64,000 bases of DNA, taken from NCBI GenBank assembly GCA_014284505.1, contig JAAFYY010000001.1:3286001-3350000 (forward strand), given 5' to 3'. The notes below the pieces were generated by a model that searched no databases, had not been told where the DNA came from, and saw only the letters and a program-made list of their open reading frames with translations. Positions within the stretch are counted from its first letter, which is position 1. Every line of letters starts with the position of its first letter. This DNA is from Streptacidiphilus sp. 4-A2. Its GTDB lineage: Bacteria; Actinomycetota; Actinomycetes; Streptomycetales; Streptomycetaceae. Below are positions 1 through 64,000 of the stretch, piece after piece. A program made the position numbers and the translations under genes.

Positions 1-555
1 CCCGGCGGCGTCCGGGTCGTGCACCGTCCTTCCGGGCGGGGCGACCATGAAGGTCCCGGTCAGCGCCCCGCCGTGGACCAGATTGCCGTAGGCCGTGGTG
101 GTGGAGTCCGAGCCGCCCACATAGACGGTGTTGCCCGGCTCGGCCGTGGCCGTGCGGCCGACCACCACGAAGTCGCTGCCGTCCGGCGGGGGCACCCGGG
201 AGCCCACGCCGACCACGCCCATGTTGAACGCTCCGCCGCCGGTCTTGGCCACGGTGAAGTCCCGCAGGGTCACCACCTTGCCCTCGACCTCGGCCGCCCG
301 GCCCCGGACCGAGTAGTCCTTGCCGACGAAGACGTTGATCGAGGCGTCCCGCCCGGTGAAGTCACCGTTGTCAGGTGGCGGGTAGGTGCCGGGGCAGGCA
401 GGCCCGGAGCAGGCCCCGAGCGGCGGCTCCAGCGGCCCCGTGCCGGTGACCGCGCCGTCGGCCGGAGCGGTGACGGCCAGGGCGGCGGCGATCGAGAAGC
501 CGAGGGCCACGGTCATTGCGGCGAAGGCCGGATTGCCACGGGCAAGGGTGCGCAC
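1..555 (-). CDS. Choice-of-anchor A domain secreted protein (partial)
   Basis: Partial gene whose 3' part lies beyond the left edge; 185 residues are visible. The GTG start is preceded by GGAAG seven bases upstream and opens a signal peptide (MRTLARGNPAFAAM, then the hydrophobic FSIAAALAVTA, with likely cleavage near APADGA). Then follows a 'choice-of-anchor A' type domain: NVFVGKDYSVRGRAAEVEGK, VVTLRDF and NMGVVGVGSRVPPPDGSDF. Such domains are known from secreted or wall-anchored bacterial proteins of unknown role; any C-terminal sorting signal is outside the window. The ATG at 516 is an alternative start but would remove the basic N-terminus of the signal peptide. Confidence 0.7.
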   Translation of the reverse strand, partial: MRTLARGNPAFAAMTVALGFSIAAALAVTAPADGAVTGTGPLEPPLGACSGPACPGTYPPPDNGDFTGRDASINVFVGKDYSVRGRAAEVEGKVVTLRDFTVAKTGGGAFNMGVVGVGSRVPPPDGSDFVVVGRTATAEPGNTVYVGGSDSTTTAYGNLVHGGALTGTFMVAPPGRTVHDPDAAG

Positions 556-897
556 AGAGCTGCTTCCAATCCAGTAGGGGAAAGGGTTCTCCTCCAGCAG
601 ACGGCCACCGCCCGCCCGGCCCGGCGCACCACGCCCGGACGGACCGCCACGATCCGCCGACCGGCGCAGTGCCCCCGGGGACAGCCGACGGCAGCCGCTG
701 TCAGTGGCGCTCCGTAGGGTGGTGAGTGACCCGGGCATCCGCCCGGACCAGCCGAAGGACCCGGGGAGCACGCTGACCGTGACCGAACCGCCCCTGACCG
801 AGCAGACGCCGGCCGAGCCGACGCCGGCCGGTCTGTCCGTGGACCAGCCGCCCGCGACCGGGCCGGCCGGCCTGCCGCGCGCCGTGGGCCGGCGGCC
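556..897. other. No recognised gene; upstream region of the helicase gene
   Basis: This GC-rich stretch holds the promoter side of the leftward anchor-domain gene and the upstream region of the rightward helicase gene. A 65-codon frame (GTG at 704) ends in a TGA that overlaps the helicase GTG (GTGA at 898-901), the geometry of translational coupling. Its product is only a Pro/Thr-rich low-complexity peptide with no family I recognise, so I do not call it a gene. Confidence 0.4.
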
Positions 898-3800
898 GTG
901 ATCGTCCTGCACGGCCTGTGGCGGGCCGATCAGCGGCTCGCGCTGTGGGCGGAGGACGGTTCGGCGCAGGGCTGCGACCCGGCGACGCTGCGTGCCCTGC
1001 TGGGCTCGGTCGGCCCGGGTCTGGAGTGGCTCGCCGGGCGCGCCGAGGAGGGCGTGGCCGCACTGCTGCTGCCGACCCTGGACGGGGTGGCTCTGCCCTC
1101 CCCCGAGCTGGCGCCCGCGCCCGCCGACGCCGCCCGGGCCCGGCTGGCCCCGCACCGGCTGTCCGCGCTGCTGTTCCCGGCGGCGGAGGCGGCGCAGCTG
1201 CTGGGCGAGCTGTACGACCCGCACCGCTCGGTGCTCCAGCCGGAGCTGCCGGGGTGGGCCGGATCGAGGCCCCCTACGGCGCGTCGCTGCGCTGGCTGGC
1301 GGCCGTGCACGACCTGGCCTGGCGGCTCGCGGGCCGGGGCCGGGTGCTGCCGGCCCTGGAACTGCCCGACCGCCCCGCCCCGGAGCCCTCCTCCGCGCTC
1401 TCCTCCAGGCCCTCCCCCCGCGCCCTCCTCCGCCGGGGCGGACGAGTCGGCGGGGCGGACGGCGCGGGCCCGGTGGATCCCGGCCCCGATCCGGCGCGCG
1501 CCGGGAGCTGGCGGCGCTGGCCGCCGACTGCCCGCCGGTCTGCCGGGCGCAGGCCGGGCCGGACGGCGTCGCGACGGCGCCCACCGCCGCCGCGCTGGTG
1601 ACCCAGCTGGTCGCGGCCCTGACCGACTACGAGACCAGGGCGGTGCTCGCGGACGGAGCTCCGCTGCTGCGGGCGGGCCGCTCCCGGCCCGCGGCCACCG
1701 CGGCCGAGCACTGGCTGACCGCCCTGGGCTCGCTGGATCCGGAGCTGCCTCCGGCCGAACCCGGCCAGGAGGAGTTCACCGGGCAGGAACTGCGGCGGCT
1801 GCGGAACCGGCTGGAGTCCTGGCACCGCTCGGCGACCGCCGTGTCCGGACCGCTGCGGCTCGGCCTGCGGCTGACCGAACCGCTCGGCACCGAGCTGGAG
1901 GAGGGCAGTCCGGAGCTGGACCGCTGGCGGCTGGAGTTCACCCTCCAGGCCGTGGACGACCCCTCGGTGCTGGTGGACGCCGAGGAGCTGTGGCGCGGCG
2001 GCCCGGCCGCGGACGAGCTGCACCGGCTGGTGGACCGTCCGGCGGAGGCGTTCGCCGCCGAACTGGAGCGGGCCGCCCGCTGCCGTCCCGAGCTGGAGCC
2101 CGCGCTGCTGGCGCACCGGCCCGCCGGGCTCACCCTGGACCGCGCCGGGGCGCTGGACTTCCTGCGCGAGGCCGCACCGGCGCTCGCCGACGCCGGGTTC
2201 GGCGTGCTGCTGCCCGCCTGGTGGCGGCGTCCGCCCGCGTTGGGCCTGGCCCTGACCGCCGGTCCGGAGCAGGCCGGGGTGGTCCAGCGGCAGAGCCTGG
2301 TCGGCAAGGAGGAAGTGCTCGGGTTCCGCTGGCAGGCGGCCCTGGGCGATCAGCGGCTGACCGCACAGGAGTTCGCGAACCTGGCCGCCGCCAAGGGCAC
2401 GCTGGTCCGGGTGCGCGGGCACTGGCTGGAGGCCGACCGGGCCCAGATCGCCGCTGCCGCCGCCTTCCTGGCGGACGCCGCCGCCCAGGGCACGGCCACC
2501 GCCGGGGAGCTGCTCCGGCTCGCCCTGGGCGACCACGAGCCCGGCAGCGGTCTGCCGATCCTGATCGCGGACGGACCGGGCGCCGTCGGGGAGCTGCTCC
2601 GGCGGGTGCGCAGCGGCGCGGCGGACGCGGCGCCGGTGGAGCCGGTCGCGGTACCCGCCTGGTTCGGTACCGCGCTGCGCCCCTACCAGCAGCGGGGGCT
2701 GGCCTGGCTGGTGGCGCTGGCCCGGCTCGGCCTGGGCGGGGTGCTGGCCGACGACATGGGGCTCGGCAAGACCGTGCAGACCCTGGCACTCCTGGCGGTC
2801 GAACGGGACGCCGAGCCGGGCCCGCCGGGGCCGACGCTGGTGATCTGTCCGATGTCGCTGGTCGGCAACTGGCAGCGGGAGTGCGCCCGCTTCGCGCCGG
2901 CGCTGCGGGTGCACGTGCACCACGGGGCCGGGCGGCCCGGCGGGCGGGAGCTGCGGGCGGCGGTGGCCGGGGCGGACGTGGTGGTCACCACCTACGGCCT
3001 GGTGCTGCGGGACTTCGCGGCGCTGCGGGCGGTGCGCTGGCACCGGGTGGTCGCCGACGAGGCGCACCACCTGAAGAACAGCGCCACCCAGCAGTCCCGG
3101 GCGGTGCGGGCGCTGCCCGCGACCCATCGGCTGGCGCTGACCGGCACCCCGGTGGAGAACCGGCTGGCGGAGCTGCACTCGGTGCTCGACTTCGCCAACC
3201 CCGGGCTGTTCGGCTCGGCGGAGCGCTTCAAGGAACGCTACGCGGTGCCGATCGAGCGCAACAACAGCCCGCGCGCCACCGCCGACCTGCGGCGGCGTAC
3301 CCAGCCGTTCGTGCTGCGGCGGACCAAGGACGACCCGGTGATCGCGCTGGACCTGCCGCGCAAGCAGGAGATGACCGTGCTGTGCAATCTGACCGCCGAG
3401 CAGGCGGGCCTCTACCAGGCGGTGGTGGACGATCTGCTGCGGCGGATGGCGCGGCTGCCGGACGGCGGCCGCGGCCGGGTCGAGCGTCAGGGGCTGGTGC
3501 TGGCGGCACTGACCCGGCTGAAGCAGATCTGCAACCATCCGGCGCACTACACCGGCGAGACCGGCCCCTCCGGCGGGTCGGGTCCCCGGCTGGAGGGCCG
3601 CTCGGGCAAACTGGACCGGCTGGAGGAGACCCTGGCCGAGGCCCTCGCCGAGGGCGACCGGGTGCTGTGCTTCACCCAGTTCACCCGCTTCGGGGCGCTG
3701 CTGCGGCCGTATCTGGCGGAGCGGCTGGACAGCGAGGTGCTGTTCCTGCACGGCGGGATGAGCCAGCACGCCAGGGACGCGGCGGTGGAGCGGTTCCAGC

Positions 3801-4155
3801 GGCCGGACGGCCCTCGGTCTTCCTGCTGTCGCTGAAGGCGGGTGGCCGCGGGCTGAACCTGACCGCGGCGAACCAGGTCGTCCATGTCGACCGCTGGTGG
3901 AATCCGGCGGTCGAGGAGCAGGCCACCGACCGGGCCTTCCGGCTGGGCCAGCGCCGGGACGTCCAGGTCCGGCGGCTGGTCTGCGTGGGCACGGTGGAGG
4001 AGCGGGTGGACGCGATGATCGAGGCCAAGCGGGAGCTGGCGCAGGCGGTGGTGGGCCCGGGTCCGGGCTCCGCCGAGAGCCGGCTCGGCGAGCTGCCGCT
4101 GGACGCCCTGCGCGAGGTGCTGACCCTGGCCGAGGACGCGGTGAGCGAGGCATGA
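898..4155 (+). CDS. SNF2/Rad54-family DEAD/DEAH helicase
   Basis: ATP-dependent DNA translocase of the large actinobacterial SNF2 family, about 1085 codons, probably cytoplasmic and acting on DNA. The N-terminal part ([20 protein letters not shown]) is the family-specific region. The motor begins near residue 600: Walker [12 protein letters not shown], Walker [10 protein letters not shown], motif [11 protein letters not shown], then motif [15 protein letters not shown] and motif [12 protein letters not shown]. The coding frame changes near 1258, 1430-1500 and 3820, each time as if one base were lost; the halves fit together without missing motifs, so errors are more likely than decay. Its stop overlaps the next start (ATGA at 4152), so it is probably co-translated with the SWIM protein, a common arrangement. 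Confidence 0.9.
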
Positions 4156-4959
4156 GCGCGGCGGGCACGGCGCGCGGCGCCGACGGCGGCTGGTCCGGGC
4201 GGTTCCTGGAGCGGATCGAGTCGCTGGGCACCGGGCTGACCGCGAGCGGCATCCGGCAGGCCGCGTCGGCGCTGCGGGTGGAGGGCTGGACACCGGCCCG
4301 GGCTCGGTCCGGGCCCTGGTGCCGGACTCCTCCGGCGGCGGCCACGAGGTGTGGATCGAGCTGCCGGTGTTCGACCGGCTCCGGTGGACCAGGGCGGAGC
4401 AGGCGATCGCGGCCGACCCGGAGGTCCGCGAGCAGCTGTTCGACGGCGAGTTCCCGGAGCGGCTGGACGCGGTGTTCGCCCGCGCGGGCCTGTCGCTGCT
4501 CCCGGCCCGCGCGGAGGATCTGGCCGCCGAGTGCTCCTGCCCGCAGTGGTCGCCCAACTGCCGCCATCTGGCGGCGGTGCTGGGCGCGCTGGCCGCCGCC
4601 TTCGACCGGGATCCGTTCCTGCTCCTGGCCTGGCGCGGCCGCGACCAGGGGCGGCTGCTGCGGCATGTCCGCGAGGCGTACGCGGCCGCCGGGCCGCCCG
4701 CGGACGAGGCGGGCGACGGCGCGGCCGCCGCGGAGCGGCCGCTGGAGGACCATCTGTCCGACTCCTGGCCGTCCGGCTTCTGGCAGGAGGGCGACCGGCA
4801 CCGGGCGCTGCGGGCCGCGGCCGACCATGACGGGCCGGCCGACGGCGGGGCCGCCGCCCCGGCCGCGCTCTCGGCCCTGGGCCCGTCCGGCATCGCGATC
4901 CGCGGCCGCTCGCTGGAGTCCCTGCTGCGCCCGCCTACCAGGCGCTGCGGGACGACTGA
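4152..4959 (+). CDS. SWIM zinc-finger protein, partner of the SNF2 helicase
   Basis: Starts within the helicase stop codon. The protein carries the SWIM signature, CxCx(n)CxH, as [17 protein letters not shown], which binds zinc and is thought to contact DNA or protein. SNF2-SWIM gene pairs are frequent in actinomycetes, and the two products probably work in one complex. Two frame changes are needed. One lies near 4290-4320, between RVEGWTPA and the part beginning near [15 protein letters not shown]. The other, near 4932, restores the ending PAYQALRDD with a stop at 4957-4959; without it the frame runs to 4966. Total length is about 269 residues. Confidence 0.8.
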
Positions 4960-5009
4960 GCCGTGAGCCCGGGAGACGCGGGACACGCCGGAGACGCATC
5001 AGTATCGAA

Positions 5010-5035
5010 TGAGACACAAGAGTCTCAGGTAAGAT
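5010..5035 (+). promoter_or_regulatory. Operator and -10 element of the tetR-MFS operon
   Basis: A perfect 6-bp inverted repeat TGAGAC-N6-GTCTCA lies at 5010-5027. A third GTCTC follows at 5037-5041. Between them TAAGAT (5030-5035) fits a -10 element and would place the transcript start almost at the ATG at 5047. Overlap of the inverted repeat with the promoter suggests autoregulation by the TetR protein, which is inference. Confidence 0.5.
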
Positions 5036-5046
5036 AGTCTCGACGC

Positions 5047-5597
5047 ATGGCCACGGATCGCGACTCAGTACTCCTGACTGCCCTCGGCGTGCTCTCCCGG
5101 CAGCCGACAGCCGCCATGGATGAGATCGCCCGGGCCGCCGGGATCAGCAGGGCGACCCTGCACCGGCTGTTCCCCGGCCGCGACGCGCTGGTCCACGAGG
5201 CCGGCGCGCTCGCCATGCGCCGGATGTCCGCCGCCCTGGACTCGGCCGCCCTCGACCAGGGCGACCCGGTGGCCGCGGTCCGCCGCCTCGCCGAGGCGGT
5301 GATCCCGGAAGCGAACTTCGCGGCCTTCCTCACCGGCGAGGGCCGGCTGTTCGAGGACGACACCATCAACGACGCCTGGGAGGCCATGGACGCGCGGGTC
5401 GCCGCGCTGTTCCTGCGCGGCCAGAACTCCGGCGCCTTCCGCGTCGAACTGCCCGCCGCCTGGCTGAGCGAAGCGTTTTTCGACCTGCTCGCGGGCGTGG
5501 GCTGGGCCGTCCAGGAAGGACGCCTGGCCCCCGCGACAGCAACCACGCGCTGACCGAGCTCTTCCTCGGTGGCGCCCTCCGGAGAGACCCGCAATGA
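5047..5597 (+). CDS. TetR family transcriptional regulator
   Basis: DNA-binding repressor of about 183 residues. The helix-turn-helix is in the first 45 residues (MDEIARAAGISRATLHRLFP), followed by a ligand-binding domain typical of drug-efflux regulators. Read in one frame the protein stops at 5553. One lost C in the run near 5530 hides the real C-terminus, RDSNHALTELFLGGALRRDPQ, whose TGA overlaps the next ATG (ATGA at 5594). That restored ending and the overlap are why I place the end at 5597. It probably represses itself and the downstream transporter through the inverted repeat just upstream. Confidence 0.88.
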
Positions 5598-7341
5598 CCA
5601 CCGAACACACCGTCCCGCAGACCACCTCCGCCTTCCGAAGTATGCAGCCGGCCGGTACCGGCCGGCGCTGGACCGCCCTCGCCGTGCTGGTCCTGGCCGG
5701 GCTGCTGGTGGTCGTCGACGCCACCGTGCTCTTCCTCGCCCTGCCCTTCATCAGCGAGACCCTGCACCCGTCCGCCACACAGCTGCTGTGGATCGGCGAC
5801 AGCTACTCCTTCGTCCTGGCCGGACTGCTGGTCAGCATGGGCTCGCTCAGCGACCGCATCGGCCGCCGGCGCCTGCTGCTCATCGGCACCGCCGCCTTCG
5901 GTGCGGCCTCGGTACTCGCCGCCTACGCCCCCGGCGCCGGCTGGCTGATCGCCGCCCGCGCGCTGCTCGGCGTCGCCGGGTCCACCATGATGCCCTCGAC
6001 GCTGTCGCTGATCCGCAACCTCTTCCCGGACGAGCAGGAGCGCGCCCGCGCCATCGGCATCTGGGGCGCCACCACCACCGCCGGCGCCGCCGCCGGGCCG
6101 CTGCTGGGCGGGCTGCTGCTGGAGCACTTCTGGTGGGGATCGGTCTTCCTGATCAACGTGCCGCTGGTGCTGGTCCTGCTGGTGCTCGGCCGGATACTGC
6201 TGCCCGAGTCCCGGGATCCGAACGCCGGTGCCTGGGACCTGCCCAGCGTCGGCCTGTCCCTGTTCGGCGTCATCGGCGTGGTGTACGCGATCAAGGAAGC
6301 CGCGGTGGGCGGCGGCGGGCATCCGCCGGTGATCGCCGCCGCGCTGCTCGGCGTGCTGTGCCTGGTCTGGTTCGTACGGCGGCAGTTGCGGCTGCCGGTA
6401 CCCCTGCTGGACGTGCGGCTGTTCGCCGACCGGCGGTTCACCGCCGCCGCCAGCGGATCGCTGATCTCGCTGATCGGGCTCGCCGGCGTCATCCTGTTCC
6501 TCTCCCAGTACTTCCAACTGGTGCGCGGCTACTCGCCGTTGCAGGCCGGACTGGCCGACATGCCGGCCTTCCTCGGCTCGGTCGTCGGCGGGCTGGCCGC
6601 CGCCCGGCTGGCCCGGCGCTGCGGACAGCGCGCGGCGTTCACCGGCGGACTGCTGGTCATGGGCCTCGGCCTGGGCGCGCTCGGCTGGATCCACGCCGAC
6701 ACCTCCTACCTGCTGATCGCGGTGGCCTTCCTGGTCACCGGGGTCGCCGAGGGCGCCGTGTACGCACTGGCCACGGCGATGGTGCTGAGCAGCGCGCCCG
6801 AACAGAAGGCGGGCGCGGCCGGGGCGGTCTCCGAGACCGCCTACGAACTGGGCACGGCGCTGGGCGTGGCCCTGGTCGGCTCGGTGCTGGCCGCCGTCTA
6901 CCGCTCCGGGCTGGTCCTTCCGGCCGGGGTCACCGGCACCGCCGCCGGCGACGCTACCGACTCCCTCGGCGGAGCCGTGCAGACCGCCGGGACCCTGCCC
7001 CCGGCCACCGGCGACGCCCTGCGCGACAGCGCCCGGCAGGCGTTCGTGCACGGGATGAACCTGGCGGCGCTGCTCTGCGCGTGCTGCTGATCTGCGCGGC
7101 GGCCCTGATCTGGGCACTGCTCCGGGGCCGGAACCGGACCGGGTCGGATGCCGGTGCGGATGCCTGGGTCGACGGCGGGGCGGATGCCGGGGCCGACGGC
7201 GGGGCCGACGGCGGGTGCGACAACGGGTCCGGTACCGGGTCCGACGTCCGGGACGCCGCTGCTCCTGGCGCCGGGCACGGTGCCGCCGGGGAGCCGGCGG
7301 CTGCCCCCGAGCCGGTGGACGTATCCAAGTCAGCTGCCTGA
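5594..7341 (+). CDS. MFS efflux transporter, DHA2 (EmrB/QacA) type
   Basis: Proton-coupled drug exporter with about 14 membrane helices. Helix 1 is LAVLVLAGLLVVVDATVLFL with the DHA2-type Asp; the loop 2-3 motif reads GSLSDRIGRRRLLLIG and motif C is near LLGVAGSTMMPSTLSL. Translation overlaps the TetR stop, so the two form an operon. One base seems lost near 7075, after HGMNLAALL; the continuation LRVLLICAAALIWALLRG completes the last helix and leads into a hydrophilic Asp/Gly/Ala-rich tail with repeats of DGGADAGADGGADGG. Substrate unknown. Confidence 0.9.
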
Positions 7342-7520
7342 GAACGGACTTCCGGGAACAGAACCGGTCAGTTTCGCCGAAGTCCTGCTGTTCCTCCTGT
7401 GCATGGATCACACTGGGGTCTGAAGTCGTCACCGCCGGTCAGCCACTGGAACGTCCGGGCTCGGCGTCTTCACCGCCGCGCGCCCTGGGGAGAGGCGTGC
7501 GCCGATGATCTGGGGGTTCA

Positions 7521-8890
7521 GTGGTCCAGCCACTTTCCAAGCAGGATCAGGCCTTGGCACAGGACGAGGCCCTCGCGCAGGGGCCGGTGCCGGAGCAGGC
7601 CCTGGCACCGGAGCAGCAGGGCCGGGCGCAGGGCGCGGGCGCCGCACCGGTCGTGGTGATCGGCGCGGGCCCCTACGGGCTCTCGGTCGCCGCGTATCTG
7701 CGCGCGGCCGGGACTCCGGTGCGGGTGTTCGGTGTGGTGATGGGCAGTTGGCGGCATGACATGGCCTCCGGGATGTTCCTGAAGTCCACCCGGACGCGGT
7801 GGACCTGGCCGCGCCGGTGGCCGGCGCCGAGCTGGCCGACTTCGTCCGTGCCGAGGGCGAGCCGCAGCTCACCGAGCTCACTCCGATCCCCTGCACGCTG
7901 TTCGTCCGCTACGGCCTGTGGTTCCAGGAGCGCCATGTCGGCGCCGTCGAGGAGACCCGGGTCGCCTCGGTGACCCGCACTCCCGGCGCTTCCAGCACTC
8001 CCGGCACGGGCGGCCGGGCGGCCGGCGGCTTCACCGTCCGGCTGGAGGACGGCGAGGAGTTCACCGCCTCCGCCGTGGTGATCGCCTCCGGACTGACCGG
8101 GCTGGCGCGGATCCCGCAGCGGCTGGCGCACCTCGTCCCACAGGGCCCCTCCGCCGACGGCCTGCTGTCGCACACCAGCCAGCACGCGGATCTGTCGGTG
8201 TTCAAGGGCAAGCGGGTCGCGGTGATCGGCGGCGGGCAGTCCGCGCTGGAGAGCGCGGCGCTGATGCAGGAGTCCGGGGCCGAGGTCGAGGTGCTGGTGC
8301 GGGCCGAGCGGGTGATCTTCGGCGGTCGGCCGGTGCTGACCCGCAGCCGGATCCAGCGCATCGTCAAGCCGTCCTCGCCGCTGGGCACCGGCTGGGCGCT
8401 GGCCGTGATCTGCCGTTCCCCGAACTCATCCGCAGGCTCCCCGGCAAGGCCCGCGGCTACATCCTGCGCCGGGTGCTCGGGCCCTCCGGCGGCTGGTGGC
8501 TGCGGGACCGGGTGGACGGCCGGGTGACCGTCCGCACCGGCCGCGAGGTGGCCGAGGCGCAGGTGGTCCCCGAGGGCGTGCGGCTGCGGCTGACGGGCAG
8601 CGGTGAGGGGCCCTCCGAGCTGACGGTCGACCATGTCCTGGCCGCGACCGGCTACACCATCGACATCGAGGCGACCCGCTTCCTGGCGCCGGAGCTGCGG
8701 CAGGCCCTGGTCCGGGTCCCCGGCGGGCCCCCTCTCCGACTTCGAATCGAGCATCCCCGGGCTGTACTTCACCGGCAACCTGGCCGCGCCCGCCTTCGGG
8801 CCGGTGATGCGCTTCGTCGTGGGCACCCGCTACGCGGCCTCGCGGATAGCCCCGGCTGCCTCCCGGCACGCACGCAGGCACAGCCGCTGA
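7521..8890 (+). CDS. NAD(P)/FAD-dependent oxidoreductase, flavin-monooxygenase-like
   Basis: Flavoprotein with two Rossmann motifs: VVVIGAGPYGLSVAAYL for FAD near residue 45 and VAVIGGGQSALESAAL for NAD(P) near residue 235. The C-terminal FAD-contact segment is IPGLYFTGNLAAPAFGPVMRF. Start is GTG after GGGGG. The first 40 residues are a Gln/Ala-rich low-complexity tail. Frame changes are needed near 7795, 8405 and 8735; pieces join into about 456 residues. The layout resembles lysine/ornithine N-monooxygenase and Baeyer-Villiger-like flavoproteins, but no substrate can be named. It stands alone and converges on the deacetylase gene. Confidence 0.8.
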
Positions 8891-8931
8891 GCGGGCGGCG
8901 GGGCCAGTCGCGCTGTCGTCCCGGTGCGAAC

Positions 8932-9719
8932 TCAGCCGCGATCGGCGAGCAGCGCACCGGGCCCTGCCGGGCGGCCCCGCGCGCCCGGCCCCGGCCGGTG
9001 GATGAACCACTCGTGCCCCAGACAGAGTTCACGCAGCTTGGGCTCCTCGAAGGCGGAGATCCGCGCGCCGCGCTCGAACTCGGAGGCATGCGCGCGCACC
9101 GCCTCCCACTTGAGGTCGAGCCAGGGCCGGACATCGAGGGCGACGGAGACGCGTGAATCGGGGGTCGACGGTATCGCCGACTCCAGGCCCAGCGCGACCA
9201 GCGTGTCCACCATCGACCTGGGCACGGTCGCCAGCCACAGCGCCTCGACCTCCCACGCCGGACCGGCCTGCGGCCACAGCTGCGCACAGGCCGCGGCCTC
9301 CACCGCGACCAGGACCGCACGGTGCACCCGGACATGGTCCGGGTGGCCGTACATCCCGTTGGCGTCGTAGGTCACCACGCCCGCCGGGCGGAACGAGCGA
9401 ATCCGCGCCACCAGATCGCCGACCAGGTCGTCGAAGGAGGATTCGCACAACGAGCCCGCGCCACGCCCGAGATGGCCCGAGTCCCGGTACTGGAGCACAC
9501 CCGACTCGGCGACCCCGAGCACGCCGATGGCCTGGGCCAGCTCCTTGACCCGGGTGCCGGGGCCGCGAGGGAGCCCTCCTCGGCCAACTCGCCGTTGGTG
9601 CAGGTGATCACGGCGGTGGGCCGCCCGGCAGAGACATGCTGGGCGAGGACGCCACCGGTCCACAGGGACTCGTCGTCCGGGTGTGCGTGAATGGCCAGCA
9701 GACCCCGCGAGCGTTCCAT
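8932..9719 (-). CDS. PIG-L family zinc deacetylase (MshB-like)
   Basis: Metal-dependent N-deacetylase of GlcNAc-type sugars, about 262 residues. The metal-binding motifs are AHPDDE at residues 11-16 and GHPDHVRVH further on. The ATG at 9719 is preceded by GGAGGGG. One base is lost near 9565, between CTNGELAEEGSLA and GTRVKELAQAIGVLGVAESG. The family includes MshB of mycothiol synthesis and antibiotic deacetylases; without other mycothiol genes nearby I cannot tell which this is. Confidence 0.85.
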
Positions 9720-9933
9720 CGGCCCCTCCCCCTGTCCCAGCACTGCCTGTCCCAGCACCGCTGCCTGTCCCAGCACCGCTGCCGGTCCACGCTGCTGACG
9801 GTCCCGGCGGGCTGCCCGCCTGGACACACCCAACCCTATCCGCCACCGCTGACACACCGCACCGCCCCCGCCCGCCACCCCCGACCTGCGGTTCCGGCCG
9901 GCTTCCGGTCGGCAACTGCCCAGCGGGAGCTGC

Positions 9934-11229
9934 CTACCAGCAGCCCTCGACGGTGGCCGCCAGTCGGTCGAGTCCCAGCCGGGCCCCGGCGGTGGAGGTG
10001 CCGCCGTTCTCCATGAAGGCAAAGGCCCGCCAGCGGCCGCCGGGCTCATGGGTCACGCCCGCGAGCACGGCGGCGTCGTGCAGCGTCCCGGTCTTGGCCC
10101 ACACCCGGCCTGCCGCGCAGTTGCTCGGCGGCTCGACGAAGCGGTGGTCCGCCGGCGACAGCGTGCCGTCCCGGCCCGCCACCGGCAGCCCGGCGAACAC
10201 CGGCGACAGCACCCGCCACAGGCGGGGGCGGACGGTCAGCGCCGCGATCGCGGCCAGCGCCCGCGGGGTCATCCGGTCCTGGCGGGACAGCCCGCTGCCG
10301 TCGAACATGGCGACCCGTCCAGCGGAACGCCGTAGCCCTCCAGCACCGAACGGACCACCTGCGTGCCGCCCTGCCAGTCGGCGGGGCGGTGCCGGGCCGG
10401 CGCGGCGAGCCGCAGCAGCGTCTCGGCGATGTTGTTGTCACTGGCCTTGAGCATGTACTCGACCGCCCGCCGCAGCGGCAGCGAATCGCGGCTCGCCAGC
10501 GGCACCGCGTCCTGCGGCGCGCGCGCCCGGACCGGCGGCGTGACCTGGATGCCGTCGGCGGCCAGCTGGGCCGCGAACCGCCCGGCGGCCGACAGCCCGG
10601 TGTCCGCCACCCGCTCCCCACCAGCGCCAGTGCCCGCACCGGGGCGACCTCGAACGGGTAGTACTCCGGAAGCCAGCCGGGCGAGGCCGCCGGGGCCGGA
10701 AAGAGCGAGTCGTCGAAGCGCAGCGCGGCCCTGCTCACCCGGCGCGCCTTGAGCGCCCGCGCGGTGTCCGCGGCGAGAGCCTCCAGCTCGGGTACGTCCA
10801 GCAGCGGATCGCCGCCGCGATCAGACAGAGCGTCCCGTCCCCGGCGCGGTAGCGGACGGTGGTGCGCTCGGTGCGGTCGGGACCGAGGACGGTGAGCGCG
10901 GTGACGGCCGTGGCCAGCTTGGCGGACGAGGCGGGCATCCGCCCGGTGTCCGCGCCGCCGGCCCACAGCACCCTCCCCGAGGCCGCGTCCAGCACCGCGC
11001 CGCCGGACCCGGGACCGAGCCCGGACTGCGGAAAGCGCACAGCCAGCTTCGCCGCCATCGCCACACCGTCGGCCACCCCGCCTGCGCCGGCCGCCCCGTC
11101 CGCCCCGGCGACCACCGCCACGCACACCGCGACCGGCACCGCGCCACGCCGCAGCGCCCTCGCCCCTGCCCTCGCCCTGCCCGCCGCCGCTGCCGCCCCC
11201 GCTGTCCCTGTCCGCCACCTGCGTCCCAC
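9934..11229 (-). CDS. dacB: D-alanyl-D-alanine carboxypeptidase/endopeptidase (PBP4, DacB type)
   Basis: Penicillin-binding enzyme that trims peptidoglycan stem peptides outside the membrane. All three active-site motifs are present: SSAK (SxxK) in MPASSAKLATAVTAL, SDN in MLKASDNNIAETLL, and KTG in VWAKTGTLHDAAVLAG. A basic N-terminus followed by AVPVAVCVAVVAGADGAA serves as signal or anchor. I chose GTG at 11229 because GGGAGG lies six bases upstream; GTG at 11271 has no such site. Frame changes near 10800, 10620 and 10310 are required, consistent with single-base losses. About 432 residues, normal for the family. Confidence 0.85.
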
Positions 11230-11379
11230 GCCGCGCCTCCCGCAACCGCGTCGGCCCGAACCGACCCGCACCGGAGGTGACCAGGCGAAACCGGACGATC
11301 ACCAAGGGGTGAGCGCGCGATCATCATGACAAACGGTTTATACGCCTACTTCAACGCCGCGCCGGACCCGTCCACCCGG

Positions 11380-11987
11380 CTACGCCTTCCAGTCCTCGAA
11401 GCGGATCCGGGCAAGGTCACGGATCCCCTCGGTGGTTCCCCACTCGTTCTTGCCCAGCCGTGACAACGGCCGCAGCGCGCGGATGTCCGGATGCCCGTCC
11501 ACCAGCACGTCCTCGCTGACGGCGGCATGCACCACCTGACCGAACACCACCGTGGAGTTCCCCAGGCACACCGTGCTGTGCAGCCTGCACTCCAGTGCCA
11601 CCGGCGACTGCGCCACCCGGGCGGCTTCACCAGCAACGACGGCTCGCTCTCGATCCCCACCTCCTCGAACTCACTCACCCCGGCCGGAAAATCCGTGGCC
11701 GTCGCGTTGATCTGCTCGAACAGCGCCTCGGAGGCGAAATTGACCACGAACTCGCCCGTGGCCTCGACATTGACCAGCGTGTCCTTCCGCCCCACCGAAG
11801 TGAACTGCACAATCGGCGGCGCGGTGCACGCGACAGAGAAGAACGAGTGCGGGGCCAGGTTGGGCCGGTGCGGGCTCACCGGCGACAGCGTGGAGACCCA
11901 GGCGATCGGCCTGGGCACGACCACTGCCGTCAGCAGCCGGTAGAAGGCGGACGTGTCCATCACCTGCGGGTCGAAATCGATGCGCAT
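11380..11987 (-). CDS. Flavin reductase-like / flavoredoxin family protein
   Basis: FMN-binding protein of about 203 residues: MRIDFDPQVMDTSAFYRLL, then the signature VPRPIAWVSTLS and NLAPHSFFSVACTAPPIVQF of the flavin reductase domain. Members reduce flavin with NAD(P)H or act as flavoredoxins. One base is lost near 11613, where the frame passes from LLVKPPG to RMAQSPVALECRLH. An in-frame extension to 12026 exists but lacks the family start. The gene begins only about 40 bp from the first degenerate CRISPR repeat, so its promoter may lie within the array edge. Confidence 0.87.
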
Positions 11988-12026
11988 GTCGATCAGTATC
12001 CCGCGCCAAACCGCAGACCGTAGCAC

Positions 12027-12650
12027 CAGCTCACCTCCGCCCGCGCGGAGAACATAACGAGGTGACCGGGCTCCCCAACCCGAACGGCGGTTCAGCTCCG
12101 CCTGCGCGGAGAGCCCAAGCCGGAGGTCCTGCGGACCCTCTACATGGACGGTTCACCTCCGCCTGCGCGGAGAGCAGGAACCGGTACTCCCACATCCGTC
12201 CGAAGGTCGCGGTTCACCTCCGCCTGCGCGGAGAGCAGGCGACCACCTCAGCGGGAGTTCGCCATAGATCGGTTCACCTCCGCCTGCGCGGAGAGCAGTA
12301 CGAAGTGCGCCCAGCGCCGAGCGGTGAAGGCGGTTCACCTCCGCCTGCGCGGAGAGCAGGCACGGAAGCGGACCGGCGAGCTCTACGTGATCGGTTCACC
12401 TCCGCCTGCGCGGAGAGCAGGCGAGCACCACGAAGGCCGGGCGGTCGCGTTCCGGTTCACCTCCGCCTGCGCGGAGAGCAGGGCGGCGCCTGGATCAAGA
12501 AGGCCTGGGCCGACGGTTCACCTCCGCCTGCGCGGAGAGCAGGAAGCGCGGCCACTCTGCTCGGGGGGGCCGCGCGGTTCACCTCCGCCTGCGCGGAGAG
12601 CAGGCCGACAAGGATCCCAAGCCCAAGGGCGGGTACGGTTCACCTCCGCC
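12027..12650 (-). CRISPR. CRISPR array 1, type I-E-like, leftward reading
   Basis: Ten 29-bp repeats plus a half repeat, separated by ten spacers of 31-32 bp. On the + strand each repeat starts CGGTTCACCTCCGCC and ends GGAGAGCA; on the minus strand it reads in the I-E crRNA sense, with a CTCCGC/GCGGAG stem and the handle GGTGAACCG. Repeats start at 12027, 12088, 12149, 12210, 12270, 12331, 12392, 12453, 12514 and 12575, and the half repeat at 12636. The unit at 12027 is degenerate and the one at 12088 carries substitutions, which marks the left side as the older, leader-distal end. The leader should then lie at the right, where only the chimeric half repeat is found. No cas gene is in the window. 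Confidence 0.97.
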
Positions 12651-12667
12651 CAGGCGGAGGTGAGCCG
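12636..12667. repeat. Chimeric palindromic repeat joining the two CRISPR arrays
   Basis: Fifteen bases of an array 1 repeat (CGGTTCACCTCCGCC) are followed by CA and fifteen bases of an array 2 repeat (GGCGGAGGTGAGCCG). The two arms are inverted copies with a single mismatch. The 5' halves of both repeats, and any leader or cas DNA expected between two divergent arrays, are missing. Confidence 0.9.
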
Positions 12668-13216
12668 TTCACCATGGGCGGCAGCTCATCCAGCTCGGCG
12701 TGCTCTCCGCGCAGGCGGAGGTGAGCCGGCCGCAGGTCGCGGACGCCATCGCGGCCGCGTGTGCTCTCCGCGCAGGCGGAGGTGAGCCGATCGAGGTCAA
12801 GGGAGAGATCGGGCCGGTGCCGTGCTCTCCGCGCAGGCGGAGGTGAGCCGTGATGCCTGCATGTTCTTCCTCCGATGTCGAGGTGCTCTCCGCGCAGGCG
12901 GAGGTGAGTCGCGTGCAGTGGAGTTCCGCCGCCGCTTCGCCGCGTGCCCTCCGCGCAGGCGGAGGTGAGCCGCGGTCGGTGAGGCGTCCGGGGTCGGGGC
13001 GTCGGTGCCCTCCGCGCAGGCGGAGGTGAGCCGATGAACTGGGGCCCGACGGGAATGACCGGAGCGTGCTCTCCGCGCAGGCGGAGGTGAGCTGGCGGGC
13101 ATCGGCGCGGTCTGGTCCTGGGTGCGGGTGCTCTCCGCGCAGGCGGAGGTGAGCCGCCGCTGCGGGGGCGTGGGGTTGGCCGTGGAGGTGCTCTCCGCGC
13201 AGGCGGAGGTGAGTCC
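12651..13216 (+). CRISPR. CRISPR array 2, type I-E-like, rightward reading
   Basis: Nine 29-bp repeats plus the shared half repeat, with nine spacers of 31-33 bp. Repeats start GTGCTCTCC or GTGCCCTCC and end GGTGAGCCG, at 12700, 12761, 12822, 12883, 12944, 13005, 13066, 13128 and 13188. They differ from array 1 at one position (GAGCCG here, GAACCG there). Variants occur at 12883, 13066 and 13188, so degeneration is mostly toward the right and this is probably the leader-distal end. Reading outward from the junction matches the I-E crRNA sense. The last repeat abuts a truncated tetR gene. Confidence 0.97.
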
Positions 13217-13563
13217 TGGTCTGCGACCTGCTCGCCCACACCCCGCTGAACCTGGAGCGCGGCGTGTCCTTCGCCGCCGTCCGCTCCTTCAAGCTGATCG
13301 CCCTCGCCGAGGTCGGGGCGGTCGGCACAGCCCTGCGCGGCATCCTGAACCTGACCGAGGCACAGGGCAGGAATGTCGTCTCCACCGCCGTCTCCATGGC
13401 CGGCGCGCTGTGGCAGATGGCCGCGCCGGGAACCGAGCTGCGCCGCTTCTACCAGGACTCCCCCGAACTGGCCCACGCCCTCGTCGACGTCGCGCCGCAA
13501 CTCTCGGACATCCTGGCCGCGTTGATGCGGGGCTACGGCATGGAGCGGCATGAAGGAAAATGA
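13214..13563 (+). pseudogene. TetR family regulator, C-terminal fragment cut off by the CRISPR array
   Basis: An open frame continues straight from the end of the last repeat: LVCDLLAHTPLNLERGVSF, then AVRSFKLIALAEVGAVGTAL, and ends at ...MRGYGMERHEGK. This is the ligand-binding half of a TetR regulator, about 115 residues. The N-terminal helix-turn-helix is absent; upstream in this frame lies a stop codon inside the repeat (TGA at 13210). A GTG at 13264 could start a shorter product, but it has no DNA-binding domain. The truncation point coincides with the array edge. Confidence 0.7.
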
Positions 13564-13655
13564 CTGATGCCCGTCTGCCGTGTCGATCTGCGACTGCGCC
13601 GTTCGACCTGGGAAGGAGAGGGTCGAAGGACGACCCCCGATCAAGGAGGCCGGAG

Positions 13656-14075
13656 ATGGCGAAGTACATGCTGATCATGCGGGGCACGGACGAGTCCATG
13701 GCGAAGATGATGGAGACGCCCTTCGAGGAGATGCTGGCGACGGTGGGCCGCTTCAACGAGGAGCTGATCCGGGCGGGCGTGCTCGTCGCCGCCGAGGGCC
13801 TGGACGACCCGTCGCAGGGCGTGGTGGTGGACTTCGGCGGGGAGACCCCGGTGGTCACCGACGGGCCGTACGGCGAGACGAAGGAACTGTTCGGCGGCTT
13901 CTACCTGATCGACGTCGCCTCGAAGGAGGACGCGGTCGAGTGGGCCAAGCGCCTCCCGGCGTTCCCCGGCTCGAAGTGCGAGGTCCGCCGGGTGCCGGGG
14001 ATCGAGGAGTTCCCGCAGGACAACGAGTGGATCGTCCGGGAGCGGGCGTGGCGCGAGCGGACCGGCCAGCTCTGA
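13656..14075 (+). CDS. YCII-related (DGPF) domain protein
   Basis: Small cytoplasmic protein of 139 residues: MAKYMLIMRGTDESMAKMM, the DGPF-like motif VTDGPYGETKELFGGFYLID, and a tail ending WIVRERAWRERTGQL. Start is chosen at 13656 because AAGGAGG lies seven bases upstream; an in-frame extension to 13560 lacks one. In actinomycetes such genes are typically next to an ECF42-type sigma factor, as here, where TGATG joins the two. The partner function is not known for certain; a sensor or modulating role is inferred. The frame is intact. Confidence 0.92.
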   Translation: MAKYMLIMRGTDESMAKMMETPFEEMLATVGRFNEELIRAGVLVAAEGLDDPSQGVVVDFGGETPVVTDGPYGETKELFGGFYLIDVASKEDAVEWAKRLPAFPGSKCEVRRVPGIEEFPQDNEWIVRERAWRERTGQL

Positions 14076-15328
14076 TGCCCGAAGCCACCGACGGCAGGCC
14101 GACAGCCGAATCGGCGCGGCGGGCCGTCGAGGCCGTCTGGCGGATCGAGTCCGCCCGGATCGTCGGCGCGCTGGCGCGCTACACCGGCGACTTCGCCCTC
14201 GCCGAGGACGTCGCGCAGGAGGCACTGGCCGAGGCACTGGTCAGCTGGTCGCGGGACGGCGCGCCGGCCAGCCCGGTGGGCTGGCTGCTGACGACCGGGC
14301 GGCGGCGGGCCGTCGACGCCTTCCGCCGCGCCTCGACGCTCGACCGGCGGTACACGCACTCGCGGCCGGCTGGCCGAGGTGAGTTCATACCGGCGGCGCG
14401 CGCGCCGGAGCGGCCGACACCTCGTGGGACCCCGACCGCGTCGGCGACGACTCCTGGCCCTGATGTTCACCGCCTGCCATCCGGTGCTCTCGCCCGAGGC
14501 CAAAGTGGCACTCACGCTGCGCGTGTGGGCGGCCTGTCCAGCGGGAGATCGCCCGGGCGTTCCTCTGCCCGTGCCGACCGTCCAGGCCCGGACACCCGGG
14601 CGAAGACGATCGCCCGGCGCGGGTGCCGTTCGAGCTGCCGCCGTCCGAGAGCGGCAGGCCGCCTCGGCGGTCCTGAGCGTGCTGTACTGATCTATACGGA
14701 GGGCTCGACGGCGACCAGCGCGACCGCCTGCTGCGCCCCGTCTCGCCCATGAGGCTGTCCGGCTGGCCCGGATGCTGGTTGCCTGCTGCCCGCGAGGCGG
14801 GTGTACGGGCTGCTCGCGCTGTTCGAGCTCACCGCCCGCGCGCTTTCCGCCCGCACCGGCCCGACGGAGGCGTGCTGCTGGAGGACCAGGACCGGCGCCT
14901 GTGGGACCGCTCCGCGATCCGTCGCGGCCTGGCCGCGCTCGGCCGGGCCGCCGTCGGCCGGGCCTCGACCGTACGGCTACAGGCGGCGATCGCCGCCTGC
15001 CACGCGACAGCCCTCGGTGCCGGAGACCGACCGGGAGCGCATCGTGCCCTTGTACGAGGCACTCGGCCGGGTGGCTCCCTCGCCCGTCGTGAGCTCAACC
15101 GGGCCGTGGCCGTCGCCATGGCGAGCGGACCAGGGCAGCACTGTCCATGGTCGACGGCCTGGTCGCCTCCGGCGTCCTGTCGGATCGCACCTTCTCCCGA
15201 CGTGCGGCGAACTGCTGGTCCGCCTCGGCCGCACCGCCGAGGCCCGGACCGAGCTGGAGCTCGCCGCCCGCTGTGCCGCAACCTCCCGGCGGGAGGTGCT
15301 GCTGCGCAAGGCGGCCGCGCTGGAGTGA
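14075..15328 (+). pseudogene. ECF42-type RNA polymerase sigma factor, multiply frameshifted
   Basis: Starts in the stop of the YCII gene. The first 98 codons are clean sigma region 2 (ARRAVEAVWRIESARIVGAL, FALAEDVAQEALAEAL, WLLTTGRRRAVDAFRR). Beyond about 14370 recognisable blocks sit in changing frames: LALMFTACHPVLSPEAKVAL, VLSVLY/LIYTEGS, VYGLLALFELTARA, LLEDQDRRLWDRSAIRRGLA, RIVPLYEALGRVAPSPVV, GELLVRLGRTAEARTELELA. They follow the order of the long SnoaL/TPR-like C-terminal extension of ECF42 factors. I see roughly a dozen frame changes in 1.25 kb, far more than in neighbouring genes, so this is either a decaying gene or an unusually bad patch of sequence. Confidence 0.72.
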
Positions 15329-15705
15329 CGCCGTCCCGCCCGGGCCGGGAGTCTGACGTTCCGTCACTCCGCGATCCGCTCGGCCGTGGTGGATCTGGCC
15401 ACCGGCGACCGCGCGCCGCAGCGTCCACGGCGCACCGGCGCGCGCCTGGGCGCGGCGCCGGAGCTGCATGCCCTGCGCGACGCGCTGCGACGGCTGGTGC
15501 CCACCCGGCGGCCCGACCGCCGGGATCCGGCCGGCGGGCGGTCGGGCCCGGAGGCGGGTGCTGCCGGTGTGCCGGTGATCCGAGAAAGGGCCTGGCCATA
15601 CGGCCCTCGCAGTCGTAGCGTAGGCGTGCGGCAGTTGCCCCTTTTGTCCGTACCGGGCGGCGGGGACGGCGCAGCGCCGCGCTGTGGTGTGCGAAGGAGC
15701 AGCAA
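15329..15705. other. No recognised gene
   Basis: About 375 bp between the broken sigma gene and the small secreted protein. A frame at 15386-15709 gives an Arg/Pro-rich product without a family I recognise. The last 20 bases hold the GAAGGAG ribosome site of the next gene. No terminator or repeat stands out. Confidence 0.4.
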
Positions 15706-16177
15706 ATGAAGTGTTTCGGTAGGACGGCAGCGGTCCTGATCTGTGCGGGCACCGCTCTTCCCATGGCAGTCGTCGCAGCGCCCGCCTCCGCGTTCGCGGC
15801 GACGGGACCCGCCGGGCACCAGGTGTCGACCACCAGGCAGGTCGTCCTTGACTGCCAGGGCAAGCCCCAGACGCGTCCCGGCGCATACACGCTCGCCTGC
15901 GGCGACGGCAACAACTACCTGGTCTCGCTGCACTGGTCGCAGTGGGGAGCGAAGGGCGCCCGCGCCGTCGGCACCGACGTGGCCAACGACTGCCTGCCCT
16001 ACTGCGCGGCAGGCCGGTTCCACGACTACCCGCGGTGGTCACGCTCACCGGGCCGAGCCCTGGAAGGGACACCCGGGTGTCGAGCGGTACACCCGGCTCA
16101 CGCTGGAGTATCCGGGGGCCAGGCCGGCCGGGGTCCAGCAGCAATTCTCCTACAATCTGCCCGCTGGTCCGCTCTGA
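15706..16177 (+). CDS. Small secreted protein of unknown function
   Basis: About 157 residues, exported. ATG follows GAAGGAG by seven bases. The signal peptide is MKCFGRTAAVLICAGTALPM followed by a hydrophobic, Ala-rich segment with cleavage likely after ASAFA. The mature part contains four Cys residues (LDCQGKP, LACGDGNNYL, NDCLPYCAAG), suggesting two disulfides, and repeated aromatic positions (HWSQWG, YTRLTLEYP, FSYNLP). Two frame changes near 16030 and 16065 are needed to reach the ending VQQQFSYNLPAGPL. No family is recognised; the length and pattern fit small actinobacterial secreted proteins. Confidence 0.6.
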
Positions 16178-16347
16178 CCGGACCCGCGTGGGCCGGGCGC
16201 GCGCCCTCGGATCCGGGTGCGCGCCCGGCTACGCGGAGACAGAACTGCGGCCGCCCGTCGCGCTCGGTGACCGCACAGTGCAGCGCCCCTGCCTCCTGCC
16301 GAACGCCTCCCCGACGCCGTCCAGGAACGGTAACGGCACCGGGGCGG

Positions 16348-17466
16348 TCAGCCGCGGAGCCTGCGGGTGACCCACTCGTGGAACGCCCCGATGTGGTGCT
16401 CGCTGGGCACCAGCACGCCACCGTCCCGGTAGGCGCGCGAGTCCATGGCGGGCTGGCAGCGCTCGCAGGCCTCGAAGTCCTGCACGTTGACCCGGTGGAA
16501 CAGTTCCACCGAGCGGGAGAGGTCCCGGCCCGCCGCGACGACGTCCTTGAGGAAGAGCCAGTCGCACTCGACGACGGTACGGTCGGCGGCGAGCGGGTAC
16601 ATCCGGTGCACGATGACATGGTCGGGTACCAGGTTGATGAACACCTGCGGTTTGACCGTGATCGCGTAGTATCTGCGGTCCTGCTCCGCGGCGAGGGTCG
16701 GGATGCGGTCCACACCCGCACTGCCGTCGACGGTGAAGCCCTCGGCCCCGCCGGCGAACTCGGCGCCGTGCCCGACGTAGTACTGCGCGGCGTAGCCGTT
16801 GGCGAACTCCGGCAGCACCTCGGTCAGTTCGGGATGGATGGTGGCGCAGTGGTAGCACTCCATGAAGTTCTCGATGATCAACTTCCAGTTGGCGCGCACC
16901 TCGTAGCGGATCCGGCCGACCGCGAGTTCGTCCGCCTGGTAGCGGTCGATGGCCCCGGGGTCGCCGAGGCGCTCGGTGGCCGCGGCCGTCACGTCGTCCT
17001 CGAAGGAGGGCGGCTCGTCCGCCAGGCACACCCACGCGTAGCCGAGCCATTCGCGTACCCGCACCGGGATCAGGCCGAAGGCGGCCCGGTCCACGTCCGG
17101 CATGCTGGTCAGGTTGGGGGCGGCGATCAGCCTGCCGTCCAGCCCGTAGGTCCAGGCGTGGTAGGGGCACTGGAAGGCCCGCTTGACCTCGCCGTCCTCG
17201 TCGGTGCACAGCTTCGCGCCGCGGTGGCGGCAGATGTTCAGATACGCCTTGACGGTGTTGTCCCTGGCGCGGGTGACCAGGACGCTCTCGCGGCCCACCT
17301 GTACGGTCCGGAAGCGCCCCGGCTTGTCGAGGTCGGCCGCGCGCACCGCGCAGAACCACATGTTCTCGAAGATGTGCTGCTGTTCCAGCGCGAAGATCCG
17401 CGGGTCCGTGTAGGAGGAGCCGGGAAGCGTGCGGATCAGACTCGGCGGGAGCTCGGTCGCGGTCAC
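16348..17466 (-). CDS. gbcA: Rieske non-heme iron oxygenase, glycine betaine demethylase-like
   Basis: Ring-hydroxylating-type oxygenase alpha subunit, about 372 residues, intact. The Rieske cluster ligands are CRH in NICRHRGAKL and CPYHAWTY; the mononuclear iron site is ENFMECYHCATIHPEL. By family and context it removes one methyl of glycine betaine as formaldehyde, giving dimethylglycine. GTG at 17466 (product MTATELPPSLIRTLPG) is preferred over the upstream in-frame start because GAAAGG precedes it. It lies downstream of the dimethylglycine oxidase gene on the same strand, 149 bp apart. No GbcB-type reductase gene is present; the ferredoxin at 24459 could be the electron donor. Carnitine or stachydrine as substrate cannot be excluded. 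Confidence 0.88.
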   Translation of the reverse strand: MTATELPPSLIRTLPGSSYTDPRIFALEQQHIFENMWFCAVRAADLDKPGRFRTVQVGRESVLVTRARDNTVKAYLNICRHRGAKLCTDEDGEVKRAFQCPYHAWTYGLDGRLIAAPNLTSMPDVDRAAFGLIPVRVREWLGYAWVCLADEPPSFEDDVTAAATERLGDPGAIDRYQADELAVGRIRYEVRANWKLIIENFMECYHCATIHPELTEVLPEFANGYAAQYYVGHGAEFAGGAEGFTVDGSAGVDRIPTLAAEQDRRYYAITVKPQVFINLVPDHVIVHRMYPLAADRTVVECDWLFLKDVVAAGRDLSRSVELFHRVNVQDFEACERCQPAMDSRAYRDGGVLVPSEHHIGAFHEWVTRRLRG

Positions 17467-17580
17467 GGCGGAGTGCCTTTCGTCAGGCTGGTGGGGCGAG
17501 GGCACGGTTCCCCGCGATGCGCCCGCCCCGCACCGGTTGCCCTCGGCGGTCAGCGGGGCGGGGCCGCGGGAGCGGGCGGA

Positions 17581-21830
<4,250 letters not shown>

Positions 21831-21908
21831 GGCATCCGCGGCAACCACCCCGTCCACCGGTCCTCGCAGCATGCACCACACCCCGCCCTGCCTGCCCCTG
21901 GAGCGACC

Positions 21909-23458
21909 ATGAGCAACCCGGGAACGAACACCACCACCTCGCCACCCACCGACGACACCTCGGACCTCGCCGGCTTCGGCTACCGGCAGGACCTGCGCCG
22001 GTCCCTCGGCTCCTTCTCCAGCTTCGCCGCGGGCTTCAGCTACATCTCCATCATGACCGGCGTCTTCCAGCTGTTCGGCTTCGGCTTCGCCTCCGGCGGG
22101 CCGGCCTTCATCTGGACCTGGCCGCTGGTCTTCATCGGCCAGGGCGCCGTCGCCCTCTGCTTCGCCGAGCTGGCGGGCCAGTACCCGCTGGCCGGCTCCG
22201 TCTACCAGTGGTCCAAGCAGATTGCCCGCCCGGGCACTTCGTGGATGGCCGGGTGGATCATCACGGTGGGTTCGGTCGTCACGGCCGCGGCGGTCGCGGT
22301 CGCCTACCAGATCATCCTGCCGCAGGTGTCATTGGTCTTCGAGATCGTCGGCGGCTCCTCCGACGCCGGTGTGACCACCACGCCGGCCGGGGCGCAGAAC
22401 GCGATCCTGCTCGCGCTGGGGCTGGTCGTCTTCACCACGATCGTCAACATCGTGGGCGTCCGGCTGATGGCGAAGATCAACAACTTCGGCGTGGCCGTCG
22501 AACTCACCGGCGTGACCCTGCTGATCGTCATGCTGGCGATCCACATCAAGCGCGGCCCGCAGGTGGTCCTCCAGACCCAGGGCAGCGGGGCCGGGCACTC
22601 CTGGGGCTATCTGGGTGCCTTCCTGGTGGCCTCGCTGATGAGCGCCTATGTCTTCTACGGCTTCGACACCGCCGGTTCGCTGGCCGAGGAGACCAGGGAA
22701 CCGCGCCGCCACACTCCCCGCGCCATCCTCCGGGCCCTGACCGCGGCCTTCGTGGCCGGCGGACTGCTGATGCTCGTCGGCATGATGGCGGTCGGGAACA
22801 TCAAGTCCTCGCAGATCGGCACGCTCGGCATGCCGTACCTGGTGAAGAGCACGCTCGGGAACGGGCTCGGGACGTCTTCCTGGTCTGCTCGGCCATCGCC
22901 ATCACGGTCTGCTGCCTGGCCGTGCAGACCGCCGCCATCCGGCTGCTCTTCTCCATGGCCCGCGACGGACGCCTCCCCTTCGGCGCCCGGATCGCGAAGG
23001 TCTCGCCGAGGTCCGGCACCCCGGTCCTGCCCGCCGTCATCACCGGCGTGCTGACCATCGTGCTGCTGCTCGTCAACATGGGCAACCAGCGGGTGTTCTA
23101 CATCCTCACGTCGGTCGCGATCATCCTCTTCTACCTCCCCTACCTGATGGTCACCGGCCCCATGCTGGTGCGCCGCCTGCGCGGCGGCTGGCCGGGGGCC
23201 GACCACGGCCCGTACTTCCGCATGGGCCGCTGGGGTCTGCTGGTGAACGTCGTGGCCGTGGTCTACGGCGCGGCGATGATCGTCAACCTGGCGTGGCCCA
23301 GGGCCTCGGTCTACGGCAGCGACCACTGGTACTACCAGTGGGGCGCCGTCGTGTTCACCGCGGCGATCACCGCCGTCGGCGGCCTGCTCTACCTGCGCTA
23401 CCGTCAGGTGAGCGCGGTGCGGGGCGCCGCCGCCGCGCAGCCCTCCGCCGAGTCCTGA
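21909..23458 (+). CDS. APC superfamily amino acid/amine permease
   Basis: Membrane transporter of about 516 residues with some 12 helices. The N-terminus has the family pattern FGYRQDLRRSLGSFSSFAAG, then FSYISIMTGVFQLFGFGF and the conserved GSVYQWSKQIARPGTSWMAG. It resembles GABA/amine permeases of this superfamily. One base is lost near 22873, after TLGNGLG, the frame continuing as DVFLVCSAIAITVCCLAVQT. It starts 78 bp after betB on the same strand, so both are likely one unit, importing choline, betaine or a related amine; the substrate is inferred from context. Confidence 0.87.
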
Positions 23459-23489
23459 CCCCGCCCGCCTGGACCCGGCCCCCGGGGGC

Positions 23490-24303
23490 TCAGTCCAGGC
23501 GGAGATACCCCAGCCGGCCGGAGACCTCGTCGGCGGCCGCGCGCACGGCGGCGGCCGCCTCCGGGATCCGGTCCTCGGTCAGCCTGAAGGAGGGGCCCGA
23601 GGCGCTGATCGCGGCGACCACCTGGCCGTTGTGCGCGAACACCGGGCCGCGACGGTGTTCAGGCCGGTCTCCAACTCCTCGACGCAGTAGGCGAAACCGT
23701 TCACCAGCACCAGCTGGAGCTGCGTCAGCAGCAGGCCGGGATCGGTCACCGTGCGCGGCGTGAACCGCTCCAGGGCGGCGGCGAGCCGCTGCCGCTGCGC
23801 CTCCTCCGGGAGGTGCGCCAGCAGTACCTTGCCGCTGGACGTGGCATGCAGGGCCGTGCGCTGGCCGACCCAGTTGTGCGTGGTCAGCGCCGAGGGGCCG
23901 AACACCTGGTCGATGTTGACGGCGTGGTCGCCGTCGAGGATGGCCACATTGATCGTCTCCGCGACCTCGGCGGCCAGCCGCTCACAGACCGGACGGCTCT
24001 GCTGGGAGATGTCCATCCGCACCGTCGCGGCCCCGGCCAGCCGGATCAGGCCAAGGCCGAGGCGGTATTTGCCGCGCTCCCCGGCTGCTCGACCAGCCCA
24101 CGCAGCTCCAGGGCGGCAACCAGGCGGAACGCCGTCGACTTGTGCACTCCGAGCTCGGCGGCGAACTCGGTGACGCCGGTCTCGCCACGGCGGGCCAGGA
24201 TCTCCAGGATGGTCACCGCACGGTCGACGGACTGCACGGGCGACTCCGGCTGCGGCGAGGCCCCCGACGGCGCGGAGGGCTTGCCACCCAGGTTGTTGCT
24301 CAT
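23490..24303 (-). CDS. IclR family transcriptional regulator
   Basis: Regulator of about 271 residues: helix-turn-helix at residues 25-85 (SVDRAVTILEILARRGETGV, then TEFAAELGVHKSTAFRLVAA) and an effector-binding domain (INVAILDGDHAVNIDQVFGP, HATSSGKVLLAHL, NGFAYCVEELETGLN). Frame changes near 24075 and 23655 are needed; the C-terminus then reads ASGPSFRLTEDRIPEAAAAV and ends GRLGYLRLD. It sits in the middle of the choline-to-glycine genes and its own start codon lies inside a GCGCAAC-type site, which points to autoregulation and control of the whole island. IclR proteins may repress or activate, and which applies is not visible. Confidence 0.88.
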
Positions 24304-24319
24304 AGCGCAACATTATGCA
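24295..24319 (-). promoter_or_regulatory. Operator-like site over the iclR start
   Basis: GTTGCTCATAGCGCAAC (24295-24311) followed by ATTATGCA. It covers the iclR start codon. The arrangement GTTG-N7-CGCAAC-A-n-TATGC is repeated at 26777-26800 upstream of soxB, the closest match among these sites. Confidence 0.55.
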
Positions 24320-24378
24320 CGCACCTGCATCCGGGCCGGAGATGTCCTCTTGACAAGCCCCTGGAGGCCCGAAACCAT

Positions 24379-24417
24379 GTTGCGTATGCCGAATTGAGTT
24401 GCGCCATACGATACAAC
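24379..24417 (+). promoter_or_regulatory. Operator-like site upstream of the Rieske ferredoxin
   Basis: GTTGCGTATG at the left and, after 16 bases ending GTTGCGC, CATACGATACAAC at the right form an imperfect palindrome. The reverse complement of the right half contains CGTATGGCGCAAC, the same half-site as at 20300 and 26781. It lies 42 bp upstream of the ferredoxin ATG. Confidence 0.5.
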
Positions 24418-24458
24418 ACCCTCTCGGCAGGGGTGGGGCATTCACAGCGGAGGACCCG

Positions 24459-24779
24459 ATGATCACGGTGTGCCGGATCGAAGACCTGCCACCGGGCGAG
24501 GCGCTCCGGGTGACCGAAGGCGTGCCGGCGCCGGTCGCCCTCTTCAACGCCGACGGAACCTTCTACGCCGTCGACGACACCTGCACCCACCAGGACGCCT
24601 CGCTCGCCGAGGGCTGGCTGGAGGGCTGCTTCGTCGAATGCCCGCTGCACGCCGCCTCGTTCGACCTGCGCACCGGCCGGCCGGCCTGCCTGCCGGCGAA
24701 GGAGCCGGTACGCACGCACCGGGTCACCGTGGAGGACGGGTTCGTGGTCCTCCACGTCACGGTCGGCGAGCCGGCCTGA
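24459..24779 (+). CDS. Rieske [2Fe-2S] ferredoxin
   Basis: Small electron carrier of 106 residues, intact. Cluster ligands CTH in DDTCTHQDASLAEG and CPLH in ECPLHAASFDLRTG match dioxygenase-type Rieske ferredoxins. ATG follows GGAGGACCCG. Rieske oxygenases of the three-component type need such a ferredoxin, so it probably supplies electrons to the oxygenase at 16348; the reductase must come from elsewhere. It stands alone between iclR (divergent) and betA (convergent) with its own operator-like region. Confidence 0.92.
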   Translation: MITVCRIEDLPPGEALRVTEGVPAPVALFNADGTFYAVDDTCTHQDASLAEGWLEGCFVECPLHAASFDLRTGRPACLPAKEPVRTHRVTVEDGFVVLHVTVGEPA

Positions 24780-24818
24780 GGCCGGTCACCGCCGAGGAGC
24801 GCCGGGGCGTGGTGCGGG

Positions 24819-24849
24819 CCGGACGCCGCGCGCCACGCGCGCCGTCCGG
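24819..24849. terminator. Bidirectional terminator-like hairpin
   Basis: CCGGACGCCGCGCG (24819-24832), loop CCA, CGCGCGCCGTCCGG (24836-24849): a 14-bp stem with one mismatch between the convergent ends of the ferredoxin and betA genes. No U-tract, as is usual for actinomycete hairpins. Confidence 0.6.
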
Positions 24850-24865
24850 TCCACGGGGCGGCGGG

Positions 24866-26528
24866 TCAGCCGCCGGTCACGGCCGGGCGGTGGCGGTAGA
24901 ACTCGGCGGTGTCGGGCTCCAGGGGCGTGTTTCCCAGCAGCAGATCGGCGGCCTTCTCGGCCAGCATCATCACCGGGGCGTAGATGTTGCCGTTGGTGAC
25001 GTACGGCATCGCGGACGCGTCGACCACATGCAGCCCCTCCAGGCCGTGCACCCCCAGCGTGGCCGGGTCCAGCACCGACATCCCGTCGGTGCCCATCCTC
25101 GCGGTGCAGGAGGGGTGCAGGGCGGTCTCGCCGTCCTGGGACATCCACCGCAGGATCTCCTCGTCCGTCTCCACCTGCGGGCCGGGGGAGATCTCGCCGT
25201 CGCTGTAGTCGGCGAAGGGGGCCTGCTGAGGATCCGGCGGGTGACCCGGATCGCCTCCACCCACTCCCGGCGGTCCTGCTCGGTGGAGAGGTAGTTGAAC
25301 CTCAGCGCCGGGTGCTCGCGCGGATCCCTCGACTTGATCTTCACCGAGCCGCGGGCGTCGGAGTACATGGGACCGATGTGCACCTGGTACCCGTGCCCGC
25401 CCGCGGGCGCGGAGCCGTCGTAGCGCACCGCGATGGGCAGGAAGTGGAACATCAGGTTGGGGTAGTCGACGTCCTCGTTGCTGCGGACGAAACCGCCGCC
25501 CTCGAAGTGGTTGGTCGCCCCGGGCCCCTGACGCAGGAACAGCCACTGCGCACCGATGAAGGGCCGGCGCCACATCTTCATGGCCGGCTGCACCGACACC
25601 GGCTGCTTGCACGCGTGCTGGACGTACACCTCCAGATGGTCCTGGAGGTTCTCGCCCACGCCGGGCAGGTGCTGGACGGTCCCGATGCCGAGCGCGCCCA
25701 GCTCCGCCGAGTTGCCCACGCCGGAAAGCTGGAGCAGCTGCGGGAGTTGACCGCGCCGCCGCAGAGGATCACCTTGCCGCCGCTCACCCGCTCCAGCCGG
25801 CCGCGTCGGCTGTACTCGACGCCGGTCGCGCGCCTGCCGTCGAAGAGCACCCGGGTGACCATGGCCCGGGTGCGCACCTCAAGGTTGCGGCGGTGCATGA
25901 CCGGATGCAGATAGGCGCGGGCGGCGCTGAGGCGGCGGCCGCGGCTCAGGTTCCGGTCGAAGGCCGCGAAGCCCTCCTGGCGGTAGCCGTTGACATCGTC
26001 GGTCAGCGGGTATCCCGCCTGCTGGACGGCCTCGAAGAAGGCGGAGAACAGCGGGTTCCCGACCGGTCCGCGCTCCAGCGTCAGCGGCCCGTCGTGCCCG
26101 CGGAAGACGCCGCTCTCGTCGGCGAGGCAGTTCTCCATCCGCTTGAAGTACGGGAGGCAGTGGGCGTAGTCCCAATCCTTCATGCCCGGATCTGCCGCCC
26201 AGCGCTCGTAGTCGAGCGGGTTGCCGCGCTGGAAGATCATGCCGTTGATGCTGCTGGAGCCGCCGAGCACCTTGCCCCGGGCGTGGTAGACCCGCCGCCC
26301 GTTCATGAACGGCTCCGGCTCGGACTCGTACTTCCAGTCGTAGAAGCGGCTGCCGATGGGAAAGGTCAGCGCGGCCGGCATGTGGATGAAGACGTCCCAG
26401 GGATAGTCGGGCCGCCCGGCCTCCAGTACCAGCACCCGGTTGGCAGGGTCGGCGCTGAGCCGGTTCGCGAGTGCGCAGCCGGCAGAGCCTCCACCGACGA
26501 TGACGAAGTCGTACTGCTGCAAGGTCAT
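24866..26528 (-). CDS. betA: GMC oxidoreductase, choline dehydrogenase-like
   Basis: FAD-dependent alcohol oxidase/dehydrogenase of about 554 residues that would oxidise choline to betaine aldehyde. FAD motif [17 protein letters not shown] at residues 8-24, GMC signature [19 protein letters not shown], catalytic His in HPSCTARMG and the late motif [20 protein letters not shown]. Frame changes near 25735 (ILCGGAVNS to [12 protein letters not shown]) and near 25230 (ILSRPP to [10 protein letters not shown]) are needed. Placement among betB, betaine oxygenase and sox genes supports the choline role; other GMC alcohols are possible. Confidence 0.87.
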
Positions 26529-26684
26529 GGTGTCCTGCCGTTGCTCTCGGCACCTGGAGGGGTGCGGTACCAAACCGTGCGGAAGGCTGCTCGGCCTTCT
26601 CTGCTCTGGCGGGTGCTGCGACGTCATGAGGGACCTGTGCGAGGCCGGGCCGACGCGCGGCCCCGGCCTGCGGCGTGGGCAGTA

Positions 26685-26703
26685 AGTTTCGCTAGGCGAA
26701 ACT
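26685..26703. promoter_or_regulatory. Perfect palindrome in the betA-sox intergenic region
   Basis: AGTTTCGCTAGGCGAAACT: 8-bp arms around TAG. Nearby, CACTGCGCAACAGT (26711-26724) carries the GCGCAAC core. Placement about 160 bp upstream of betA and 240 bp upstream of soxB suits a divergent control site. Confidence 0.6.
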
Positions 26704-26776
26704 GTGTTCACACTGCGCAACAGTCTCCGAGATCGGGCCCGAGCCAGTCAAGGCCCCACCCACCTCTTGCCAGATT

Positions 26777-26806
26777 GTTGTTATAGGCGCAACAGTATGC
26801 GTAATC
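26777..26806 (+). promoter_or_regulatory. Operator-like site upstream of soxB
   Basis: GTTGTTATAGGCGCAAC (26777-26793) followed by AGTATGCGTAA. It matches the site over the iclR start in spacing (GTTG-N7-CGCAAC) and in the TATGC that follows. Confidence 0.55.
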
Positions 26807-26938
26807 CGAAACAATGCCGAGGAGGCTGGGCCGGCCGGAACGCCGTGCAGTGGGCACCAGAACCCGGGTGCGGCTCAGCGGCGCCCCTCCCGACGTCCTC
26901 CACTGATCCCGACGCCGCACCTCTCCAGGAGTCCAGCG

Positions 26939-28155
26939 TTGTCCCACCAGCTGCCCGAACACCCCGACTGGCTGTGGCGCACCCCCGACCCCAAGCGCTC
27001 CTACGACGTGGTCGTCGTCGGCGCCGGAGGCCACGGCCTGGCCACCGCCTACTACCTGGCCCGCAACCACGGCATCAGCAACGTCGCGGTGCTCGAACGC
27101 GGCTGGCTGGCCGGCGGCAACATGGCCAGGAACACCACCATCATCCGGTCCAACTACCTGTGCGAGGAGAGCGCGGCGCTGTACGAGCACGCGCTCAAGC
27201 TGTGGGAGGTGCTGCCGGACGAGCTGGAGTACGACTTCCTCTTCAGCCAGCGCGGCGTGCTCAACCTGGCCCACACCCTCCAGGACGTCCGCGAGGGCAA
27301 CCGCAGGGTCAACGCCAACCGGCTGGGCGGGGTCGACGCGCAGTGGCTCGACACCGGCCAGGTGCGCGACTTCTGTCCCATCGTCAACACCTCCCCCGAC
27401 ATCCGCCACCCCGTTCTCGGCGCGACGCTGCAACCCCGCGCCGGCATCGCCAAACACGACCATGTCGCGTGGGCGCTGGCCCGCAGGGCGGACGCGTACG
27501 GGGTCGACCTGATCCAGGGCTGCGAGGTCACCGGGTTCCTGCGGGACGGCGGCCGGGTGGTGGGGTGCAGACCAACCGGGGCCCGATCGCCGCCGGGCGG
27601 GTCGCGCTGGCAGCCGCCGGCCACAGCAGCGTCCTGGCCGACCTGGCCGGGCTGCGGCTGCCACTGCAGAGCCACCCGCTTCAGGCGCTCGTCTCCGAGC
27701 TCCTGGAACCCGTGCACCCCACCGTGGTGATGTCCAACCACGTGCACGTGTACGTGAGTCAGGCGCACAAGGGCGAGCTGGTCATGGGCGCCGGCGTCGA
27801 CTCCTACAACGGCTACGGGCAGCGCGGCTCCTTTCATCTGATCGAGCGTCAGATGGCGGCCGCGCTGGAGCTGTTCCCGGTCTTCGCCAGGGCGCACGTG
27901 CTGCGCACCTGGGGCGGCATCGTCGACGTCACCCCCGACGCCTCGCCGATCATCGGCCCGACGCCGGTCGGCAACCTCTTCCTCAACTGCGGCTGGGGCA
28001 CCGGCGGCTTCAAGGCCACACCTGCCTCCGGATGGGTGTACGCGCACGCCATCGCCACCGGTGAGCCGCATCCGCTGGCCGAGGCCTTCACCCTGGAGCG
28101 GTTCACCACCGGCGCCCTGATCGACGAGCACGGCGCCGCCGCCGTGGCCCACTGA
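26939..28155 (+). CDS. soxB: Sarcosine oxidase, beta subunit
   Basis: FAD-binding subunit of heterotetrameric sarcosine oxidase, about 406 residues: [20 protein letters not shown] near residue 24, [14 protein letters not shown] with the flavin-linked region, and C-terminal [14 protein letters not shown]. It oxidises sarcosine to glycine. The TTG start follows AGGAG by seven bases; no ATG or GTG fits the family N-terminus ([20 protein letters not shown]). One base is lost near 27568 (GGRVVG to [15 protein letters not shown]). First gene of soxBDAG. Confidence 0.92.
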
Positions 28156-28181
28156 CCCACACCGACCCGGCAGGAGTCCTC

Positions 28182-28463
28182 ATGCTGCTGATCGCCTGTC
28201 CCTGGTGCGGCGAACGCGAAGAGCTGGAGTTCCACTACGGCGGCCAGGCCCATGTCGCCCACCCGGCCGAGCCGGAGGGCCTGTCCGACAGCCAGTGGGG
28301 CGAGTACCTCTTCGTCCGCGACAACCCCAAGGGCCCGTTCGCCGAACGCTGGTCGCACTCCGCCGGCTGCCGCCGCTGGTTCAACGTCGTCCGGCACACC
28401 GTCACCCACGAGATCCTGGCCGTCTACCCGGCCGGCCAGCCGAAGCCGGTGATCCTCCCATGA
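28182..28463 (+). CDS. soxD: Sarcosine oxidase, delta subunit
   Basis: Intact 93-residue zinc-binding subunit. CPWCGEREELEF carries two of the zinc ligands and WSHSAGCRRWFNVVR the others. It is structural in the tetramer. ATG follows CAGGAG; the stop overlaps the soxA ATG (ATGA at 28460). Confidence 0.95.
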   Translation: MLLIACPWCGEREELEFHYGGQAHVAHPAEPEGLSDSQWGEYLFVRDNPKGPFAERWSHSAGCRRWFNVVRHTVTHEILAVYPAGQPKPVILP

Positions 28464-31353
28464 GCGACCCGTTCCGTCTGCCCCACCGCCCGGCCCGCCG
28501 CCTGCCCGCCGGCGGACGCGTCGACCGCTCCGCTCCCCTGCGCTTCACCTACGACGGGACGCGGTACACCGGACTGCGCGGCGACACCCTCGCCTCCGCC
28601 CTGCTCGCCAACGGCGTGGCGGGTGCCTCCCCCAGCCTCTACCGCGGGCGGCCGCGCGGCATCGCCACGGCCGGAGTGGAGGAACCCAACGCCCTGGTCC
28701 AGGTCGCCGGGCCCGGTTCGGAGCCCATGCTGCTCGCGACCACCCTCGAACTGTACGAGGGCCTGACCGCGACCGGCCTGTCCGGCCGCGGCCGCCTCGA
28801 CCCGGGGCCCGACCCGGCGGTCTACGACAAGATGCACCTCCACACCGAGGTCCTGGTCGTCGGCGCGGGCCCGGCCGGCCTTGCCGCCGCCCTCGCCGCC
28901 GGGCGGTCGGGCGCCCGGGTCGTCCTGGTCGACGACCAGCCCGAGCCCGGCGGCTCGCTGCTCGCCGGACACGAGGAGATCGACGGCGTCCCCGCCCTCG
29001 ACTGGGTCGCGGCCGTCCGCGAGGAACTGGCGGCGCGGCCCGGGGTCCGGATCCTCACCAGGTCGACCGCCACCGGCTACTACGACCACAACTACCTGCT
29101 CGTCGCCGAGCACCGCACCGACCACCTCGGCCCGCACCCCGTCCCGGGCGTCTCCCGGCAGCGGCTGTGGCACATCCGGGCCCGGCGGGTGGTCCTGGCA
29201 ACCGGATCGCACGAGCGGCCGATGGTCTTCGCCGGCAACGACCTGCCCGGCGTGATGTCCGCCGCCGCCGTGCGGGCGTACGTCAACCGGTACGCCGTGC
29301 TGCCCGGCCACCGTGCCGTCGTGCTGACCACCAACGACCACGCCTACGCCACCGCGCTCGACCTGGTCGCGGCCGGGGCTGAGGTGTCCGCGCTCGTCGA
29401 CACCAGGCCGGAGCCGCCGGCCGGCCTGGTCGACGCCGCGCGCCGCGCCGGGATCGAGGTCGTCACCGGATCGTGTGTGGTGGGCGCCTACGGGGACGCG
29501 GCCGTCGCGGCCGTGCGCACCGCCGCGCTCGACGCCGACGACGCCGTCACCGGCCCGGTCCGCGACCTGGCCTGCGACCTGCTCGCCGTCTCGGGGGGCT
29601 GGAGCCCGGCCGTGCAGCTGTGGAGCCAGGCCCAGGGCACCACCCGCTACGACGAGGACCTGGCCGCGTTCGTCCCCGCGCGGGCGGCGCAGCACGTCGA
29701 CATCGTCGGAGCCGCGCGCGGCGTCCTCGACCTGGCCGGCTGTCTCGACGGCGGCTTCGCCGCCGGAGCGGAGGCGGCCCGGTCGGCCGGATTCCCGGCC
29801 GCGGTGCCCGCCACCCCCGCCAACTCCGGTGACACACGGCCCTCCCGGCCGCGACCGGTCTGGCTGGTGCCGGGCGAGGACGGCGACCCGTCCACCTGGC
29901 ACGACCACTTCGTCGACCTCCAGCGCGACGCCACCGTCGCGGACGTGCACCGGGCCGTCCGGGCCGGGATGCGCTCGGTCGAGCACATCAAGCGGTACAC
30001 CACCATCGGCACCGCGCACGACCAGGGCAAGGCGTCCGCGGTGAGCGCCACCGGCGTCATCGCCCGGCTGCTCGGCGCCCGCACCCCGGGTGACGTCGGC
30101 ACGACCACCTACCGCGGCCCGTATGTGCCGGTCCCCTTCGCGCTGCTCGCCGGGCGCGAACGCGGCCCGCTCTTCGACCCCGTGCGCACCACCGCGATCC
30201 ACCCCTGGCACACCGCGCACGGCGCGGTCTTCGAGAACGTCGGCCAGTGGCAGCGCCCACGGTACTTCCCCCTGGCCGGGGAGGACATGGACGCGGCCGT
30301 GCTGCGCGAGTGCCGCGCGGCCCGCGCGGGCGTCGCGGTGATGGACGCCACCACCCTCGGCAAGATCGACGTGATCGGCCCCGACGCGGGCGCGTTCCTG
30401 AACCGTGTCTACACCAACGCCTTCGCCAGGCTCGCCGTGAACTCCGCGCGCTACGGGATGATGTGCCGCGCCGACGGCATGGTCTTCGACGACGGCGTGA
30501 CCCTGCGGCTGGCGGAGGACCACTACCTGATGACAACGACGACGGGCAACGCCGCGGGCGTCCTGGACTGGCTGGAGGAGTGGCTCCAGACCGAGTGGCC
30601 CGAACTGCGGGTACGGCTCACCTCGGTCACCGAGCAGTGGGCCACCGTCGCCGTGGTCGGCCCCCGCTCCCGCGAGGTCCTCGGCGCGCTCGTCCCGGAC
30701 CTGGACGTGTCCAACGACGCCTTCCCGTTCATGACGGCCCGTGAGACCCGGCTCGCCAACGGCGTGGAGGCGCGGATCTGCCGGATCTCCTTCTCCGGCG
30801 AACTGGCCTTCGAGATCAATGTCGCGAGCTGGTACGGCCTGGCCGTCTGGGAGTCGGTGATCGAGGCAGGCCGGCCGCTGGGCATCACCCCCTACGGCAC
30901 CGAGACCATGCACGTGCTGCGGGCCGAGAAGGGCTACCCCATCGTCGGCCAGGACACCGACGGCACGGTCACCCCCTGGACCTGGGCATGGAGTGGCTCG
31001 TCTCCAGGCAGAAGGACTTCATCGGAAAACGCTCGTTCCGACGGAGCGACACCAGCCGCAGCGACCGCAGGCAACTCGTCGGCCTGCTGCCGGTCGACCC
31101 GGCCGTGCTGCTGCCGGAGGGCGCGCAGCTGGTCGCCGACGCCGAAGCGGCCCTGCCCGTCCGGGCGCTGGGACATGTCACCTCCAGCTACCGCAGCGCC
31201 GCCCTCGGCCGCACCTTCGCCCTGGCGCTGATCGCGGGCGGGCGGGAACGGCTGGGCGAGACGGTGTACGCACCGCTGCCCGGCGGCGTCATCGCGGCGA
31301 CCGTCACCGACAGCGTCCTCTATGACCCGAAGGGAACCCGCCGTGACGGCTGA
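28460..31353 (+). CDS. soxA: Sarcosine oxidase, alpha subunit
   Basis: About 965 residues. N-terminal 2Fe-2S-like fold region (FTYDGTRYTGLRGDTLASAL), then the NAD-binding domain (VLVVGAGPAGLAAALAAGRS, VVLATGSHERPMVFAGND), then a C-terminal GcvT-like folate domain (AGVAVMDATTLGKIDVIGPD, SFSGELAFEINVASWYGLAV) that captures the methylene group as 5,10-methylene-tetrahydrofolate. One base is lost near 30983 (TVTPWT to DLGMEWLVSRQKDFIGKRSF). Translation is coupled to soxD and to soxG. Confidence 0.94.
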
Positions 31354-32032
31354 CACCCTGCGGCGCAGCCCGCTCGGGCACCTCGCCGCAGTCTTCGCCG
31401 AGCACTCGACCCCAGCTGAGCCCTCGCCCGCCGGTGAGCCCTCGCGCGCCGCTGAGCCCTCGCGCGCCGCTGAGCCTTCGATCGCCGCTGAGCGGTGCGC
31501 GCGGCTGCGCGAAGTGCCCTTCCTGGCACAGCTCGACCTCCAGCTGGAGCCGGGCGGACCGGCCGCGCAACGGATCGCGGCGGCGCTGGGCACGCCGCTG
31601 CCGACCGCCCCGAACAGCGTCGCCGAAGCAGGCGAGCTGCGGGTGCTCTGGCTCGGACCGCAGGAGTGGCTGGTGATCGGCCCGGACGGCTCCGCGCCCG
31701 CCACGGCCGCCCTGCTGAGCGCGGCGCTGCGGGGCGAGCCCGGATCCGTGGTGGACGTCTCCGCCAACCGCACGACCCTGGAGCTGTCCGGCCGAACCGC
31801 CCGCGAGGTCCTCGCGAAGGGCTGCGCCCTCGACCTGCACCCGCGTGCCTTCGGTCCGGGTGACTGCGCCCAGACGCTGCTGTCCACCGTCCATGTGATT
31901 CTCGACCAGATCGACCGGACCGACGCCGGGCCGACCTACCGGCTCCTGGTGCGCGGGTCCTTCGCGCAGTACCTGTCCGACTGGCTGCTCGACGCGATGG
32001 AGGAGTACCGGCACCCGCCACTCACGCCCTGA
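31343..32032 (+). CDS. soxG: Sarcosine oxidase, gamma subunit
   Basis: Smallest catalytic-complex partner of SoxBDA, 229 residues, intact. Family blocks: LRVLWLGPQEWLVIGPDG, VVDVSANRTTLELSG, LLVRGSFAQYLSDWLLDAM. GTG at 31343 (TADTLRRSPLGHLAAVF) is preferred because GAAGGGA precedes it; an ATG at 31322 is in frame upstream. Either start overlaps the soxA end. The N-terminal third contains an insertion of repeated AEPSRA hexapeptides. Confidence 0.9.
   Translation: MTADTLRRSPLGHLAAVFAEHSTPAEPSPAGEPSRAAEPSRAAEPSIAAERCARLREVPFLAQLDLQLEPGGPAAQRIAAALGTPLPTAPNSVAEAGELRVLWLGPQEWLVIGPDGSAPATAALLSAALRGEPGSVVDVSANRTTLELSGRTAREVLAKGCALDLHPRAFGPGDCAQTLLSTVHVILDQIDRTDAGPTYRLLVRGSFAQYLSDWLLDAMEEYRHPPLTP
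31418..31489 (+). repeat. Four 18-bp tandem repeats inside soxG
   Basis: Units at 31418, 31436, 31454 and 31472; the middle two are identical (GAGCCCTCGCGCGCCGCT). They encode EPSPAG, EPSRAA, EPSRAA and EPSIAA, an in-frame, low-complexity expansion between residues 26 and 49. Confidence 0.9.
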
Positions 32033-32233
32033 CCGCCCGCTGACCCAGCCGACCCCGGCGACCCGGCGACCCCGGCGACCCCGGCGACGAAGGCAGCGCA
32101 CCCGGACAAGCCGAAGCGTCGCCGCAAACCTTTTTGGACCAATTCACCCGCTTGCTCCGCCGCGATGCCGCCGTACTCGGGCAATCGGCGTGGTATGTAC
32201 ATATTTATCCAATTTATACCTTTACTAGCATGC

Positions 32234-33445
32234 ATGGCATCGACACTGACTCATCAGAAGCGCCTGTTCGCGGCCCTCTTCGGCGCCGCTTCCCTGGTCG
32301 CCGCCCTTGTTCCGTCGGCCCCGGCATCCGCCGCGGCCGACAACGGGCACCGGACCAGCTGCGTGGCCTCGCCGACGCCCACGCGCGGCCCCGCCCTCAA
32401 GATCCTCGACATCGCCAGGACGGCCAAGCAGCAGTACGGCCTGAAATCCGTCATCCTCAAAGTCACCCAGGGCAAGCGCAACCTGCTCACCACCGCCCTG
32501 GGCGAGTCCATGACGGGCATCCCCGCCGATACGGACATGCACTTCCGCACCGGCTCCGTCGGCATCGCCTACATGGGCATCATCCTGCTCCAGCTGGCCG
32601 AGGAACGCGTGGTCAACATCGACGACCCGATCTCGCGCTGGCTTCCGCATGTCCCGCACGCGAACGAGATCACGCTGCGGATGCTCGCGAACTCCACCTC
32701 GGGCCTGCACGACTACGTCATCGACCCGTTGTTCGGGGCCGAGCTCGAAGCCCAGCCGTTCAAGTACTGGACCGAGGACGAACTGCTCGCGTTCCCGTTC
32801 AGCCACACCCTCTGGTACGCGCCCGGGACCAACTGGAGCTACTCGCACGCCAACTTCGTCCTGCTCGGCGAAGCTCTGTCGAAGATCACCGGCAAGCCGC
32901 TCGACACTCTGCTGCGGGAGCGCGTCCTCGGTCCGCTCCACCTGGACAACACCTTCATCAACGCCAAGCCGCCGATTCCCTACCCGGTGCACGCGTTCAC
33001 CTCCGAGCGCGGCACCTACGAGGAATCCACCTACTGGAACCCGTCCTGGACCACCGCCCACGGAGCGATCCTCACCCAGAACGTCTGCGACCTGGCCACC
33101 TCCGCCCGCGCCGTCGGTTCGGGCACGCTGCTCTCCCCAGCGGCGTACAAGTTCCAGCTCAACCCGGGCACGGTCGGGCTCGGCAACCCCAACGCCTGCC
33201 CGCCCGGCATCTGCCGGCTCAACACCGAGGCCGCGCACTACGGCATCGGCCTCCAGGTGATCAACACCTGGGTCGTGCAGAACCCGTCGTTCTCCGGCTA
33301 CTTCGCCATCCAGGCGTACCTGCCGTCCCAGCAGCTGTCCATCGCCGTCAACACCACCGACGGCCCCGCCGCCACACCGAACACCAACTACGCCCAGACG
33401 ATCGCCGACAGCATCGCCGCGTACCTCGCGCCGGCCACCCGCTGA
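32234..33445 (+). CDS. Secreted serine-hydrolase (class C beta-lactamase) homologue with altered active site
   Basis: Intact protein of about 403 residues with a signal peptide (MASTLTHQKRLFAALFGAAS, then LVAALVPSAPASA). The fold blocks of the beta-lactamase/D-Ala carboxypeptidase family are clear: MHFRTGSVGIAYMGIILLQL, ISRWLPHVPHANEITLRMLA, NSTSGLHDY, WYAPGTNWSYSHANFVLLGE. The position of the catalytic SxxK reads SVGI, so the Lys is absent, and YxN reads YSH. Hydrolase activity is therefore doubtful; it may be a binding protein. Upstream is an unusually AT-rich stretch (32190-32233). Longer in-frame starts exist at 32165. Confidence 0.75.
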   Translation: MASTLTHQKRLFAALFGAASLVAALVPSAPASAAADNGHRTSCVASPTPTRGPALKILDIARTAKQQYGLKSVILKVTQGKRNLLTTALGESMTGIPADTDMHFRTGSVGIAYMGIILLQLAEERVVNIDDPISRWLPHVPHANEITLRMLANSTSGLHDYVIDPLFGAELEAQPFKYWTEDELLAFPFSHTLWYAPGTNWSYSHANFVLLGEALSKITGKPLDTLLRERVLGPLHLDNTFINAKPPIPYPVHAFTSERGTYEESTYWNPSWTTAHGAILTQNVCDLATSARAVGSGTLLSPAAYKFQLNPGTVGLGNPNACPPGICRLNTEAAHYGIGLQVINTWVVQNPSFSGYFAIQAYLPSQQLSIAVNTTDGPAATPNTNYAQTIADSIAAYLAPATR

Positions 33446-33565
33446 CCTGATCAGGGCGCCCGGCACCCGGGGGCTGGTTCGGGCGCGGCCCGAACCAGCC
33501 CTCCAGGAAGGCCAGTTGCTCAAGCGCCGGAACCCAACAGCGCAGAGCCCAACAGCGCGCAGAGC

Positions 33566-33600
33566 GCAGACCGCAGACCGCAGACCGCAGACCGCAGACC
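33566..33600. repeat. Five tandem 7-bp repeats
   Basis: GCAGACC repeated five times, preceded by related GCAGAGC units, in the region upstream of the flavin dehydrogenase gene. Simple repeat; copy number may vary. Confidence 0.9.
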
Positions 33601-33694
33601 GCCGCGGGACCGTACCCTGGCATCCGGTCCCGCAGTACCCCCTCGCCCGCAAGCCGCACCACGCGTATCACGCTCCTGCCAGCAAGGATCTCCC

Positions 33695-35370
33695 ATGGAC
33701 GCTGACGTCATCATCGTCGGAGCAGGCCTGGCCGGCCTCACCGCCGCCCACGAACTCACCTCCCGCGGCCGGAAAGTGGCCCTGGTCGACCAGGAGAACG
33801 CCACCAACCTCGGCGGCCAGGCCTGGTGGTCCTTCGGCGGACTGTTCCTGGTCGACACCCCCGAACAGCGCCGCCTGGGTGTGCGGGACTCCTTCGAACT
33901 GGCCTGGAACGACTGGCAGGGCAGCGCCCAGTTCGACCGCCTGGACGACGCGGACTCCTGGGCGGTGCGCTGGGCCCGCGCCTACGTAGAGTTCGCCGCG
34001 GGCGAGAAGCGCGCCTGGCTGGCCGCGCAGGGCCTCTCCTTCCTGCCCACCGTCGGCTGGGCAGAACGCGGTGACCTGCGCGCGGACGGGCACGGCAACT
34101 CCGTCCCGCGCTTCCATGTCACCTGGGGCACCGGCACCGGCGTGGTCGAGCCCTTCGCCCGCCACGCCGTCCAGGCCACGGCCGCCGGACTGCTCACCTT
34201 CCACCACCGGCACCGGGTCGACGAACTCGTGCTCAGCGACGGCGTGGTGACCGGCGTGCAGGGCCGACTGCTGGCCGCGGACGACTCCGCGCGCGGCGTC
34301 ACCTCCAACCGCGAGGAGGTCGGCGACTTCCACCTCACCGCCCAGGCGGTGATCCTCACCACCGGCGGCATCGGCGCCGACCACGACCTGGTGCGCCGCC
34401 ACTGGCCCGAGCGGCTGGGCACGCCACCCCGGCACATGGTCACCGGCGTGCCCGCCTATGTCGACGGCCGGATGCTGGACATCAGCGCCCGGGCCGGTGC
34501 CCGGCTGGTCAACCGCGACCGCATGTGGCACTACACCGGGGCCTGCACAACTGGTCCCCGGTCTGGCCCGGCCACGGCATCCGGATCCTGCCCGGTCCCT
34601 CCTCCCTCTGGTTCGACGCCCTGGGCCGCCGCCTCCCGGCCCCGTGCCTGCCCGGCTACGACACCCTCGGCACCTTGCGCCACCTGCGCACCACAGCCGA
34701 CCTGGCCGAGCACGACCACTCCTGGTTCGTGCTCACCCAGAAGATCATCGAGAAGGAGTTCGCACTCTCCGGCTCCGAGCAGAACCCCGACATCACCGCC
34801 AAGGACCGCCGCGCGTTCCTGCGCGACCGTGTCCTCGGCAAGGGCGCGCCCGCCCCGGTCGAGGCCTTCAAGCAGCACGGCGCGGACTTCGTGGTCGCCG
34901 CCACTCTGGAGGAGCTGGTCTCGAAGATGAACGCGCTGACGGCCGAACCGCTGCTCGACGCCGCCTCGATGCGGCGCCAGATCCAGGCACGTGACCTGCA
35001 ACTCGCCAACCCCTACAGCAAGGACGCGCAGGTCCAGGGCATCCGCAACTCCCGCCGCTACCTGGGCGACCGCCTCGGCCGCACCGCCGCCCCGCACCGC
35101 CTGCTCGACCCGGCGGCCGGACCCCTGATCGGGGTCAAACTGCATGTGCTCACCCGCAAGTCCCTCGGCGGCATCCAGACCGACCTCAACTCCCGCGCGC
35201 TGCGCCCCGACGGCACCCCGCTGCCCGGCCTCTACGCCGCCGGCGAGGTGGCCGGCTTCGGCGGCGGCGGTGTCCACGGCTACAACGCCCTGGAAGGCAC
35301 CTTCCTCGGCGGCTGCCTCTTCTCCGGCCGCGCAGCAGGCCGCGCCGCGGCGCAGGCCACCGCGAGCTGA
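33695..35370 (+). CDS. FAD-binding dehydrogenase, 3-ketosteroid dehydrogenase/fumarate reductase-like
   Basis: Flavoprotein of about 559 residues. FAD motif DVIIVGAGLAGLTAAHELTS at residues 4-23, ATNLGGQAWWSFGGLFLVDT next, and the C-terminal FAD segment LPGLYAAGEVAGFGGGGVHG. The family groups with ketosteroid-delta1-dehydrogenase-like flavoproteins often annotated only as FAD-binding dehydrogenase; the substrate is unknown. One base is lost near 34545 (MWHYTG to GLHNWSPVWPGHGI). ATG follows AAGGATCTCCC. No operon partner is evident. Confidence 0.85.
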
Positions 35371-35590
35371 CGCCGGCAGGGGTGTGCGAACGCCGAAGTG
35401 TCGCGTCCGGGGAAGTCTGTAACGTGCAACTGCTCGACGCCGTGGCAGGCACGGGACAGCAGATGCTGCTGTCCAGCGGCGGCGGGGCCTGGGCGGTGCT
35501 GGTGTCGGGGCGGCTCGGAGAGACTTCGGAAGGTGCGTGCAACCTTCTCTGGAGCCGCCGCATTAGCCGGGCAGGAAAGGAGGTGCTGCT

Positions 35591-36108
35591 GTGTCACGTA
35601 CCGACCACAACGGCGAGTTCAGCGAGTTTGCCACGACCCGGACGCCGTGGCTGCGCAGAGTCGCCTACCTGCTGTCCAACGACTGGCACCAGGCGGACGA
35701 TCTGACCCAGGCAACGATCACCAAGCTCTATCTGCACTGGCCGCGCATACGCACCATGGAGAATCCCGACGGCTACGCCCGCACCACCCTGGTCAACACC
35801 TTCCTCGCGGAGCGCCGCTCGCCCTGGCGGCGGGTGCTGCTCCGCAACCACGGCGACCAGGCCGCGGCGGCAACCGATCTGGACGCGGCCCTTGACCTGA
35901 GGCAGGCGCTGGCCGCTCTGCCGAACCGCCAGCGCGCGACAGTCGTGCTGCGCTACTACTGCGACCTGACGGTGGAGCAGACCGCCGAGGCGCTGAACTG
36001 CTCCACCGGCACCGTGAAGAGCCAGACCGCGCGGGCCTGGACGCCCTGCGGCGAACCCTGGCAACCCGCCGGACCACGGCCGAAGCGACCAAGGGCGCAA
36101 AGACATGA
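35591..36108 (+). CDS. ECF RNA polymerase sigma factor, SigE-type family
   Basis: About 172 residues: region 2 FATTRTPWLRRVAYLLSNDW and QADDLTQATITKLYLHWPRI, region 4 LAALPNRQRATVVLRYYCDL and QTAEALNCSTGTVKSQTARG. GTG follows AAAGGAGGTG. One base is lost near 36030; the restored end GLDALRRTLATRRTTAEATK stops at TGA 36106-36108, which overlaps the next ATG. CGTGCAAC occurs twice upstream (35423 and 35536), possibly part of an autoregulated promoter. Confidence 0.9.
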
Positions 36109-37175
36109 CCCACGACGAGTTCACCCGGCAGGGACAGGAAGACCTTCTCACCCACGAGCTCAGCCTGCTTGCGCACGATCCCGGTGCTCCGCGGAGCACC
36201 GTCGACATCGACCAGGCCGTCCGCACGGGCAGCCGCCACCTGCGCCGCCGGCGGGTCCGCAGAGCAGGCATCGCTCTGGCGCTGACCGCCGCCGTCGTGG
36301 CGGGCGTGACCCAGCTCCCCGGCCCGCAGCACGGCACCGACCCGTCGCATCACGGCCGGTCCGGCCCGCGCGACCCGCTGACCGCGAGCCTGCGTCTCAC
36401 CTGGCTGCCGCCGGGATTCAGCATCGACAACGACTCCAACGTCGGGTCCGACCTGGCTATGTACCAGGTCGAGACGTCAGCCCTGCACCCCGTCCCCGGC
36501 ACCCCGTGGGCTCCCCCGGTCGCGCAGGTGTACGTCTATCCGAAGGGCGTGAATCCGGCCGTCAGCGGCGCCAACGACCCCTCCTTCAGGTACCGGATCG
36601 CCGCCCCCGCGATCGACGGGCGTCCCGCGTACTGGATGTCGCAGCTCGCCGGCAAGGTCGACAGCATCGGCCTGCTCCGCTGGCAGACCCCCGACGGCCG
36701 CTGGGCCGAGATCAGGTATCTGTACTGGAATCCGAAGTCGGTGACGACCGACCTGGTGCGGATGGCGAAGGGAGTGGTCTTCGAGGACGCCCCGACGCCG
36801 ATGCCGTTCTTCGTCCAGGGGCTCCCTGCCGGGACCAGCTCCCAGACGGCGCAGGTGCAGCCGCTCGGCTCCGATCCACTGGCACCGGGCTCCTGGTCCA
36901 GCGAGGTGGCCTTCAGCCTGAAGGGCTTCAGCTTCGTGGTGTCGGTCAACAACTCGCGGAACAACCCGGGGAACTTCGACCGGAATTACAACGGGACCGC
37001 GGAGGTACAGGCCTGCTCCAGCCGGAACCAGGTCGTCTACTGCGTCCAGGCGTGGGAGTACCCCGGCCAGGTGCCGTCCGCGATCCCCGCTCTCGGTGGC
37101 GTACCGGGCCTCCTGCGCCTGGTGCACCCGCTCGGCCTGAACCCCGCCGACTGGACCACCGACGTGGAGCGCTGA
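36105..37175 (+). CDS. Membrane protein coupled to the ECF sigma factor, possible anti-sigma factor
   Basis: Intact protein of 356 residues. A cytoplasmic N-terminus of about 52 residues (TVDIDQAVRTGSRHLRRRRV) is followed by one membrane helix RAGIALALTAAVVAGVTQL and a large extracellular domain (LTWLPPGFSIDNDSN, VYVYPKGVNP, two late Cys in ACSSRNQVVYCVQAWEYPGQ). The TGA/ATG overlap with the sigma gene means co-translation. The topology fits a membrane-bound sigma regulator, but no zinc-binding anti-sigma motif is seen, so the role is inferred from position. No family recognised. Confidence 0.8.
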   Translation: MTHDEFTRQGQEDLLTHELSLLAHDPGAPRSTVDIDQAVRTGSRHLRRRRVRRAGIALALTAAVVAGVTQLPGPQHGTDPSHHGRSGPRDPLTASLRLTWLPPGFSIDNDSNVGSDLAMYQVETSALHPVPGTPWAPPVAQVYVYPKGVNPAVSGANDPSFRYRIAAPAIDGRPAYWMSQLAGKVDSIGLLRWQTPDGRWAEIRYLYWNPKSVTTDLVRMAKGVVFEDAPTPMPFFVQGLPAGTSSQTAQVQPLGSDPLAPGSWSSEVAFSLKGFSFVVSVNNSRNNPGNFDRNYNGTAEVQACSSRNQVVYCVQAWEYPGQVPSAIPALGGVPGLLRLVHPLGLNPADWTTDVER

Positions 37176-37242
37176 CCGCACGCCGCCGCCCGCCCGGCGG
37201 AGGGGCGGCAGGGCGGCGGGGCGGCAGGGCGCGGGGCGGAGG

Positions 37243-37839
37243 TCATTCCCCGGGGCTGGTTCCGGGGTGCGGGTCCACCTGGTCTCGGCCGCCCAGGGCT
37301 CGGCACCGTGATGACCAGGTCGACGACGGGTCCTTGACGTCGGAGTAGCTGCCGGTGTCGCTGACGGCGTCCCCAGCACCGCTTGAAGCGGCATAGGCGG
37401 GAACTGCCGTGGGGTGGGCCCGGAACCAGTCACGGAACAGCAGGGCGAGTCGCTCGGGCGAGCCGAGGAGACGGACGTGCAGATTGACGTCCGCGTCCGA
37501 GTGCCCGCGCCGCGACCACAGTCGCTTCGTCCAGCGTTGCGGGTCGTCGTCGCATCCGGCCGGGACGTGGTCGTGCTGGTGGATGGTCCGCTGGAACCCC
37601 AGGGCGGCCAGCGGCTGGTCGAATGCCTGCTCGGCCTGCCGCAGGTCGCTGACGCTGACCTGCAGGTCGAACACCGGCTTGGCCGCCATGCCGGGGACGG
37701 CGGTGCTGCCGATGTGCTCGACGTGCAGCGCCAGCGGCGCGAGTGCCGCGTGCAGTTCACCGGCGAGAGCGGCTCCCCGGTCCCGCCATGCGGGATCAGG
37801 GTCGACCACGACCGGGGCGGGCGCTTTCTCCTTGGGCAT
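37243..37839 (-). CDS. GrpB family protein (UPF0157)
   Basis: Nucleotidyltransferase-fold protein of about 198 residues. Family blocks: VVVDPDPAWRDRGAAL, VEHIGSTAVPGMAAKPVFDL, DADVNLHVRLLGSPERLALL. The C-terminal third needs frame changes (near 37385 and 37300) to show VPAYAAFKR, DTGSYSDVKDP and VVDLVITV, AEPWAAETRW, so the exact end is uncertain. Function of the family is not firmly established. Confidence 0.8.
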   Translation of the reverse strand: MPKEKAPAPVVVDPDPAWRDRGAALAGELHAALAPLALHVEHIGSTAVPGMAAKPVFDLQVSVSDLRQAEQAFDQPLAALGFQRTIHQHDHVPAGCDDDPQRWTKRLWSRRGHSDADVNLHVRLLGSPERLALLFRDWFRAHPTAVPAYAASSGAGDAVSDTGSYSDVKDPSSTWSSRCRALGGRDQVDPHPGTSPGE

Positions 37840-37869
37840 CTGAGCAAGTGTAGGGAACGGGACCGCCGC

Positions 37870-39107
37870 TCACTGCGCGAGGAGCCTGGACCGTCCCGGC
37901 AGGTCCGTCCCCGAAGGAGCCTGCCTGGCAGGTGGGCTGCTCGGCGGGCTGCGCGGCGGCTGTGGGGACGGCCGCAGGACACCGGCCGCGTAGGCCGCGG
38001 CGAAGCACAGGGCCAGGGGGAGCACGAGGGCGAGGTTGAGTGCCATGAGCCGGGTGAGCGGTCCGATGATGGCCGGTCCGGCGAGCATGCCCAGGTAGCC
38101 GAGGCCCGCGACTCGGGCGACGTTGGCTCCGGCGGCGGCCCGGTCGAGGCCGCCCGCGGCGGTGAACAGTTGCGGGATGCAGCCGGAGAGGCCGAGCCCC
38201 ACCGCCGCCCACGCCGCGATGGCGAGGGGGCCTGATCGGACAGGACGACCGTGACCATGCCGAGCCCGGCCAGCGTGGCGCCGGAGCGGAAGAGGGCGAC
38301 CGGCCCGATCCGGGCGGCCAGCCGGTCGGCGATCAGGCGGCCGGCCGTCGCCGGGTCGCGTACGCGCCGTAGGCCAGCGCGGATGCCGCGGCGGAGGCGT
38401 GGATGACGGTGCGCAGATGCACCGTGCTCCAGTCGTAGGCGACGCCCTCGCACAGCATGACCATCATCGCGACCGCCGCGAGCGCCCACACGCCCTTGGG
38501 ACCCGCGGCCCGGTGGCGGCGCGCGGACGATCGGCGCCGGTCGCGGCGACCTCGTTCGCCAGCAGGGCGGGCGCGGCCAGGAACGAGGCCGCGGCTGCCA
38601 GGACGGCGATGCCGGTGAAGGTGGGCGCGACGGGCCAGGCCCAGGAGATCGTGCGGGCACCGACGATCGAGGCCAGGACGCCGCCGAGCGACCAGGTCGC
38701 GTGGAAGGCGGACATGATCGGGCGCTGGTAGCGGTGTTCGACCTGCACCGCGTGGGTGTTCATCGAGACATCCAGGCAGCCGTTGCTGAAGCCGAGCACG
38801 GCGAGGGCCCCGGCCAGGGACCACACGCCGTGGGCGACGGCGGGCAGGATCACGGCCGCGCTGAACAGGGCCGCACTCAGGGGATGACGCGGCGCGGTCC
38901 GAGCCGGTCGTTGAGCGGGCCGCACAGCCGCATGCCGACGAAGGCGCTGCCGCCGAGCGCGAGCAGCAGGTAGCCGAGCATCGCGGTACCGGCTCCGGCC
39001 TGGCGTGCGATGACGTTGATGTGCACGACCCAGGTGCCCATGACGAAGCCGTTGACCGCGAAGTAGGCGAACGTGGCCGCGCGGGCGGCACGAAGTGATC
39101 GGGACAT
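37870..39107 (-). CDS. MFS transporter (sugar or drug type)
   Basis: About 412 residues with some 12 helices: MSRSLRAARAATFAYFAVNG, MLGYLLLALGGSAFVGMRL, GFSNGCLDVSMNTHAVQVE, MSAFHATWSLGGVLASIVGA and LARVAGLGYLGMLAGPAIIG-like blocks near the end. Four frame changes are needed (near 38880, 38530, 38350 and 38235). It resembles small MFS proteins such as fucose/YbjJ-like permeases. Divergent from a DeoR regulator with a palindrome between them, so it is the likely target; the ligand is unknown. Confidence 0.82.
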
Positions 39108-39122
39108 GCTTGCGAGCATAAC

Positions 39123-39174
39123 GCACATAATTCATGTGCTCTAGATTGACTTTCGCACAGAGATTTTGTTCAAT
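39123..39174 (+). promoter_or_regulatory. Operator and promoter of the deoR-type gene
   Basis: GCACAT-AATTC-ATGTGC (39123-39139) is a perfect 6-bp inverted repeat, a likely DeoR operator shared by the two divergent genes. TTGACT (39146-39151) and TTCAAT (39169-39174), 17 bp apart, fit a promoter. It would start transcription about at the ATG (39181), giving a leaderless message. Confidence 0.5.
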
Positions 39175-39180
39175 AGAAGC

Positions 39181-39936
39181 ATGGGAAGCTCGGAAAGACT
39201 GAGGATGATCACGGATGCGGTCCGCGGCGCCGAACAGCTGAGCGTGGCCGAGCTGGCCGCCGCGACCGGTGCCTCGGAGATGACGATCCGCCGGGACCTG
39301 GAGGTGCTGGCCGAACAGGGCGTGCTGGAACGCTTTCGCGGCGGGGCCAGGAGCCTGCTGCTGCGCGGCGAGGGCCCGCCCTTCGCCCTGCGCAAGCAGG
39401 ACGGCATCGACGCCAAGCAGCGCATCGCCGCGGCCGCACGGCTGATCGCCGAGGGTGAATCCGTGGTCATCGACAGCGGTACCACCTGTCTGGAGGTGGC
39501 CAACGCCCTGCGGAACCACCGGATCACCGTCATGCCACTGTCGCTGCACGCCGCCAACGCCCTGGCCGGCGGGCCGCGGCTGACCCTGCTCATGCCCGGC
39601 GGCGAGGTGCGCACCGGCGAGCTGACCATGACCGGCCCGCTCGCGCAGGCCTCGCTCGCCGCGCTGCGTTTCGACACCGCGATCCTCGGCTGCTGCGGCC
39701 TGAGTGCCGCGGACGGCCTGACCGCCTACGACCTGCCCGACGCCGCCGTCAAGCGCGCCGCGATCGCCTCGGCGCGGCGCACGATCGTGGTCACCGACGG
39801 CTCCAAGTTCACCCGTACCGCACTGGCGGCCGTCGCCCCGGCGTCGGCCCTGGACGCGGTGGTCACCGACGGGACCGCCCCGGCCGCGCAGCTCGAAGCG
39901 CTGACGGCGGCCGGTACCACCGTGTGGCAGGTGTGA
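39181..39936 (+). CDS. DeoR family transcriptional regulator
   Basis: Intact 251-residue regulator. Helix-turn-helix at residues 6-55 (LSVAELAAATGASEMTIRRD, LEVLAEQGVLERFRGGA) and the sugar-isomerase-like effector domain (GESVVIDSGTTCLEVANALR, LGCCGLSAADGLTAYDLPDA, VVTDGSKFTRTALAAVAPAS), typical of regulators that sense phosphorylated sugars. ATG at 39181 is chosen over an in-frame TTG at 39166; there is little ribosome site, consistent with a leaderless start. Probably controls the divergent MFS gene and possibly the downstream hydrolase. Confidence 0.92.
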   Translation: MGSSERLRMITDAVRGAEQLSVAELAAATGASEMTIRRDLEVLAEQGVLERFRGGARSLLLRGEGPPFALRKQDGIDAKQRIAAAARLIAEGESVVIDSGTTCLEVANALRNHRITVMPLSLHAANALAGGPRLTLLMPGGEVRTGELTMTGPLAQASLAALRFDTAILGCCGLSAADGLTAYDLPDAAVKRAAIASARRTIVVTDGSKFTRTALAAVAPASALDAVVTDGTAPAAQLEALTAAGTTVWQV

Positions 39937-39941
39937 CACCG

Positions 39942-40574
39942 ATGGCCGCGCCCACCGCCGTGGTATTCGATCTGTTCGGCGTCATCGCCTGTCCGCAGTC
40001 CCGGCCGGCCGGACCGAGATCCTGGCCGCCGCGGGTGTTCCCGCCGACCGGGCGGAGGAGTTCTGGCGCGTCTACTGGGAGCACCGCCCGTCCTACGACC
40101 GCGGTGAGCTCTCCGGGCCCGGCTACTGGACATCGGTGGCAGGCACCCTCGGCACCACGTTCGACCGGGCCCGGACCGCTGGGCTGATCGCCGCCGACTG
40201 CGGCAGCTGGCGGGCGGTGGACCCGCGGATGCTCGACCTCCTCGACGTCCTCGCCTGTTCCGGGCTGACTCTCGGCCTGCTCTCCAACATCCCGCCGGAG
40301 CTCGCCGACGAGTTCCGCCGGCGGCATGCGTGGCTGGACCGCTTCGCCGCCCTCGGGTTCTCCTGCCGGATCGGTCAGGTGAAACCGGAACCGGCCGCCT
40401 TCGACTGGTGCGTCACGGCCCTGGGCGTCGAACCGGCCGGCATCCTGTTCGTCGACGACCGCGAGGAGAACGTCCGTGCGGCGCGGGCCCGCGGGATGCG
40501 GGGCCATGTTCACCGGCGCCGCCGCCCTCGCGCGGAGCATCGGCCCCGGAGCGGAACCGGGGCAGGACAGCTGA
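39942..40574 (+). CDS. HAD-superfamily hydrolase
   Basis: Phosphatase-like protein of about 211 residues: motif I VVFDLFGVIACPQS with the nucleophile Asp, motif II region LGLLSNIPPELADEF, motif III KPEPAAFDWCV, motif IV FVDDREENVRAA. It starts five bases after the deoR stop, so they are likely co-transcribed. Frame changes near 40015 and 40505 are required; the restored C-terminus reads FTGAAALARSIGPGAEPGQD and stops at 40572. Substrate unknown; a sugar phosphate would fit the DeoR context. Confidence 0.83.
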
Positions 40575-40590
40575 ATCCCGCGCCCCGCAG

Positions 40591-41196
40591 GTGACCGCGC
40601 CCGCGACGGCCACGGCGGCGGACCGCGCCCGGCTGCGGGGCGACCTGGTTCCGCTGCCCGGCCAGGCGCAGCCATGGCAGTCCAACAGCCAGGACGGCCC
40701 GACCGGCGTCCTGACGCTGGCCCAGTTCGCGCAGCGGCTGGCCGACACCGCCGTGGATACCCAGCGGGTCACCGACGAGGAGACGGACCGGGGCTTCCAG
40801 TACGCGGTCCGCGAGGACTGGACCGGCTCCGACGGCAGCCAGGCCGATGTCTACCTGGTCCAGTTCTCCTCGGCCGGCGGGGCGCAGAGCTATGTGCTCG
40901 CCTGCCAGGACGGAAACGCGAACACCGTCGGCACCAGCGGCACCTACCAGGTCCCCGGCGCCGGGGACGCCATGGCCTACCAGCGCTCCGGGATCGACAG
41001 CCAGGGCAATGTCTACACCGAGGGCTACCTGGTGGTCGGCAACGTCGGCGTCTGGGTCAATTTCTGGACTCCGGCCAAGGCCGACCGGGCGGCAGTGCTG
41101 GCGCTGCTCAAGCAGCAGTACGCCGCGCTCCTGGCCGACCCCACCGTGGCGGCCGCCCAGCGCACCGCCCCCGCGCTGCCCACGCCCGGCAGCTGA
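40591..41196 (+). CDS. Hypothetical protein, probably lacking its exported N-terminus
   Basis: 201 residues from GTG 40591 in an intact frame: RGDLVPLPGQAQPWQSNSQD, GFQYAVREDWTGSDGSQADV, VYLVQFSSAGGAQSYVLACQ, VGNVGVWVNFWTPAKADRAA. The sequence looks like the extracytoplasmic domain of an actinobacterial lipoprotein or secreted protein, yet no signal peptide or lipobox is visible and no ribosome site precedes the GTG. The frame stays open upstream into the hydrolase gene, so the true start may have been lost or altered. No family recognised. Confidence 0.6.
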   Translation: MTAPATATAADRARLRGDLVPLPGQAQPWQSNSQDGPTGVLTLAQFAQRLADTAVDTQRVTDEETDRGFQYAVREDWTGSDGSQADVYLVQFSSAGGAQSYVLACQDGNANTVGTSGTYQVPGAGDAMAYQRSGIDSQGNVYTEGYLVVGNVGVWVNFWTPAKADRAAVLALLKQQYAALLADPTVAAAQRTAPALPTPGS

Positions 41197-41299
41197 CCCG
41201 CAGCCGGCAGGCGGTTCCGCCGCCGACGCCCGGCCGTGGCCCGGCGACCACCAGGTCGCCAGGCCGCGGCGATCGGGGGCGCGGTGCTCGGGGGCGCGT

Positions 41300-41755
41300 T
41301 CAGCCGGGCCACGGGCCCACCCACACGTCGGTTATCCCGCTGATGTACCGGGCTCCGCAGTAGTCGCCCGGCACCACCAGCTGCGGCCCCGCGGTGTCCA
41401 GCGGGACCCCGTCCATGCTCGTGGCCAGCAGGATCTGCTGACCGCCGAAGTCCGGGTCGATCTCCGCCCAGGACACCACGGCGCAGTGCCCGTCCGCCCC
41501 GGTCACGGCGAGCAGGAACCGCAGGCGTGCCTTGCGCCCCTGGAGACCCACCTCCGGAGCGGCCGCGCGCAGGACGTCCCACAGTCGCGGGCCTTCGAAG
41601 CCGTGCTGCTGCACGCCGCTGCTGAGGCAGTTGAAGCGCGCCTCCACCTGATGGGCGGGGAGCCCGCGCAACTGGGCGACCGACAGGCCCACCGGTGTGT
41701 CGGGTGAGCCGTGCAGGCGGACCTGGACTGGGGCAGGTACATCGGGTCTGCTCAC
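41300..41755 (-). CDS. Small oxidoreductase molybdopterin-binding domain protein
   Basis: Intact, 151 residues: SRPDVPAPVQVRLHGSPDTP, LSVAQLRGLPAHQVEARFNC, VLRAAAPEVGLQGRKARLRF, LLATSMDGVPLDTAGPQLVV, YISGITDVWVGPWPG. It is a short stand-alone version of the sulfite-oxidase-type Mo-cofactor domain; the Cys in ARFNCLSSG is at the position of the metal ligand. GTG start at 41755. Catalysis and partner unknown. It is divergent from the xanthine-dehydrogenase-type genes. Confidence 0.8.
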   Translation of the reverse strand: MSRPDVPAPVQVRLHGSPDTPVGLSVAQLRGLPAHQVEARFNCLSSGVQQHGFEGPRLWDVLRAAAPEVGLQGRKARLRFLLAVTGADGHCAVVSWAEIDPDFGGQQILLATSMDGVPLDTAGPQLVVPGDYCGARYISGITDVWVGPWPG

Positions 41756-41894
41756 CGAACCACTCCCTACTGCCGACATGCGGACTGCCAGGGTGTTACC
41801 CGAACGGCCACGCGGATACCCACGCATCCGCCCGCTCAGGCTCGCAGATGCCAGGCCCGCCGCCCCCACGTCCTCGCAGATAGGGCATGTACAT

Positions 41895-41916
41895 GAACTG
41901 GTTGATCAACCAGTTC
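41895..41916. promoter_or_regulatory. 22-bp perfect palindrome upstream of the molybdo-hydroxylase operon
   Basis: AACTGGTTGATCAACCAGTT at 41896-41915, with one more matching pair at each side (G 41895, C 41916). It lies about 90 bp upstream of the FAD-subunit gene. The CTGGTTGATCAACCAG core resembles operators of GntR/FadR-like or TetR-like regulators; no such gene is adjacent. Confidence 0.75.
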
Positions 41917-42001
41917 GGGCGGCGCCGGTTGGTGCGCCCGCCCACTCGTTTCCGGTGGTGGGCATTGCTTCAATCGGTGTGTCGATCAGCCGAGGACGGT
42001 G

Positions 42002-42832
42002 ATGGCCGTGGACCTGAACACGGTGGTGGAAATGCGCGACGCACGGCGCCGCGACACATGGCGGGCCGGCGACGCCTGGCTCGGCGGTGGCACATACCTG
42101 TTCTCCGAGCCGCAGCCGCAGATCCAGCGGCTGATCGACCTGAGCCGCATGGGCTGGGAGCCGGTGCGGGTGACCGCCGGCGGAGACCTGGAGATCGCCG
42201 CGACCTGCACGATCGCCCAGCTGTCCGGCTTCGCCCGGAGCGCGCCGTGGACGGCGGCACCGCTGTTCGAGCAGTGCTGCCGGGCGTTCCTCGCCTCCTG
42301 GAAGATCTGGAACATGGCCACGGTCGGCGGGAACCTGTGCAACGGGCTGCCCGCCGGACCGATGATCTCCCTCACCGCCGCCCTCGACGGCGTCTGCGAG
42401 CTGCTGGCGCAGTCGGGGTCCACGCGCAGGGTGCCGGTGGCGGAGTTCGTCCTCGGCGCCGGGGTCAAGGATCTGCGGCCCGGGGACCTGCTGCGCTCGA
42501 TCACCGTGCCCGCCCGGGCGCTGGCGGCCCGCACCGCCTTCCGGCAGGCGTCGCTCTACGGCCTCGGCCGCTCGGGCGCGCTGCTCGTGGGGACCCTGGA
42601 TCCGGTCGGCGGCGGGCTCACGCTGACGGTCACGGCCTCCACGGTGCGGCCCATCCGGCTCCGCTTCCCGCTGCCGCCCAACGCCGACGCGGTGCGCGAG
42701 GCCGTCGAGTACGGCATCCGGCCGGAGGAGTACTTCGACGACATCCACGGCCTGCCGGAATGGCGGCGCCACATGACCTTCCGCTTCGCCGAGGAGATCC
42801 GGCGCGAACTGCTTGAGGAGAACGGCAGATGA
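42002..42832 (+). CDS. Xanthine dehydrogenase-type FAD-binding subunit
   Basis: Medium subunit of a molybdenum hydroxylase, 276 residues, intact. FAD sites [18 protein letters not shown] and [20 protein letters not shown]; the C-terminal domain ends [19 protein letters not shown] 42002 is five bases after GAGGA; a GTG at 41999 is closer than usual. Its stop overlaps the start of the large fused subunit (ATGA at 42829). It passes electrons from the Fe-S clusters to an acceptor such as NAD. Confidence 0.9.
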
Positions 42833-45581
42833 GCTTCTCCGTCCGCGTCAACGGCCAGGAATTCGACGCCGAGCCCAGGGGCGGCCAGTGCCTGCGGACC
42901 TACCTGCGCGAACGCGGCTGGTTCGGGGTCAAGAAGGGCTGCGACGCGGGCGACTGCGGCGCCTGCAGGTCGACGGCGACCCGGTGCACAGCTGCCTCTA
43001 CCCGGCGCTGCGCGCCGAGGGCCGGTCGGTGACCACCGTCGAGGGCCTGGCCGAGGAGGGCGGCGAACTGCACCCCATGCAGCAGAAGTTCCTCGACGCC
43101 CAGGGCTTCCAGTGCGGATTCTGCACCGCGGGATTCCTGATGACCACCTCCGCCGCCGGCTTCGACGAGAGCAAACGCGCCGACCTGCCACGGGCGCTCA
43201 AGGGCAACCTGTGCCGCTGCACCGGCTACCGGGCGATCGAGGACGCCATCCGCGGGGTCACCCACACCGAACGGCCCCGCGCCGGCCAGGCGGTCGGCCG
43301 CAGTCTCGGCGCGCCCGCCGGGCCGCAGGTGGTGACCGGCACCGCGCGCTACACCTTCGACATGGAGGTCGAGGGGCTGCTGCACATGAAGCTGCTGCGC
43401 TCCCCGCACCCGCACGCCCGGATCGTGTCGATCGACACCTCCGCCGCCCTGCGCGTTCCCGGGGTGCAGGCGGTCCTCACCCACCACGACGCCCCCGACA
43501 CGCTGTACTCCTCGGCCCGGCACGAGCACCCCACCGAGGACCCGGACGACACCCGGGTGCTCGACGACATGGTCCGCTTCGTCGGCCAGCGGGTGGCGGC
43601 CGTGGTCGCGGACAGCGAAGGAGCGGCCGAGGAGGGCTGCCGGCGGATCGTCGTGGAGTACGAGGAACTCCCGTACGTCGTCGACCCGGAGCTCGCCATG
43701 CTGCCCGGGGCGCCGGTGATCCACCCCAAGGGCCCCGAGTCGCGCATCTTCCGCGCCCAGGACAACGTCTGCGGCGAGGTGCACGGGGATGGGGGATGTC
43801 GAGCAGGGCTTCGCCGAGGCCGACGTGGTCTACCAGGAGACCTTCCAGACCCAGCGGGTCCAGCACGCCAGCCTGGAGACGCACGGCTGCATCGCCTACT
43901 TCGAGGAGGGCGAGGACGGTGGCGAGGAGCGGCTCGTGGTGCGCTCCAGCACCCAGGTGCCGTTCCTGACCCGGCGGGCCCTGTGCGACCTGTACGACCT
44001 GCCGATGGAGAAGGTGCGCGTGGTCGCGGGCCGGGTCGGCGGCGGCTTCGGCGGCAAGCAGGAGATGCTCACCGAGGACATCGCGGTGCTGGCCGCGCTG
44101 AAGCTGCACCGGCCGGTCAAGCTGGAGTTCACCCGCCCCGAACAGTTCTACGGCGCCACCACCCGGCACCCGTTCAAGGTCACGGTGAAGGTCGGCGCCA
44201 GGAGGGACGGCATTCTGACGGCCATTCAGTTCCGGGTCGTCGCCAACACCGGCGCCTACGGCAACCACGGCCCCGCGGTGATGTTCCACAGCGTGGGCGA
44301 GTCGATGGGCGTCTACAAGGCGCCCAACAAGAAGGTGAACGCCTACTCGGTCTACACCAACGGCGTGCCCGCCGGGGCGTTCCGCGGCTACGGTCTGGGC
44401 CAGGTCACCTTCGCCCTGGAGTCGGCGATGGACGAACTGGCCCGCCGTCTGGACATCGACCCGCTCGTCCTGCGTGAGAAGAACGTGATCGGCCCCGGCG
44501 ACCACATGGAGGGCCCCTGCGGCGAGGAGGAGGACCTGCACATCGCCAGCTACGGCCTGGACCAGTGCCTCCAGGTGGTGCGCAACGCCCTCGCCGACGA
44601 CCGCAGCGCCGAACTTGCCCCCGAGGGCTGGCTGGTAGGTCAGGGCTTCGCGATGTCCGCCATCGCCACCGGCCCGCCCGGCGGCCACTTCGCCGACGCC
44701 ACGGTGAAGCTGCTGGAGGACGGCAGCTACGACATCGCGGTCGGCACCGCCGAGTTCGGCAACGGCACCACCACCGTCCACAAGCAGATCACCGCCGGCG
44801 CGCTGGGCACCACCGTGGACCGCATTGCCATCCGCCAGTCCGACACCGACGTCGTCAAGCACGACACCGGGGCCTTTGGCTCCGCGGGCACGGTGGTGGC
44901 CGGCAAGGCCGTGATGAAGGCCGCCAACGCCCTCGCCGAACAGATCCTCTCCTTTACCGCCGAGTACGCCCGCACCCCCCGCAGCCTGCTGCGGCTGACC
45001 GCCGACGCCGTGGAGTGCGACGGCCGGCTGGTCCCGCTCAAGGAGGTCTTCGAGGCCGCACGCGGCCAGGAGGTCGAGCTCAGGGCGGACGGGCACTGGG
45101 GCGGCTCGCCGCGCTCGGTGGCCTTCAACTCGCAGTGGTTCCGGATCGCCGTCGACCCGGACAGCGGCGAGATGAAGATCCTGCGCAGCGTCCACGGGGC
45201 GGACGCCGGAAAGGTGATGAACCCCCTGCAATGCCGCGGCCAGGTCGAGGGCGGCGTCGCCCAGGCGCTCGGGGCGACACTGTTCGAGCGGTCCTGCTGA
45301 ACGAGCGCGGCGAGGTCACCACCGCCGCGTTCCGCCGCTACCGCCTTCCCGCCTACGCCGACGTGCCGCGCACCGAGGTCCACTTCACCGAGACGTCCGA
45401 CGCCATCGGTCCGCTGGGCGCCAAGTCGATGAGCGAAAGCCCCTTCAACCCGGTCCCGCCCGCCTTCGCCAACGCCCTGCGGGACGCCACCGGCATCCGC
45501 TTCACCGAGGCACCCTTCCTGCGCGACCAGGTCTGGAAGGCGATCCACGAGCACCGCCGCAACGGCCTCGGCGCGGGCTGA
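42829..45581 (+). CDS. Xanthine dehydrogenase-type [2Fe-2S] + molybdopterin fusion subunit
   Basis: About 918 residues combining the small and large subunits of a molybdenum hydroxylase. Residues 1-150: plant-type cluster ([17 protein letters not shown]) and second cluster ([21 protein letters not shown]). Then the Mo-cofactor domains: [77 protein letters not shown] with the catalytic-Glu region. The [10 protein letters not shown] loop is of xanthine-dehydrogenase type, not the CO dehydrogenase loop. Frame changes near 42970, 43785 and 45290 are needed. Substrate unknown; purines or other N-heterocycles are plausible. Confidence 0.88.
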
Positions 45582-47276
45582 TCACCGGCCCGGCCGGGCC
45601 GCCGACCGCTCCGGCGGCGGTTGCTTGTGGACGAAGGCCCGACGCTGGGCGTGGTAGGGGTGGCCGGGGTCGTCGAAGATCCGTCGCATCCGCGCGAGTT
45701 CCTCCTCCCGGTAGGCCGCCAGCGGTCTGGCCGCCTCGGCGCGCTCCCGCCCGGCCTTCTTGGCCGCGATCCGCCGCTGGGTCGCGGGCGCGGAGGCCAG
45801 CCGTACCGCGAGGGCGGTGACCTGTCCGGTGAAGTCCTGCGCACTGCTCCCGATCAGCCGGTCCACCAGGCCCAGCCGCTCTCCGGCCGCCGCGCTGACC
45901 GGCACGGCGCGCCGGATGAGCTGCGCGGCGACGGCCGGGCCGACCCGGCGCGGCAGGGAGAAGGTCCAGTACTCGGAACCGTACAGCTCCATCAGCCGGT
46001 AGTGGGGGTTGAGCACCGTGCCGCTCCTGCACCACACCTCGTCGGCCGCCAGGGCCAGCATCACCCCGCCCGCGGCGGCGTTCCCGCCCACAGCGGCGAC
46101 AACCAGCCGGTCGGTGGTGGTGAGCACCGCCTCCACCAGGTCGTCGATGGCGTTGATGTTCGCCCAGGACTCCGCGGCCGGGTCGGCCGCGGCCTCGATG
46201 ACATTCAGATGGATGCCGTTGGAGAAGAAATCCCGGCCGCCGCCCAGCACCAGCACACCCGTCGGGCGGCCGCAGGCGTAGCGGTAGGCGGCCAGCAGCC
46301 GCTCGCACTGTGCGGTGCTCATCGCACCGCCGGGAAAGGAGAACCGCAGGAAGCCGGCCGCGCCCGCCTCCCGGTAGCGGATGTCGGTCCAGGTGCCGTC
46401 GTCCTCGCCGGGATCCAGGGACACCGGCAGCTCCGGCAGTCGCGGCAGCCGCTCCCCCAGAGCCGACGTGGCCGGGAGCGTGAAGGTGGGCGCCTGGCCG
46501 GGCAGCCGGCGCGGGCGCAGCTGCGGGATCCAGACGGCGCCGTCCACCGTCGCCCGGCAGACCGCGCCTGCCCGCGTGGCCAGCAACTCCCCCGGCACGC
46601 CCGTCATCCCCGGCGCCGGGTGCCCGCCGTGCAGGAACCACTGCGCCCCGAGCAACTCGTCCAGCACACCCGGCTGGGAGTCGGCGGCGCGCAGCTTGCG
46701 CAGCACGGTACCGGTGGTGTCGGTACCCCAGTCGATGCGCCGCTGCTCCTGGCGGACGAAGGGCCGGGCCCGGACGGTGATGCCCTGGGCGGGGTCGTCC
46801 TGCGGGCGCGGCCGGAAGGTGCCGGAGGCGAAGCGGTCCACGGCCAGCAGCACGGCCTCCAGGGCCGCGTCGGACACCTCGTTGCGGTACAGGTCGCTCT
46901 TGCCCACGGGAGCGACGGGAAAGGACACCGAGGCCCAGATGTCCCCGGCGTCCATCTCGCCGTTGGCCTGGAGCACGGTCACGCCCCACTGCTCCACACC
47001 CTCGTGCAGGGCCCAGTCCAGTGAGGAGGGACCACGGTCCCCCGGGGGCCCCGGATGCACGATCAGACAGGTGTGGGCCTGCCATACGGCCTCCGGGACG
47101 GCCGCTTTGAGCATGGGTGCCACGATCAGCGCCGGGTCGTGTGCGCGCAGGGCCGCGCACAGGGCCTCCTCCTCGCAGGACAGCTCCACCGACACCGTGT
47201 GCCCGCGATCGGCCAGCTCCACGGAGACCCGCTGGGTCAGGCTGTTGAACGCGCTGGCTACCAGCAGGATCTTCAC
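45582..47276 (-). CDS. hoxX: HoxX-like hydrogenase maturation protein
   Basis: Intact, 564 residues. N-terminal formyltransferase half (MKILLVASAFNSLTQRVSVE, HPGPPGDRGPSSLDWAL) and C-terminal enoyl-CoA hydratase-like half (GGAMSTAQCERLLAAYRYAC, VLGGGRDFFSNGIHLNVIEA, SWANINAIDDLVEAVLTTTD). This two-domain layout is characteristic of HoxX, which makes the CO ligand of [NiFe]-hydrogenase from formyl-tetrahydrofolate. GTG at 47276 follows GAGGAG. It abuts the molybdo-hydroxylase gene tail to tail; no hydrogenase or hyp gene is in the window. Confidence 0.88.
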   Translation of the reverse strand: MKILLVASAFNSLTQRVSVELADRGHTVSVELSCEEEALCAALRAHDPALIVAPMLKAAVPEAVWQAHTCLIVHPGPPGDRGPSSLDWALHEGVEQWGVTVLQANGEMDAGDIWASVSFPVAPVGKSDLYRNEVSDAALEAVLLAVDRFASGTFRPRPQDDPAQGITVRARPFVRQEQRRIDWGTDTTGTVLRKLRAADSQPGVLDELLGAQWFLHGGHPAPGMTGVPGELLATRAGAVCRATVDGAVWIPQLRPRRLPGQAPTFTLPATSALGERLPRLPELPVSLDPGEDDGTWTDIRYREAGAAGFLRFSFPGGAMSTAQCERLLAAYRYACGRPTGVLVLGGGRDFFSNGIHLNVIEAAADPAAESWANINAIDDLVEAVLTTTDRLVVAAVGGNAAAGGVMLALAADEVWCRSGTVLNPHYRLMELYGSEYWTFSLPRRVGPAVAAQLIRRAVPVSAAAGERLGLVDRLIGSSAQDFTGQVTALAVRLASAPATQRRIAAKKAGRERAEAARPLAAYREEELARMRRIFDDPGHPYHAQRRAFVHKQPPPERSAARPGR

Positions 47277-47541
47277 GACCGGCTCCTCGGGCCCGGGGAC
47301 GGCGGGCGGGGCCCGGGGCTGGATCGATCCTCGCGCTCCCCCGCGGCCACCGGCCCGCACACGCCCGTGATGTCACCCGAACGACCGACCCGCTCCCGCA
47401 CCGGAGTCCACAGGTCTCCGGCACGGCAGCGTGGGCCGGCCCCTGCCCGTCCGTGGTCGGCACAGCCGGGGCAGCGCTCCGGAGGATCCGCACCGGGACG
47501 GCCTAGGCTCTGGAGTCGCTGCTCGTACTGTGGGAGATGCC

Positions 47542-48402
47542 GTGGATGTGGACCTGCGCAAACTGCGCTACTTCGTGGCCGTGGCCGAGGAGTCGCACTT
47601 CGGCCGTGCCGCCGAGCGGCTGCACATCACCCAGCCGGTGCTCTCCCGGCAGATCAGGGCCCTGGAGCAGGAACTGGATGCACGGCTGTTCGACCGGGGC
47701 AGGCAGTCCACCGAGCTGACCGGTGCCGGCCGCCAGCTGCTGGAGGACGCCAGGCCGCTGCTGGCCGCCGCCCGGGCGCTCGGCCGCCGCGTGCGGCAGG
47801 CTGCGCACGGGACGGCGACGTTCACGGTCGGATTCATGCCCGGGATCACCGTGACCGGCGCCGTGCGGGACTTCACCGCCCGTCACCCCGAGCTGGACGT
47901 AAGGGTGCTGCGTACCTCCTGGGACACCCAGGTCCAGGCCGTGCACGAGGGGCTGCTGGACGTCAGTTTCGTCCGGCTGCCGGTGGACCGCCGTGGTCTG
48001 ACGCTGCGTCCGGTCTTCTGCGAGCCGCGGGTCGCGGTCCTCCCGGCGCACCACCGGCTGGCGGGCCGGCAGTCCATCGTGGTCGCGGAGCTGGCCACCG
48101 AGCGTCTGTTGCAGGACCCCGACGCCGTCCCCGAGTGGCGCGACCTCCCCGGCCGGATCGGCGACGAGGAGGCCGGCCCCAGGCCTGCCTTCCGCAGTGT
48201 CGAGGAGAAGCTGGAACAGGTCGCGACCTCGGGGGGCGTGCTGGTCCTTCCGCTGTCGACCGCGGCCTACTACACCCACACCGATGTCGTTCATGTGTCC
48301 ATCGACGACATCGCCCCGAACGAGGTCTGTCTGGCCTGGAGCGCGGGCAGGGACTCCCCGCTGATGTCCGAATTCGCCGACGTGGCCTCCGCGCAGCGCT
48401 GA
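47542..48402 (+). CDS. LysR family transcriptional regulator
   Basis: Intact, 286 residues: helix-turn-helix DVDLRKLRYFVAVAEESHFG and RAAERLHITQPVLSRQIRAL, then the substrate-binding domain (FTVGFMPGITVTGAVRDFTA, RPVFCEPRVAVLPAHHRLAG). GTG 47542 is chosen, with GGGAGA upstream; GTG 47548 also fits. It is divergent from hoxX and upstream of an epimerase gene on its own strand; either could be its target. Confidence 0.9.
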   Translation: MDVDLRKLRYFVAVAEESHFGRAAERLHITQPVLSRQIRALEQELDARLFDRGRQSTELTGAGRQLLEDARPLLAAARALGRRVRQAAHGTATFTVGFMPGITVTGAVRDFTARHPELDVRVLRTSWDTQVQAVHEGLLDVSFVRLPVDRRGLTLRPVFCEPRVAVLPAHHRLAGRQSIVVAELATERLLQDPDAVPEWRDLPGRIGDEEAGPRPAFRSVEEKLEQVATSGGVLVLPLSTAAYYTHTDVVHVSIDDIAPNEVCLAWSAGRDSPLMSEFADVASAQR

Positions 48403-48524
48403 TGCCCTCAGGGCATCATTGCTGACAGAAGAGGTCTTGGACGCCGGCTGCGGCCTGGACGCACAGTGGGGGAGCGGCGGGATTCCCGGCCGCGATCGAC
48501 ACCCGAGAGAGGACCCTGAGGACG

Positions 48525-49408
48525 ATGAAGGTCTTCCTTACCGGCGGCTCCGGCTACATCGGCCGCTCCACCGTCCAGGCACTGGTCAGGCGCGGCATCG
48601 AGGTGACGGCGCTCGCCCGCAGCGAGCGTTCCGCCCGTACCGTGGCCGGCCTGGGCGCAACCCCCTCTCGGGGGCGCTCACCGACACCGGCGTGCTGCGG
48701 GAGGCCGCAGCGCGGGCCGACGGGGTGATCCACCTCGGGGCGGACTACTCCGAGGACACGGCGCAGGTCGACCGGGCCGCGGCGGAAGCCATGCAGGACG
48801 GCGCGGGCAGCCGCCCGTACGTGCACACCGGCGGCGTATGGGTGTACGGCGACACCGACGGGGTCGTGGACGAGGACGCCCCGCTGAACCCGCCGCGGAT
48901 CACCGCCTGGCGACTGGACAACGAGAAGCGCGTGCTCGCCCGGGCCGCCACCGGCGAGCACCCGGTGGTGGTCATGCCGGGACTGGTCTACGGCCGCTCC
49001 GGCGGGCTCGCGCAGGCGTTCTTCGTCGAGCCCGGCCGCGCCGCCGGCGCTGTTCCCCGCATCGGGGACGGCTCCGCGCACTGGGCGCTGGTCCATGTCG
49101 ACGACATCGCCGAGCTGTATGCGCTGGCGCTGAACGCCCCGGCGGGTTCCGTCTACGCCGGGGTCAGCGGACAGAACCTGCCGCTGGCGGAGATCACCCT
49201 GGCGCTCAGCCACGCCGCCGGATGCCCGGGCGTGATCAACCCGCTCTCCCTGGAGCAGGCCCTGGAGCAGATGGGGCCGATCGCCGAGGCGTTCGCCCTC
49301 GACCAGCGGCTCACCGGCGACCGGGCCCGGCGGGAACTCGGCTGGGCCCCCACCCGGCTCGACGCCCTGGCCGAACTCGCCCGCAGCCAGCCAGAAAATG
49401 ACGCATAG
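48525..49408 (+). CDS. NAD(P)-dependent epimerase/dehydratase family protein
   Basis: Extended SDR of about 295 residues: MKVFLTGGSGYIGRSTVQAL carries the TGxxGxIG nucleotide motif; later blocks are GVIHLGADYSEDTAQVDRAA, PYVHTGGVWVYGDTDG and WALVHVDDIAELYALALNAP. The usual YxxxK catalytic pair is not obvious (WRLDNEKRV stands at that place), as in the atypical SDR subgroup. One base is lost near 48662. It follows the LysR gene by 122 bp. Confidence 0.85.
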
Positions 49409-49477
49409 TCAGATCTGTTCCCTGTTGCGCGAACTGCCATTTCGTGGCCGGTCCGGGCGGTCGGTACGGTCGGAATC

Positions 49478-50928
49478 ATGGAGTGGATATTTCAGACGGC
49501 CGAAGAACTCGCGACTGCCCTGCGCGCTGGTGAGGTGACCTCGGCGGAACTGACAGATGAGGCGATCGCCCGGATCGAGCGGGACGACAAGGCGGTCAAC
49601 GCGATCTGCGTACCGGACTTCGACCGTGCGCGGGCCGCCGCGCGGGGCGCCGACCGGGCCCGCGCCCGCGGTGAGGACCGGCCGCTGCTCGGTGTTCCGG
49701 TGACGGTCAAGGAGTCCTACGACATCGCCGGGCTGCCCACGACCTGGGGCATGCCGCCGCACCGGGACCACCTGCCGGCCGAGGACGCGGTGCAGGTGTC
49801 CCGGCTCCGGGCCGCGGGCGCGGTGGTGCTCGGCAAGACCAATGTGCCGGTGGGGTTGCAGGACATCCAGAGCTTCAACGAGCTCTACGGCACCACCAAC
49901 AACCCGTGGGATCACAGCCGCACGTCGGGCGGCTCCTCCGGCGGATCGGCGGCGGCCCTGGCGTCCGGTTTCGGCGCGCTGTCCATCGGCTCCGACATCG
50001 CCGGTTCCCTGCGCACCCCGCACATTTCTGCGGTGTCTACGCACACAAGCCGACCCTCGGGCTGGCGGCGGCCCGTGGCATGGTCCCGCCGTCCGCGCCG
50101 GCGCTGCCGGTCGACCTCGACCTCGCCGTCGTCGGCCCGATGGCGCGCAGTGCCCGCGACCTCACGCTGCTGCTCGACGTCATGGCCGGACCGGACCCGC
50201 TGACCCATGGTGCGGCGTACACCCTGACGCTGCCGCCCGCGCGCCACGAACGGCTCTGCGACTTCCGGGTCCTGGTCCTGGACGAGCATCCGTTCATCGC
50301 GACCGGGGCCGCGGTGCGGGCGGGCGTGAACCGGGTGGCCGAGGCGCTGGCCGAGGGCGGCGCCCGCGTCGAGCGGCACAGCCCGCTGCTGCCCGATCTG
50401 GCCGAAGCCGCGGCGCTCTACACGCAGTTGCTGTTCTCGGGCTCCACCGCGCACTTTCCCGTCGAGACGCACGAACAGCTGCGGACCCTCGCGGCCGCAC
50501 TGAGCCCGGACGACCAGAGCCTCGACGCGGCGCGGCTGCGCGGTATGGTGCTCAGCCACGGCGACTGGATCGGGGTGAACAGCCGTCGCGAACTCCACCG
50601 CCACGGCTGGCGGCGGCTGTTCACCGAGTTCGACGCCGTGGTGTGTCCCGTCACGCCCACTCCCGCGTTCCCGCACGACCACACTCCCGATCCGAGGCAA
50701 CGCCGGATCGACATCGACGGCGTCGGGTACCCGTACTTCGACCAGCTCGTCTGGGCCGGGCTGCCCACCATGCCCGGCCTGCCCGCCACCGCCGTACCGG
50801 CCGGCCGCTCCCCCGCGGGTCTGCCGGTGGGGGTGCAGCTCATCGGCCCGATGTTCGAGGACCGCACCCCGCTGCGGCTGGCCGAACTGCTCGAGCAGCG
50901 GATCGGGGGCTTCCAGCCGCCGAGGTAG
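49478..50928 (+). CDS. Amidase (amidase signature family)
   Basis: Hydrolase of about 484 residues with the Ser-cisSer-Lys triad: Lys in GVPVTVKESYDIAGLPTTWG and the two Ser in HSRTSGGSSGGSAAALASGF. Further blocks: LDLAVVGPMARSARDLTLLL, PVTPTPAFPHDHTP, GLPVGVQLIGPMFEDRTPLR. One base is lost near 50025; adding one G there restores SLRTPAHFCGVYAHKP. Substrate (an amide or short acyl amide) unknown. After the stop, a 13-bp GGGCGCCGGAGCA unit is repeated twice. Confidence 0.88.
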
Positions 50929-51145
50929 GGCGCCGGAGCAGGGCGCCGGAGCAGGGCGCCGTACCGGCTGCCGGTCGAGGGCGGGGCGCGGCGCGCGACC
51001 TGATCCATTTGGCGGCGCGTGCGCACCCGTTGGCGTGGCCGCCTCCGGGAACCGGGCGAGTCGGGCGACCGGGCCGAGCGGGGATCACTACCTTCTCGAC
51101 CCGGACCCAACCGGCCTCCCACTCGGTTCGCGAAGGCAGGACACC

Positions 51146-52726
51146 GTGATCAACAGGCGGCAGGTGCTGAAGGCAGCAGCACTGAGCGCGCTCGGAAGCG
51201 CCGCGACGACGGCCCTGCCGGCCGCACCCGCGGCGGCGGCGGAACTGGTCGACCGCCGGGACTGGAACCGGCTGGCGGCCGCGCTCTCGCCCGGCGCGAC
51301 CCTGTACCGGCCCGCGGACCCGGACTTCGGACCGCTCGCGGTCCCCTTCAACCACCGCTACGCGGGCATCCGCCCCGCCGGGATCGTCGCGTGCGCGACC
51401 GAGGCGGACGTCCGCGCGGCCATCCGCTGGGCCCGCGCGGTGGGGATGCCGGCCGTGCCCCGCTCCGGCGCCGGCCACAACTACGCCGGCTACTCCACCA
51501 CCACCGGCCTGCTGCTCAGCATGAGCCGGATGAAAGGCATCGTCTCCGCCCCAGCCCGCAGCGGCGCCCGTACCCGCGCCTACGGGCCGATCGAGGTGAC
51601 CCACGACGCGGGAACCGTGACCGTCGAAGCCGGGGTCACCAACGGCGACCTGCATCCGCTGCTGGAGAACCGGGGCATGTTCGTGCCCACCGGACGCTGC
51701 CCCTCGGTCGGGGTGGCCGGCCTGGTGCTCGGCGGCGGTATCGGCTTCAGCGACAAGATGTTCGGCCTGACCTGCGACCGGCTGGTGGCCACCCGCGTGG
51801 TGCTCGCCGACGGCAGCGTGGTGCGGGCCGGTCCCGCCTCGGAGCCGGAGCTGTTCTGGGCCTGCCGCGGCGGGGCCGGCCACAACTTCGGCGTGCACAC
51901 CTCGTTCACGTTCAGGTACGAGCGGTTCAAGGGCAACGTCGGCTTCTACGCGTTCCGTTGGAGCCTCGACAGCGTGGTACCGGTGATGGCCGCCATGCAG
52001 CAGATCGCCCAGGAGACCTCGGACGACCGGCGCTTCCACTGCCGGCTGGGCATCGGCACCCAGGGGCGGACGCGGGACCAGATCTGCCGGAGCGCCAACG
52101 TCAATGTGATCGGCCAGTACTACGGCCCGGCCCAGGACCTGCTCCGCATCCTCGACCCGCTGCTCGGGACCGGCACCGCCGACGAGCGTGCCGCGAACCG
52201 GCGCAGCATCCGCGAGGTCACCCCGGCCCAGGCCGGAGACCTGCTGAGCGCCACCACCCCGGTGGACCGGTTCGCGGCCAAGTCGGCGATCCTGACCCCT
52301 CGGAGCATCCTCACCGGGAGCCAGGTGCAGGCCGCGGCCGAGCAGTTGCTCGCCTGGCCGGGGAGCGGCAACCCGGACGGGGCCGGGTTCGCCATGTTCG
52401 GTCTCGGCGGCGAGATCAACCGGGTGCTGCCCGACGCGACCGCGTTCGTGCACCGCGACGGGCTGTTCGTGTTCTGCGCCGAAACCTCCTGGGCCGACCA
52501 GGACCCGCCGGAGGTCGCCGCGGCGAACCTGCGCTGGCTGGACGAGTTCTACGGCGCGATCTTCCGCGGCACGCCACCCGGGCAGTCCTACCAGAACTTC
52601 CCCGACCCGCAGCTGAAGGACTGGCGGCGGGCCTACTACGGCAGGAACTACCCGCGGCTGGTGCAGGCGAAGCGGCACTACGACCCGACGGGCTTCTTCA
52701 GCTACCCGCAGGCCATCGGCTCCTGA
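51146..52726 (+). CDS. Tat-exported FAD-linked oxidase (BBE-like, bicovalent flavin)
   Basis: Intact, 526 residues. Tat signal INRRQVLKAAALSALGSAA with cleavage near APAAAA. FAD-binding PCMH fold: the His of RSGAGHNYAGYSTTTGLLLS and the Cys of GRCPSVGVAGLVLGGGIGFS are the usual two flavin attachment residues of bicovalent flavoproteins; C-terminal RHYDPTGFFSYPQAIG. Such enzymes oxidise sugars, alkaloids or secondary metabolites outside the cell. GTG start after GGCAGG. It is 320 bp upstream of the lanthipeptide synthetase on the same strand, so a link is possible but not shown. Confidence 0.9.
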   Translation: MINRRQVLKAAALSALGSAATTALPAAPAAAAELVDRRDWNRLAAALSPGATLYRPADPDFGPLAVPFNHRYAGIRPAGIVACATEADVRAAIRWARAVGMPAVPRSGAGHNYAGYSTTTGLLLSMSRMKGIVSAPARSGARTRAYGPIEVTHDAGTVTVEAGVTNGDLHPLLENRGMFVPTGRCPSVGVAGLVLGGGIGFSDKMFGLTCDRLVATRVVLADGSVVRAGPASEPELFWACRGGAGHNFGVHTSFTFRYERFKGNVGFYAFRWSLDSVVPVMAAMQQIAQETSDDRRFHCRLGIGTQGRTRDQICRSANVNVIGQYYGPAQDLLRILDPLLGTGTADERAANRRSIREVTPAQAGDLLSATTPVDRFAAKSAILTPRSILTGSQVQAAAEQLLAWPGSGNPDGAGFAMFGLGGEINRVLPDATAFVHRDGLFVFCAETSWADQDPPEVAAANLRWLDEFYGAIFRGTPPGQSYQNFPDPQLKDWRRAYYGRNYPRLVQAKRHYDPTGFFSYPQAIGS

Positions 52727-53046
52727 CGCTCCGGCAGGCCCGTGGATTCCGCGTGGGATTCCGCGTGGGATTTCACCTGGTCCGGCCGGTCGCCCCGGGG
52801 CCCGCGGATCCGGAGCGGTCACGGCCTGCGAGCTGGAACAAAGGGCCGACAGTGCAACAAAAATGACTTCTGGTCAATTCCCGTCCATGGCCGGTGAAAT
52901 GCGTCCGCGCGGTACAGGCAGAAGTATGACTGTGGATCACTTCTGCCGGTGGAACTGCCTGGAAGCCGCGTAGGCCGCGTGCTCAACTTCCTGCATCGAA
53001 GCCGGGGCGAGCCGCACGAACTGCCGGGGACCAGGAGATCAGCGAC
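52727..53046. other. Upstream region of the lanthipeptide genes
   Basis: No gene seen. A 12-bp unit GATTCCGCGTGG is repeated in tandem at 52745-52768, with a divergent third copy after it. From 52850 the DNA becomes less GC-rich and contains a 9-bp inverted repeat (listed separately); the promoter of the lanthipeptide operon is probably here. Confidence 0.5.
52917..52947 (+). promoter_or_regulatory. Inverted repeat upstream of the lanthipeptide synthetase
   Basis: GGCAGAAGT (52917-52925), 13 bases, then ACTTCTGCC (52939-52947): perfect 9-bp arms, 100 bp before the synthetase ATG. Arms two helical turns apart centre to centre suit a dimeric regulator such as a response regulator; no regulator gene is adjacent. 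Confidence 0.6.
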
Positions 53047-55764
53047 ATGGACGATCGCTACGAACGTTTCAGCATCGCTGATCCGTTGTACTACGACGAG
53101 CCTTCGCGGGCCGAGAGTCCCGGTGACTGGTACCCGACGGCCACCGCCGCCCTTCCGGACGGCTGGGTACGCAGCTACCGGAGTCCCTGGACCGTCCTGC
53201 TCCCGCCGCACGGCATGGTCGCGGACCAGGGATGGAAGATCCATGTCTCCACGACACCCGACGGCACGGCACAGGTCATCGAGACCGTGGTGGGCTACTG
53301 CCAACAGGCCGGGATACCGGTGAAGTTCCTTCGCAGCCGGCAGTCCGTGACCATGATGAACTCGAAGTACGCCAACCGCCGTTCCAGCGGCAAGACGCTC
53401 ACCCTGTACCCGCCCGACGAAGCCGCCCTCAAGGCCGCTCTGGACGAACTCTCGATACGCCTGGAGGGTGCCGTCGGCGCCTATGTCCTCAGCGACCTGC
53501 GCTGGCGGGAGGGCCCGCTCCATGTACGCTACGGCTCCTTCATCCAGCGGTGGTGCACCAACGAGAAGGGTGAGCGGGTGCTTGCCCGGCGGGGAGCCGA
53601 CGGAGTCCTGGTGCCCGATGTCAGGGACACCTTCTTCACACCGCCGCCGGACGTGGAACTGCCCGGCTTCCTGGCCGACCAGATCGCACGCAACACCGCG
53701 TCCGAAGCGGACCACCACCTCCCCTTCCAGGTGGAGAAGGCGCTGCACTTCTCCAACGGTGGCGGTATCTACCTGGCCACCGACGAGCGCGACGGCCGCC
53801 GGGTCGTGCTGCGCGAGGCCCGCCCGCACGCGGGCCTGGACGCGACCGGCGCCGACGCGGTCACCCGGCTCCATCGCGAACGAGCGGTCCTGCGTGAGCT
53901 GGACGACCTGGACTTCGTCCCCCGGCTGTACGAGTACCGGCAGGTCTGGGAGCACCACTACCTGGTGGAGGAGTACATCGAGGGCGAGCAGCTGGAGGCG
54001 GAGTTCAGCCGGCGCTGCCCGCTGACCAAGCCCGCCCCCGACCCGCAGAGCCTCGCCGAGTACACCGGCTGGGCACTGGATGTGGTGGCCCAGCTGGAGG
54101 TCATCCTCGGCCGCCTGCACGAGCGGGGGATGGTCTTCGGTGACCTGCACCCGAACAACGTGCTGATCCGGCCGGACGGACGCGTGGCGCTGGTGGACTT
54201 CGAGCTCGCCTTCCGCTGCGGGAACGAACACGGCCCGGCGCTGGGTGCCTTCGGCTTCACCAGTCCCGCGGCCCGCCGGGGAACCGCGGTGGACGACTTC
54301 GCCCTCGCCGCCATCCGGCTGTACCTCTTCCTCCCGCAGAACCTGCTCCTGCCGCTGGACTCCAGCATGGCGGACCGGGTCGCCGACCTGCTTCCCCAGC
54401 TGTATCCGGTGAGCGCGGACTTCGGACGGACGGCGGCGGCCGCCCTGCACCGCGCCGCCGGCGGTCGGCTGCCCGCCGGGAACACCCAGGCCGCCGGCGG
54501 CCCGCAGACCCCGCCGTGGCCGACGGCCGGCGCCGGGACAGCGCCGCCTGGCAGCCGGCCCTGGACTCACTCGCCGCCGGAATCCTGGCAGCGGCCACCC
54601 CGACCGGACGGACCGGCTCTTCCCGGGTGACATCGCCCAGTTCACCGCGGGGCATCCCAGCGTCGGCCTCGCCCACGGTGCGGCCGGTGTGCTGTACACC
54701 CTGCACTCCTGCGGCCACGAGGTTCCCGGCGAACACCTCGACTGGCTGCTCGCCGCCGCCCGTGCCCCCGGCATCCCGCCCGGCCTCTACGACGGACTCG
54801 GCGGCGCCGCCTGGGCGCTGCTGCGGCTGGGCCGACCCGACGAAGGCGCCGAGGTGCTGGCCCGGGCGCTGGCCGCGCCGATGCCCCAGCCCAACGGTCT
54901 GGCCTCGGGAAAGGCCGGCCTCGCCATCGCGCTCCTGGACTTCGCCGTCGCCACCGGCGACCGGGCCTTCGCCGACCAGGCTCTCAGCCTCGGCCGACAG
55001 CTGGCCGCACTGCCGTCCGCCAGGACCGCCGTGGCCGGTGTCCGCGGACTGCTGGACGGGCGGACCGGGATCGCCGCGCTCCATCTGCGACTGTACGCCC
55101 ACACCGGGGACGAGGCGTGGACGGCGGCGGCGCGGCAGGAGCTGACGGCCGAACTCGACGACGCGGACTGGACGGACGGGCGGCTGCTGCTCCAGAGGAC
55201 GTCCACGACCGGCTGCTCCCCTACCTGGGGGCAGGTGGACTGGGCCTGGCCCAGGTGATCGCCGCCTACCCGGACCACCTGGGGACTCCGGCCTTCGGCG
55301 ACGCGCTTGCCGCCGCCGACCGGGCCTGCATGCCCCGGGAGGTGATCGCGGCCGGACTCTTCGAGGGACGCGGCAGCATGCTCCTGCATCTGGCCGGACA
55401 AGTACGGCGCCGGCGCGCCGACGCGACCCGGGCAGACCTGGCCGTGGACTGCGGCAGCCTGCTCGACCGCCATCTGCGCGACCTCTCCTGGCAGGTCACC
55501 GGGCTGCGCGGGCACTACACCGTCCCCGGCCGGCGGCTGCTGAGACTGTCGACCGACCTGGCCACGGGTGCGGCCGGCCTGCTGCTCGCCGTGCACGAAG
55601 CGGTCCGCGGCCCGGTGCCCCTCCCGGGCATCACGGACTTCCCAGGCGTCACGGACTTCCCGGAGACAACAGACTTCCCCGGCCACCCGGACCGGGGACA
55701 GCACACCCATCGAAAGGATCACCACCATGACGAACATCCTCTCCCTGCAGCAGCTGGCCGCTGA
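53047..55764 (+). CDS. Class III lanthipeptide synthetase (LanKC/RamC type)
   Basis: Three-domain enzyme of about 905 residues that phosphorylates and dehydrates Ser/Thr of a precursor and cyclises it. Lyase-like N-terminus (WKIHVSTTPDGTAQVIETVV, FLRSRQSVTMMNSKYANR), kinase domain around residues 230-470 (VEEYIEGEQLEAEF; HERGMVFGDLHPNNVLIRPD; DFELAF for DFG), and a LanC-like C-terminus (GHPSVGLAHGAAGVLYTLH, PPGLYDGLGGAAWALLRLG) without the Cys/His zinc ligands, as in class III enzymes. Frame changes near 54530, 54620 and 55195, each a one-base loss. The tail repeats ITDFPG-VTDFPE-TTDFPG and overlaps the precursor start; a further lost base would instead end it at TGA 55728. Confidence 0.9.
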
Positions 55765-55858
55765 GGACTCCGCCATCGTCACCGTCACCAGCGAGATCAG
55801 CAGCTTCACCCACGCGCACTTCGACGTCGCGATCCCGGCCGACACCGACGAGCGCTGA
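55727..55858 (+). CDS. Lanthipeptide precursor peptide, cysteine-free
   Basis: 43 residues, intact. ATG follows GAAAGGATCACCACC. The leader MTNILSLQQLAAEDS carries the ILxLQxL helix motif recognised by class III synthetases. The rest, from AIVTVTSEISSFTHAH to the acidic end PADTDER, holds two Thr and three Ser in a TVTSEISSFT cluster, two His and no Cys, so normal lanthionine or labionin rings cannot form. A frameshift hiding a Cys is unlikely: the stop is six bases before a perfect terminator. It sits directly behind its synthetase, as in ramC-ramS order. Confidence 0.82.
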   Translation: MTNILSLQQLAAEDSAIVTVTSEISSFTHAHFDVAIPADTDER

Positions 55859-55864
55859 GACATG

Positions 55865-55898
55865 CCGGTGGGCGAGCGGGATTCCGCTCGCCCACCGG
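55865..55898 (+). terminator. Strong hairpin terminator of the lanthipeptide operon
   Basis: CCGGTGGGCGAGCGG, loop GATT, CCGCTCGCCCACCGG: a perfect 15-bp stem, six bases after the precursor stop, followed by TGTCTGTTTC. It also separates the operon from the convergent protease gene. Confidence 0.9.
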
Positions 55899-55917
55899 TG
55901 TCTGTTTCGCCCGGCTG

Positions 55918-58900
55918 TCAGCCGACCGTGTAGTGGTACGGAAGCGCGACGAGCTGGTCACCCGTGGGCGTGTAGCCGTTCTGGCTGAGCGAGTTGGCGT
56001 CGTCGACGTAGATGTTGCCGGACACCGTGCTTCCCGCAGGACCGCTCGGCGTGATGTTCAGGTACAGCGTGGCGCTGTGCCCCGGCTGGACCACGACCGG
56101 GCTGAACGAGGCGTTCGGGTTCAGACCGAGCTCCCACAGGTCACCCGAGGGTGAACTGGCCGACTGGTCGAAGGCCGGCGCGGTCGCGGTGAGCCCCAGG
56201 GTCGCCACCGACGTCGGCGCCGCGGCGTCGCCGAACGGCCCGTCGGGCTGCGGCACGATGTCCCAGTCCCCTGGGTGAGATTCGGCATGGCGTAACTGCC
56301 GTAGGCGTCATTGCCGTTGGCGGTCGAGCCGAGATCGGGTTCGCCGTTGGCCGGGGAGAAGTCGAACATGACGGGCGCCGTCGACTCGGCCGTCGCCACG
56401 AGCTGCGAGGTGCCGGTCGGCACGATCCACTGCGGCTCCGGCGCGTTCACATTCAACGGCAGGGTCAGGTTGCTCGACGGAGTGAACGAGCTGAGTGGCA
56501 TGGTGGCCTGCTGGTCGAGCCGGGCGTCGAGGAAGTACGACTCGACGGCGGTCGAGTCGTTGTGCACCGTGACGGCGACCAGGTGCGACTTCCCGGCAGG
56601 CAGCACGCCGCCGGTCGGCACCCCGGTCGTCCGCGCCGTGACCGGCGCGAAGTCGACCGTCCCGTCGAGCAGCGTGGACAGCGCGTTGCCGCTCACCGGA
56701 TTGCTGAAGGTGACGATCAGCGTCCAGGTTCCGGCGGCAGGCGCGAGCACGTGCAACCGGGCCGCCGAGGTGCTCAGCACGGTCTGCGTCGCGCTCGGCG
56801 GTCCCACCAGCACCCGGTCTCCGGAGCGGGCCGGGTTCTGGCCGTCGGGCGAGACCAGGTAGGCGGTGAAGGCGTCGGTGCTGTCGTCGGCCAGAGCCAG
56901 CCGCACATCGAGAGCCGGCTGCCCGGCGGGCACGTTCACCTCGTAGAAGAGGGTCTGCGCCGGTACCCCGCCACGGCCGTTGCCGCCGACCACACTGGCG
57001 GTGAAGCCGCCGACGCCGTTGCGCACCGGGATCACCGAGCGCAGCGTCATCGGGACCGAACTCGGCCTGCCTGAGGCGAGTTGATTGCCAGCGAGGCGCT
57101 CTCGTCACCGGCCTGGGCCGGCAGCGGCGCGGCGACGCGCACCGTCGTCGAGGCGCCGGGCGCGAGCGTGACCCGCGACGGCGTCACCGAGCCGAAGGCG
57201 TGGAACGAGGAGACCGTGGCGGCGAAGGTCACCGGTCCGGTGTATCCGGCCGGGCCGGCGGCGGGGGTGCCGAGGAAGTCGGTGATCACCGCGGTCCAGG
57301 TGCCCGGCGCCGGGGCACGCAGGTCGATGTGCCCGTGATTGCCGTCGCCCTGCGGCAGGCTGTAGCCGTTGAGCTGCCCGCTCGGGTTGAGCAGGGTCAG
57401 GTCGGCCGGCTGCTGGCTGCTGTTTCCCGGATAGACGATGTTCGTGTCGAGCCGGTCCGCGCCGCGGGGCACGGTGAAGGTGAACCGGGCCACGTTGTGG
57501 GTCAGCCCGGACGCGTCCTGGTAGGTGGGGCCGCCGTCGCGCAGGGTCACCGTCCGGCTGTCGACCACCCGGCTCGCGCCCAGCGTGCGACCGGCGAGCG
57601 ACACGCTCTGCGGGTCCCGGCCGGTATTGGTCAGCCGCAGCGAGAAGTGCGTGGTGGCACCGGGGTTGCCGGTCGCGTCGAGCTGGTCGGTACTGGCCAG
57701 CAGGGTGTCACCGACCGGCTTGGGCGCACCGTCGGTGGTGCGGACCGAACGCGCGGCCTCGACCGCCCGGTAGGCGTCGACCAGGCCGGCTCCCTGCTCC
57801 GCACCGACGACACCCAGGTCGTCGGCGGTGCTGCTGATCAGCTGGTCGACCAGCTGCGGGGTCGGGCTGGCACCGCCGTGCGTCTGCCGGTACGACTGGA
57901 TCACCAGCGCCGCCACGCCCGCCACCAGCGGTCCTGCCTCGCTGGTGCCGCCGGACTGGTACACGCCGGTCGGTTGGCCGGCGGCGTTCAGGCAGTCGGG
58001 GGCGATGGTCGTGTTCGCTGTGCAGATGGCCCAGTCCAGGTCGCCCGGCGCCACCACGTCGATGCTGCGTCCCTGCTCGGTCGAGCCGCCCGAGGACAGG
58101 GAGCTGATGTTGTCGCTGACCCAGCCGCGCGCGCCGATGCTGTTGTAGCCGGCGGAGTCGGACTGGGCGTAGGAGCGGAAGGTGGTGGACGCGCCGACGG
58201 AGATCACGCCGGGCTGGGACGCGGGCGACCAGATGGTGCTCTCCAGGCCGGCGTCGTACGAGGGCACGGTGACGGTCACCCCGGCCGCCATCGCGTCGGA
58301 GTTGGCCAGCTTGATCAGGTCCGCGCTGGTGTCCGGCATCGGGAACGAGCCGCCCTCCTCGTTCAGCACGTTCACGTGGTCGACACTGACCGCGTAGTCG
58401 ATCGCTTCGAGGAAGGCGGAGGTGGTGGTGTAGTCGTTGGTGGCGTACACCTTGTAGGCGTCCAGCGTCACCTGCGGCGCGACACCCTCCAGCCGGATCA
58501 GGCAGGGGTGCCCCAGCGGGTGCGTGGTGTAGTCGGCGAGGTTGTACACCTGCCGGCCCTGCGCGGCGATCATGCCGTCGTCGAGGAACGACTCCAGGTC
58601 CTCGGACTCCACCGAGCCGCCTTCGCCCGTGAAGTCCTTGTAGTCGGCGATGACATGCGAACCGTCGGCCCGGATCATCTCCGGCGTGTTCACATCGATG
58701 CTGCCGGCGATGTCACCGACGATCACGCCCTTGCCGGTGGCGCCGAGCGAACGCGCGGTGCGCTGGCCCGGTTGGTCGGAGTCCGCGTGGATCGCCTCGA
58801 TCGCCTCCGGGTCCAGCTGCACGCCGCCCCCGGGCGCGCAGGCTCCCGGCGGCAGGGCGGCCGGGGACCGGGAACCGTCCGCGGAACCGTGGGCCGCGGC

Positions 58901-59302
58901 CGGGGGCGCGGGCTGGTCGATCACCTTGATCGCGGCATCGGGCACGACCTCGGCGACGCCCGCGTCGGAACGCAACGCGGCCTGCTCCTGGGTCGAGACC
59001 GTGGCGGCCACGGCGTTCAGCACATTCATCGAGTGAATGTCCTTGGCGCCCGCCGCCTGGAGCGCCTTGAGCACGGGTGCCTGTGACGCGACCACCGCCG
59101 AGTCCCGGGCGGCCCCCGTGGCACTCGTGTCCGGCAGGTTCTGGTGCTGGTCCGCGAGCACCACGATCACCGGCTGGCTCGGCCCGGCAGCCGTCGCGGC
59201 CGCTCCCGTCGACGCGACCGCGGCCGGCACCGATCCGAAAGCCAGCGCAGTGGTTGCCAGGACACCGACGAACACCCCGGATATTCGTTTCACACGCCTC
59301 AT
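55918..59302 (-). CDS. Secreted S8 (subtilisin-like) peptidase with atypical catalytic motifs
   Basis: Exported protein of about 1128 residues. Signal peptide MRRVKRISGVFVGVLATTAL (cleavage near AVAS), I9-like propeptide (VIVVLADQHQNLPDTS), S8 core at about 190-480, then several beta domains (LVSPDGQNPARSGDRVLVGP, GTWTLIVTFSNP) ending in PYHYTVG. The Ser motif is QSGGTSEAGPLVAGVAAL, but the region that should read D-G-I-D is IAGSIDVNTPEM and no HGTH motif is found (DDGMIAAQGRQVYN is there instead). Frame changes near 57075 and 56270. ATG follows GGAGG by five bases. A role in lanthipeptide leader removal is conceivable only from position. Confidence 0.82.
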
Positions 59303-59856
59303 CGTCCCCTCCGTCACCCAGCGCCGCGTGAGTCACGGCGCCGCAATTATCGCCGCCGCACCCCACCGGTGATAGGGGGAAATCCCTTTCAAGCCTTCAA
59401 AGTTGAGTATCACTCGGCCACTTGCCCCTACGTTTCGGCCGAGCGGCGGACCGGGCGGCCGACATGTACCAGCTCTGCCGGCCGGGGGCGGCGGCTCCGC
59501 CCCGGCCGCTGGTGGACCGGCCCCCGGGGATCCCGTTTCAGGAGCGCGGACGCGCCGTGCGGTTGCGCCTGCCCGGGCGGGGCGGCAGGTCCGGCGTAGC
59601 CTGACCTGGGCACGGCAGCCGGGCCTGCCGGGAGCCGCGGTGCCGCACTGCCGATGCCCCCTGCCTGCGGCGTCGCCCCCGGTACCACTCGGCTCCACCC
59701 GGCATCTCATACCAGCGTCAGCCCACCGGCTGACCACATCAACGACCGCGCGCGGCAGCATGGTTGACGCGGATTGCGATGGTTGCGGCCGGCGCTCGCG
59801 GGTCACCGGAGCGCGGCCGAGTCCAGTGCGTCCCTGTTTCCCGGAAAGGACCCAGC
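59303..59856. other. No recognised gene
   Basis: About 550 bp between the divergent protease and alpha/beta hydrolase genes. The 80 bases nearest the protease are relatively AT-rich and should contain its promoter. Short frames here (for example 59422-59604) give Arg/Pro-rich products with no family. The last bases hold the GGAAAGGA ribosome site of the hydrolase. Confidence 0.5.
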
Positions 59857-61259
59857 ATGAACAGCTCTCCAGGCTCCCCGGACACCGGCCGCCTGTCCCG
59901 GCGCGGTGTTCTCGCCTCCTTCGCCGCGGCCGGCGGCGGGGCGCTGGCCCTGGGCGGGGCCCGGCCGGCCGCCGCGGCGACGCCGGTGGCCGGCCAGGCC
60001 GCGGCGTCACCGTCCCCCGGCGCCATGCAGTTGTTCACGGCCGCCGATCTCAACTTCAACGCCCTTTTCGCGCTGGGCGGTTCGGGGCAGCACAGCGGCG
60101 AGGCGGGTGAGGTGCTGACGGCCGTCAACGCGATCAACGCGTCCGGGGCGAGCTACCAGACGTTCGCCGACACCTTCCACGCGCTGGGCGACCGGCTGGC
60201 CCGGCAGGCCGACCGTGCCGGCGCGGACGGCCATCCGCGGAGCCGGCGCCTGCTTTCGCTGCGGGCCGCGCAGTACTACGCCCAGGCGCTGTACTTCGTC
60301 CTCGGGACCAGCGGCCACGCGCAGGAGGAGGCCGTCTACCGCAGCGGCCGTGCCTGCTGGGACACCTTCGCCTCGCTCTGCGAGCCGGCCGCGGTCCGCG
60401 CCACCGTGCCCTGGGGCGGCGTGCGGATGCCGGTCTGGTTCTTCCGCCCCGACCCCTCGGGGCGCCCGCGTCCCACGGTCATCCTGACCAACGGCAGCGA
60501 CGGCCAGAACGTCGACATGTGGACCTACGGCGTCCCGGCCGCCCTGGAGCGCGGCTGGAACGCGCTCGTCTTCGACGGCCCCGGCCAGGGACAGTTGCTC
60601 TTCGTCGACGGGATCCCCTTCAGCAGCCGCTGGGAGAGCGTCGTCAGCCCGCTGGTCGACTGGCTGCACCGGCGTTCCGACGTGGACCGGTCCCGCATCG
60701 CGCTGACCGGTATGAGCATGGGCGGCAATCTCGCCCCCAGGGCCGCGGCCTTCGAACACCGGCTGGCCGCGCTGGTCGCCATGCCCGGCGTGGTCTCGCC
60801 GTGGGACGCCTTCCCCGCCGACATCCGCGCCATCGTCAGCGACGACAAGGCGAGGACCAACCAGATCTGGAACCGGGACATCGTGCCCCAGCTCTCCGCC
60901 GTCGACCGGTTCACCTTCCAGAAGCGGCTGGAGGGCTTCTCCCCCGCCGCCCTGCGGGCCGCCCGCGCCGGCGGGCTCCTCACCGACTTCTGGACCCCGC
61001 CCAGGCCCTGATCGCCCTGGACATCACCGCCGTGGCGCCCCGGATCACCGCCCCGACCCTGGTTCTGGACTACGACGACGAGCAGTTCTACGCGGGCCAG
61101 CCGAGCGAGCTGTACCGGCTGCTGCGGGCCCCCAGGGACTACGTCAGGCTGACCGCGGCGGAGGGCGCCCAGCTGCACTGCTCACCGATGGCCCCGCAGC
61201 GCCACTGCCAGGTGGTCTTCGACTGGTTGCAGGAGGTGCTCGGCCGCCCGGGTCGGTGA
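59857..61259 (+). CDS. Tat-exported alpha/beta hydrolase
   Basis: About 468 residues. Tat signal LSRRGVLASFAAAGGGALAL after a hydrophilic start. Catalytic residues: nucleophile in ALTGMSMGGNLAPRAA, Asp in LVLDYDDEQFYAG and His in EGAQLHCSPMAPQ; oxyanion region TVILTNGSDGQNVDM. The N-terminal helical part and length match 2,6-dihydroxypseudooxynicotine hydrolase/dipeptidyl-peptidase-like esterases. ATG follows GGAAAGGA. One base is lost near 61003 (TDFW to LDPAQALIALDITAVAPRI). Substrate unknown. Confidence 0.87.
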
Positions 61260-61352
61260 CCCGGGCCCGGGGCCCGCCGGGCGGACGGCCGGCGGTGCGG
61301 AGGGCTGCGGTGCGGCGGTCCCGGTTCGCGCCGGGCCCGCCGCAGCTGCGGC

Positions 61353-62392
61353 CTACGGGAGGGTGAAGGTGGCCTGGACCGGGTAGTGGTCGCTGGGCGC
61401 GGTGGTGTCCAGCTGGCCGCTGGTCCATCCGGCCTGGGGGTCGAAGTCGATCTGCACGGTGGGCAGCGCGGCGGGCACCGGGCGCGCGCCGTCGTCGAGG
61501 TAGCCGAGGTAGTCGAGATCGTCCTGGTAGTTGGAGGCGAACGACTCGACGCCGGACATGAACTGGCACCAGGACGAGACCGGGCAGTCCATGGTGTACA
61601 TGGTCTGCTCCGGGTCCAGGGCCGGGCTGCCCAGGACCCCGCCGACGGCGTTCTGCGCGTTGGCGTAGTCGCCCCGGGCGGCTCCGCCGTAGTACTCGAC
61701 GTTCAGGTCGCCGCCGATCAGGACCGGCGCGGAGGTGCCGACGATCTGGTCGACCCAGCTCCTGATCTCGCCGAGCTGGGCGAGCCGGGTGGCCTGGGTG
61801 GTGTTCGTGGAGGTGCCGGACTGGTCGGCCTGGAGGTGGGTGCCGACCACCCAGGTGTCGGTGCCGTTGACGTCCACCTCGATCAGCGCGGCGCCCTTGT
61901 TGGCGTCGTAGTCCCAGGTGCCCTTGTCGAGTTGCTGAAGATGTGCGCGTACTGCGCCTTGATCGGGTACTTCGAGAGGATCATCGTCCGCCGTTGATCA
62001 CGAACGGGGAGCTCGAACAGTCGCCGCTGATCCCGGTCCAGCCGCCGCCCGAGCAGGTCTCGCCGACCACGGGGGTGGCGTAGGGGTACAGGTCGGCGAG
62101 CGCGGCGGGGATCTGGGCGTCCGAGGTGTTGTTGAACGCCTCGTCGAGGATCACCACATCGGCGTCGTGCTTGCGGACGATCGACTCGATGGTCGGGGTG
62201 CCCGGCGGCGTTCTCACCCTTGAGGGTGTTGACCGCGGCGGTGCCCAGGTCGACGTTCCAGGTGAACACCGAGAGGGAGGCGGGGGCGGTGCTCGCGGCG
62301 GCAGCGTGCGCGGGCACCCCGGCGGCGCCGGTCAGAGCGAGCGCGGCGGCGAAGGGAAAGGCGAACGCGCGGGAGGCAGTGCTGATCCTCAC
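61353..62392 (-). CDS. Secreted endonuclease/exonuclease/phosphatase (sphingomyelinase-like) family protein
   Basis: EEP-fold phosphodiesterase of about 347 residues. Signal peptide MRISTASRAFAFPFAAALAL with cleavage near AHAAAA. Fold motifs: LSVFTWNVDLG, ADVVILDEAFNNTS with the metal-binding Glu, VVGTHLQADQ, VLIGGDLNVEYY and the late PSDHYPVQATFTLP with the catalytic Asp-His. Similar to neutral sphingomyelinases C. Frame changes near 62210, 61985 and 61935. GTG start after GGAG. An 18-bp palindrome lies 60 bp upstream. Confidence 0.87.
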
Positions 62393-62451
62393 GAAGGCTC
62401 CAGATGTCGGTGGGCCGGCGGGCAGGTGGGCCGTGGTGCGTCATCGCGGTT

Positions 62452-62469
62452 CACTTGTCCGGACAAGTG
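62452..62469. promoter_or_regulatory. 18-bp perfect palindrome upstream of the phosphodiesterase
   Basis: CACTTGTCCGGACAAGTG, centred 68 bp upstream of the GTG start. Its symmetry and TTGTCCGGACAA core suit a TetR- or MarR-type operator. No regulator is adjacent. Confidence 0.65.
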
Positions 62470-62548
62470 GCGCTGTCATGGACAGTAGGAGCTCAGGTGA
62501 AGAAAAGCACTACCCGCGGGTAGCCAACTGGTGGACTTTGGCTGGCAT

Positions 62549-62590
62549 TTGACGGCTGGCAGGTGACGGCCGGCAGGCGACGGCCGGCAG
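62549..62590. repeat. Three 14-bp tandem repeats
   Basis: TTGACGGCTGGCAG, GTGACGGCCGGCAG and GCGACGGCCGGCAG in direct succession, followed by a partial GCGAC. Non-coding. Confidence 0.9.
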
Positions 62591-62750
62591 GCGACGCGGA
62601 CCGCCGCCGGGCGGACGCCCCGCCTCCCGGCTCGACCCGGAGACCGTGTGACCACGGCCTCGGCACCGCTGGTGTTCGCGGGAGCGGGCGGCTCCCCCCG
62701 CGGGTCCGTTCTCCCGCCGCGCGGCGGCCCCGCCCGCCCGCGCGGCGGAG

Positions 62751-63167
62751 CTACGCGGTGCGCGGGATCAGGGTCGCGGCAACGGACTTGCCGCCGGTCT
62801 CGTGCATCTCGACCGCCACCCGCTGGGCCAGTCGGTGCAGCAGGTGCCAGCCGAACCCGCCGGTGCCCGCCACCAGGTCCGGGGGCCGGCCGGCCGGCGC
62901 GGCGGCGCTGGTGTCGCTGACGGTCACGGTCAGCCGCCGCCGGTCGTCGGCGAGCACCAGCGTGCACGGCCCCGGCGCGTGCCGCACCGCGTTCGTGACC
63001 AGCTCGCTCACCAGCAGCAGCACCTCGTTCAGGCAGGCCCGGGTCAGCGGCGGAACGCACTGTTCGAAGAAGTCCTGCGCGTACTCCCGGGCGGCGGTGA
63101 CGGTCCCGCCGCGGCCGTCGAACCGGTGGACGGCACGGCGTGCGGAGAACTGCGTCCGGTGTTCCAT
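62751..63167 (-). CDS. Anti-sigma-factor-type ATP-binding protein (HATPase_c_2)
   Basis: Small GHKL ATPase/serine kinase of 138 residues, intact. N-box LVSELVTNAVRHAPGPC and G-box DLVAGTGGFGWHLLHRLAQR bind ATP. The family includes RsbW/SpoIIAB-like kinases, very numerous in Streptomyces. ATG 63167 follows GGGGAG; an in-frame start at 63185 is less well placed. Together with the SpoIIE-type phosphatase at the right edge it may form part of a partner-switching system; the antagonist gene is not in the window. Confidence 0.9.
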   Translation of the reverse strand: MEHRTQFSARRAVHRFDGRGGTVTAAREYAQDFFEQCVPPLTRACLNEVLLLVSELVTNAVRHAPGPCTLVLADDRRRLTVTVSDTSAAAPAGRPPDLVAGTGGFGWHLLHRLAQRVAVEMHETGGKSVAATLIPRTA

Positions 63168-63330
63168 GCGCACTCCCCGTGCCACCGTGAGATCTGGACC
63201 TGCTGGTTCCCTGCCCCGGTACCCGCGCCGCCGGTACGGCCCGCAGCGGTGCTCCGCACCCGGGATGCCCGGCGGGCCGGCCTTCCGGGCCCTGACGGCC
63301 CTGACGGCCCGGGCGGCGGACGGGGGCCGG

Positions 63331-63620
63331 TCAGCCGGAGCGGCGTCGGCGCCCGCCGGTGCGGGCCAGTCGCTCGTCCTCGGTCAGCCCGCCCCACACG
63401 CCGTAGGACTCGCGGGCTTCCAGGGCGTAGCGGCGGCAGGTGAGCTGGACCGGGCAGCCGGCACACATCCGCTTCGCCGCCGCCTCCCGGCGCCGCTGCG
63501 CCGCGTCGCGCCGACCGGCCGGGGGAAGAACAGCCGGCTGTCGGCACCTCGGCAGGCAGCGTCGAGCTGCCACTCCCACTCGTGTTCGAAAGGGCCTGGC
63601 AGGCGGGATACCTCAGTCAC
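63331..63620 (-). CDS. WhiB family iron-sulfur transcriptional regulator
   Basis: About 97 residues. The four cluster cysteines are present (DAACRG, MCAGCPVQLTC), followed by the GVWGG turn (ESYGVWGGLTEDERLA) and a basic tail TGGRRRRSG. One C is lost from the C-run near 63520: restoring it gives SRLFFPPAGRRDAAQRRREA. GTG 63620 is six bases after GGGAG. WhiB proteins sense redox state or NO and work with sigma factors on development and antibiotic genes. Confidence 0.9.
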
Positions 63621-63662
63621 GTCCAACTCCCTCGCACCTGGGCGGGTTGTCCATCCGGGATG

Positions 63663-63706
63663 CGGAAGGGCCCCTCAGCGGGGGGGGGGAGCCGGGGGCC
63701 CTTCCG
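63663..63706 (-). terminator. Terminator-like hairpin between PP2C and whiB genes
   Basis: CGGAAGGGCCCC (63663-63674) and GGGGCCCTTCCG (63695-63706) form a perfect 12-bp stem with a 20-nt loop that contains a run of ten G. It would terminate the leftward phosphatase transcript before whiB. Confidence 0.65.
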
Positions 63707-63848
63707 AGGCGGCGGCCCGGGGACCCCGGGGGTAGGTCCGGCCAGGCTGCCGCACTGGGCGACTACCCGCCCTGCGGCAGCTAAACCTGCCAATCGGAAC
63801 CCCGGCCCGGACCCCCGCGTCCGCTACCCGGATCCGCCGGAGGGGCCG

Positions 63849-64000
63849 TCAGGCGGCCGGGGTGGGCGCGAGCTGAATGCCGATCACGCAGGTGTCGTCG
63901 TGTCGGCGCTGCTGTGGGTGAGCAGGTAGTCCAAGCGGTCGTCCAGGGTGGTCGTGGTGCGCTGCGCGGTCACCAGCAGCTGGTCGAGGGAGCTCTGGAC
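63849..64000 (-). CDS. PP2C/SpoIIE-type serine phosphatase, C-terminal end (partial)
   Basis: Only the last 50 or so residues are inside the window. Visible: SSLDQLLVTAQRTTTTLDDR, LDYLLTH, then after one lost base near 63905 DDTCVIGIQLAPTPAA. The late DD-x-C-hydrophobic block is the metal-binding end of SpoIIE/RsbU-type phosphatases, which dephosphorylate anti-anti-sigma factors. Fits the neighbouring HATPase gene. Confidence 0.7.
   Translation of the reverse strand, partial: PELPRPAAGDRAAHHDHPGRPLGLPAHPQQRRHDDTCVIGIQLAPTPAA

Follow-up and report, generated by a model that had tools for sequence, protein, structure and literature searches.

Organisation of the locus

The stretch of DNA considered here (the window, 64 kb in length) corresponds to positions 3286001-3350000 of contig C4 in the 9.05-Mb genome of a soil bacterium, assembled in four contigs and rated 76.5% complete. 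Its forward strand carries, at 53047-55647, the gene of a class III lanthipeptide synthetase (LanKC) and, at 55727-55858, that of a precursor peptide of 43 amino acids (plus stop codon) which contains no Cys. The synthetase scores 590 bits against the NCBIfam model NF038151, above the cutoff of 575, and its Pfam domains are PF25816 (RamC_N) and PF00069 (kinase); a 189-aa ORF in frame 2 of the cyclase (54689-55255) barely reaches PF05147, with 24.2 bits against a cutoff of 23.2.

Alignment to the 875-aa LanKC of Streptomyces sp. CB02056 (locus L002, genome G394) covers residues 1-869 of the latter in four pieces, lying in frames 1, 3, 2 and 1. The RamC_N (lyase) and kinase domains occupy 53047-54522 in frame 1 (61% identity to residues 1-501); the start of the LanC-like domain follows at 54537-54602 in frame 3 (residues 507-528), the LanC-like cyclase with the GLLDG motif at 54599-55192 in frame 2 (55% identity to residues 528-722), and the end of the cyclase, with the GLFEG motif, at 55195-55647 in frame 1 (residues 724-869). 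A sequence-only reading of this DNA had described the synthetase as complete; this is true of the lyase, kinase and LanC-like regions, which are all there, but not of the gene, which is split by frameshifts in three places, near 54522-54537, 54600 and 55192. Given an assembly in four contigs and 76.5% complete, these frameshifts are likely to be sequencing errors; the adjoining gene, encoding an S8 subtilase with PPC domains, looks split as well (56121-57050 and 57047-59317), so that, the LanKC being broken and its neighbour apparently split, an error-rich assembly is likely. Some of the gene breaks at 53047-55647 and 56121-59317 are probably not real. At the C-terminus of the synthetase (55620-55680) a TDFP unit is repeated (GITDFPGVTDFPETTDFPG), where G394 has a single GITDFPG; in the frame read, moreover, the LanKC ORF overruns the start of the precursor gene and stops at 55764.

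The precursor peptide

The precursor (MTNILSLQQLAAEDSAIVTVTSEISSFTHAHFDVAIPADTDER) opens with a leader (55727-55765) containing ILSLQQL, the class III LanKC recognition motif, and carries in its core the segment S-E-I-S-S-F-T-H (55790-55813), which conforms to the pattern SxxSxxxH and holds the residues proposed below as a crosslink triad, S22, S25 and H29. Both the ILxLQxL-type leader behind the synthetase and the lack of Cys, as pointed out in the sequence-only reading, are borne out. The locus thus displays the features of a class III system in having a LanKC that comprises a lyase, a kinase and a LanC-like domain, and an adjoining precursor with an LxLQ leader; what is missing is a match to a curated precursor model (against the three NCBIfam class III precursor models all scores are weak and below cutoff, the best being 13.1 of 27 bits, E 0.083) and, in this peptide as in six relatives described below, the core Cys required for lanthionine or labionin. 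The formation of either within the Cys-free peptide itself is impossible. The set of residues of a noursin-type precursor (Ser, Ser, Thr, His and Cys) is likewise incomplete in the window peptide, since it contains no Cys.

Two circumstances had been named in advance as fatal to this reading, namely a second, Cys-bearing precursor nearby or a corrected sequence that introduces a Cys. As to the former, a scan of the 64-kb window and of the next 16 kb with a loose leader pattern found no convincing Cys-bearing class III precursor; besides the precursor itself, the pattern picked out three ORFs (window 45562 on the minus strand, with a TTG start and containing Cys; L081 at 1566, plus strand, and at 15706, minus strand), none of them directly behind the LanKC and none convincing. 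The window LanKC is also the only one in its own genome at an E-value of 1e-10 or better. As to the latter, Cys is also lacking in the relatives from genomes with a completeness of 99-100%, and a frameshift concealing a Cys in the window peptide is thought unlikely because the peptide aligns end to end with those of the six relatives, with gaps falling outside the motif. A chance motif or a mis-called ORF was rejected on the grounds that leader and triad are invariant across seven peptides.

Distribution of the Cys-free clade

The clade into which the window LanKC falls is rare, and all precursors found behind LanKCs of this clade lack Cys, amounting to seven peptides in four genomes; the conserved family anticipated in the sequence-only reading therefore exists. 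A scan of a species collection with the first piece of the window LanKC yielded six relatives, two at 60-61% identity, namely L002 and L003 (Streptomyces sp. CBMA156, genome G395), and four at 44-48%. Two Cys-free precursors lie behind the LanKC of G394; the contig of G395, a fifth member of the clade, ends inside the LanKC, and for this reason its precursor is not readable. When the LanKC N-terminus was searched against 70 genomes of the genus of G394, 62 matches were obtained, among which G394, G462 and G395 were set apart (E 1e-68 or better; next 3e-61). With at most seven candidates scored per genome, the same three appeared beside the own genome in a sample of 394 genomes of the family, and no further LanKC N-terminus in the range of the clade was found in a phylum sample of 396 genomes (best other 1.8e-53). 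Plasmid-borne LanKCs were all below 60% identity, the best reaching 48% among the 30 of 40 records listed.

The 43-aa peptide alone retrieved only itself among 14 genomes of its genus and 394 of its family, while a profile built from the first four Cys-free peptides added one genome, G200, in which three Cys-free peptides follow a related LanKC, of which the 3.2-kb contig holds just the C-terminal part. In 30 genomes this profile gave weaker matches only; 11 of these were read, and all 11 have Cys-bearing precursors. When 315 genomes of the genus to which G132 belongs (partly overlapping those searched with the four-peptide profile) were scanned with a profile of all seven peptides, 15 matches at E <=0.001 were obtained in 14 genomes; each of the 15 fetched loci has a Cys-bearing precursor, one of them together with an unrelated Cys-free ORF.

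How exceptional the lack of Cys is can be judged from the LanKC loci in the genus of G394, of which 60 of the 62 matches were surveyed (left out were G395, whose contig ends inside the LanKC, and G455). A precursor was recognisable in 49 of the 60, the downstream scan giving no precursor-like ORF in the other 11, and in 47 of the 49 only Cys-bearing precursors are present; the two loci without Cys are those of G394 and G462, both members of the Cys-free clade.

The SxxSxxxH motif

When the seven peptides are aligned, the only invariant columns are M1, I4, L5, L7, Q8 and L10 of the leader and S22, S25 and H29 of the core, SxxSxxxH being present in all seven. Out of 48 Ser/Ser/His spacings tested, this is the only one to reach at least six of the seven peptides; on shuffling of the cores, the p-values of the individual peptides range between 0.004 and 0.041, that of the window core being 0.020, and they are not independent of each other since the peptides are related. 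The window core stands somewhat apart, having an additional His at position 31 and lacking the SHW found in most relatives.

The motif associated with labionin is SxxSx(2-5)C, typically Sx2Sx3C (PMC11251773, PMC7268733). It is absent from the seven Cys-free peptides, in all of which SxxSxxxH stands in its place; judged from the alignment, SxxSxxxH is the labionin motif SxxSxxxC with His for Cys. In two of the cores, G394b and G200b, the only two Ser from residue 12 onwards are exactly those of the motif. Furthermore, the precursors are duplicated, with two copies in G394 and three in G200, and because these copies diverge except at the triad, the latter looks to be under purifying selection.

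Ancestry and the Cys-using sister family

In a tree of LanKC N-terminal regions with 35 rows (the window and 34 of 36 loci, L117 being left out as alike to L058 and L119 as too short), the window groups with G394, G395 and G462 in a single clade (support 100/99), sister to four LanKCs whose precursors end in CSHWSSxxCM; this sister relationship has a support of 88/82, short of what the program counts as firm. A full-length tree of 24, in which the window entered in pieces and G200 as a partial sequence and from which L003 (G395) and L005 were left out, recovers the Cys-free clade at 100 and the same sister group at an SH-aLRT of 95.7, obtained with a quick method.

The compact precursors of the sister group (L052, L055, L057 and L058) contain two Cys, and a His lies within their labionin motif. 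They resemble the Cys-free family in the position of their synthetases in the tree, in the GLFEG motif of the cyclase and in a SHWSSxxC core, but differ in bearing Cys at positions S-1 and S+7, where the Cys-free family has no Cys and His, respectively. Their cores read SHWSSRTC or SHWSSRAC, a standard SxxSxxxC, whereas G394 and G462 have SHWSSFAH and SHWSSVAH. As the two LanKC clades are sisters, SHWSSRTC and SHWSSFAH/SHWSSVAH are probably homologous cores in which the acceptor Cys has given way to His; on this reading of the sister cores, the Cys preceding the first Ser was probably lost as well in the Cys-free clade. The suggestion that another nucleophile, for instance His, may replace Cys thus gains support from the comparison, with His at the labionin Cys position in seven of seven peptides and Cys in the sister family.

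Residues of the synthetase

The lyase residues studied in ThurKC, K65, H67, K94, K108, K117, D152, R163 and R191 (PMC10604976), all have counterparts in the window LanKC and its relatives, in which the kinase motifs GDLHPNN and DFE are also kept; the ThurKC numbering was placed by counting in the printed 8sao alignment, with an offset of 3. The cyclase was compared across 24 of the loci of the N-terminal tree, the window and G200. At the position of ThurKC F770-D771, Phe-Glu (GLFEG) is found in both the Cys-free and the sister clades and Phe-Asn (GLFNG) in seven of eight SapB-type rows. With respect to the residues expected of a labionin-type enzyme, the lyase residues and DFE are there, F770 of the cyclase is kept, the D667 position is Asp and the D771 position is Glu; the Asp of GLLDG is present in five of five rows of the clade.

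The position equivalent to NisC His212 and ThurKC D667, which is residue 677 in G394, is Asp in all five rows of the clade, while the 21 other aligned rows, the sister clade included, have His (11), Arg (3), Ala (3) or Phe, Ser, Asn and Thr (one each). ThurKC has Asp667 at the place of NisC His212 and yet uses Cys (PMC10604976), hence an Asp at this place is no marker of His chemistry. Since 34 clade-specific positions of the cyclase alignment are listed, this being one, Asp677 is notable for its place and not for standing alone; the long stem of the Cys-free clade would yield clade-specific residues regardless. If the exchange of Cys for His required adaptation, a separate clade whose cyclase is changed would be the expected outcome.

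Proposed chemistry and alternative explanations

The interpretation favoured here, which we consider reasonably probable, is that of a small class III lanthipeptide-like family in which His replaces the ring-closing Cys and the ring is formed by His on a dehydrated Ser. The LanKC would bind the ILxLQxL leader; its kinase domain would phosphorylate Ser22 and Ser25, and probably further Ser/Thr, and its lyase domain would eliminate the phosphate to give dehydroalanines, a dehydration that we infer from the intact catalytic residues. The imidazole of His29 would then add to Dha25 (aza-Michael addition) and the enolate would attack Dha22, producing a bicycle with one C-C and one C-N bond, an aza-labionin; alternatively, the enolate would merely be protonated, leaving a histidinoalanine ring. 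That the triad becomes such a bicycle, with His29 Nepsilon bound to Dha25 and the carbanion to Dha22, is offered as a tentative proposal, more doubtful than the involvement of His itself; equally tentative is the view of the product as a sulphur-free counterpart of labionin (in which the bonds are C-C and C-S), formed by a cyclase that would have shifted from thiol to imidazole.

The addition of His to a dehydroamino acid by a class III LanKC has a precedent in noursin, a product of LanKC-Hbt containing histidinobutyrine (PMC10206099). Noursin differs from the present case in that a Cys labionin is formed first and His is added to Dhb afterwards; against an easy exchange, the C15H mutant of NorA was dehydrated three times and formed no ring, and imidazole is a weak nucleophile (PMC10206099).

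The same experiment, in which NorKC dehydrated a Cys-to-His core without making a ring (PMC10206099), is together with the absence of Cys from the core an argument for dehydration only, that is, for a dehydropeptide, linear or freed of its leader, whose Dha/Dhb stay unreacted and in which His would be kept for metal binding or recognition. This seems rather unlikely to us, for the ring-forming spacing SxxSxxxH is retained exactly in seven of seven peptides; that the cyclase domain is still complete, GLFEG included, also speaks against it, though as weak evidence, because dehydration can depend on this domain, as ThurKC shows (PMC10604976). The dehydroalanines might instead be met by an external thiol (free cysteine or mycothiol) or by a Cys-bearing partner peptide, resulting in a thioether conjugate. 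The chemistry of LanCL1 is the addition of glutathione. This eukaryotic LanC-like protein has been crystallised with glutathione and a peptide (PMC10604976); such a conjugate would nevertheless leave the invariant His unexplained, and a partner peptide is hard to find: the window and the 16 kb that follow yielded no class III precursor with Cys that would be convincing, a single LanKC was found in the own genome, and behind the LanKCs of G394 and G200, the relatives with multiple precursors, only Cys-free precursors were found. A thioether conjugate of either kind is regarded as distinctly improbable.

Even less credit, and indeed very little, is given to decay, according to which Cys was lost from the precursor after the synthetase had become useless. 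The three frameshifts in the window LanKC would fit such a history, but the window assembly is error-rich, at 76.5% completeness and with a neighbouring protease gene that looks split too, and in G394 and G462, both 99-100% complete, the LanKC frames are uninterrupted over 875 and 874 amino acids and the Cys-free precursors bear the same S/S/H triad.

Should His replace Cys at ring closure, as the conserved triad suggests, the ring chemistry would be one not yet described. A natural His-for-Cys family with a Cys-using sister for comparison makes testable what decides, in a metal-free LanC-like cyclase, for thiol or imidazole and, likewise, for one ring or a bicycle resembling labionin; the product would offer a thioether-free peptide scaffold, possibly metal-binding like noursin.

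Relation to known systems

Labionin-type systems (labyrinthopeptins, andalusicin/ThurKC) share with the Cys-free family a LanKC that combines lyase and kinase domains with a metal-independent LanC-like one, the LxLQ leader, the Ser-x-x-Ser-x-x-x-acceptor core, the DFE kinase motif and Asp at the position of ThurKC D667; they differ in the acceptor, which is Cys there and His in all seven Cys-free precursors, so that no thioether can arise from the Cys-free peptide itself. SapB/AmfS-type precursors, which occur in genomes of the genus of G394, also combine a LanKC with an LxLQ leader, but have two-Cys cores with both Cys in SxxSxxxC, as in SSLSVLNCGTSTVSTLICL, and, in seven of eight aligned rows, a GLFNG cyclase. 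The description of the locus as an undescribed system stands only in part: a class III crosslink from His to Dhb is known from noursin, but noursin also has and needs Cys for its labionin, while the present family has no Cys at all and carries His where labionin has its acceptor.

A literature search that covered mostly titles, the beginnings of abstracts and passages, most subscription papers lying outside its scope, found no class III family in which Cys is absent and His serves as acceptor. Two large published surveys required Cys in the precursors, and Cys-free precursors could therefore not have been listed there. The Cys-free precursors mentioned in a part of PMC7268733 are a different case, being those of a LanM, in clusters which also contain a LanKC.

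Neighbouring genes and other precursors

The constant unit across the Cys-free loci consists of the LanKC and its precursor or precursors. A convergent LuxR-type gene is common to the loci of G462, G394 and G200 (76-79% identity) and is without a counterpart in the window and the 16 kb after it; conversely, nothing in the stretches fetched for the other Cys-free loci matches the BBE-type oxidase, the S8 subtilase or the S15/AXE-like protein of the window. Within these stretches, conserved operon partners were thus rejected, the neighbours not being common to the window and the other Cys-free loci. Elsewhere in the window, a single ORF on the minus strand (45582-47360) fuses formyl-transferase and enoyl-CoA hydratase domains, an arrangement which we take to resemble HypX of hydrogenase maturation. 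S8 proteases removing class III leaders are named in the reference list of PMC9576775, and by this analogy the S8 subtilase of the window could be a leader protease, although it is one of the proteins without such a match at the other Cys-free loci.

Among the other LanKC loci, L116, L118, L120-L123, L125, L126 and L167-L181 have precursors with a Cys before the Ser (PCFS, PCLS or FCIS), for example ending in PPCFSVAWSISDIFPEPM, which resemble the 'reverse labionin' CxSxxS of PMC11251773. Four similar tandem precursors (for example NDWSTVSNHC; ILALQELDEEIVVDAP...CH) are found at each of the LanKC loci L054, L135, L142, L145, L149 and L154.
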